NCBI GenBank assembly: GCA_947463095.1
Contig: CANHRE010000020.1
Location: forward strand, 1 to 37,021
Origin: Flavobacteriales bacterium
Lineage (GTDB): Bacteria; Bacteroidota; Bacteroidia; NS11-12g; UBA955
Direction of reading: 5' to 3'
DNA length: 37,021 nt
Shown here one piece after another: positions 1 to 37,021 of the stretch. The notes under the pieces were generated by a model. It was not told the DNA's origin. It was given only the letters and a program-made list of their open reading frames with translations, and did not search any database. The stretch's first letter is position 1. Each line of letters opens with the position of its first letter. The translations under genes were made by a program, and so were the position numbers.

Positions 1-232
1 ACTACAATCGCAACTGGAGGAAGTACATAAAGTTGTGATTTGCTTTCAATTTGAATCCGAGCGTTCTTTGGACACAACTTGCGCCCGGCGCTTTTGACGA
101 AGCCCTGAGTTGTGATTTGCTTTCAATTTGAATCCGAGCGTTCTTTGGACACAACGCCGTTCAAATCCATTGAAGACTTGGCGAAGTTGTGATTTGCTTT
201 CAATTTGAATCCGAGCGTTCTTTGGACACAAC
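1..232 (+). CRISPR. Type II-C CRISPR array (3 full repeats, truncated at left edge)
   Basis: Three identical 47-bp repeats lie at 32-78, 109-155 and 186-232. Each begins GTTGTGATTTGC and ends TTTGGACACAAC. They are separated by two 30-bp spacers (79-108, 156-185). Bases 1-31 are a further spacer, possibly with the last two bases of another repeat, so the array continues outside the window. Repeat bases 2-16 are perfectly complementary to the anti-repeat of the tracrRNA upstream of cas9, so crRNAs read on the + strand as spacer then repeat, towards cas2. The last repeat is not degenerate. I could not assign spacer targets. The 47-bp repeat length is typical of Bacteroidota type II-C systems. 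Confidence 0.97.
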
Positions 233-239
233 AGAAATC

Positions 240-270
240 GCCGAAACCCTTAACCAGTAAGGGTTTCGGC
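240..270. terminator. Perfect hairpin between CRISPR array and cas2
   Basis: A 13-bp perfect stem (240-252 with 258-270) closes a 5-nt loop eight bases after the last repeat. It lies where array transcripts (+) and the cas operon transcript (-) converge. Neither side has a clean T-run: the + side reads CTGCTGTTGCTG and the - side TTTCTGTTGTG. It may be an imperfect bidirectional terminator or a processing or insulating hairpin. Confidence 0.45.
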
Positions 271-345
271 CTGCTGTTGCTGTGAAAAAACTATCTCCTA
301 ACAAGGTGGAAATGCTCGCCCCGTCCTGTTTTTTACATCCTGTAC

Positions 346-705
<360 letters not shown>

Positions 706-762
706 TCATCAGAGCCCTTTTATAACCCTTGTTCCTGCGCAACCACGCATACATTTCCATTT

Positions 763-1851
763 TTAACCAAGCTCCTTTTCAAATTCTTCTACCGTTGGAA
801 GTTTGCTTTTCAACTCGGATGGAAGCGCCCGGGTAATCATAAAATCACTGACCCCAATTGGCTGATTCATGCCTCTGAGGGCATATTCAACTTCCAGTTT
901 GTTTTTATTCTTGCAGAGGATGATACCGATACTCCGCTCATCGCCCGGATTTTTTAACCGGTCATCAAGTACGGATAAATAGAAATTCATTTTACCCGCA
1001 AATTCTGGTTCAAACGCAACCGTTTTTAACTCAATGACTACAAAGCACCGAAGGCGAATGTGGTAAAAAAGTAAATCCAGGCGATAGTCCTTATCACCAA
1101 CCTGCAGGGGATACTGACGACCAACAAATGCAAAACCCTTGCCTAGTTCCAGCAGAAATTTGGTGATGTGTTCGGTGAGTTGCCGTTCCATATCCAATTC
1201 TTGTGCTTTAGGTTCCAATGTCAGGAATGCAAATATGTAAGGGTCTTTTAATATCTGGCCTGCCATCAATGCCTGTTTTTCAGGCAGTGTTTGATGGAAA
1301 TTAGTGATTGCTTTCCCATGCCGACTAAATAAATCCTGCTCCATCTGAAGCAATAGCACAGACCGACTCCAGTTATTCTCAAGGGTTTGCCGGGTATAGA
1401 ACAATGCCTCTTCGATGCTTCGGGCTCTATCCAATAAGGTGACATGATGCCCCCAGGGTATTCCAAAAATTAATTCCTCCGGTCCAACAGGCTGCAGGTC
1501 TGAAGTCCCAGTATCCCACGCGCCGGATGCATCGGTTAAATTCCCGGTGATATTCAGTCCAACAGCCTGTTGGACTGAACCGGCTGAATAGAAGCGGTAG
1601 AACTTTCTCATGTAGAACAAATTAGAACGGGAAAACCCTTTAATATCAGGGAATTCCGCATGAAGGTCCCTTGATAATTGATGTACATAGTTGTTTCTAC
1701 CTTCAAAAAGGGCCTGGTTTTCAGCGATTTTCTTGCCAATATCCCAATATAGCCGAATCAGTGCCTTATTAACCGCTAACACTGCCCTGCTGCGGGCCGT
1801 TTCAATCTGTTGTCGAATCTCTTTAAACAGTGCTTTATATTCTGATTCCAT
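763..1851 (-). CDS. YhcG-type PDDEXK nuclease (DUF1016) inserted in the cas operon
   Basis: This 362-aa protein has the two-part layout of the YhcG/DUF1016 family. The N-terminal winged-helix-like domain covers about residues 1-85 (WDIGKKI, FSRSNLFYMRKFY). IPWGHH at 131-136 starts the next conserved block. The C-terminal half is a PDDEXK-fold nuclease with Asp259 (DYRLDLLFYH) and Glu274-x-Lys276 (VVIELKT) as the likely metal-binding and catalytic residues. Length and motifs look complete. YhcG proteins are common near restriction-modification genes and mobile elements, but their biochemical role is not settled. Here the gene sits between cas1 (87 bp upstream) and cas2, on the same strand. Residues 90-128 form a Gly/Thr/Asp-rich linker that includes a 27-bp perfect inverted repeat in the DNA. 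It may be a passenger defence gene or a functional accessory of the CRISPR system; the sequence cannot decide. Confidence 0.9.
   Translation of the reverse strand: MESEYKALFKEIRQQIETARSRAVLAVNKALIRLYWDIGKKIAENQALFEGRNNYVHQLSRDLHAEFPDIKGFSRSNLFYMRKFYRFYSAGSVQQAVGLNITGNLTDASGAWDTGTSDLQPVGPEELIFGIPWGHHVTLLDRARSIEEALFYTRQTLENNWSRSVLLLQMEQDLFSRHGKAITNFHQTLPEKQALMAGQILKDPYIFAFLTLEPKAQELDMERQLTEHITKFLLELGKGFAFVGRQYPLQVGDKDYRLDLLFYHIRLRCFVVIELKTVAFEPEFAGKMNFYLSVLDDRLKNPGDERSIGIILCKNKNKLEVEYALRGMNQPIGVSDFMITRALPSELKSKLPTVEEFEKELG
1553..1579. repeat. 27-bp near-perfect palindrome inside the yhcG-like gene
   Basis: Two 13-bp arms (1553-1565 and 1567-1579) are perfect reverse complements around a single base. 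They lie in coding sequence for the linker (Ser-Val-Gln-Gln-Ala-Val-Gly-Leu) of the PDDEXK protein. The transcript could form a hairpin here only if the tip is opened to make a loop. No function is assigned. Confidence 0.8.
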
Positions 1852-1938
1852 AATATTAAAATCTACTTGTGGAACTCATTGAACGTATGATATTCTCCTT
1901 GCTCATGCGTTCAGCATTATAGTTTAAATACAGTCCTA

Positions 1939-2853
1939 TTACTCCTGGAAGGAGGGATACAGGATTTTGCGCTGTTCTCCGAGGTAGCAGCGCGCCAAAC
2001 TTGCCGCTGTGCGCTGTATGGCCACCTGCAAGGGACTTTTCTGTTCGTCAATTACCACATCTGTCTGCAATACCTGAAGCAAGGCCAGCTTGTGTTCCTG
2101 CATCATAGGTTCTATGGCTGAAGTTTTCTGGATGATGCCGCGCACCACCTGATCTACAAAAGGCCGGTAGGGTTCCATGATGTCGTCGGCCAGGCAGAAG
2201 GCGTTGTAGCGGTTGCGGTGGAAGATGCCGAGGGTGGGCAGGAGTCCGCTGCCGCTGAGCGCCCTGGCTGTGGTGGCGCGGATGACCGCATAACCGTAAT
2301 TGAGCAGGTTATTCGGGGGCGCACCATCTCGACGGCGGTAGAAATCCCAGGCCGGAGGAAACAAACGCTGCCAGTAATAATAGCTGCAATGTGCTTCCTC
2401 ATTGTTACTGTCGCCGCTTTTCACCATACGTGCACGTTCCATAAGGAACTGATGTTCGCCGCCCCAATGCTTCAGCACGGCTCCCTGGTTGCGGATTTTC
2501 GCGCTGATGGTCTGCTGCCAGAGCTGCTTCTTCAGCGGCTCGCTGGCTTCCACCTGTGCGCGGAAACGTTCGCTTTGCAGGGTATGTCCGTCGAGGTTCA
2601 GGAACATCCCCACCGGCATCATCTTCTCATCGCAGGCGATGAGCGCCACATTGTGCTCCATCATCCTAGCCAGCAATACATGGGTGATGCTGACTTGAGG
2701 ATGTTCCAGCACCACGCAGCCCAGGTCTTCCAACGGGGCCGTCTTATCCGGCATGTCTTCTTGTCCCCTAACCCTGCTGTATTCGGCCACCAGTTGCCCA
2801 TCGCGGAATTTCAGGTGGCAGGGCTGGGCGATGAGGAGGGTGCGGGAAATCAT
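1939..2853 (-). CDS. cas1: CRISPR-associated endonuclease Cas1 (type II-C)
   Basis: Cas1 is the integrase that inserts new spacers at the leader-end repeat. The 304-aa protein has the N-terminal beta domain and then the helical catalytic domain. The expected metal-binding residues are visible: Glu in NNEEAH (about 143), His202 in IFHRNRYNAFC and Glu217 in DDIMEPYRP. Length fits type II Cas1 (about 300 aa). It starts 6 bp after the cas9 stop, so the two are almost certainly co-transcribed. Its usual immediate neighbour, cas2, lies about 1.25 kb further on because of the intervening nuclease gene. Confidence 0.97.
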   Translation of the reverse strand: MISRTLLIAQPCHLKFRDGQLVAEYSRVRGQEDMPDKTAPLEDLGCVVLEHPQVSITHVLLARMMEHNVALIACDEKMMPVGMFLNLDGHTLQSERFRAQVEASEPLKKQLWQQTISAKIRNQGAVLKHWGGEHQFLMERARMVKSGDSNNEEAHCSYYYWQRLFPPAWDFYRRRDGAPPNNLLNYGYAVIRATTARALSGSGLLPTLGIFHRNRYNAFCLADDIMEPYRPFVDQVVRGIIQKTSAIEPMMQEHKLALLQVLQTDVVIDEQKSPLQVAIQRTAASLARCYLGEQRKILYPSFQE

Positions 2854-2859
2854 TTCTGA

Positions 2860-5800
2860 CTACTTAGTAGCATGGGATGAATTTCCTAGTTTGTCAACAT
2901 TCAATTTAAAACAAACCTCACGAATCATCCTGCCATCCATAGCTCGTTCAGTTTTGTTTGGAGATCCGAATTCAACTTTATCCGCGACAATAGAGCTTAT
3001 CGAATTAGGCATAAAATAACACTGCTTACCCGATACACTTACCATCTTGTAGCATTTCAAACTCGATACCGAAATTTCGCCTCCATTTAATTCACCTTGA
3101 TCAGGAATAACCACCAAATCCCCAGGTGACAACAGGAACCATCTGTAACCAGGTCTTTCTTCTACAAAAGCGGTATTGTTTTTTCTGGCCTCAACAACCA
3201 CCCTTAAAGGGATGCTTTCATATTGCCGGTCGCTAGGGTCCACTTCATTCACATAAATTACGAAATACAAATTGGTTCCTTTGTCAGCTTCTGTGTATTC
3301 GCCAGGTCGAATCTCGAATTTCGAACTGGACTCTTCATAGGTGGAAACTTTGCTCAGGGGGCGTTTTCTATTCTTATTCAGGATGTCTATGCCCTCTGCA
3401 CTCCATGGTTCCAACTTTGCATCAGCAGGACGGCTTGCATTCAATTCCTGAATATATTCGAGGTGGGCTTTGAGTTCCTTTTGCAGTTTTTCGTCGGGGA
3501 TTTTCTCAATACGTTTTTCATCAAAGCCAGAAGCGAGCTCTACCCTGCTGCCATAAACTTCCTTACGGAAACGGATAAGAACGCTTTTTACTTCTTGTCC
3601 ATTGGGGTCTATTATGGGCTGTTTCTTTAATGCTTTCTTTATGGATTCTGCATTGGATTCATGCTCGAGCAACAAGGACTTTATTTTCTTCCTGAGCTGG
3701 GCATCTATAATTCGGTCAGGATGATTGATAGCCTCACCAATGTTCACGGATTTTTTATCCCACACTTGAAGTTTGCTTGCTATCGTCGCTTTATGCAATG
3801 ATTTACGGACATAAAAGGATTTATTTTCTCTGTCAACGACCAATTGCTTCTTCCATGAGCCATCAGTCTGTTGGACATAGCGCCAATTGCGGTTGGCCTT
3901 CTTGCCGATGATTCGGATGTTCTTCTTGAAGCTTACAATGAGGTTTTCCAGTTTAGCTTTTGCTTCATCCCGAAAACCCGGCCAGGGCTTTCTGAATTTC
4001 CTGGACTGCAGGTATCCGTTCTTCCCTGCTTCAAGCAATTTAGGCAAGCTTTTCTTCATTTCCTCGTCATCATCTTCTTCAAATTTCCTCGCCTTACTCA
4101 GGTCATTCAGGAATTTAATGTGAACCCTGCTGGTGCAGGCTATCACCAGGGCATCTAGGGCATGGTGTCTGTGGTCAATACGCTTTTCGTAGCCTTTAAG
4201 CTTCAGAATCTTTCTACCTGTTGGGTTGCCGTCAGCATCTTTCTGGTCATCGTACCACCAGTAACGTTCACCAGTTTTTTCCTGAAGTCGCTCGAAACGC
4301 CACTTCACCAATTCTTTCATAAGCTCGCCCAAACCCCATTCCGACCTGAGTTCACCGGTAATGGTACCTGTGGTATTGATTAAAGGATCTCGCTGGTTTT
4401 CTGCCACAGGCCCGAGTAATTCGCCCAATTTCTTACCGATGTAACGTGTATCGGTCATATGACGGTTGCTGAACTTATCCGGCACGTCATCACTGAGCAG
4501 GAGTTCCTTTTTCTTTTTGAAGAAATACCTGGACACAAATTGCTCGTAATCCGTAACACTTAATACACCTCTTTCCTTATTGCCGCCTGTTCTGATGTAT
4601 TCCATGGCGGTCATATTTCCTTTATCCTTGTTCAGTCTTGATTCTACAACAACCTTGTTTTCCAGTGAATCATCAAAGAATCTGGAGCGCGGGATGATAT
4701 GATCTACTTCGAAATCAGAAGTGAAGAGCCGGTTCAGCGGTATCATTTTGCCGCTGTAGGGTGATGTAAAGTGCTGTTCGGCCCAGAGCTTGTATTTGTT
4801 TACTTCATCAGGAGTTGGCTGTGCCGGCTTCTTGAATTTCAACTCCCGGAACTGGGCTTTAGCTTCGGGTGAAACCTGTTGTTCTGCGAGTTTCAATTTT
4901 TCAACATCGCCCATGGACATGGAACTGCCACCCACTTTCAATTCCTTAATCAGGGCTGCAATACGTTCATTGGTGATTCGGTTTTCCTCGATTGTGGCGG
5001 ACATTTTTTCGCGTTCCTTGGCGTTTTTCTTCAGTTCCCGAGATAATTCAATATGGATTTCCCATGGTCGGCCATACTCTTTCCAGATATCCCGAACCAT
5101 ACGAAGGGTTTCATTCACCACTTGTTCCACAATGGGATTTCTCAGGTTCAATGGTTCGCCGGGAACTACCTGTTCCGGTCTTTCAAAATAAACTGGGTTA
5201 AATTCCCGGGAAGCACCATATACGGCATATTCCGCCAGGCGCACAGGAAGTCCCTGGCAATCTTGTTCCGACCTGATCCTGTGTTTTTCAAAAAGTTCCC
5301 GCACATTCACAGGGATATCCGGATCGTCTTCACCGGTAAAGAACTTGGTTAATCGATCGCGTGTAGATGCATCAATCTGCTCCCAACTCCAGTACTTTCC
5401 GGAACGCATCAAAGGGAGCAGTCGTTTCAATGCCTTGGTGGAAAGTGAGGTGTATTGTGATTTGAAGGCCTTCATCTTGACTATGATGTCCGCCTGTTCC
5501 TGACTGAATCCGAATTGCCGCTTCAGCCCGCTGATGATGCCATCGTCATCAGCAAGCGAATAGAACATGTGCCAAAGCTTTTCATATTGCACCGGATCAG
5601 CCATGATGGCTTCACCTTCAGCTGCAACTCCTGCTTTTTTAAAGCGATTCCTGAACGCTGTTTTCGTTTCTGAGGCCGGTAATTCCTTGTCTTCTGCTGA
5701 ACGGAACAGATTTATCAGATAGTCCTTTTCGTCCAGCTTGAAGATTTTCAAGATTTGCTTCTGAGTTATCCGCTCTTTCCCATCTAGTTCTTCGAAAAGT

Positions 5801-7167
5801 TTAATTTGCGTATCGGCATCAAAAAACCTTTCAGATACATCAACATCTGTTTTTAGCTCCTTACCAACTCGCTCTTCCCGCTTAAGAATCCGAATATTAT
5901 TTACCGTTTGCCAAAGCCTGAATTCCTGAAATACAGGACTGCTTACAGGTGCTGCCTTGTGTGCCTGTAGCTTATGCGTCATCGGGTCGCGGTACGCCTT
6001 AAATTCATATCGACAGTCGGCAATGCTGCTCTTCTTGCTCTTCAGCGGACGTTGATAGTAGATAATGTCATTGAGGAACAAGTGAATCAAATCGGAATTT
6101 GCCACTTCTTTCTTTTTGGCCTCATTCTTTGGATAGAATACCTCCGCTATTCTGCCTATCGCCTCTTTAGAAAACAAGCCGGCATTCAGTTCCAGCTGCT
6201 TATTCAGAATGGCTTTAAGCTCTTCTACGTAGAGGGTTCTGTCGATGGTTACATTTTTTATCCGGTAATCAGGATTGTTCTTCAGTTGATGCAGGTAATA
6301 TGATCCCGGAAAATGATGAACAGAACGCTTGATATCTACTTCTCTGGCTACTTTCTGCTTTGCCCAATTGTCTTTATCATTGTTTGCTAACTGCCTGAAT
6401 TCAAGCCTTAACTCTCCGGCTTTGTTCCTTATCGTGGTGATTTCCAGTTCAACCTCTTTCCCAACCCAGTCCGGTGCTAACTTCCGTGACAGATTACCTG
6501 TTCTACCATCGTCCAATGACACTGCATAAATACTGTTGCCTTTATTCTTTTCGCCTGTGTCGTTGATGGCAGCAACATGAACTATTTCAACCTTCTTTTC
6601 CCTTTTTGGCGCGGAACTGCCTGTTTCTTCCTGTTCGTCTTCAGGCAAACCATCATCGCCGGAAAGGCGATTACTTTTAAAACCACGGCGTTGATTCATA
6701 TTGTACAGAATCATCGCCAATTCTTCTTTTGTTAATGTTTCAAACAGCCCTTTGTGCCTGAGATAGTAGATTATCCAATCATCGGAAATACTGTCTATTC
6801 CGAAAAAAGAACGCATCTCAGAAAGCAACTCAGGTCGCAACTGAATACGACCTCGCATTCCTATTTCTCCCTGATTCTCGAATACAAATTCCGATGGCAA
6901 CCAGCCTAACTCCTTTAATGCTGTTACAAGTCTTGCTCTGCGCAGCTTATATCGCTGCCTTAGTCTTCTTGCACCTCTGGCTTGTCTTCGCTTTGCGTTT
7001 TTAGATGCCGCCTGCCCTTTTTCAAAATTCGACATCAATTCGGGCTCAGTAGGAATGATCCTTGAACCTAAAGCGATGATGTTACCTGCCTGTTGCTCAA
7101 TGTCTCTTTCAATAAAGGCCCAACCAATTGAGTTCGTTCCAATGTCTAAACCAAGAATTTTTTTCAT
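2860..7167 (-). CDS. cas9: CRISPR-associated endonuclease Cas9 (type II-C, large Bacteroidota form)
   Basis: RNA-guided DNA nuclease of 1,435 aa, counted from the ATG at 7167 (MKKILGLDIGTNSIGWAF). All active-site motifs are present: RuvC-I Asp8 (LDIGTNSIGWA), the Arg-rich bridge helix about 58-87, RuvC-II Glu707 (HIELSRE), HNH Asp822-His823 (FEVDHIIPRSRFF), and RuvC-III His1002/Asp1005 (RHHALDALV). Roughly the last 300 residues would be wedge and PAM-interacting regions and are not conserved enough to predict a PAM. With only cas1 and cas2 as partners (no csn2 or cas4), this is subtype II-C. Such large Cas9s are common in Bacteroidota. An in-frame ATG at 7185 would add six residues and fall inside the degenerate repeat; I consider it unlikely. 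The start codon directly abuts that repeat (7168-7221). Confidence 0.98.
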   Translation of the reverse strand: MKKILGLDIGTNSIGWAFIERDIEQQAGNIIALGSRIIPTEPELMSNFEKGQAASKNAKRRQARGARRLRQRYKLRRARLVTALKELGWLPSEFVFENQGEIGMRGRIQLRPELLSEMRSFFGIDSISDDWIIYYLRHKGLFETLTKEELAMILYNMNQRRGFKSNRLSGDDGLPEDEQEETGSSAPKREKKVEIVHVAAINDTGEKNKGNSIYAVSLDDGRTGNLSRKLAPDWVGKEVELEITTIRNKAGELRLEFRQLANNDKDNWAKQKVAREVDIKRSVHHFPGSYYLHQLKNNPDYRIKNVTIDRTLYVEELKAILNKQLELNAGLFSKEAIGRIAEVFYPKNEAKKKEVANSDLIHLFLNDIIYYQRPLKSKKSSIADCRYEFKAYRDPMTHKLQAHKAAPVSSPVFQEFRLWQTVNNIRILKREERVGKELKTDVDVSERFFDADTQIKLFEELDGKERITQKQILKIFKLDEKDYLINLFRSAEDKELPASETKTAFRNRFKKAGVAAEGEAIMADPVQYEKLWHMFYSLADDDGIISGLKRQFGFSQEQADIIVKMKAFKSQYTSLSTKALKRLLPLMRSGKYWSWEQIDASTRDRLTKFFTGEDDPDIPVNVRELFEKHRIRSEQDCQGLPVRLAEYAVYGASREFNPVYFERPEQVVPGEPLNLRNPIVEQVVNETLRMVRDIWKEYGRPWEIHIELSRELKKNAKEREKMSATIEENRITNERIAALIKELKVGGSSMSMGDVEKLKLAEQQVSPEAKAQFRELKFKKPAQPTPDEVNKYKLWAEQHFTSPYSGKMIPLNRLFTSDFEVDHIIPRSRFFDDSLENKVVVESRLNKDKGNMTAMEYIRTGGNKERGVLSVTDYEQFVSRYFFKKKKELLLSDDVPDKFSNRHMTDTRYIGKKLGELLGPVAENQRDPLINTTGTITGELRSEWGLGELMKELVKWRFERLQEKTGERYWWYDDQKDADGNPTGRKILKLKGYEKRIDHRHHALDALVIACTSRVHIKFLNDLSKARKFEEDDDEEMKKSLPKLLEAGKNGYLQSRKFRKPWPGFRDEAKAKLENLIVSFKKNIRIIGKKANRNWRYVQQTDGSWKKQLVVDRENKSFYVRKSLHKATIASKLQVWDKKSVNIGEAINHPDRIIDAQLRKKIKSLLLEHESNAESIKKALKKQPIIDPNGQEVKSVLIRFRKEVYGSRVELASGFDEKRIEKIPDEKLQKELKAHLEYIQELNASRPADAKLEPWSAEGIDILNKNRKRPLSKVSTYEESSSKFEIRPGEYTEADKGTNLYFVIYVNEVDPSDRQYESIPLRVVVEARKNNTAFVEERPGYRWFLLSPGDLVVIPDQGELNGGEISVSSLKCYKMVSVSGKQCYFMPNSISSIVADKVEFGSPNKTERAMDGRMIREVCFKLNVDKLGNSSHATK

Positions 7168-7221
7168 GTTGTGTATATATAGCAATTATCACTATTATTG
7201 TACTCGAAAGCAAATCACAAT
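7168..7221 (-). repeat. Degenerate CRISPR repeat abutting the cas9 start (source of the tracr anti-repeat)
   Basis: Read on the minus strand, this 54-bp stretch begins TTGTGATTTGCTTTC after one mismatch (bases 2-16 of the array repeat, exact). It ends ACACAAC (bases 41-47, exact), and only the middle differs in sequence and length. It lies between the tracrRNA body and the cas9 ATG at 7167. On the plus strand its complement provides the tracrRNA anti-repeat. Confidence 0.85.
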
Positions 7222-7284
7222 AAGGATTATTCCGTAGTGAAAACTTCTACAAGAGTCCCGCTGCAAGGCGGGATTGTTGTTTTA
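7205..7284 (+). ncRNA. Predicted tracrRNA
   Basis: The anti-repeat at 7206-7220 (GAAAGCAAATCACAA) pairs perfectly with repeat bases 2-16, and 7221 can add a G-U pair. It is followed by a short GGA/TCC stem (7224-7233), a GTAG/CTAC stem (7234-7250), and a 6-bp GC-rich hairpin TCCCGC/GCGGGA (7256-7273) followed by TTGTTGTTTT, a typical intrinsic terminator. A possible promoter is GTTG (7168-7171)-N21-TATTATTG (7193-7200), which would start transcription close to 7205. It diverges from cas9. The 5' end is inferred. A longer form starting further left could include the whole anti-repeat. Confidence 0.85.
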
Positions 7285-7697
7285 TAGGGGTTCTGTTTTA
7301 ACGCTTTTCTAAACATATTTAATTAAACTATTGATAGTCAGTTATTTATGCAAATGTGTTGCCCTATTAGCGTGATTTAAATTGCTGTGGTTGGCTTTGT
7401 TCAAGCAATACCTACGGTTAGGCTCATTCAAGCGCTTTGTAGCCTGTTTACACCTGCTGTATCGGGGGATTAAGGGCGCTGAGTGCCGTGTTCATTGGCC
7501 TATGCGTTTTGGGTTAAGACCGAAATGCACGGATTGTACATCATCCCGGAGGCGGGTTTTGAAGTACAGGGCTGCCGATGTGCCGATTTGATGCAGCAGG
7601 TTACCCTGGCACACGTAAAAGCCTGTTGCTGCTGCACTTCACATGGTTGCTCCCCCACCCCCACGGTGTCTTGCCGCGCAATCCAGTGTGGCAAGCA

Positions 7698-7710
7698 GTT
7701 GCTAAGCAAC
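7698..7710. repeat. 13-bp palindrome
   Basis: GTTGCT and AGCAAC arms surround a single A. The flanks (GCAAG on the left, TTGGC on the right) extend the symmetry imperfectly. It lies in the gene-poor region just before the REP-like repeats. Confidence 0.6.
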
Positions 7711-7735
7711 TTGGCGGGGGCAGGGGTTCGGCGAG

Positions 7736-7768
7736 CTTGGTTCCCGAGCGCAGTCGAGGGGCACCAAG
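7736..7768. repeat. REP-like inverted repeat, copy 1
   Basis: CTTGGT-T-CCC at the left pairs with GGG-GC-ACCAAG at the right around a central GAGCGCAGTCGA. Its reverse complement has the form GGTGCCCCTCGACTGCGCTC followed by GGGAACC and resembles copy 2 (7822-7851). Similar short palindromes built on a CCCTTCGA...TCAGGG core occur as dispersed intergenic repeats in many bacterial genomes. Confidence 0.65.
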
Positions 7769-7821
7769 TTAATCGAACGAGCGGTAGGGACTGGCTTGAT
7801 GACAAAACGCCTAAACTCACC

Positions 7822-7851
7822 ATGGTTCCCTTCGATAAAGTCAGGGACCAT
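7822..7851. repeat. REP-like inverted repeat, copy 2
   Basis: ATGGTTCCCT and AGGGACCAT form a stem with one bulged base around TCGATAAAGTC. It is related to copy 1 in opposite orientation (shared GGT-x-CCC-x-TCGA ... GGGACC pattern). It ends 12 bp before the mfd stop codon and could act at the 3' end of the mfd transcript, though there is no T-run. Confidence 0.65.
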
Positions 7852-7863
7852 TAAACGGCCTGT

Positions 7864-10800
7864 TTAGCCGGCGGCGGCCTGGCTCATTTCCTCCAGCACA
7901 TACAGTGCCTGGTGCAGGTCTTCGACCAAACGTACCTGCAGGAACAGCATTTTTTCGGTTTGGCGCAGGTTAAATTTCTCGGGCTTACCGGCTACATATT
8001 GCAGCATCCTTTGAAAACGGTCGCTGGCGAACAATGGATGACCGGGATCGGCAGGGAAGAACAACTTCATACCACCCTTTCCCAGGGTAATTTTCTCCAG
8101 GCCGATTTCCTTACCGGCCCATTTCAGGCGCAAGGTATCCATCAGGCTGATAACCTCCTCGGGCAGTTTTCCGAAGCGGTCGCGCAGGTTGTCGCCGAAG
8201 TTGCGGAGGCCGGTTTCAGAATTTACCGCCGCCAGGTCATTATACAGGGCGAGTCGCTCGGAGATGCTGCTCACATACCATGGTGGGATGAGCATCTCGT
8301 AATCGGTTTCCACCACGCACTCGCGGCTGCCGGTTTCTTCGGGAAGGTCTCCGAACAGTGCTCCAAATTCTTCCTGCTTCAACTCACGAACGGCTTCATC
8401 CAGGATTTTGTGGTACATATCAAAACCCATGTCGGCAATGAAGCCGCTTTGCTCTGCACCCAGCAGGTTTCCTGCGCCGCGGATATCCAGGTCGCGCATG
8501 GCTACCTGAAAACCGGAACCCAGTTCGTTGAACTCTTCGATGGTACGCAGGCGTTTGCGGGCCTCATCGGTGAGTGAAGACATGGGCGGTGCCATCAGGT
8601 AGCAGAAGGCACGGGTATTGCTCCTGCCCACGCGGCCCCGCATCTGGTGCAGGTCGCTCAGTCCGAACATGTGGGCATTGTTGATGATGATGGTATTGGC
8701 GTTGGAAATATCCAGGCCGCTTTCAATAATGGTGGTGGCCACCAGCACATCGAAGTCGCCTTCGATGAAGCGCACCATCACCTGTTCTAGTTCTTCGCCA
8801 CCCATTTGTCCGTGTGCAATGGCCACCCGGGCACCCGGACAGGATTCCTCCACCACCCGGGCCATCTCGTGGATGTCCTTCACGCGCGAGTGGATGAAAA
8901 AGGCCTGACCTCCGCGGTTTAACTCTTCTGAAATAGCCTTTCCAATTAGTTCCTTGTTGAACACATGCAACTCTGTATGAACAGGCTGTCTGTTGGGCGG
9001 TGGGGTATTGATGATGCTTAGGTCACGAGCGCCCATCAGCGAGAAGTGCAGGGTGCGTGGAATGGGTGTGGCTGTAAGGGTCAGGGTATCTACATTCACC
9101 CTAAGTTCCTTCAGTTTTTCCTTGCTGGCTACACCGAATTTCTGTTCTTCGTCAATGATCATCAGGCCCAGGTCCTTGAACTGCACATCCTTACCCAGCA
9201 GGCGATGTGTGCCTATGATGATGTCAATTTTACCCTCTTTCAGCTTGAGGAGGGTTTCCTTTTGTTCGCGGGCACTTTTAAATCGGTTGAGGTAGGATAC
9301 GTTTACCGGAAAACCGCTGAATCGTTTCACGAAGGTTCGGTAATGCTGATGCGCCAGGATGGTGGTAGGAACGAGCATGGCCACCTGCTTGCCGTCGGTA
9401 GCTGCTTTAAAGGCTGCGCGCATGGCCACCTCGGTCTTGCCGAAGCCTACGTCACCACAAACCAGCCGATCCATGGGGTGTTCGGCCTGCATATCGCGTT
9501 TTACATCGTCGGTTGATTTTGCCTGATCTGGGGTGTCTTCATAAAAGAAGCTCGCTTCCAATTCCACCTGCAAGTAGCTGTCGGGGGCGAAGCTGAACCC
9601 GGGCTGCGCCTTTCTGCGTGCATACAGTGAAATCAGTTCTCGGGCGATATCCTTTACCTTTTTCTTGGTGTTCTTTTTCTGTCGCTCCCAGGTGGCGCTG
9701 CCCAGCTTATGCAATACCGGAGCAGTACCTTCTTTGCCGGAGTGTTTGGTGATTTTATGCAAGCTGTTCACACTCACATACAACTCATCGCCATCTTTAT
9801 AAACCAAACGAACAACTTCCTGCATCACCCCATTCATTTCCATGCGCTGCAGGCCTGCGAACTTACCTATGCCATGGTCAATATGGGTTACATAATCTCC
9901 CGGACTCAGGTTGCGCAGTTCCCTCAGGGTCATGGCGGTGCTGCTGCTGTAGCGCTGCCTGCTTCTGGGACGGTAGTATTTATCGAACAGTTGGTGTTCG
10001 GTAGTGAACGCCGCCGAGGCATCGGCATCGATAAATCCCTGAGAAAGACCGTGGTAAATTGGATGGAATTCAATGCCTGCATTCAAATCGGCGAAGATGG
10101 TATGCAGGCGTTCTATCTGCCTTGGGTTATCGCTAAAAACCAGGTTGTGAATGCCGGCTTCCTGGTTTTGCTTCATCCAGGCAATGAGCATATCAAAGTT
10201 GCGCTGGAACAGCGGCTGGGGCGACTGTTGAAAGCGTATAATAGTATTATGTTCGGGCCGTTCACTGCCAAAATCCAGGGTTTTAAACCGTTGACGCCAT
10301 CGCGAAAGGCTGCCGGGGGGCATATAATGCGCCGCGGGGGCTTCGGGTTTATCGGCTCCTTCCCCATTCAGGTGCTCCTGTAAGGCGGAAGTCCACAACT
10401 TCATCAACGAGGCTTCCTGAAGCACAGGATTGCGCATCCAAAGCAAAGTATCAGGATCGAGGTAATCGGCCAGTTCTACCTTATTGCGGGCAATTTCATC
10501 AGAACGGATATCAGGTATCAGCGTAAAGAACCCTATTTCTTTAATAGACAGTTGGGAACTGATATCGAAGGTGCGGATGCTTTCCACCTGGTTACCGTCC
10601 AGTTCTATACGATAGGGATGCTCATGAGCGAAGCTGAACAGGTCCATGATGCCGCCGCGCAGGCTGAACTGACCGGGTTCAAAAACAAAATCTTCCCGCA
10701 CGAAACCGTGTTCCTGCAGGTATTCCAGCAGGAAATCAAGATCGAGGTCTTGTCCTACACTAATTTCAATGGTGTTTTTCTGAAGTTCCTGTTCCTCAAT

Positions 10801-11190
10801 CACCAGTTCGGCGGCAGCAGAAGCATAGGTAACAAGAATCCGTGAGCGCTTTTTGCGCAGCAGGCTGATGGTTTCAGCTCGTTCCTGAACGGAACCAGCA
10901 TGGACTTGAGCAGGTTTAAATGGCCTCATGGCCGATTCCGGAAGGAACAGCACTGTTTCACCCGGCATCAGGTTTTCCAGGTCATTCTTAAAATACAGGG
11001 CATCTTCCCTTTGTTCCAGAATAACCAGTGCAGGCTTTTTATTCAGCGTAAGCAGCGAAGCCAGAATGAGTGCGGGACCGGCTCCACTCACCCCATCGAG
11101 GAAGATATCCCTTTCCTGGGGTAGCATCGCAGCCAACTGCTGAAGCGGCTTTATACGGCCATATTCAGATAATACGGTTTCAAGATTCAC
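7864..11190 (-). CDS. mfd: Transcription-repair coupling factor
   Basis: Mfd is a DNA translocase that displaces RNA polymerase stalled at lesions and recruits UvrA. The 1,108-aa protein shows the family order: a UvrB-like N-terminal region, the RNA-polymerase-interacting domain (GDYVTHIDHGIGKFAGL, about 431-447), then a RecG-like SF2 helicase with Walker A GDVGFGKTE (about 579-587), Walker B DEEQ (about 680-683), TLTATPIPRTL and the C-terminal helicase motifs (ATTIIESGLDI, QMRGRVGRS). It ends in the TRCF domain. The start is GTG, 22 bp after the lycopene cyclase stop. A perfect -7 box (TATTTTTG, 11204-11211) just upstream may give it its own transcript. Confidence 0.97.
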   Translation of the reverse strand: MNLETVLSEYGRIKPLQQLAAMLPQERDIFLDGVSGAGPALILASLLTLNKKPALVILEQREDALYFKNDLENLMPGETVLFLPESAMRPFKPAQVHAGSVQERAETISLLRKKRSRILVTYASAAAELVIEEQELQKNTIEISVGQDLDLDFLLEYLQEHGFVREDFVFEPGQFSLRGGIMDLFSFAHEHPYRIELDGNQVESIRTFDISSQLSIKEIGFFTLIPDIRSDEIARNKVELADYLDPDTLLWMRNPVLQEASLMKLWTSALQEHLNGEGADKPEAPAAHYMPPGSLSRWRQRFKTLDFGSERPEHNTIIRFQQSPQPLFQRNFDMLIAWMKQNQEAGIHNLVFSDNPRQIERLHTIFADLNAGIEFHPIYHGLSQGFIDADASAAFTTEHQLFDKYYRPRSRQRYSSSTAMTLRELRNLSPGDYVTHIDHGIGKFAGLQRMEMNGVMQEVVRLVYKDGDELYVSVNSLHKITKHSGKEGTAPVLHKLGSATWERQKKNTKKKVKDIARELISLYARRKAQPGFSFAPDSYLQVELEASFFYEDTPDQAKSTDDVKRDMQAEHPMDRLVCGDVGFGKTEVAMRAAFKAATDGKQVAMLVPTTILAHQHYRTFVKRFSGFPVNVSYLNRFKSAREQKETLLKLKEGKIDIIIGTHRLLGKDVQFKDLGLMIIDEEQKFGVASKEKLKELRVNVDTLTLTATPIPRTLHFSLMGARDLSIINTPPPNRQPVHTELHVFNKELIGKAISEELNRGGQAFFIHSRVKDIHEMARVVEESCPGARVAIAHGQMGGEELEQVMVRFIEGDFDVLVATTIIESGLDISNANTIIINNAHMFGLSDLHQMRGRVGRSNTRAFCYLMAPPMSSLTDEARKRLRTIEEFNELGSGFQVAMRDLDIRGAGNLLGAEQSGFIADMGFDMYHKILDEAVRELKQEEFGALFGDLPEETGSRECVVETDYEMLIPPWYVSSISERLALYNDLAAVNSETGLRNFGDNLRDRFGKLPEEVISLMDTLRLKWAGKEIGLEKITLGKGGMKLFFPADPGHPLFASDRFQRMLQYVAGKPEKFNLRQTEKMLFLQVRLVEDLHQALYVLEEMSQAAAG

Positions 11191-11203
11191 AGGACTCTGG
11201 CGT

Positions 11204-11211
11204 CAAAAATA
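11204..11211 (-). promoter_or_regulatory. Candidate -7 promoter element for mfd
   Basis: The minus strand reads TATTTTTG, an exact match to the Bacteroidota TAnnTTTG box, with the mfd GTG 13 bases beyond. No clear TTTG-like -33 box is seen at the usual spacing, so support is partial. Confidence 0.4.
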
Positions 11212-11212
11212 A

Positions 11213-11923
11213 TCAGGAGGTCGGAGCCGATTGCTTTGAGACCGCCGCTGAACCGGATGCGCTTTGCAGGCGTTCGTAAATGCCAACATTCATCAACATG
11301 CACAACATGTTATAGAAGAAATCTTCCACAGGGATGGTGCCAAGACGCTGCCCAATTTGTTCGGCGGGTTCATACCATACCACCGGCAAGGCCGTTAATA
11401 TGCCGTTCACAATCAACATAGGAACGATACAAACCAGCCAGGCCAGGTAGAAGTAGGACAAATACTTACTTCGCCACACCCATGTATGCATCAGCAGCAG
11501 AAACAGCAAGAGCAGCGCTGTTACTGCGGTGTAAAGCCTATCCGTATAAAACACCAGGGCCAGCACGAGCAACAGCATTACTGCGTTATGCAGCCACCTG
11601 TAGGTACGGCGAAATGGATCAGAAGGATAATAAACCTTGAGGCATTCATACACAAAAACACAGGCATAAGGAACAACCAGGAAAAACGTTACTTCTTCCA
11701 GAGGCAGGTTGGCCAGATAGGCACCTGTGATGTATGCCGGGGTAAAGCCCCATACCCCCCACAGGGTGAACAGGTAATCCCAGACAAGGAAAAAAGCAGC
11801 CACCAGCAACATGGCCGGAAAGAGGAATTTCCATTTACGCCAGAAGGAAACCTTCTTGTCAAAACTCAACAACAGAGGGAACAAAATGGTTCCTATGTCC
11901 AACAGCAAATAGGTGGATTTCAT
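11213..11923 (-). CDS. Lycopene cyclase domain protein (CrtYc/d type, both halves fused)
   Basis: This 236-aa integral membrane protein has about seven hydrophobic segments. The signature appears twice: PLEEVTFFLVVPY (74-86) and IPVEDFFYNMLC (197-208). This is the arrangement of a fused CrtYc-CrtYd cyclase, in which the paired acidic residues (Glu76/77 and Glu200/Asp201) are thought to act in ring closure. The enzyme would form beta-ionone ends on lycopene, a step in making beta-carotene or zeaxanthin-type pigments of Bacteroidota. The extreme C-terminus is low-complexity Ser/Ala and not conserved in character. No other carotenoid gene lies in the window. It sits upstream of mfd on the same strand and downstream of a terminator ending the sigma-factor transcript. 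Confidence 0.88.
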   Translation of the reverse strand: MKSTYLLLDIGTILFPLLLSFDKKVSFWRKWKFLFPAMLLVAAFFLVWDYLFTLWGVWGFTPAYITGAYLANLPLEEVTFFLVVPYACVFVYECLKVYYPSDPFRRTYRWLHNAVMLLLVLALVFYTDRLYTAVTALLLLFLLLMHTWVWRSKYLSYFYLAWLVCIVPMLIVNGILTALPVVWYEPAEQIGQRLGTIPVEDFFYNMLCMLMNVGIYERLQSASGSAAVSKQSAPTS

Positions 11924-11938
11924 GACCGCTGCAAATAA

Positions 11939-11963
11939 AAACAGGGGAGCCCCTCCCCTGTTT
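11939..11963 (-). terminator. Intrinsic terminator of the sigma-factor gene
   Basis: An 11-bp perfect stem (11939-11949 with 11953-11963) closes a 3-nt loop. On the minus strand it is followed by further Ts (TTATTTGC). It lies 21 bp beyond the sigma-factor stop and separates that transcript from the lycopene cyclase gene. Confidence 0.85.
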
Positions 11964-11984
11964 GCCTCTTTTGTAAAAAAAGTA

Positions 11985-12518
11985 TCAAGCCTTTTTGCGG
12001 TCGTAGCCGAAAGATTCTCCGTAGGAATACAGTTTCTTCCTAAGAATCCTTCTTGCCACGAAAATTCTGGTTTTTACAGTACCGATTGGAATACCCAGTT
12101 CCTCTGCGATTTCATGGTATTTGTACCCCTCCACATTCATGGTAAAGGTTACCTTCAATTCAATGGGTAGGTCTTCAATGGCTACTTCAAGGTCGTGACG
12201 GATAAATTTCAACTCGGCAACATTATCGGCGCGATGAGCAGGAATGTCGAGGAAATATCCATTATCGGTGGAGTCGAGGAAGGTATTTCTTTTGATGTCG
12301 CGGCGGTACTTATTGATGAAGCTGTTCTTCATGATGGTGTACAACCAACCGCGAAGATTCGTTCCTTCTTCAAATTTATCCATGTACCGGATGGCCTTCA
12401 ACATGGTTTCCTGCACCAAATCTCCGGCATCTTCGTCGTTACGGGTTAGCGACAGCGCAAAGTGCCTCAATGGCAACAATTCGCAGGCAACCATTTTATC
12501 AAAGTCCACTTTTGTCAT
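11985..12518 (-). CDS. ECF-type RNA polymerase sigma factor
   Basis: A 177-aa sigma-70 family protein of the extracytoplasmic-function group. Region 2 is visible in LRHFALSLTRNDEDAGDLVQ and in the -10 recognition stretch AIRYMDKFEEGTNLRGWLYT. Region 4 is DLPIELKVTFTMNVEGYKYH with the helix-turn-helix EIAEELGIPIGTVKTRIFVA. The start at 12518 (MTKVDFDKMV) fits the family N-terminus; 12524 is equally possible. A start at 12572 would lie upstream of the predicted promoter. No anti-sigma gene is adjacent, so the control mechanism is not evident. It is transcribed alone: promoter at 12540-12570, terminator at 11939-11963. Confidence 0.93.
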   Translation of the reverse strand: MTKVDFDKMVACELLPLRHFALSLTRNDEDAGDLVQETMLKAIRYMDKFEEGTNLRGWLYTIMKNSFINKYRRDIKRNTFLDSTDNGYFLDIPAHRADNVAELKFIRHDLEVAIEDLPIELKVTFTMNVEGYKYHEIAEELGIPIGTVKTRIFVARRILRKKLYSYGESFGYDRKKA

Positions 12519-12539
12519 AACCATTTGTTCTTGATATTT

Positions 12540-12570
12540 CAAAGTTGACAATAAGTATTCCCGGCTCAAC
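12540..12570 (-). promoter_or_regulatory. Promoter of the sigma-factor gene
   Basis: On the minus strand: GTTG-N19-CAACTTTG, close to the Bacteroidota consensus TTTG-N19..21-TAnnTTTG (one mismatch in each box). The predicted start of transcription is about 10-17 nt before the ATGs at 12524 and 12518, which argues against the upstream ATG at 12572. Confidence 0.5.
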
Positions 12571-12635
12571 ACATTTTTGTTTAAGAAGTTAATATAAAAA
12601 GTTAAACAATTGCTAATATGTTGATTTTCAACACT

Positions 12636-13076
12636 TTACTCAAATAAATATTGCTGATATTTTTTTCTGCGGGCGGTGAACATGGCGCGAAACAAGGGAT
12701 AGCAAATCCAATCGAGTAAAGAAGAGCCTGTGTGAAAAGACACGATGTCAATAATCACCGCTCCTGTTCCGGATTTTCTGACAACATGACGGTGTTTCCA
12801 GAATTTCAGCGGGAAGGGCAGTTGAATACCCACATCTTCGAACCAGAATGAGCCGGGAGTGCTGCCGGCGGCAATCACTTTGCCTTCCCAGCGTGCGCTG
12901 AAGGGCTTAGTACCCAGCTGCATGGTGAAACAATCGCCTGGCTGCTGGCCGTCGTATTTAAGGATACGGAGGTTCATCCAGGCTGGGCTCAGTGCCTCGA
13001 GCAATTGTTGATTAAACCCTGTTACAACCTTTGAGTAAGGCACTTTTACAGAACTTGAAACAAAGATTTTCCTCAT
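12636..13076 (-). CDS. SRPBCC-family (START-like) ligand-binding protein
   Basis: A 146-aa protein starting MRKIFVSSSVKVPYSKVVTG. Its size, the alternating strand pattern and the ending (FHTGSSLLDWICYPLFRAMF followed by ARRKKYQQYLFE) fit the SRPBCC superfamily, small proteins with a deep hydrophobic pocket. Proteins of this Bacteroidota type are usually annotated only as SRPBCC family or hypothetical, and no ligand can be named. I chose the start at 13076 because an upstream in-frame ATG at 13232 lies inside the divergent pterin synthase gene. It is divergent from 13120, with 43 bp between the starts, and a TTTG box six bases before the ATG. Confidence 0.75.
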   Translation of the reverse strand: MRKIFVSSSVKVPYSKVVTGFNQQLLEALSPAWMNLRILKYDGQQPGDCFTMQLGTKPFSARWEGKVIAAGSTPGSFWFEDVGIQLPFPLKFWKHRHVVRKSGTGAVIIDIVSFHTGSSLLDWICYPLFRAMFTARRKKYQQYLFE

Positions 13077-13096
13077 AGGAAACAAACCTTTCGGAA

Positions 13097-13104
13097 TAGA
13101 TTTG
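13097..13104 (+). promoter_or_regulatory. Candidate -7 element for the pterin operon
   Basis: TAGATTTG matches TAnnTTTG exactly and ends 15 bases before the ATG at 13120. No TTTG-like -33 box is visible at 19-21 bp spacing. Confidence 0.4.
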
Positions 13105-13119
13105 GTTTCTAAATACCGG

Positions 13120-13530
13120 ATGAAAGTATCTGTATTTCGCACAGCCCACTTTAATGCAGCGCACCGCCTGCACGTTCCCGCCTGGTCGGACGAGGAGAAC
13201 AAGGCATTTTTCGGCCTGTGCAACCATCCCAACTACCATGGCCATAATTATGAGGTGGAAGTGATGGTGCGTGGGGATCTGGACCCGTTAAGCGGATATG
13301 TGATGGATATGAAGGTGCTCAAGGATTTGATGGATGAAGAATTTATCCAGCTTTGGGATCACCGCAACCTGAATCTGGATACTGAAGACTTCAGAAATCT
13401 GAACCCGACTGCCGAGAATATTGCGGTGGTTATTTGGCACAAGTTGCGCAAGCGCATCGATCTGCGGTTCGATCTTTGCATACGTTTATACGAAACACCC
13501 AGAAACTACGTCGAATACGATGGACAATAA
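13120..13530 (+). CDS. 6-pyruvoyl-tetrahydropterin synthase / QueD family
   Basis: This 136-aa enzyme belongs to the PTPS/QueD family, which acts on 7,8-dihydroneopterin triphosphate, the product of FolE. The zinc ligands are clear: His15 (FNAAHRL) and His40/His42 (PNYHGHNYEVEV). The catalytic Cys34 (GLCNHPN), Asp80-His81 (LWDHRNLN) and Glu125 (RLYETPRNYVEY) are also present. The Cys-x5-His-Gly-His spacing resembles the pyruvoyl-tetrahydropterin synthase of biopterin pathways as much as bacterial QueD, so I leave out the symbol. The start is the ATG at 13120; an upstream TTG at 13102 overlaps the -7 box. Its stop overlaps folE by 11 bp, so the two are translationally linked and act in sequence. 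Confidence 0.9.
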   Translation: MKVSVFRTAHFNAAHRLHVPAWSDEENKAFFGLCNHPNYHGHNYEVEVMVRGDLDPLSGYVMDMKVLKDLMDEEFIQLWDHRNLNLDTEDFRNLNPTAENIAVVIWHKLRKRIDLRFDLCIRLYETPRNYVEYDGQ

Positions 13531-14191
13531 ACACCTGAAAGATTTGGAAACACTTGGCGACGACCATTTAGGTTCCAGCGCAGAAACTCCGCTAAGGGCT
13601 GATGCCTTTGCGATTGATGATGCGCTTAAAATTGAATTGATTGCCAAGCATTTCCGTGAAATCATGCATATTCTTGGGCTTGACTTGGAAGATGAAAGTT
13701 TGAAAGGCACACCGATGCGTGTGGCGAAGATGTATGTGATGGAACAGTTTAAAGGACTGGACCCACGGAATATCCCGGCAGCTACCTTGTTCACCAACAA
13801 TTTTAAATATCAGGAGATGTTGGTAGAACGCGATATCAACTTCCACAGCACCTGCGAGCACCATTTTGTGCCCATCATGGGCAAAGCCCATTTGGCTTAC
13901 ATCAGCAGCGGCAAAGTAATTGGCCTGAGCAAGCTGAACCGCATTGTTGATTACTATGCGAAAAGACCTCAGGTTCAGGAGCGCATGACCGTGCAAATCG
14001 CGCAGCACTTAAAAGACGTGCTTGAAACTGATGATGTGGCTGTGGTGCTGGACGCCTCCCATCTATGTGTAGCCAGCAGAGGCATTAAAGACGTTACTGC
14101 CTCTACGGTAACCGCTTCCTATCATGGCAAATTCCATGACCAGGCTGTACGAAGCGAATTCCTGAGGTATCTGGGATTGAACGCTGACTAA
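13520..14191 (+). CDS. folE: GTP cyclohydrolase I
   Basis: FolE converts GTP to 7,8-dihydroneopterin triphosphate, the entry step for folate, biopterin and queuosine pathways. The 223-aa protein has the zinc-binding pair Cys112/His115 (STCEHHFVPI) and Cys183 (ASHLCVASRG), plus family motifs GTPMRVAKMY and KVIGLSKLNRIVDYYAKRPQ. The start is the ATG at 13520, overlapping the preceding pterin synthase stop by 11 bp. A bidirectional terminator follows at 14217-14249. The N-terminal 30 residues are polar and not conserved. Confidence 0.96.
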   Translation: MDNKHLKDLETLGDDHLGSSAETPLRADAFAIDDALKIELIAKHFREIMHILGLDLEDESLKGTPMRVAKMYVMEQFKGLDPRNIPAATLFTNNFKYQEMLVERDINFHSTCEHHFVPIMGKAHLAYISSGKVIGLSKLNRIVDYYAKRPQVQERMTVQIAQHLKDVLETDDVAVVLDASHLCVASRGIKDVTASTVTASYHGKFHDQAVRSEFLRYLGLNAD

Positions 14192-14216
14192 GCCCTTGGC
14201 AACGCATCAGCCAAAC

Positions 14217-14249
14217 AAAAAAAGGCTACACATGGTGTAGCCTTTTTTT
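14217..14249. terminator. Bidirectional intrinsic terminator (folE / yceI)
   Basis: An 8-bp perfect stem GGCTACAC/GTGTAGCC (14224-14231 with 14235-14242) has a 3-nt loop and is flanked by a run of As on the left and seven Ts on the right. It can therefore end both the + transcript from folE and the - transcript that finishes with the YceI gene at 14271. Confidence 0.92.
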
Positions 14250-14270
14250 GTTATGTGGTATGCCGGTTGA

Positions 14271-14954
14271 TTACTTCAGCGCAGTGATGTTGAAGCTGAT
14301 CTCCATTTCCTTCTTCACCACACCGTCCTTGATTTTCAGGATCAGCTTTTCACCAAGACCAGCTTGTTCGCGCTTGTAGTTCACACCCCAGTCAAGACGA
14401 TTGATCACCACCTTGCCTTCAGTGCTCACCTGATTACCGTTCACCACTACCTTAGCAGGGAAAGCAATGTTTCTGGTTACGTTCTTCAGGGTAAGGTTCC
14501 CTTCAATGATGCTGTTATTGCCAACGGAATCGGCAGGAACAGCAGCAACTCCGGTTAGTTCAAACACCGCTTCAGGGAATTTGCTCACAGCAAAGAAGTC
14601 GGTATCGCTAAGGTGCTTAATAAGATTTTTGTTTTTCTCAGCATCGGTGAGATCCTGACACTTTATGGAGTTCATGTCCATGGTAAACTTACCGGCTTTC
14701 AGGGTAGAACCTTCAAGCATCAGCATACCGGATTTTATGTTCAGGGTACCGAAATGCTCATAGCCTAGTGAGTTAAATCCTTTCCACTGCACAGTGCTTT
14801 TGGTTACATCAACCTGATAATTTTGAGCGCCTGTGCCGGCCTTAGCGGCTGAATCGGCGTCTTTACTTTCGGTTGACTTTACGCCGCCTCCGCAAGAAGC
14901 CAGCATGATGGCTGAAGCCAAAAAAATGGAAGTTTTTACTGTAATGTGTTTCAT
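14271..14954 (-). CDS. YceI-family lipoprotein
   Basis: A 227-aa secreted lipoprotein. The N-terminus MKHITVKTSIFLASAIMLAS followed by Cys is a lipobox signal peptide, then a low-complexity linker (GGGVKSTESKDADSAAKAG). The rest is a YceI domain, a lipocalin-like barrel that binds isoprenoid or other lipid chains. Typical elements are VDVTKSTVQWKGFNSLGYEH near the start, GKFTMDMNSIKCQDL, and VVINRLDWGVNYKREQAGLG. The start is chosen at 14954, which begins the signal peptide. It lies 21 bp after the PaaN-like gene stop on the same strand and is probably co-transcribed with it. The ligand is unknown. Confidence 0.92.
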   Translation of the reverse strand: MKHITVKTSIFLASAIMLASCGGGVKSTESKDADSAAKAGTGAQNYQVDVTKSTVQWKGFNSLGYEHFGTLNIKSGMLMLEGSTLKAGKFTMDMNSIKCQDLTDAEKNKNLIKHLSDTDFFAVSKFPEAVFELTGVAAVPADSVGNNSIIEGNLTLKNVTRNIAFPAKVVVNGNQVSTEGKVVINRLDWGVNYKREQAGLGEKLILKIKDGVVKKEMEISFNITALK

Positions 14955-14975
14955 GATAAGCATAGTTAACAATAC

Positions 14976-16619
14976 TTAAGCAAAACGGTTTCCAACCCAA
15001 ACAAAACGTTTGTTGATAAAGTCGCTGTTGGTGAAGCTGGCATTACCTGCTGCGTTGCCGCCGCTCACATGAAAATCACTAAAGGCTGCGTGAGAATTCA
15101 CAAATGCAGCACCGGTAAAGTTAAAAGACACCGGGGTAAAGGTGCGGTTCATGGTTTGTTCTATGTGCACCATTGTGGCGTCATCCTGGGTATAAGCCAG
15201 GCAGGTGATGGCACCGTGTTCTGCAACGGCGCGCGCGGCCATTGCGATGGATTCAGCGGTATCGGCGGTTTTCACCACCAAAACACAGGGGCCGAACAAC
15301 TCAGAGATATTGCCTTCAATTTCAGCAGCGCTGGCGGTAAGAACCACCGGGGCATACATTCTTGCATCAGGGAATTCGGGATGCTGAACCGCTATTGAGG
15401 CCAATGCCACATGGGGATATTTAGTTACTGCAGCCTTGGTTCTATGAATGGTTTGCTCGTTTTGTATGGCTCCCAGGGTGAAGGGGCCGGCCTTGGGATT
15501 CTCAACCAGTTCTTTCACGGCTGTTGCAAGTCCGGCAACAAATTCGTCGTAACTCACGACACCATCACTGCTTTGCACGCCTGATGCCGGAACAAAAATA
15601 TATTGCGGCGCTGTGCACATTTGCCCGCTGTACAGGCAGATGCTGAAGGCCAGATTCTGCTGAACGGCCTTTACATCCTGCACAGAATCAACAATAACCG
15701 GATTTACACCGGCTTTTTCCGTGAAGCAGGTTTTGTGCAACCCTTCTACATACAATCCAAAACCGGGGCCACCGGTATAATCAATCATCTGAACATCCGG
15801 GTGCTCTGCAAGATGCTTGGTAACGGGTGCGGCAAGGGTATCGGGTGCAAGCTGCACCAGATCAGGATTCTGACCGGCTGCTTTCAGGGCATTTCTGATT
15901 TCTGCCACCACGATGGCTATGGGTAAGATGGATTTGGGATGCGGCTTCACAATCACCGGATTACCGGTAATCAGGCTGGCATAAAGGCCGGGAACGGTAT
16001 TCCAGGTCGGAAATGTAGAGCAGCCTATTACCAGGCTGATGCCCTTAGGCATGGGTTTGAAGTTCTTCCGTATGCTCAGGTCGAACTTACCCATAGGCTT
16101 TACCCAGGTTACTTCATTGGGGTAGCGTTCCAGCTCTTCAACGCCAACGGATATGGCCTCCAGGGCTCTATCGGCTGCATGCGGGCCGCTGGCCTGGAAA
16201 CTCATCATAAAACCCTGGCCGGTGGTGTGCATGGTCGCAAATGCGATATCAAAGAAACGCGCCTTCATGCGTTCCAGGCTATCCACAAGCACCTCTGCCC
16301 TATTGCGCGCGGGCAAAGCTGCCCAGGCATCCCATGCCTGCTGCGCCTGAAGTATGTAGGTTGCTACCGGCAGCGAAGGGTAATGAATACCCAGTCCGGT
16401 TTGGAGGTAAGGACTTATTTCCTCTCCAATCCAGATTTCCGGCTCTACGGTATGCAGCTCAGTGAAGTTCTGATTCAGCCTGTTTTGAAAGGCACTCAGC
16501 CCCTGTTGTGTCGCATCTTCCGCATACGCTTTGGGCTGCTCGGGATATGCCGCGTAAAACGTGCGCTTATGGTTGGCCGCGATAGCCTCATCCAACAATT
16601 GTATTGCCTTGTTGCTCAT
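14976..16619 (-). CDS. PaaN-type aldehyde dehydrogenase (no MaoC domain)
   Basis: A 547-aa member of the aldehyde dehydrogenase superfamily, most like the short PaaN form annotated in phenylacetate degradation, which lacks the C-terminal MaoC/hydratase domain of the ring-opening fusion enzyme. The nucleotide-binding region is at about 194-230 (GISLVIGCSTFPTWNTVPGL, VIVKPHP). Glu301 (CFTEKAGVNPVI) and Cys335 (SGQMCTAPQYIFVP) are the likely catalytic residues. No other paa genes are nearby, so the true aldehyde substrate is uncertain. It has its own good promoter (16635-16667) and is followed by the YceI gene. The start is at 16619 (MSNKAIQLLDEAI). Confidence 0.88.
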   Translation of the reverse strand: MSNKAIQLLDEAIAANHKRTFYAAYPEQPKAYAEDATQQGLSAFQNRLNQNFTELHTVEPEIWIGEEISPYLQTGLGIHYPSLPVATYILQAQQAWDAWAALPARNRAEVLVDSLERMKARFFDIAFATMHTTGQGFMMSFQASGPHAADRALEAISVGVEELERYPNEVTWVKPMGKFDLSIRKNFKPMPKGISLVIGCSTFPTWNTVPGLYASLITGNPVIVKPHPKSILPIAIVVAEIRNALKAAGQNPDLVQLAPDTLAAPVTKHLAEHPDVQMIDYTGGPGFGLYVEGLHKTCFTEKAGVNPVIVDSVQDVKAVQQNLAFSICLYSGQMCTAPQYIFVPASGVQSSDGVVSYDEFVAGLATAVKELVENPKAGPFTLGAIQNEQTIHRTKAAVTKYPHVALASIAVQHPEFPDARMYAPVVLTASAAEIEGNISELFGPCVLVVKTADTAESIAMAARAVAEHGAITCLAYTQDDATMVHIEQTMNRTFTPVSFNFTGAAFVNSHAAFSDFHVSGGNAAGNASFTNSDFINKRFVWVGNRFA

Positions 16620-16634
16620 GGTGTTTTTGTGCAA

Positions 16635-16667
16635 CAAAGGTAAAAGCAGATTTAATGCTCTTCCAAT
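16635..16667 (-). promoter_or_regulatory. Promoter of the PaaN-like gene
   Basis: On the minus strand: ATTG-N21-TACCTTTG, an exact -7 box and a one-mismatch -33 box at consensus spacing for Bacteroidota. Predicted transcription starts about 10 nt before the ATG at 16619. Confidence 0.6.
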
Positions 16668-16689
16668 TCAATGGCATCAGGCAACTGAA

Positions 16690-17046
16690 TTACTTCATTT
16701 GTTCGTCGCCATGCAGCAAATGCAACAAGCGGTGGGCAAACGGCGCCAACAGGATTCCAGACATAGAAATAAACACCAATCCGCTAAACAATGCATAAAA
16801 ACTGGCAAAAAGCTTAGCAGCAGAGGTATGGAGCACATCCACCGGGCCCATTCCGCCTAAAATCATGCTGGCGTTTAACAAAGAATCCAGCCAGTTGAGT
16901 CCTGCAATCCAATGGTAGCCAAACACCCCAACAATCAACCCAAACACCATCAACATGGATGAGTATAAAAGGAATTTCAATTGTCTTCCAAAATAGCGCT
17001 TGCGGCTTATGACCGGCTTGGCGGTATGTTCAAATCGAAAGGGCAT
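16690..17046 (-). CDS. Small conserved membrane protein (ion-channel-like pore pair)
   Basis: A 118-aa protein with a basic N-terminus (RKRYFGRQLK) and hydrophobic segments at about 25-48, 52-66 and 77-102, with MILGGMGPVD between the second and third. The layout of helix, short re-entrant stretch and helix, with a Gly-rich turn, recalls two-helix K+ channel pores, but there is no TVGYG-type filter, so channel activity is only a guess. It starts 7 bp after the alpha/beta hydrolase stop, so it belongs to the same transcript. Function unknown. Confidence 0.7.
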   Translation of the reverse strand: MPFRFEHTAKPVISRKRYFGRQLKFLLYSSMLMVFGLIVGVFGYHWIAGLNWLDSLLNASMILGGMGPVDVLHTSAAKLFASFYALFSGLVFISMSGILLAPFAHRLLHLLHGDEQMK

Positions 17047-17053
17047 GGTGCTT

Positions 17054-17701
17054 CTAGGGTAATTCTTTTAACCAATTTCGGATTAAGGTACTCACTTCAT
17101 GGCGGTATTTCGGGAGGAGAAAATGGCCGGCACCGGAAATGTCAGGAAAGGCTTCAGATGACTTCAGCCAGGGGTCATTGCCTCCGATAATCTGAAGCAT
17201 CGGCTTCACAGGTATAGAGGGTCTGAATTGCAGCAAACACCGTAAGATGTGTTTGGTTTCGGCATGACCCCATTGGGTGAAGCAGCGCCGCATGATTTGG
17301 TAGGTACTGCGCCCAAAAAGCCTCATGGTATTGACCGCAAGGGGAACCAACACCCTTGAAGGAAGTAATAGGAGTATATGAAGGATGCCTAAGCTTGCTG
17401 CTGCCCTGACATAAGTGCGCCAAGACTGCCGGGATGCCGCATAGGAGCACAACAATATCCCTTTCAGGTGAGGCCTGCTTGCCGCCTGTTCCAGCGCCAG
17501 CATACCACCCATAGAGAAGCCCCCAAGAACATCTGTTTGATCGGGTATTTTCGCAGCCATACGCCTTGCCCACATGATTCTAGTTTCACCGATCAGTGGG
17601 GGCTCCGGAATCAACCAACAAACCTGCCAGCCTGGAAGTTCCAGCCATGAATCAGCAACCTGATTCATCCCCAGTCCTGCCCAGATGGCCAAAAAAGGCA
17701 T
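17054..17701 (-). CDS. Alpha/beta hydrolase, BioH-like size
   Basis: A 215-aa single-domain hydrolase. The catalytic triad is visible: Ser63 in GGFSMGGML, Asp176 in IIGGNDPWL and His193 in GAGHFLL. The N-terminus is short and lacks the common His-Gly oxyanion motif; WAGLGMN stands in its place. The lid is small and hydrophobic (about 100-125). The substrate cannot be named; an esterase or thioesterase is likely. Its ATG overlaps the stop of the preceding DUF3467 gene by one base (TGATG), so translation is coupled, and the small membrane protein follows after 7 bp. Confidence 0.85.
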   Translation of the reverse strand: MPFLAIWAGLGMNQVADSWLELPGWQVCWLIPEPPLIGETRIMWARRMAAKIPDQTDVLGGFSMGGMLALEQAASRPHLKGILLCSYAASRQSWRTYVRAAASLGILHILLLLPSRVLVPLAVNTMRLFGRSTYQIMRRCFTQWGHAETKHILRCLLQFRPSIPVKPMLQIIGGNDPWLKSSEAFPDISGAGHFLLPKYRHEVSTLIRNWLKELP

Positions 17702-18024
17702 CAGGCCTGTCCAGTCTGTCCGCCGAAATTCAAAGGCAGATGAAAGCCCGGACCCTGATCCTGGATGTCAATCTCCCCGAAACTTTCTTCATACTTGGCC
17801 AGGTTATCGCCCAGCGCAAGCAAAAGACGCTTGGCATGCAGCGGCGACATCACAACCCTGCTCTTCACACGTGCCTTGGGTACCCCAGGCATCAGGCGCA
17901 CGAAATCGACAACAAATTCGGCATTACTGTGGGTAATGATGGCTAAATTGGTGTATGTACCTTCCGCCATTTCTTCGGAAAGTTCAATTTCCATTTGCTG
18001 ACCTTGTTCTTCCATAGGATTCAT
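17701..18024 (-). CDS. DUF3467 protein
   Basis: A 107-aa protein whose core (AEGTYTNLAIITHSNAEFVV, MSPLHAKRLLLALGDNLAKYE) matches DUF3467, a small domain widespread in Bacteroidota and other bacteria with no settled function. Acidic N-terminus; Gly/Pro-rich tail. The start could be 18024 or 18015. A longer open frame reaching 18246 runs into the divergent permease gene and is rejected. A perfect -7 box ends five bases before the ATG at 18024. First gene of a tight three-gene group with the hydrolase and the membrane protein. Confidence 0.85.
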   Translation of the reverse strand: MNPMEEQGQQMEIELSEEMAEGTYTNLAIITHSNAEFVVDFVRLMPGVPKARVKSRVVMSPLHAKRLLLALGDNLAKYEESFGEIDIQDQGPGFHLPLNFGGQTGQA

Positions 18025-18029
18025 GCATG

Positions 18030-18037
18030 CAAAAATA
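18030..18037 (-). promoter_or_regulatory. -7 element immediately before the DUF3467 gene
   Basis: TATTTTTG on the minus strand is an exact TAnnTTTG. Transcription would start at or next to the ATG at 18024, giving a leaderless message, or a leader of about 10 nt if the ATG at 18015 is used. No -33 box is obvious. Confidence 0.4.
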
Positions 18038-18088
18038 AAGGCATTCAGGTGAGGTTTTTTGCCCGATTTTTGCAACAGAATCGCTGCG

Positions 18089-19546
18089 TTGAAAAAGCTG
18101 AACCTTTTAATTATTAGAGCTTTTACCGGTCCCTTTTTGGCAACCTTTGCCATCAGCCTGTTTCTGTTTCTAATCCATTTTTTGTGGAAGTATATTGATG
18201 ATCTTGTGGGCAAAGGCATTGATACGTTCACCCTGATGCGTCTCATTTTCTATTCCATGGCCGATCTGGTGCCCATGGCGCTGCCTTTGTCGGTGATGAT
18301 CTCCAGCCTGATGACCTACGGAAACCTGGCTGAAAGCTATGAACTGGTAGCCATACGCAGCGCTGGTGTTTCTCTTTATCGCGTGCTCTGGCCTTCGTTC
18401 CTGGTGATGCTCCTGTTTGCTGCCATCACCTTTTATTTCACCAATATTGTTATTCCCCGCGCAAACCTGGAGGGCAAGAGCCTTTTATACGACTTACGAC
18501 AGAAAAAGCCTGCCTTTAACATCACCGAAGGCGTGTTTTATAACCAAATTGAAGGCTACAGCCTGAAGGTAGGCAAAAAGGAGCAGGATGACGAAACGGT
18601 GCGCGACATCATGGTGTACGAATACCGCCAGGGAAACAGCCAGCTCAACATTGTAAAAGCGGAAAAAGGCGTCATGAAACTCTCGTCAGACAGGCGCTTT
18701 CTTTACTTCACCCTGTACAATGGGGTACGCTATGAAGAGATGACGGATATGCGTGATTATTACCGCAGCTATCCGCACAACATCATGCGTTTTGGCAAAC
18801 AGCAGCTCACCTTTGACCTGAGCAGTCTGGACATGAAAATCACAGACAAGGAAGCCTTCCGTGGCGATTACCGCATGATGAACATTGCTGAATTGCGGCT
18901 GGAAGTTGATTCGTTGGAGAAACAAAAAAACATGAAACTACAGCGCAGCATGGATTTTTTCATGACGCCGTACTTTCATTTTGTAGCAGATTCAGTGAAG
19001 TCCAGGGCTGGTTTGGTAAAAAGCAGCAACATCATTGAAAATTATCCGGGAGACCGTCATGGTGATGTGTACAGGATAGCGCTGAGCACGGCCAGAGGCA
19101 TCAAGAGCATTGCCGACAACAACAAGGCGGAACTGGAACTCCTTCAGGCTGAATCGGTAAAATACCAGGCCGAATGGCATAAGAAATTCACCCTGTCGGT
19201 GGTCATCATCCTGCTGTTTCTAATAGCCGCACCCCTGGGAACCATCATTCGCAAGGGAGGTATTGGCCTCCCCTTGGTTATCGCGGTGATTATGTTCATT
19301 GTGTACTATGCCATCAACATCATTGGTGAAAAAATAGGCAAAGAAGGCATCGTACCCCTCTGGGTGGGCATGTGGTTGAGTTCATTTGTGCTGTTTCCCG
19401 TAGGGATATACATAACCTTAAAGGCCAGCGCAGACAGTGCTACCCTGAGCCTGGAGGCTTATCAACGTTTGTTCAAGCGCCTGTTTAATGTGAACAGATG
19501 GCGCAACGCGGTTCGAAACAGGGGGCGAGGCCCGGCTGAATCATGA
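18089..19546 (+). CDS. LptF/LptG-family permease (lipopolysaccharide transport)
   Basis: A 485-aa permease of the YjgP/YjgQ family, part of the ABC machine that extracts lipopolysaccharide from the inner membrane and feeds it to the periplasmic bridge. Layout: three N-terminal membrane helices (about 10-35, 50-75, 95-125), a periplasmic beta-jellyroll domain (about 130-340), then three helices from about 375. WKYIDDLVGKG and LPLSVMISSLMTYGNLAESYE are typical. The start is a TTG at 18089 (LKKLNLLIIRAF aligns with the usual MKKLxxL); a TTG at 18059 is also open. The 3' end overlaps the glycosyltransferase by 4 bp (ATGA). Confidence 0.92.
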   Translation: MKKLNLLIIRAFTGPFLATFAISLFLFLIHFLWKYIDDLVGKGIDTFTLMRLIFYSMADLVPMALPLSVMISSLMTYGNLAESYELVAIRSAGVSLYRVLWPSFLVMLLFAAITFYFTNIVIPRANLEGKSLLYDLRQKKPAFNITEGVFYNQIEGYSLKVGKKEQDDETVRDIMVYEYRQGNSQLNIVKAEKGVMKLSSDRRFLYFTLYNGVRYEEMTDMRDYYRSYPHNIMRFGKQQLTFDLSSLDMKITDKEAFRGDYRMMNIAELRLEVDSLEKQKNMKLQRSMDFFMTPYFHFVADSVKSRAGLVKSSNIIENYPGDRHGDVYRIALSTARGIKSIADNNKAELELLQAESVKYQAEWHKKFTLSVVIILLFLIAAPLGTIIRKGGIGLPLVIAVIMFIVYYAINIIGEKIGKEGIVPLWVGMWLSSFVLFPVGIYITLKASADSATLSLEAYQRLFKRLFNVNRWRNAVRNRGRGPAES

Positions 19547-20733
19547 ACATACTGGTAGTTACCAGCAGGGTACCTTACCCCTTGCGCGACGGCGGAGCCA
19601 TAGCCACGTTTAACCAGGTAAAAAGCTATGCCGCGTTGGGGCATCGGGTTGTAATGTGTTGCCTGAACACGAGCAAGCATTACGTGGACCGGGCTACCAT
19701 AGATCGGGCATTTGACTTTGCTCAGGAAGTGCATACCGTTGATGCCAACACCAATCTGAAACCGTTAGGTGCCTTGTTCAGCCTGCTTTCGGGCACTTCC
19801 TATAACATCACCAGGTTTGATGTTCCGCAAATGCACCAGGAGCTTGAACGCCTGTGCCTCAGCCACCAGTTCGACCTGATACAACTGGAAGGATTGTACA
19901 CGGCACCCTACCTGGAAACGCTGCGAAAAGTGAGTCGGGCGCCCTTGTTACTTCGCCAGCACAATGTGGAATTTCGCATATGGGAAAAGCTGGCTGCACA
20001 TGCTCCCAAGGGCATTAAAAGATGGTATTTGGGCCTGCTTTCCAGAAGATTAAAGACCTATGAATTAAACTGTTTGCCCCTGGCAGACAAGGTTGCAGCA
20101 ATCACCGATGCAGATGCCGCTGATATGAAACAATATTGTCCGCAGGCTTCCATCATCAGTGCACCGGCCGGCATAGACCTACCTGATGCTGTTGAACAAG
20201 GCAATCCATTCCGGGTATTTCATCTGGGCAGTATGGAATGGATGCCCAATCAGGAAGGCGTGCACTGGTTGTTAAACGAAATTTGGCCTTTGGTGAAGAA
20301 AATGGAACCCCGTGCAAGTTTGCACCTGGCGGGAAAAGGGCTAAGAGCAAACTTTGGAAAACCCTTACCCGAGGGCGTTTACAACGATGGAGAAGTGGAA
20401 GATGCGGCACGCTGGTACGCAGGTTTTGGGATATCTGTTGTGCCTCTTAGGGCGGCCAGCGGCATCCGAATGAAAACACTTGAAGCACTGGCTGCCGGTA
20501 AAAGTGTGGTAAGCACCGGTGCAGGTGCAGCCGGGTTGCCACTAATGAACCGCGAAGAAGCGATGCTTGCCGATACTGCCGAAGCATTTGCCCAGGCCAT
20601 CCTAACCGTGATGCACGACGCGGCGCTCAGGGAGCGACTGTGCCTGAAGGGTCGTGCAATGGCCGGGAGGTATGACCGCAACCTGCTCGCCGCACAACTA
20701 CTGCAGGAATGCACTCAAAAAACTGTTCACTGA
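19543..20733 (+). CDS. GT4-family glycosyltransferase
   Basis: A 396-aa GT-B fold enzyme. The N-terminal Rossmann domain starts MNILVVTSRVPYPLRDGGAI with the Gly-rich acceptor loop. The C-terminal donor-binding domain contains FHLGSMEWMPNQEGVHWLLN and the characteristic GIRMKTLEALAAGKSVVST, where the Glu contacts the nucleotide sugar. It is probably a retaining enzyme acting in cell-surface glycan or lipid-linked sugar synthesis. Its start overlaps the LptF/G permease stop by 4 bp, and the ABC exporter follows after 6 bp, which suggests an envelope-biogenesis operon. Donor and acceptor are unknown. Confidence 0.92.
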   Translation: MNILVVTSRVPYPLRDGGAIATFNQVKSYAALGHRVVMCCLNTSKHYVDRATIDRAFDFAQEVHTVDANTNLKPLGALFSLLSGTSYNITRFDVPQMHQELERLCLSHQFDLIQLEGLYTAPYLETLRKVSRAPLLLRQHNVEFRIWEKLAAHAPKGIKRWYLGLLSRRLKTYELNCLPLADKVAAITDADAADMKQYCPQASIISAPAGIDLPDAVEQGNPFRVFHLGSMEWMPNQEGVHWLLNEIWPLVKKMEPRASLHLAGKGLRANFGKPLPEGVYNDGEVEDAARWYAGFGISVVPLRAASGIRMKTLEALAAGKSVVSTGAGAAGLPLMNREEAMLADTAEAFAQAILTVMHDAALRERLCLKGRAMAGRYDRNLLAAQLLQECTQKTVH

Positions 20734-20739
20734 TTCATT

Positions 20740-22506
20740 TTGAAACTACTCCTAAGATACCTCAGTCCCCATAAAAAGCTGATGGCCGGCGCCTTGCTGC
20801 TGGCTACCACCAGCCAGGTGTTTTCCATGCTTGATCCATGGGTAGGTCGGAACATCATGGACCGCTACCTCATCCCAAAAAACACCCATAGCAGTGATGC
20901 CTTTCTTTGGGGAATGGTGAGCTGGCTGAGCATAGGTGTTGGGGTAGCCATGGTGAGCCGCATAGCCAAAAACCTTCAGGACTACCTGGTAAACGTGGTG
21001 ATTCAAAAAGCAGGAGCTAGAATCTTTATGGATGGCATCATGCATACACTTGACCTGCCGTACGAAGATTATGAAGACCGACGCAGTGGAGAAACCCTGA
21101 ACATATTACAGAAGGTGCGCAGCGACAGCGAAAAGCTTATCAGCCTGGCCATCAACCTGTTATACAGTAGTGCTGTGGGTGTGATGTTTGTGTTTTTCGC
21201 TTCCCTCTCCGTGCATTGGCTGATTGCCCCGGCATTTCTTTTCGCCATGCTCGTGGTAGGGGTAAGCAGTTCTATGTTGAGCAAGCGCATCAAGCACATT
21301 CAAGGTAAAATTATGAGGGAAACCTCTGCACTGGCAGGCACCACCACAGAGAGTTTGCGCAATATAGAGCTTGTTAAAAGTTTGGGACTGATTGCTCAGG
21401 AAATCAGGCGTATCAGCACCAATACCCTTAAAATTCTTGGCTTGGAGCTGGAAAAAGTAAAAAAGGTGCGCACACTGGGATTCATCCAGGGAACTACGGT
21501 GAACCTAATGCGTAACTGCTTGCTCCTATTTTTGAGCTGGATGGTATTTACTGAACGCATCAGCGCGGGTATGTATTTACAATTCCTGTTTTATACCTTT
21601 TTCATCTTTAACCCTTTACAGGAACTAGGCACCTTCATACAAGCCTGGCGCGAGGCGCAGGTTTCCCTAGGTCGCTTTGCCAGCCTAATGGAAGCACCCC
21701 TAGAGCCGAAGCCTGAAAATCCGGTTAGCATTGGTGCCATACGAAACATCAAATTCGATCAGGTTACCTACCGCCACCGCCATGCCTCGCGTCCCGCGTT
21801 GCAGGACATCAGCCTGGAGATACAACAAGGGGAAACCATTGCCTTTGTCGGACCTTCCGGCAGCGGAAAAAGCACCTTGGTAAAATTGCTGATTGGCTTA
21901 TATCGTCCTGTTTCAGGACAGTTATTTCTGAATACGGTTGAAGCATCCTGCACAGACCGCATGGAATTGCGTTCCCAATTAGGTCTTGTTGCACAGGAAG
22001 CTCAGTTGTTCAGCGGCACCATTCGCGACAATCTGCAGTTTGTACAACCCCAGGCAACAGATGCCGAAATGATGGAGGCATTACACCTCGCCGCTGCCGA
22101 TGGCCTGCTCGTCCGTGCAGAAAAAGGTCTGGATGCCACCATTGGCGAAGGAGGAATGAAAGTTTCAGGAGGTGAAAAACAAAGGATTTCTATTGCCAGG
22201 GCCTTGCTCAGGCACCCCTCGCTGATGATTTTTGACGAGGCCACTTCGGCATTGGATTCACTAACAGAAAAAGAAATTACCGCAACGGTGAAAACACTGT
22301 CGCAGAAACGCGACCGCATCAACATCCTCATTGCCCACCGCCTGAGCACCATTATGCATGCCGACAGGATCTATGTTCTTGAGCAGGGACGCATCATTGA
22401 AACAGGAACCCACGAACAACTGTGTGAAGAAAGAGGATTGTATTATGCCATGTGGCGCCAGCAGATTGGCGAAGGCACCGCCGATGAGTCAGGCCATGAG
22501 GCTTGA
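20740..22506 (+). CDS. MsbA-like ABC exporter (fused membrane and ATPase domains)
   Basis: A 588-aa half-transporter that would work as a homodimer. Six membrane helices occupy about residues 10-300. The nucleotide-binding domain follows, with Walker A GPSGSGKSTLVKLL, Q-loop VAQEAQLFSG, signature VSGGEKQRISIARALL, Walker B LMIFDEATSALDS and switch His IAHRLST. MsbA-like exporters flip lipid A or other lipids; coupling to the LptF/G permease and a glycosyltransferase fits that role. The start is a TTG at 20740, 6 bp after the previous stop. The 3' end overlaps the convergent ftcD gene by 18 bp. Confidence 0.93.
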   Translation: MKLLLRYLSPHKKLMAGALLLATTSQVFSMLDPWVGRNIMDRYLIPKNTHSSDAFLWGMVSWLSIGVGVAMVSRIAKNLQDYLVNVVIQKAGARIFMDGIMHTLDLPYEDYEDRRSGETLNILQKVRSDSEKLISLAINLLYSSAVGVMFVFFASLSVHWLIAPAFLFAMLVVGVSSSMLSKRIKHIQGKIMRETSALAGTTTESLRNIELVKSLGLIAQEIRRISTNTLKILGLELEKVKKVRTLGFIQGTTVNLMRNCLLLFLSWMVFTERISAGMYLQFLFYTFFIFNPLQELGTFIQAWREAQVSLGRFASLMEAPLEPKPENPVSIGAIRNIKFDQVTYRHRHASRPALQDISLEIQQGETIAFVGPSGSGKSTLVKLLIGLYRPVSGQLFLNTVEASCTDRMELRSQLGLVAQEAQLFSGTIRDNLQFVQPQATDAEMMEALHLAAADGLLVRAEKGLDATIGEGGMKVSGGEKQRISIARALLRHPSLMIFDEATSALDSLTEKEITATVKTLSQKRDRINILIAHRLSTIMHADRIYVLEQGRIIETGTHEQLCEERGLYYAMWRQQIGEGTADESGHEA

Positions 22507-24180
22507 CTCTATATCGTGAACAATGGCATCACAGGCCGCATGATTATCCCCTAGCAAGGTTCTGGCCTGATCAACAAGCTGGGCGGCCAAGGTTCGATCT
22601 TTCAACTCTTTAGCGTTGATAAGCACATTCAGCCAGGCGCCGCGCACTGCCGTTTTGATGCATAGGGCTGCTACCGCAGCGTCCGACATAGAGTTGGGAT
22701 TTCCCTCATGAGCCATCGCCCGTATCAAAGGCACACAGGCAAAAGCCGTTTTCATTACTTCCAATGGCACACTGGCTGCATACTGGTTCGCCTGCTCAAT
22801 AGCCGCTACCCTGACCGTTTTTTCTATTTCTGTATCCTTGGGAAGTTTGAAAGCATTCATCACTGCCTCAAAGGACCGTGTATCCTCATCTACTAAAAAC
22901 AAGAGCTGTTTCTTCAGTTTCTGCCCTTGCTCAGCCCAGGAACTGAAAGCTGCAGTGCGTTCTTCCCAACCTTTTTTCGTTGCAGACAGGTTTGCCACCA
23001 TAGCGCCCAGTGATGCACCTAAAGCTCCCGCCAGTGCACTTACACTGCCTCCTCCTGGAGCTGGTGAATCGCTGGCTGTTTCATCACAAAAACCTGAAAC
23101 AGACATGCGCACCAGTTTTTCCGCAACCGAATCCTTCAGCAAATATTCTATAATTCGTTCCTCTGGAATAAATGGATTCAATTCATCCAATCCCATAGAC
23201 CTCACAGCCGTATGAATCAGTTCCGATTCCGACACTCCAGTACTGAGGCCCTGCTTGTCAAGAAAATAGCGACCGGCATCAAGCATAGGTTCCAGCGGTA
23301 CCAGTCCGACCAATTCACTTCCTGTAACCCTTAAACCACGACTTAATGCAGCATTACAAGTTTCCTCAAAAGCAATGTGCAGCGGAGTAACCTTGTAATT
23401 TGTGAGGTTCATGCTGATTTGTGCCATCCCGTATTCTTCTATGTACCAGCCTATGGCCTTTACACACTTCAATTTTCCGGGGATGCGCACTGGCTCACCA
23501 GTTGCATCTTTCACAATAGGGCCATGGTATGGATTACCCTCCCGCTTTACACGGCCCGCTTCCCTAACATCAAAAGCTACCCTGTTAGCAAGTCTGGTAC
23601 TCTTCGTATTCAGGTTCACATTGTAGGCAATGAGGAAATCCCTAGCGCCGATAACCGTAGCTCCTGCAGTTTCATGCAGCACTGCCGGACCGAAATCGGG
23701 CTTCCATTCCGGCAACTTTATTTTCTCGGCAAAGCCTTCAAATTCTCCTGCCCTAATCAGCGATAGATTATTGCGTTCTTTTTTGGGTTGCGCATATTCA
23801 TATAGATAAACAGGTATGTTTAGTTCCTTGCCTACCCTGTGCGCCAGTTCCGTGGCATGGGCTGCAGCTTCTTCCATGCTCACACCACTGATGGGAATAA
23901 ACGGACATACATCGGTAGCACCCATGCGAGGGTGTTCGCCTTTGTGACCGCGCATATCTATAAGTTCAGAAGCTTTCTTAATTCCTGCAAATGCAGCTTC
24001 TACAACATCTTCCGGTCCACCAACAAAGGTTACAACTGTGCGATTTGTAGCCTTCCCCGGATCTATATTCAAGATTTTCACTGCACCCTGAGCAGCAATC
24101 GCCTGAACGATGGCATCAATGATATCTTGATTTTGTCCTTCGCTAAAATTCGGGACACATTCTATGAGGCGGTTTAGCAT
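22489..24180 (-). CDS. ftcD: Bifunctional glutamate formimidoyltransferase / formimidoyl-THF cyclodeaminase
   Basis: FtcD transfers the formimino group of N-formimino-glutamate (from histidine breakdown) to tetrahydrofolate and then deaminates it to 5,10-methenyl-THF. The 563-aa protein holds both activities. The N-terminal transferase domain covers about 1-330 (IECVPNFSEGQN, RGHKGEHPRMGATDVCPFIP with the catalytic His). The C-terminal cyclodeaminase domain covers about 355-563 (DSPAPGGGSVSALAGALGAS, NPNSMSDAAVAALC). This is the same fusion as in animals. No other hut genes are in the window. The 3' end overlaps the convergent ABC exporter by 18 bp; the start lies 4 bases after a perfect -7 box. 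Confidence 0.95.
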   Translation of the reverse strand: MLNRLIECVPNFSEGQNQDIIDAIVQAIAAQGAVKILNIDPGKATNRTVVTFVGGPEDVVEAAFAGIKKASELIDMRGHKGEHPRMGATDVCPFIPISGVSMEEAAAHATELAHRVGKELNIPVYLYEYAQPKKERNNLSLIRAGEFEGFAEKIKLPEWKPDFGPAVLHETAGATVIGARDFLIAYNVNLNTKSTRLANRVAFDVREAGRVKREGNPYHGPIVKDATGEPVRIPGKLKCVKAIGWYIEEYGMAQISMNLTNYKVTPLHIAFEETCNAALSRGLRVTGSELVGLVPLEPMLDAGRYFLDKQGLSTGVSESELIHTAVRSMGLDELNPFIPEERIIEYLLKDSVAEKLVRMSVSGFCDETASDSPAPGGGSVSALAGALGASLGAMVANLSATKKGWEERTAAFSSWAEQGQKLKKQLLFLVDEDTRSFEAVMNAFKLPKDTEIEKTVRVAAIEQANQYAASVPLEVMKTAFACVPLIRAMAHEGNPNSMSDAAVAALCIKTAVRGAWLNVLINAKELKDRTLAAQLVDQARTLLGDNHAACDAIVHDIESSLMA

Positions 24181-24184
24181 GGTG

Positions 24185-24192
24185 CAAAGGTA
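24185..24192 (-). promoter_or_regulatory. -7 element immediately before ftcD
   Basis: TACCTTTG on the minus strand, an exact TAnnTTTG, is followed by CACC and the ATG. A start of transcription 5-6 bases downstream would give a leaderless ftcD message. No -33 box is seen; the upstream sequence is the terminator of the gld operon. Confidence 0.4.
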
Positions 24193-24226
24193 AAAAACAA
24201 AGCCCCGACGTTTGGTCGGGGCTTTG
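24192..24226 (-). terminator. Intrinsic terminator of the gldKLMN operon
   Basis: A 12-bp perfect stem (24198-24209 with 24215-24226) with a 5-nt loop is followed on the minus strand by six Ts. It lies 22 bp beyond the gldN stop and directly before the ftcD promoter box. Confidence 0.92.
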
Positions 24227-24248
24227 ATACTTTCTTTATTTCAGCACA

Positions 24249-25181
24249 TTAATACTCCCACAAATCGTGCTCAAAAACGAACAAATCGTTTTTGATGCGA
24301 TCGCTTTCTAGGAGTGCAGCTATGCCATCATCCTTAAACTCGGGCATATCAGAAATATACCGATTAAACTGGTTGCTGTGACGTACGATATAGCTATCGA
24401 ACAGGCGCAGGTTGTTGAAGAAATCATCCACGGTTACACGCATAGCATCATTGTAGCGGTTGAACACTTCTGTTTTGGCAAATGTTGGACGCAAGTCATC
24501 CATTTTTAACCAGAACATGGGATATTCACCTAAGTCTTGACCTGAGCTAGTTTTAAATTTCAGCATAGGGGCAAGGCCAATGATGCGTGGCTTGAACACG
24601 GAGTGTTTGTAATCAAAAATCCAGTCTTCCATAACCATGAATTTCTGAATTTTGTCAAAGTCGGGATTCACCCAATATTGCGTATCCTTTACGGCGAATT
24701 CATCACCAGGATATCGCCAGTCCTGAATTTGGGTAATAACCTCATAAGAACCTTGCTTCTTTACATCTTCAGGCGTATACCAAGACTTAAGAGAATCATC
24801 CTTGTATGGCTTGATTTTTCCAACAAGCGCCATATCATAAACAATTCTGGTAAGTGGGTTACCTGGCCAGGTAAGATCACGGTTCATTTTTTGACGAAGA
24901 TCCACAACCCTCCATATCCTACGACGGAATTTAACATCTCCTTCACGCAGGTAGGGATAAGGAACAGGAACATTCTCACTTACGTGCGGGTCGTAGTTCC
25001 ATTTAGGTTCGTAGTGCGAGCCGGCTGGCGCATCATACATGGGAGTAACGCTGCTTTCTCCGGTTCCACCTGTTGCTCCGGCACCGGAACCGGCAGTTAC
25101 CGATCCACTGGCCTGTCCATAGAGGGAAACTGTTCCCAATAGAGACATCACGGTGAAAAATCCTGTTTTAAACCTGTTCAT
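24249..25181 (-). CDS. gldN: Gliding motility / T9SS ring protein GldN (PorN)
   Basis: GldN forms, with the lipoprotein GldK, the large periplasmic ring attached to the outer membrane in the type IX secretion system. The 310-aa protein has a signal peptide (MNRFKTGFFTVMSLLGTVSL, cut near YGQA), a short Gly/Ser-rich linker (24-45) and the conserved body (DVKFRRRIWRVVDLRQKMNR, YWVNPDFDKIQKFMVMEDWI, AMRVTVDDFFNNL). It is the last gene of the operon, 24 bp after gldM, with a strong terminator behind it. Confidence 0.96.
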   Translation of the reverse strand: MNRFKTGFFTVMSLLGTVSLYGQASGSVTAGSGAGATGGTGESSVTPMYDAPAGSHYEPKWNYDPHVSENVPVPYPYLREGDVKFRRRIWRVVDLRQKMNRDLTWPGNPLTRIVYDMALVGKIKPYKDDSLKSWYTPEDVKKQGSYEVITQIQDWRYPGDEFAVKDTQYWVNPDFDKIQKFMVMEDWIFDYKHSVFKPRIIGLAPMLKFKTSSGQDLGEYPMFWLKMDDLRPTFAKTEVFNRYNDAMRVTVDDFFNNLRLFDSYIVRHSNQFNRYISDMPEFKDDGIAALLESDRIKNDLFVFEHDLWEY

Positions 25182-25205
25182 AATGTGCTGTTTATACGTT
25201 TCTTA

Positions 25206-26837
25206 TTACTGGATTTGAAGGGTGAGACCATTGATGGCACGTGAGCCGTCAGGACCTGTGGCCCGAACACCCATAAATACCACCACGTCACCACTTTTCA
25301 AGTTAGAGAATAACCCAGAGATGCTGTTGATATCACCACCACTGATTGATTGCTGACGGGGCGGCTGGCCCTTGGCTGCAACCAACACAGTAGCCTGTGT
25401 TACAGTATATTTCACACCCTGGTAGGGGAAACTTTCACCCATGCTGGCGAACAAAGTGCGCTGCATGCTCAATTCCTGACGGGTTACTGGGCGACTGCCA
25501 TCGATTGAGGCACCTACCTTCAGCGTCGGGATGGGGAGGTTACGTACACGGAATTTGGTAGAACCCATTGACTGCTGTTTGCCATCGGGCATTTTTGCCG
25601 TAACATTCAGCGAAACTTCCGGAACGCGGGTATTGAATTTGGCCTTGTATTTACCGCCTCCAACGTTCTCGAGCGATCCGCCTCCGGTCATATTTACTGA
25701 CACATTGCGGGGATCTACGCCAGGCACAGACACTGTAATTGGGTTTTCCAGCCCTACGTAGAACAGGTTCATTTCATCGGCAGCTACAGAAGCAAAGGGT
25801 TTAAAGGATGAATATTTACCTTCAAACTCGTAATTCTTGGTTCCACCTGCTGGATCGGGAACAACAATCTGACCGCGGAAGGTCTGTTCACCAACGCTTT
25901 GAGGCGTTACTTTGTATTTACCAACACCATTTTCTACGGTAAGTTGACTTCCACCAACAAAAATTCTATTGTCTGATTTGGTATTGCTCGCAACCAAAAG
26001 AATGTCAGCTTCATAGGCAGTGCCCACCATTACGTATGAACTGGCGGACAACACTTTTGCTTCCAGACGATCGAATTTAAAATCTCTGGCATCGATGCTC
26101 TTTGCCAGTTCATTTACTACATCGGCTTCAAGGTTGCGGCAGTCGTTTTCCACTTTACTCAACATGGCGAAAACAGCAGCCAAAGGAGAATGCTCCAGCG
26201 TCATACTTTCCCAAGTTTGTGGGGTACCATCTGAATTCTTACCATCTTCGGCACGCAAGGAAGTAGAAACATCATACCCTTCCATTATGCCTTTAGGAAT
26301 CTTACATCCGTCAGAAGAATCAGCGCTCAAAAGACCAACCAAAGCCAGGCGGGTATCGTTGATTTTCTTTTTCAACTCTTTCCCTTTAGCACCGTTATTC
26401 TCTACCATAAAAAGGTTGGCATGCACTTCGATGTTATCACCCTGAGAAAGTTCGGCTTTATCACCGACCTTACCCGTAGCTTTCGCACCGTGCGCATCGT
26501 CATCTTTTTTACGACCTTCGGTTTTCACCTCTAGATCAGCCTTGATTTTTTTGACATATGTCATGAACTCTTCCGCCTTGACGCGTGCCTGCTGCGCCCT
26601 TTTAAAGTAGGGAGTTGCTTTTGCCGCCGTTGCCGGATCGGTTGCTTTCTTTTCAAGCGCAGCGAACATCTGATTTGTACGTTCGTTCATGTTGCTGGCT
26701 GATTTATCCAGAGAGTTTTCGATTTGATTAAACGCCCGGATAATTTCTTTAGATACGTTCAACGCCAAGAGTGCGGTCAACACGAGGTACATCATGTTGA
26801 TCATTTTCTGGCGTCCAGATAATTTACCACCTGCCAT
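25206..26837 (-). CDS. gldM: Gliding motility / T9SS motor protein GldM (PorM)
   Basis: GldM is the periplasm-spanning rod of the T9SS motor. One N-terminal membrane helix (about 12-30, MYLVLTALLALNVSKE) inserts into a GldL pentamer and couples proton flow to rotation. The remainder forms four periplasmic domains: a helical D1 (about 35-220) and three Ig-like domains to residue 543. MAGGKLSGRQKMINMMYLVL is the family's signature start. It lies between gldL (42 bp gap) and gldN (24 bp gap). Confidence 0.96.
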   Translation of the reverse strand: MAGGKLSGRQKMINMMYLVLTALLALNVSKEIIRAFNQIENSLDKSASNMNERTNQMFAALEKKATDPATAAKATPYFKRAQQARVKAEEFMTYVKKIKADLEVKTEGRKKDDDAHGAKATGKVGDKAELSQGDNIEVHANLFMVENNGAKGKELKKKINDTRLALVGLLSADSSDGCKIPKGIMEGYDVSTSLRAEDGKNSDGTPQTWESMTLEHSPLAAVFAMLSKVENDCRNLEADVVNELAKSIDARDFKFDRLEAKVLSASSYVMVGTAYEADILLVASNTKSDNRIFVGGSQLTVENGVGKYKVTPQSVGEQTFRGQIVVPDPAGGTKNYEFEGKYSSFKPFASVAADEMNLFYVGLENPITVSVPGVDPRNVSVNMTGGGSLENVGGGKYKAKFNTRVPEVSLNVTAKMPDGKQQSMGSTKFRVRNLPIPTLKVGASIDGSRPVTRQELSMQRTLFASMGESFPYQGVKYTVTQATVLVAAKGQPPRQQSISGGDINSISGLFSNLKSGDVVVFMGVRATGPDGSRAINGLTLQIQ

Positions 26838-26879
26838 CTCTTATTCTATTTAGTCTGTTGAGTATGGAAAGGGGTGAAT

Positions 26880-27545
26880 TTAGCGGCTGCCGCCCATGGC
26901 GCTCAGCATGTTTCCGTAGATGTTATTGAGGTTGCTGATATTTTTGTTCAACCTGCCCAATTCATCTTTGAACTCAGCGGTTGCACCTTCTGAAGCAGTA
27001 AGGTTGTTCAACACATTGCTAAGACCGCCGGAGAATGATGTTAAAGAGTCGTTCACCATGCTGGTGCTCTTTGAAATTTCCTCCATGGTACGGGAAGCTT
27101 TTTGAGTGTTAGCGGCATACTCAGCGGTGGCAACACTTGCACTGCTGATGTTGCTCATTTCACTTACGTTCTCAGAAAGGGATTTAAGCCCATTACCAAG
27201 GCTCTGAATCAATTCAGGACCAATTTTGGCTTCTTCCAACATCTGATCCAACTGCTGAGATACAGTCAAATTGCTGCTGATTTTCTTGTCTTCCTTCTTA
27301 CCTGTATCCACACCGGCCAGTTCTGGATAAACCAAAGACCAATCAGGATCCATGTGAACGGGTTCGAATGATGAAATGATAAAGATTATACATTCCGTAC
27401 CCATACCTACCACCAGCATCATATCCGCACCTTTCCAGTGCATGATTTTAAACAGCGCGCCGGCGATTACTACTGCTGCACCAATTCCATAAACCATGTT
27501 CATGAATTGTTTCCACTTCTTGGTTTCGAAGAAACTCTTGCTCAT
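26880..27545 (-). CDS. gldL: Gliding motility / T9SS motor protein GldL (PorL)
   Basis: The inner-membrane stator-like component of the T9SS motor. The 221-aa protein has two N-terminal helices (about 15-35, GIGAAVVIAGALFKIMHW; and 42-60, MMLVVGMGTECIIFIISSFE) with a charged Lys33 and Glu51 in or near the membrane, the type of residues used for proton transfer in this family. The cytoplasmic tail is helical and likely coiled-coil. It lies between gldK (44 bp gap) and gldM. Confidence 0.96.
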   Translation of the reverse strand: MSKSFFETKKWKQFMNMVYGIGAAVVIAGALFKIMHWKGADMMLVVGMGTECIIFIISSFEPVHMDPDWSLVYPELAGVDTGKKEDKKISSNLTVSQQLDQMLEEAKIGPELIQSLGNGLKSLSENVSEMSNISSASVATAEYAANTQKASRTMEEISKSTSMVNDSLTSFSGGLSNVLNNLTASEGATAEFKDELGRLNKNISNLNNIYGNMLSAMGGSR

Positions 27546-27589
27546 GTGTGTGTTGTTTTATTGTTTGTTGATAAGTGAATTTTTCTTAA

Positions 27590-28933
27590 TTACTTCTTGT
27601 CGCGGTTTGAACGTCCGAGGTAGGATTGAACACAGCGGAAACCAACATAAGATTTAGAGGTATCCTGATATTCAAAAGTTCTGGCTCCGTTTTCAATGAA
27701 GTAAGCCACATCTTTCCATGAGCCCCCGCGAATCACCTTCCGTTTCAGAGAGATTGGGGTGCGAGCTGCTTCAGGACCATATTCTGGGATGCGCGTATAG
27801 TATTCAGCATTCAGGTCATGGGTAATCATGTTGTTACCGATTTCATAAGTGGTTGAAGTCCATTCGGAAACGTTACCACTCATATTGTACAGACCAAAAT
27901 CATTGGGGAAATAAGAATCGACGCGCACAGGGTAAACTCCGCCGTCAGCACCATAGTTGCCACGCAGGGGTTTAAAGTTAGCCAGCATACATCCTTTTTC
28001 ATTTCTGGTGTAAGGGCCGCCCCAAGGGTATTTATTTCCTATCCTGCCGCCACGTGCCGCATATTCCCATTCATATTCGGTAGGCAGACGGAAGTCTTCT
28101 GTAACCGGCAAACCCAGAGATTCCCAATAGTTATTCTTGTAAATCGTTCTCCAATTACTGAAGGCCACAGCCTGATGCCAATTTACACCAACCACAGGAT
28201 AATCATCAAATTTCACGTGGTGGAAGTAATGACGCGCCTGAGGCTCGTTGAAGCTGTAGGTGAAGTCACGCACAAATGCCAGGGTATCGGGATAGATGAG
28301 GGTTTTCTCCTTTTTGATAAACTTGGCGCGATCCATGGGTGCGTATTTATCGCGGTCCAAGTTGGCAGCCATCACCATATCATACCACTGGTATACGTAG
28401 TACAGTTTCCTGGTGTCAATTTGTTTCTTACCACGGAAGCGCTCGCTTTCACGGTAGTACATATCTTCCAGTTCTTCACGGAATTTTTCCCAGTCCAGCT
28501 CTACATCGTAATTGATGGCTCGGTTTCCATCTTCGTCTTCAACGAAGAGGGCGTCATCATCCACCATGTAGCGGGCTATGGAATCAATCACAAAATGCAC
28601 AAACTGACGATATTCATTGTTTGTGATTTCGGTTTCATCCATCCAGAACGCCGTGATGGTTACCTGTTTGTTGGGTTGGATGTAGGAAGAAAAAATATCC
28701 TGATCCGCCTGACCGGTATGGAATGTTCCACTAGGGACATAAACCATGCCGTAAGGCTGAGGATGAAACCATACCCTCCTCCCCTGGACACCGATAACAT
28801 CACCTGTATCCTGCTGGCCGCATCCAGCCACAAAGAGGGCGGTGCCGGCTATTCCGAGTTTTGCCGTATGACTCAGGCGAATCTTTCCGATTTCCCTGAT
28901 ACCATTCAAAACTTTCGCAAAGCTTTTGTTCAT
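27590..28933 (-). CDS. gldK: Gliding motility lipoprotein GldK (PorK)
   Basis: An outer-membrane-anchored lipoprotein that builds the periplasmic ring with GldN. The 447-aa protein has a long N-terminal leader with lipobox VAGC (Cys38), then a formylglycine-generating-enzyme/sulfatase-modifying fold. Its usual motifs are MVYVPSGTFHTGQ, FWMDETEITNNEYRQF, FRLPTEYEWEYAARGG, NMSGNVSEWTST and VIRGGSWKD. The copper-binding catalytic Cys pair of true FGE enzymes is not evident, in line with a structural role. It has its own promoter (28971-29001) although it lies downstream of porP. Confidence 0.96.
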   Translation of the reverse strand: MNKSFAKVLNGIREIGKIRLSHTAKLGIAGTALFVAGCGQQDTGDVIGVQGRRVWFHPQPYGMVYVPSGTFHTGQADQDIFSSYIQPNKQVTITAFWMDETEITNNEYRQFVHFVIDSIARYMVDDDALFVEDEDGNRAINYDVELDWEKFREELEDMYYRESERFRGKKQIDTRKLYYVYQWYDMVMAANLDRDKYAPMDRAKFIKKEKTLIYPDTLAFVRDFTYSFNEPQARHYFHHVKFDDYPVVGVNWHQAVAFSNWRTIYKNNYWESLGLPVTEDFRLPTEYEWEYAARGGRIGNKYPWGGPYTRNEKGCMLANFKPLRGNYGADGGVYPVRVDSYFPNDFGLYNMSGNVSEWTSTTYEIGNNMITHDLNAEYYTRIPEYGPEAARTPISLKRKVIRGGSWKDVAYFIENGARTFEYQDTSKSYVGFRCVQSYLGRSNRDKK

Positions 28934-28970
28934 GACAGCTTTTTAGTTTTTAAGTTTTTTAGTGAATCTG

Positions 28971-29001
28971 CAAAAATAACTGGATATGTCAGATTTGCAA
29001 T
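28971..29001 (-). promoter_or_regulatory. Promoter of gldKLMN
   Basis: On the minus strand: ATTG-N19-TATTTTTG, an exact -7 box and a one-mismatch -33 box at Bacteroidota spacing. Transcription would start near 28965, about 30 nt before the gldK ATG. It shows that gldKLMN need not depend on read-through from porP. Confidence 0.65.
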
Positions 29002-29064
29002 TTTTTTACCTTTCAAGGTTTATAAACGATGAGCGTTAGGAAGTATTGTGTGTGCGCTCAAAAA

Positions 29065-30123
29065 TTACTCGATATCCTTATTCCTGTCCATGTGCCTTGG
29101 GGTAAGGATAATCACTGGGTCAGGGGGTGGGGGAAGTTGTATGGTGAAGCAGTAGTTAATCTGCAGTTCATGTGTACCATTACTGGCCCTTTGGATGCCG
29201 CTCACTGTAACATCATAAGAATACCCGATGCGCAATTCAGGACGTGGGTAATAGCCGAGCAGCACAGAAACCGCATCGGTCTCTGTCCTAAAAGCCAAAC
29301 CACCCGCGAACAAGTTGTTCATTTTCACCATGGCGCTTAAGTCAACTTGAGGCTTAGTGTTGTATTTCACCAAAACGGCAGGCATGAATTCCAGGTTGCC
29401 ATTGCCCAAGAAATTAGGTATAGTCATGCCGGCAACACCGTAATAATGGCGAACAGTAGTAACCTGTATGGCGCTGGAAGTTCCATAGGCGTAGTCTTGT
29501 GGCAACAGGTTGGTTGTTGAAGCACCGACGTACAAGTCATTCATATTCGGATTGTGGTACATCAAACCGGCGCTTAAGGTAGTTTTTTGATCTGAAAGCC
29601 TGGCATTAGGAATAAAAGGGTCGTTCGGCTGCAGGGGACGAAGTTTTGAACCATCCAGTTCTTTCTGCAACATTCCTGCATCCACACCAATACGCAACTG
29701 AGCGCCACTGGACATATTGATTGCTCCGGCCAGCGCCAGGCGAACATTGGTATTCATCTCGTAAGCCACTCGGTCTGTGTAGTAGGAAAGGCCGATACCA
29801 CCGAAATTCACCTGACCTTTCTTACCGTTCAGGGGTGCAGAAAACCCAAAACCGCTGGTACGAGGACCAACCTGGGTTTGAATTTGCCCCTTCGTTGGAA
29901 ATGCAGGAGTAGTGTATTCAAAGGTACGGTCATCATATCCCCTCCACTGTTGGTGGGAAATTGCATTCACACACCATTTACCGCTTTCACCTGCCACAGC
30001 AGGGTTGTAAAACAACTTGTTGAAAGCAAAGTGCGTGAAATAAGGGTCCTGTTGCGCAGTAAGAGGTGAAACACCCAAAACGGCGAGTACAGTTCCGTAG
30101 GCCACCAGACTCCTGATCTTCAT
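29065..30123 (-). CDS. Type IX secretion membrane protein, PorP/SprF family
   Basis: A 352-aa outer-membrane barrel protein of the Bacteroidota-specific PorP/SprF family. Members anchor T9SS parts or act with individual secreted adhesins. It has a signal peptide (MKIRSLVAYGTVLAVLGVSP, cut near LTAQQ) and the hallmark start of the mature protein (QDPYFTHFAFNKLFYNPAVA). The later sequence alternates strands with typical FGGIGLSYY and YPRPELRIGYSYD stretches. The start at 30123 begins the signal peptide; the open frame to 30327 is not used. It is upstream of gldKLMN, which makes it the likely PorP partner of this T9SS core. Confidence 0.92.
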   Translation of the reverse strand: MKIRSLVAYGTVLAVLGVSPLTAQQDPYFTHFAFNKLFYNPAVAGESGKWCVNAISHQQWRGYDDRTFEYTTPAFPTKGQIQTQVGPRTSGFGFSAPLNGKKGQVNFGGIGLSYYTDRVAYEMNTNVRLALAGAINMSSGAQLRIGVDAGMLQKELDGSKLRPLQPNDPFIPNARLSDQKTTLSAGLMYHNPNMNDLYVGASTTNLLPQDYAYGTSSAIQVTTVRHYYGVAGMTIPNFLGNGNLEFMPAVLVKYNTKPQVDLSAMVKMNNLFAGGLAFRTETDAVSVLLGYYPRPELRIGYSYDVTVSGIQRASNGTHELQINYCFTIQLPPPPDPVIILTPRHMDRNKDIE

Positions 30124-30157
30124 CTTCTTTGTAGATTTTGACAATAGCTTCAAACGA

Positions 30158-30189
30158 CAAATATGGAGATTTCTGCAAACGATTGCAAC
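30158..30189 (-). promoter_or_regulatory. Promoter of the porP-like gene
   Basis: On the minus strand: GTTG-N20-CATATTTG, one mismatch in each box against TTTG-N19..21-TAnnTTTG. Predicted transcription starts near 30152, about 28 nt before the ATG at 30123. Confidence 0.5.
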
Positions 30190-30208
30190 AAAACGTTCAA
30201 AGCATTTT

Positions 30209-30241
30209 AAAAAAAGACCAGCGATCTGACATGAATCAGAT
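30209..30241 (-). terminator. Weak terminator after ribH with an overlapping alternative hairpin
   Basis: On the minus strand a 5-bp stem AGATC/GGTCT (one G-T pair, 30215-30227) is followed by seven Ts. A second perfect 6-bp hairpin ATCTGA/TCAGAT (30224-30241) covers the ribH stop and shares four bases with the first, so the two cannot form together. Confidence 0.4.
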
Positions 30242-30733
30242 GAAAGCCTCTTCCAAACGGGTTTGCATGGCCAACATATGCAGTGCTGTTTCGGCTGCTT
30301 CACGGCCCTTATGGCCATGCTTTCCACCGATTCGCTCCTCCGCCTGCTCCGGCGTATTCACTGTAAGTACGCCAAAGATGCAGGGCTTTTTAAATTCCAG
30401 TCCCACCTGAAGAATTCCCTGCGTTGCTGCAGATGAAACGTAATCAAAATGAGGGGTATCGCCGCGAATGATGGCACCAAGGCAAAGCACTGCGTGATAG
30501 CCTTTACTGAAGCACCAAGCTGCACTTAAGGGTAATTCGAACGCACCGGGGCACTCAAACGTCCCTATTTGTGCATCGCTATACCCATGTTCCATGAGCA
30601 CAGCTCGGGCACCTTCCAGCAGCCGTGAAGTAAAACTGATGTTCCAGGCGGTATAGATGATGGCTATTTTCTGGCCTTTATCCGCCGGCTGAAGAAATTG
30701 GGGATGATAACCGTCCTTCTTCCCCTGCGTCAT
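30236..30733 (-). CDS. ribH: 6,7-dimethyl-8-ribityllumazine synthase
   Basis: RibH condenses 5-amino-6-ribitylamino-uracil with dihydroxybutanone phosphate to give lumazine, the penultimate step of riboflavin synthesis. It forms pentamers or icosahedral shells. The 165-aa protein has YTAWNISFTSRLLEGA, the substrate-binding FECPGAFELP, CLGAIIRGDTPHFDYV with catalytic His95, and FGVLTVNTPEQAEERI. A lysine- and proline-rich 20-residue N-terminal extension precedes the core. No other rib genes are nearby. It follows the TPR protein gene by 6 bp. Confidence 0.96.
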   Translation of the reverse strand: MTQGKKDGYHPQFLQPADKGQKIAIIYTAWNISFTSRLLEGARAVLMEHGYSDAQIGTFECPGAFELPLSAAWCFSKGYHAVLCLGAIIRGDTPHFDYVSSAATQGILQVGLEFKKPCIFGVLTVNTPEQAEERIGGKHGHKGREAAETALHMLAMQTRLEEAFI

Positions 30734-30739
30734 GATTGA

Positions 30740-31417
30740 TCAGTTATTGAATTCACCCATACGGGCTTTGATACGATAAATATATTTATCGATATCGTTG
30801 CCATCGGTAGTGTTCCTGAACTCTTTAGCGATGCGCTCATAACAGCGGAGGGCATCATTATCCTGACCAGCATCTTCATAATGCATGGCGGCCATTTTCA
30901 ACAGGGAGGGCGTAGTCATATCATTCTTTGACATTTCTGCCGCGTCTTCATATGTTCCGGCCGCTTTGGCCACATCCCCTTTTTCTGCGTAGCATGAAGC
31001 CAGTGCTCCTTTTGCGGAAGGGCCGAGAAAGTTATCGTTAAAATCTGCGTCTTTCAGATAATCAATGGCCTCGTCAAATTTACCCGTCATGCGATAACTG
31101 ATACCAGCCATTAAAGCAGCTTCCTTTCCTGATTGCGTTCCTGAATAATCATCTGCAAGTTCCGGAGCGCCGGGAAATCCTTTACCGCCCTTCAGCACTG
31201 TTTGGAAGGAATCTTTGAAAAACACCGACCTGATTTTATAGATATAGGATTGGGCTTCTTTTTCCTTAGAAGGAACCCAGTAATAGCGGTAACCCAGGTA
31301 GGAACCCACAAGTGCAAGTACGGCAACAGAGATCAGGTTTACTTTTTTCCTGTTTACCGCGTACCAATCGGTGATCTTCTCATTGATGCCGGAGAAGAAG
31401 TTCTGTGATTCAGACAT
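30740..31417 (-). CDS. Membrane-anchored TPR protein (YfgM-like layout)
   Basis: A 225-aa protein with a cytoplasmic N-terminus, one membrane helix (about 27-46, VNLISVAVLALVGSYLGY) and a C-terminal domain of TPR-like helical repeats (GKEAALMAGISYRMTGKFDE, AKGALASCYAEKGDVAKAAG, LLKMAAMHYEDAGQDNDALR). The layout resembles YfgM-type proteins that scaffold envelope folding factors, but sequence alone does not prove orthology. It lies 47 bp after pdhA and 6 bp before ribH on the same strand. Confidence 0.85.
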   Translation of the reverse strand: MSESQNFFSGINEKITDWYAVNRKKVNLISVAVLALVGSYLGYRYYWVPSKEKEAQSYIYKIRSVFFKDSFQTVLKGGKGFPGAPELADDYSGTQSGKEAALMAGISYRMTGKFDEAIDYLKDADFNDNFLGPSAKGALASCYAEKGDVAKAAGTYEDAAEMSKNDMTTPSLLKMAAMHYEDAGQDNDALRCYERIAKEFRNTTDGNDIDKYIYRIKARMGEFNN

Positions 31418-31464
31418 TTTTTTTAACCCCGCGAAAATAATGATTTTACTTCCTCAGCCAAATA

Positions 31465-32469
31465 TCACTCTGTGATGAACGGGTAATCCTGTTCCACATA
31501 AACTTCGGTGAACAACTCTGAAGGGTCTGGATAAGGGCTATTTTCAGAGAATACCACGCTCTCATTCACCAATTCCAAGATGTTATTTTCGATTTGCTCC
31601 AGTTGATCCTCGGTAGCATATTTCATGCTCAGAATTTTAGCTTTGGTAGTTTCCAGCGGATCGCGTTGCTTGTATTCATTCACCTCCTCTTTGGTGCGGT
31701 ATGTTGCGGGGTCGCTCATGGAATGGCCTTTATACCGATAGGTTTTAATTTCAAGGAAGGTGGGTCCGTTGCCGGCGCGAGCGTGTTCGCAAGCTTTGTA
31801 GATGGCCTCGTGCACCGATTCGGGCGTCATGCCATCCACCTGAAAGGAAGGCATATCGTAGGCACTTCCTATTTTGTAGATATCAGGCATATTGGTGGTG
31901 CGTTCCACTGAAGTACCCATAGCATACTCGTTGTTTTCACAGATGAAAATAACGGGCAGTTTCCACAACATAGCCATATTAAAGGTTTCGTGCAGGGCTC
32001 CCTGACGAACAGCGCCGTCGCCCATAAAAGAAAGGCACACATTTTTCGTTCCCCTGTATTGTTCTGCAAGGGCAATGCCTGCTCCAAGCGGTATCTGACC
32101 ACCTACAATGCCATGACCACCGTAAAAGTTGTGTTCTTTGCTAAACATGTGCATGCTTCCGCCTTTGCCTTTGGTACAGCCGGTGGCCTTTCCATAAAGT
32201 TCGGCCATTACGGCATTGGCTGAGATTCCCATAGCCAGGGCATGCCCGTGGTCGCGGTAGGCAGTGATTACGGAATCATCCTTGGTGATGGCCGTCATCA
32301 TGCCTGCAGTGATGGCTTCCTGCCCAATATAAAGGTGACAGAACCCTTTTATTTTTTGTTGTCCGTAAAGCTGGGCTGCTTTCTCTTCGAAGCGGCGCAC
32401 CAGCATCATTTGCTCGAACCAATAGAGATATTGTTCTTTAGTGAAGGCAGTTTTTGCGTTCTTACCCAT
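31465..32469 (-). CDS. pdhA: Pyruvate dehydrogenase E1 component, alpha subunit
   Basis: E1-alpha of the pyruvate dehydrogenase complex binds thiamine diphosphate with the beta subunit and decarboxylates pyruvate. The 334-aa protein has the family motifs: FCHLYIGQEAITAG, TAYRDHGHALAMG, the thiamine diphosphate motif from GDGAVRQGALHE through CENN, and the phosphorylation-loop-like YRYKGHSMSDPATYRT. Length fits. The start is at 32469, because the frame further upstream overlaps recF. The beta subunit and E2 are not adjacent. It is divergent from recF across 58 bp with a promoter box for each. Confidence 0.94.
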   Translation of the reverse strand: MGKNAKTAFTKEQYLYWFEQMMLVRRFEEKAAQLYGQQKIKGFCHLYIGQEAITAGMMTAITKDDSVITAYRDHGHALAMGISANAVMAELYGKATGCTKGKGGSMHMFSKEHNFYGGHGIVGGQIPLGAGIALAEQYRGTKNVCLSFMGDGAVRQGALHETFNMAMLWKLPVIFICENNEYAMGTSVERTTNMPDIYKIGSAYDMPSFQVDGMTPESVHEAIYKACEHARAGNGPTFLEIKTYRYKGHSMSDPATYRTKEEVNEYKQRDPLETTKAKILSMKYATEDQLEQIENNILELVNESVVFSENSPYPDPSELFTEVYVEQDYPFITE

Positions 32470-32481
32470 AAGATGATGTTG

Positions 32482-32489
32482 CAAACATA
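32482..32489 (-). promoter_or_regulatory. -7 element for pdhA
   Basis: TATGTTTG on the minus strand, an exact TAnnTTTG, ends 12 bases before the pdhA ATG. This predicts a leader of only about 7 nt. No convincing -33 box. Confidence 0.4.
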
Positions 32490-32514
32490 CAAAAGAGGCT
32501 TGTACCGGAAGGTG

Positions 32515-32522
32515 TAATTTTG
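32515..32522 (+). promoter_or_regulatory. -7 element immediately before recF
   Basis: TAATTTTG, an exact TAnnTTTG, is followed by CACCC and the recF ATG at 32528. Transcription would start at or next to the ATG, giving a leaderless message. No -33 box at 19-21 bp. Confidence 0.4.
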
Positions 32523-32527
32523 CACCC

Positions 32528-33628
32528 ATGGAACTGCTGCGTTTGCACCTGTTAAATTATCGCAACCACGAGGTGCTTACGCTGGAGTTCTGCCCGGGTG
32601 TCAATGGCATCAGCGGGCCTAATGGAGCGGGTAAAACAGGTATTTTAGATGCAGTACACTACCTGGCTAACTGCAAGAGCTACTTTAATGGGATGGATGC
32701 ACCCCTTATGCGCCACGGGAGCGATTTTTTTACCCTCCGGGGAATTTACACTACCGGCAGCAAGGAGGAAGAAATTGTGATTCATGTTCCCGCACAGGGG
32801 AAAAAAACCATCAAGCGAAACGGTAAAGCCTACGAGCGGGTCATGGATCATATAGGCTTGCTTCAAACGGTGATGATTGCACCCAACGATATTGAACTGG
32901 TATGGGGCGGCAGCGAGGAACGAAGGCGCTTTATTGATTTAACCCTAAGTCAGGCGCTGCGGGAATATCTGGAGGAGTTGGTGCAATACAAACAGGGGCT
33001 GGACCAGCGCAATGCGCTTTTGAAGGCCTTGAAAGGAAAACCGTCTGATCCGGTTTTGTTTGAAGCAATCGAGCATCGGATGGTGCCTGCCGGAAATAAG
33101 ATATACCAGCTGCGTAAAGATTTCTTTACCCAATTCACTCCATATTTCGAATCTGCCTACGAGCGCATCAGCAATGGCATGGAGCATGCAAGCCTGCACT
33201 ATGTTAGCGATCTTGAATCAAAAGAAATGCAAGAGCTCCTTGATGAACACAGGGCCAAGGATGTGGTCATGGAGCGCAGCACCCGGGGACCGCATCGCGA
33301 TGACGTGCTGTTCACGCTGAATGGGCATCCGCTGAAACGTTATGGCTCGCAGGGGCAAATCAAAAGTTTTGTTCTGGCACTTAAAGCCGCCCAGTTCAAC
33401 TATTTCGTGCAACAAAAAGGTCAAAAGCCCATACTGCTTCTGGATGACATCTACGAGAAAATAGATGAAGACAGAGCTCAGGCACTTATGCAACTGGTAT
33501 CTTCAGGAGATTTCGGTCAGATTCTAATTACCGACACGCACGCAGAACGTGTGAAGCAGCATGTAAACGCACCGGGATTAAAAACCCGATTCTTCACATT
33601 AGACCGCAACGGAAATATGCTTACTTAA
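32528..33628 (+). CDS. recF: DNA replication/repair protein RecF
   Basis: RecF is an SMC-like ATPase that with RecO and RecR loads RecA at gaps. The 366-aa protein has [14 protein letters not shown], Walker [18 protein letters not shown], the signature region [20 protein letters not shown] with [14 protein letters not shown], and Walker [14 protein letters not shown]. Length is normal. It is a single gene here, away from dnaA/dnaN. Its 3' end overlaps the convergent accC by 8 bp. Confidence 0.96.
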
Positions 33629-34958
33629 TCTCGAAGGTGTTCATGAAAGCGGTGGTAAAGTTCCCCTTTCTGAATTCTTCATTTTGCATGATTTGCTGTT
33701 GAAGCGGGATGGTTGTTTTCACTCCTTCAATAATGAATTCGCCCAGTGCGCGCTCCATTTTCACAATGGCTTCTTCGCGTGTCTGAGCAGAAACAATCAG
33801 CTTGGCAATCATGCTGTCGTAAAACGGCGGAATGGTATAACCTGCATAGATATGGGAATCCACCCGGGTACCATGCCCTCCGGGCTTGTGCATGGAAGTA
33901 ATTTTTCCCGGACTGGGGCGGAAGTTGTTGTATATGTCTTCTGCATTAATCCTGCATTCAATGGCGTGTTTCAAGGGGATATAATCCTTACCTGAAATGG
34001 GGAAACCGGCAGCAATCAGGATTTGTTCCTTCACCAGGTCGTAGTTGATGACCTCTTCGGTGACCGGGTGCTCTACCTGAATTCGGGTATTCATTTCCAT
34101 AAAGTAGAAGTTCCGGTGCTTATCTACAAGAAATTCTACTGTGCCTACGCCTTCGTATTTGATGATTTCTGCTGCGGCCTTCGCTGCTGTACCCATTTTT
34201 TCCCGCAATTCCGGGGTCATAAACGGCGAGGGTGTTTCTTCTATCAACTTTTGGTGCCTTCTCTGGATGGAACAGTCGCGTTCGCTCAGATGGCATACTT
34301 TACCATATTGGTCGCCTGCAACCTGAATTTCGATGTGGCGTGGCTCTTCGATGTATTTTTCCATATACAGCCCATCGTTTCCGAAGGCTGCACCTGCTTC
34401 CTGACGTGCGCTGTTCCAGGCATTTTCCAATTCATCTTCAGCCCAGATGATGCGCATACCCTTCCCACCCCCACCGGCGGTGGCTTTAATGATAACAGGA
34501 TATCCAATTTGCCCTGCAATCTTTTTGGCTTCCGTCAGGTTTTCGAGCAAACCGTCTGAACCAGGAATGATAGGCACACCAGCCTTTTTCATGGTATCCT
34601 TGGCATTGGACTTATCACCCATGGCATCAATTTGCTCGGGTGTGGCGCCAATAAACTTGATGCCATGATCGCGGCACAGACCGCTGAATTTTGCATTTTC
34701 ACTGAGGAAACCATAACCTGGATGGATGGCATCCGCATTGGTAATTTCTGCTGCAGCGATAATCCGCGGCATATTAAGGTAACTTTCCTTGCTGGCGGGC
34801 GGGCCTATACACACAGCCTCATCAGCAAAGCGCACATGCAGGCTGTCGCGGTCGGCAGTACTGTAAACCGCCACGGTTTTGATACCCATTTCCTTACAGG
34901 TACGGATGATACGCAGCGCGATTTCCCCGCGGTTTGCGATGAGGATTTTCCTGAACAT
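33621..34958 (-). CDS. accC: Biotin carboxylase subunit of acyl-CoA carboxylase
   Basis: AccC is an ATP-grasp enzyme that carboxylates biotin on AccB. The 445-aa protein has the N-terminal [20 protein letters not shown], the glycine-rich ATP loop [15 protein letters not shown], and the catalytic region [18 protein letters not shown]. It lies 10 bp after accB. Together with accB and the carboxyltransferase beta subunit at 36264 it can form a complete acetyl- or propionyl-CoA carboxylase. The 3' end overlaps the convergent recF gene by 8 bp. Confidence 0.96.
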
Positions 34959-34968
34959 GAACGGGTGC

Positions 34969-35451
34969 TTAAGCAGGTTCTACCAGGAAGAGGGGCTGAT
35001 CGTATTCCACCGGCGAAGCATTGTCTACCAGAACCTTCACAATGCGACCGCTCACTTCGCTCTCAATCTCGTTGAACAGCTTCATGGCTTCAATGATGCA
35101 CACTACTTTCCCGGATTTCACTTCATCACCCACATTTACGAAGAAGGGTGAATCGGGATTGGGGCAGCGATAAAAAGTGCCAATCATCGGAGATTTAATC
35201 GTCACCAGATTGCTTTTGCTTTCTACGGCAGGCGCGGAAGTCGTGGCGGGCGCGGCGGGCGCAATCGGAGCGGGAGCGCTGGCAAAAGGAAATGGCTGAG
35301 CCATCGGAACAGCCTGCACCTGGTTCAGCGTGGTAACGGTGGCAGGGTTCTTCTTGATGACCAGTTTAAAGTCCTTCTGACTGATTTCCACTTCATCAAC
35401 CCCCTGGGAAGATACGAATCGGATCAGTGCCTGTATCTCTTTTAAATCCAT
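34969..35451 (-). CDS. accB: Biotin carboxyl carrier protein
   Basis: The 160-aa carrier starts [21 protein letters not shown] Pro/Ala-rich linker (about 45-85) precedes the C-terminal biotinyl domain with [15 protein letters not shown]. The Lys is the biotinylation site, and the motif is AMKL rather than the commoner AMKM, a frequent variant. The start is set at 35451, which matches the usual AccB N-terminus; the frame reaching 35478 adds nine residues. It is followed by accC after 10 bp. Confidence 0.95.
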
Positions 35452-35540
35452 GTTTCTCAATCTTGAATTGAGGGGCAAAGAAAGAAAAAAAAGCGCACAT
35501 GAAGACGCAATATCGTGTCAGCGGGAAAAATACCGGGTAA

Positions 35541-36191
35541 TTATAACTTGTAAGCCAATCCCAATTGAACAATCCCCTTGGCCAGGCCTGTTTCCATCAT
35601 CATACCCAGGTGCGGGGTTACCATGAGTCTGAAGCCCATGGTCAGATCCATGCCCAGGTTGAACGGTATCAGCATCACCTGCTCATCAAACCTTTTTCCA
35701 TTGGCCGGATTGGAGGTTGTTTCCTTGATGCGGTCGCGGCGATAGCCCACCCCAAAGCCAATATACGGATCAAAAAAGCGGCCTGGTTTCAGGTGATAAT
35801 TCACACGCGCCAGAGCGCTCCATCCGCTGTAGGAACCGGTTCCGGATGTACGCGCTGCCGTATCCGTCCATTCGTTTTCCAGGGTCATCATGGAAAAGTT
35901 TACGCCGAAACCCAGATTTGAACTGAGCGCCCACTCCCCTTTGGCCATCAGGGGCCCAATGGATGTGCGCACCTGATTATCGCGATCTACACCGTTGGCC
36001 TCGAAGGTGCTGCGTAGAAAATTCCCGAAGCCATAAGCAACCGAAATAAAGGCATCACCTTCAGCGAAAGCGGGTACCTCCTGTGCAGCAGACTGATGGA
36101 TGATGGCCTTACGCTGTAAGGTATCTGCAGCACTCAGGCTGGCCTGATGCGCGCAAAAAAAGATGAGATAAAACAGCAGTTTGTTCAGCAT
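35541..36191 (-). CDS. Outer-membrane beta-barrel protein
   Basis: A 216-aa secreted protein. It has a signal peptide (MLNKLLFYLIFFCAHQASLS, cut near AAD), then strand-rich sequence with alternating polar and non-polar residues (FISVAYGFGNFLR, WALSSNLGFGVNFSMMTLE, WSALARVNYHLKP, YIGFGVGYRRDR) and a final aromatic-poor strand GIVQLGLAYKL. The layout fits a small 8-strand porin-like barrel. I cannot assign a function. It lies between the carboxylase beta subunit and accB on the same strand, with 72 and 89 bp gaps. Confidence 0.8.
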   Translation of the reverse strand: MLNKLLFYLIFFCAHQASLSAADTLQRKAIIHQSAAQEVPAFAEGDAFISVAYGFGNFLRSTFEANGVDRDNQVRTSIGPLMAKGEWALSSNLGFGVNFSMMTLENEWTDTAARTSGTGSYSGWSALARVNYHLKPGRFFDPYIGFGVGYRRDRIKETTSNPANGKRFDEQVMLIPFNLGMDLTMGFRLMVTPHLGMMMETGLAKGIVQLGLAYKL

Positions 36192-36263
36192 ACCGGCGAA
36201 ATTCGTCCGGCAGAGCGCAGTACTTTCTGACGTTCGTCAGCAATTCAGCTGTGATGAGCCTGC

Positions 36264-37021
36264 TTACAGGGGAATATTCCCGTGTTTTTTCCTGGGCATG
36301 TTGCGCACCTTATGTTCCAGCATGCTGAAAGCCTCTATCAGGCGGGCACGGGTTTCTTCAGGGAATATTACTTCATCCACATACCCGCGCTCGGCTGCCC
36401 TGTAGGGATTGGCAAAGAGCTCGCTGTATTCTTTTTCCTTTTCAAGCCATGCCTGTTCAGGATTTTCTGCGGATTGTATTTCTTTTCTGAAGATGATTTC
36501 TGCGGCACCCTTCGCCCCCATCACAGCAATTTCAGCACCGGGCCAGGCATAATTCATGTCGGCACCGATATGTTTACTGTTCATTACATCATAGGCTCCA
36601 CCATAGGCCTTTCGGGTAATCACGGTGATGCGCGGCACTGTAGCTTCACTGAATGCATACAACAGCTTTGCACCATTGGTGATGATGGCATTCCACTCTT
36701 GATCGGTACCCGGCAGGAACCCCGGAACGTCTTCAAAAACCAACAAAGGAATGTTGAAGGCATCGCAAAAACGCACAAAACGGGCACCCTTTTGAGATGC
36801 ATGTACATCAAGTACGCCGGCCAAGTGTGCAGGCTGATTGGCTATTACGCCAATACTGCGGCCAGCCAGACGAGCAAAGCCAACCAGGATATTGGAGGCG
36901 AAGTCCTTATGTACTTCCAGGAAGCTGTTGTCATCCACCACTCCGGCAATCACTTCACGCATATCGTAAGGCTGATTAGGGTGGTCGGGGACAATATTTT
37001 TCAGCACATCGCGTATTTCCG
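36264..37021 (-). CDS. Acyl-CoA (propionyl-CoA) carboxylase beta subunit, 5'-partial
   Basis: The C-terminal half of a biotin-dependent carboxyltransferase, with the frame open through the right edge (about 252 codons visible of the usual ~510). Motifs: [56 protein letters not shown] (the oxyanion-stabilising Gly-Gly) and [20 protein letters not shown]. The Asp in [12 protein letters not shown]-type proteins and the overall match favour a propionyl-CoA carboxylase beta (PccB/MmdA-like) subunit. It transfers the carboxyl from biotin on AccB. The true start lies outside the window. Confidence 0.93.

Follow-up and report, generated by a model that had tools for sequence, protein, structure and literature searches.

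We found that, in a 37,021-nucleotide stretch of DNA from a Flavobacteriales bacterium (the window), an intact gene for a DUF1016/YhcG nuclease sits between cas1 and cas2 of an otherwise complete type II-C CRISPR locus. The gene belongs to a clade associated with BREX, has a foreign composition, is the only one of its kind at such a position in our survey, and occupies a junction where other cargo is found in other genomes. Most likely, a solitary defence-type nuclease of this clade landed, co-directionally, at a cas1/cas2 junction that tolerates insertions.

The order on one contig is tracrRNA anti-repeat, cas9, cas1, DUF1016/YhcG, cas2 and array, with the four genes on the minus strand and every ORF intact. 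The anti-repeat (7206-7220, plus strand), a 15/15 nt match adjoining the cas9 start, marks a probable tracrRNA. The gene for Cas9 (2860-7167; Pfam HNH_4/RuvC_III) begins with an ATG, the ORF being open from a TTG at 7185. It is followed by a type II cas1 (1939-2853, 304 aa; Pfam Cas_Cas1, 1.6e-29), by the PD-(D/E)XK nuclease gene (763-1851, 362 aa; assigned by Pfam, PADLOC and tree) and by cas2 (346-705, 119 aa; Pfam CRISPR_Cas2, 6.7e-17), with an alternative in-frame ATG at 684. Type II Cas1 (TIGR03639), Cas2 and Cas9 all score above the NCBIfam cut-off. Three CRISPR repeats of about 48 nt with 77-nt spacing (30-232, no strand assigned) belong to an array cut by the contig start. Having cas9, cas1, cas2, tracrRNA and array, and neither csn2 nor cas4, the locus is of type II-C as far as the contig reaches, which ends inside the array. 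Between cas2 and the array lies a terminator-like hairpin with a 13 bp stem (240-270, minus strand), of a kind found no more often than in shuffled sequence.

An earlier note on this DNA, made from its letters alone, had described a type II-C operon with functional-looking cas genes and an intact YhcG/PDDEXK gene between cas1 and cas2, on the same strand and with short flanking gaps, and all of this holds. The gaps, both on the minus strand, measure 87 nt towards cas1 (1852-1938) and 57 nt towards cas2 (706-762), the latter with no second copy in the genome. Like the note, we found no target-site duplication around the gene, and no flanking inverted repeat either.

As for composition, GC3 is 0.44 in the nuclease gene, 0.47 in cas9, 0.70 in cas2 and 0.71 in cas1. 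Because cas9 is also low, composition is not decisive, and low GC3 alone is not proof that the nuclease gene is a newcomer. The operon itself shows a contrast between cas1 and cas2, near 0.70, and cas9. In the Cas1 tree, the window Cas1 groups with two proteins from other families (L148 and L149), and not with those of the family to which the window belongs (L207, L246-L249), which suggests that the cas locus has moved horizontally.

In terms of the protein, both family domains are spanned at full length (Pfam DUF1016_N, 3e-35; YhcG_C, 5.7e-64), and it is therefore not a chance ORF. The best PADLOC match is PDC-S02, with an E-value of 1.2e-137 over the entire protein. The catalytic residues that the note had named, Asp259 and Glu274-x-Lys276, are indeed kept: D259 and K276 are invariant across 31 DUF1016 proteins, and position 274 is E in the window and D in its closest relatives. 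Judged by its domains and catalytic residues, the protein is a member of the YhcG/DUF1016 family with a predicted nuclease activity. Its AlphaFold2 model is of moderate confidence (mean pLDDT 66.7); the alpha/beta core is modelled more reliably, and the linker (residues 92-123) is disordered. The best PDB structure matches of the model, all weak, are the PD-(D/E)XK nucleases AdnA, NucS/EndoMS, SSO0001, which is Cas4-like, and MGME1; ACE1 is also among the weak fold matches. A sequence search for a solved structure of a relative found none.

The nearest relatives, sought in 84,980 genomes, are four proteins (L015-L018) with 68-73% protein identity, and each of the four genes comes straight after brxC, brxA and brxB also being upstream. 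Immediately after them comes pglX, in the three with sequence beyond, and pglZ and brxL are found further on in L016 and L018. Another relative (L019, 66% identity) adjoins a MntA/HepT-like pair. In the DUF1016 tree, the window protein joins the four BREX-1 proteins and L019 with a support of 100, on a fairly long terminal branch. The rest of BREX-1 was not found around it: the neighbours are cas1 and cas2, not brxC, pglX, pglZ or brxL, and a search of the window's own genome found no BrxC, the same search finding BrxC in the L018 genome as a positive control. The nuclease alone, and not its neighbourhood, belongs to the BREX-associated clade. A published report (PMC4316617) also describes DUF1016 as a passenger of mobile elements, in one case lodged between the traU and traW genes of a Rickettsia element. 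A separate observation concerns the PglX of L016 (11098-15129), where residues 390-479 match the REP-associated tyrosine transposase NF047646, below the cut-off.

A possible trace of the origin lies in the 87-nt gap, which contains, upstream of the present nuclease start and out of frame, ATGAGCAAGGAG; this looks like the beginning of the BREX-clade genes together with part of the end of brxC. When this flank was compared with the brxC-DUF1016 junction, shuffled sequences scored as high in 0/500 cases for L017 and 2/500 for L016. In a ranking of similarity among 108 sequences, L017 came second, L016 third and L018 fifth, with an unrelated gene first. This is suggestive of a fragment that may have been taken from a BREX operon. 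A likeness of the 3' flank to BREX was dropped, as only L018 stood above most shuffles and this was gone in the wider ranking.

The same region raises the question of decay. The original start appears frame-shifted, with the present gene starting later and ending about four codons earlier, and these changes, the fairly long terminal branch and the broken cargo seen in other gaps (L240, L196) would all fit a neutral or decaying insertion that is functionless at present. We nevertheless regard this as unlikely, given a full-length ORF with both domains and the catalytic residues kept. Moreover, altered family-conserved sites number 11/136 in the window, mostly conservative, which is no more than the 12/137 in L018 within a BREX operon. 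The gene is intact and has few changes at conserved sites, and is therefore either still maintained or a recent arrival. For the window gene, synonymous sites are saturated, which leaves dN/dS uninformative.

To place the arrangement among related loci, Cas1 was searched in samples of relatives and at class, phylum and order level (one genome per species, mostly draft assemblies), and 120 other loci were fetched with their flanks and their gene spacing measured. Among the 114 other Bacteroidota loci having both genes, the cas1-cas2 gap is at most 101 bp in 100, is longer and non-coding in 4, and contains one gene in 10; an eleventh cargo locus, L156, has its gap gene cut by the contig end. Within the order, cas1 and cas2 are adjacent in each of the 11 other genomes whose Cas1 is full-length. 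The note had proposed a search for DUF1016 in the cas1-cas2 gaps of other loci, and this came back empty, with DUF1016 in 0/120 of the fetched loci. The converse search gave the same picture: a Cas1 profile found no Cas1 in approximately 1.45 Mb flanking about 120 other DUF1016 genes. No DUF1016 lies beside cas genes among the 80 nearest genome loci, in 395 phylum-level genomes, or among 126 of 395 class-level genomes with DUF1016, whose listed coordinates were set against the Cas1 list (closest pair: G569, about 8 kb apart). Viral contigs yielded one match at 47%, which is unrelated, and plasmids none above 50%. In the literature, of which our coverage is limited, we found no link of DUF1016 to CRISPR cas1 or BREX except incidental mentions. 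With a single locus in the survey, DUF1016 does not recur as a core or accessory component of type II-C systems.

Other genes do occur at this junction. A single gene fills the cas1-cas2 gap at 11 other loci, and all are co-directional with the cas genes, like the window DUF1016. These encode GIY-YIG proteins (L148, L243, and a broken copy in L196), DUF559 proteins (L231, L164, and a broken copy in L240) and Y1/TnpA-REP-type transposases (L239, L189, L191, L216, L156), where L189 and L216 are below the Pfam threshold and are called transposases by 37-56% identity to the others. Mapped onto the Cas1 tree, the 12 loci with cargo, window included, need 11 changes, of which at least 10 are forced by well-supported branches. 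Two close sisters illustrate this, the gap being empty in L236 and holding the broken DUF559 in L240. The window's closest Cas1 relative, L148 (about 62% identical), has the GIY-YIG gene and not DUF1016. Furthermore, extra genes are present in the cas9-cas1 gaps of up to 32/112 loci, an upper estimate in which the nearest upstream ORF of at least 350 aa was taken as cas9 and not each confirmed. Of the 38 ORFs found there, 37 are co-directional, and the cargo includes Y1 transposases (11), RhuM (4), Fic (3) and nucleotidyltransferases (3). Both junctions of Bacteroidota loci tolerate single-gene passengers, with recurrence of cargo at the cas1-cas2 gap. The shared direction would most simply reflect selection against inserts that disturb the expression of cas2 or cas1.

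By eye, REP-like palindromic repeats flank the cargo in the cas1-cas2 gaps of L216, L156, L148 and L240, and in L216 and L156 similar repeats also seem to lie within the coding sequence of the transposase.

These counts bear on whether the nuclease serves spacer acquisition, for example as a prespacer-trimming partner of Cas1-Cas2, a task that falls to Cas4 or DnaQ-type exonucleases elsewhere. An intact gene that lies between cas1 and cas2, shares their strand and is separated from each by a short gap would suit such an accessory, and so would the weak fold matches to PD-(D/E)XK nucleases, including ACE1 and the Cas4-like SSO0001, and the presence of other nucleases (GIY-YIG, DUF559) in the same gap elsewhere. 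We consider it very improbable, as DUF1016 is found at one locus only, its relatives occur apart from CRISPR genes, the gap cargo is heterogeneous, with two broken copies and with transposases, and stray genes are found at the cas9-cas1 junction too. There is no sign of the window DUF1016 touching Cas1-Cas2. The earlier note had offered an acquisition accessory and a recent passenger side by side; the first lost ground in the survey, and the second gained from the BREX clade, the uniqueness of the locus and the recurrent cargo at the same gap. The note would have settled for a chance insertion if no other II-C locus had the gene there and close relatives had cas1 and cas2 adjacent. It came out largely so: no other locus in the survey has the gene there, and cas1 and cas2 are adjacent in 100/114, among them those of the order. 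Two things go beyond the note: solitary genes have landed in this gap repeatedly, and this DUF1016 is of the BREX-1 clade.

The nuclease gene has another feature within its own coding sequence. At 1553-1579 (no strand), in the linker just before the PWGH motif, it contains a perfect palindrome with 13-bp arms and a 1-nt centre, where the RNA is predicted to fold well. A long DNA palindrome at this position is found in DUF1016 genes from many phyla (survey of the window, L015-L094 and L271-L299). Arms of at least 10 bp are present in 56/107 distinct DUF1016 genes versus 2/56 control ORFs, and in 57/107 the palindrome surpasses every one of 30 synonymous-codon shuffles made from its own gene. 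When aligned on PWGH, 65% of 13 pairs are complementary, versus 40% (maximum 43%) in 100 synonymous shuffles. The arm sequences covary, differing between genes with complementarity kept through several base-pair types. The palindrome is preserved to a degree that the encoded protein alone does not call for. We know of no description of such a palindrome for DUF1016, within an incomplete coverage of the literature. The linker also has tandem VQQ[AP]VG or VHQAGGQL units, variable in number and encoded by the palindromes, in the window (residues 92-123, where the model is disordered) and in L015-L019, L022, L271 and L272.

YhcG genes could be partly autonomous elements of a homing-like kind that enter defence operons at their junctions, with the palindrome as part of their cycle. 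Their occurrence in BREX, beside a MntA/HepT pair, in cas1-cas2 and on mobile elements agrees with this, as does a covarying palindrome at a fixed position in the gene; in-gene REP insertions are known as well from the REP-type transposases of subclass 2.4 (PMC6006769). Around 30 other DUF1016 genes, though, the palindrome was found inside the genes only; the window's own has no second match in the genome even with 3 mismatches allowed, and defined element ends are missing, so that we find this improbable. Similarly doubtful is the narrower idea that the nuclease recognises the fixed palindrome of its own gene, as a cruciform or hairpin, and that this aids entry at brxC-pglX and cas1-cas2 junctions.

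We therefore return to the passenger nuclease. A YhcG/DUF1016 gene from the brxC-pglX clade of Bacteroidota BREX-1 would have landed at cas1/cas2, oriented along the cas transcript. It would still be under constraint and probably be co-transcribed with both genes and expressed on the cas transcript, under a selection independent of Cas1-Cas2. Foreign DNA is the presumed target of DUF1016 genes associated with defence elsewhere; here the protein, if active at all, may act alone as a nuclease on foreign or unusual DNA. Against this reading stand the intact state of the gene, the low GC3 of cas9, and a search that found neither element ends nor a target-site duplication. The closest Cas1 relative being only about 62% identical, there is no near-identical empty site for comparison.

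This result calls for caution, since gene order alone is weak ground for adding a protein to the CRISPR machinery: among the type II-C loci of Bacteroidota, unrelated co-directional genes occupy about a tenth of the cas1-cas2 gaps and up to roughly a quarter of the cas9-cas1 gaps. The window also provides an actual example of a nuclease of the BREX clade that stands apart from BREX, inside another immune locus. The in-gene palindrome, if confirmed, would give a testable substrate or regulatory element for an unstudied nuclease family.

Finally, compared with known systems, the window has the cas9, cas1, cas2, anti-repeat and array of Bacteroidota type II-C loci in the usual order, but its cas1 and cas2 are split by an extra gene. 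It shares a single co-directional gene in this gap with the intact GIY-YIG, DUF559 and Y1/TnpA-REP loci, whose cargo is of other protein families and, in the inspected examples, has REP-like flanking repeats that the window DUF1016 lacks. PDC-S02, the PADLOC model of DUF1016 singletons, matches the whole protein, but is a model of candidate defence genes without a CRISPR tie. The REP-type transposases of subclass 2.4 offer a parallel of in-gene palindromic insertion in a different family. Lastly, the Bacteroidota BREX-1 operons (brxA-brxB-brxC-DUF1016-pglX-...-pglZ-brxL) have a DUF1016 with the same domains and linker type, in the same fully supported clade, but theirs follows brxC, abuts or overlaps the pglX start and has D-x-K, whereas that of the window lies in a cas operon and has E-x-K.
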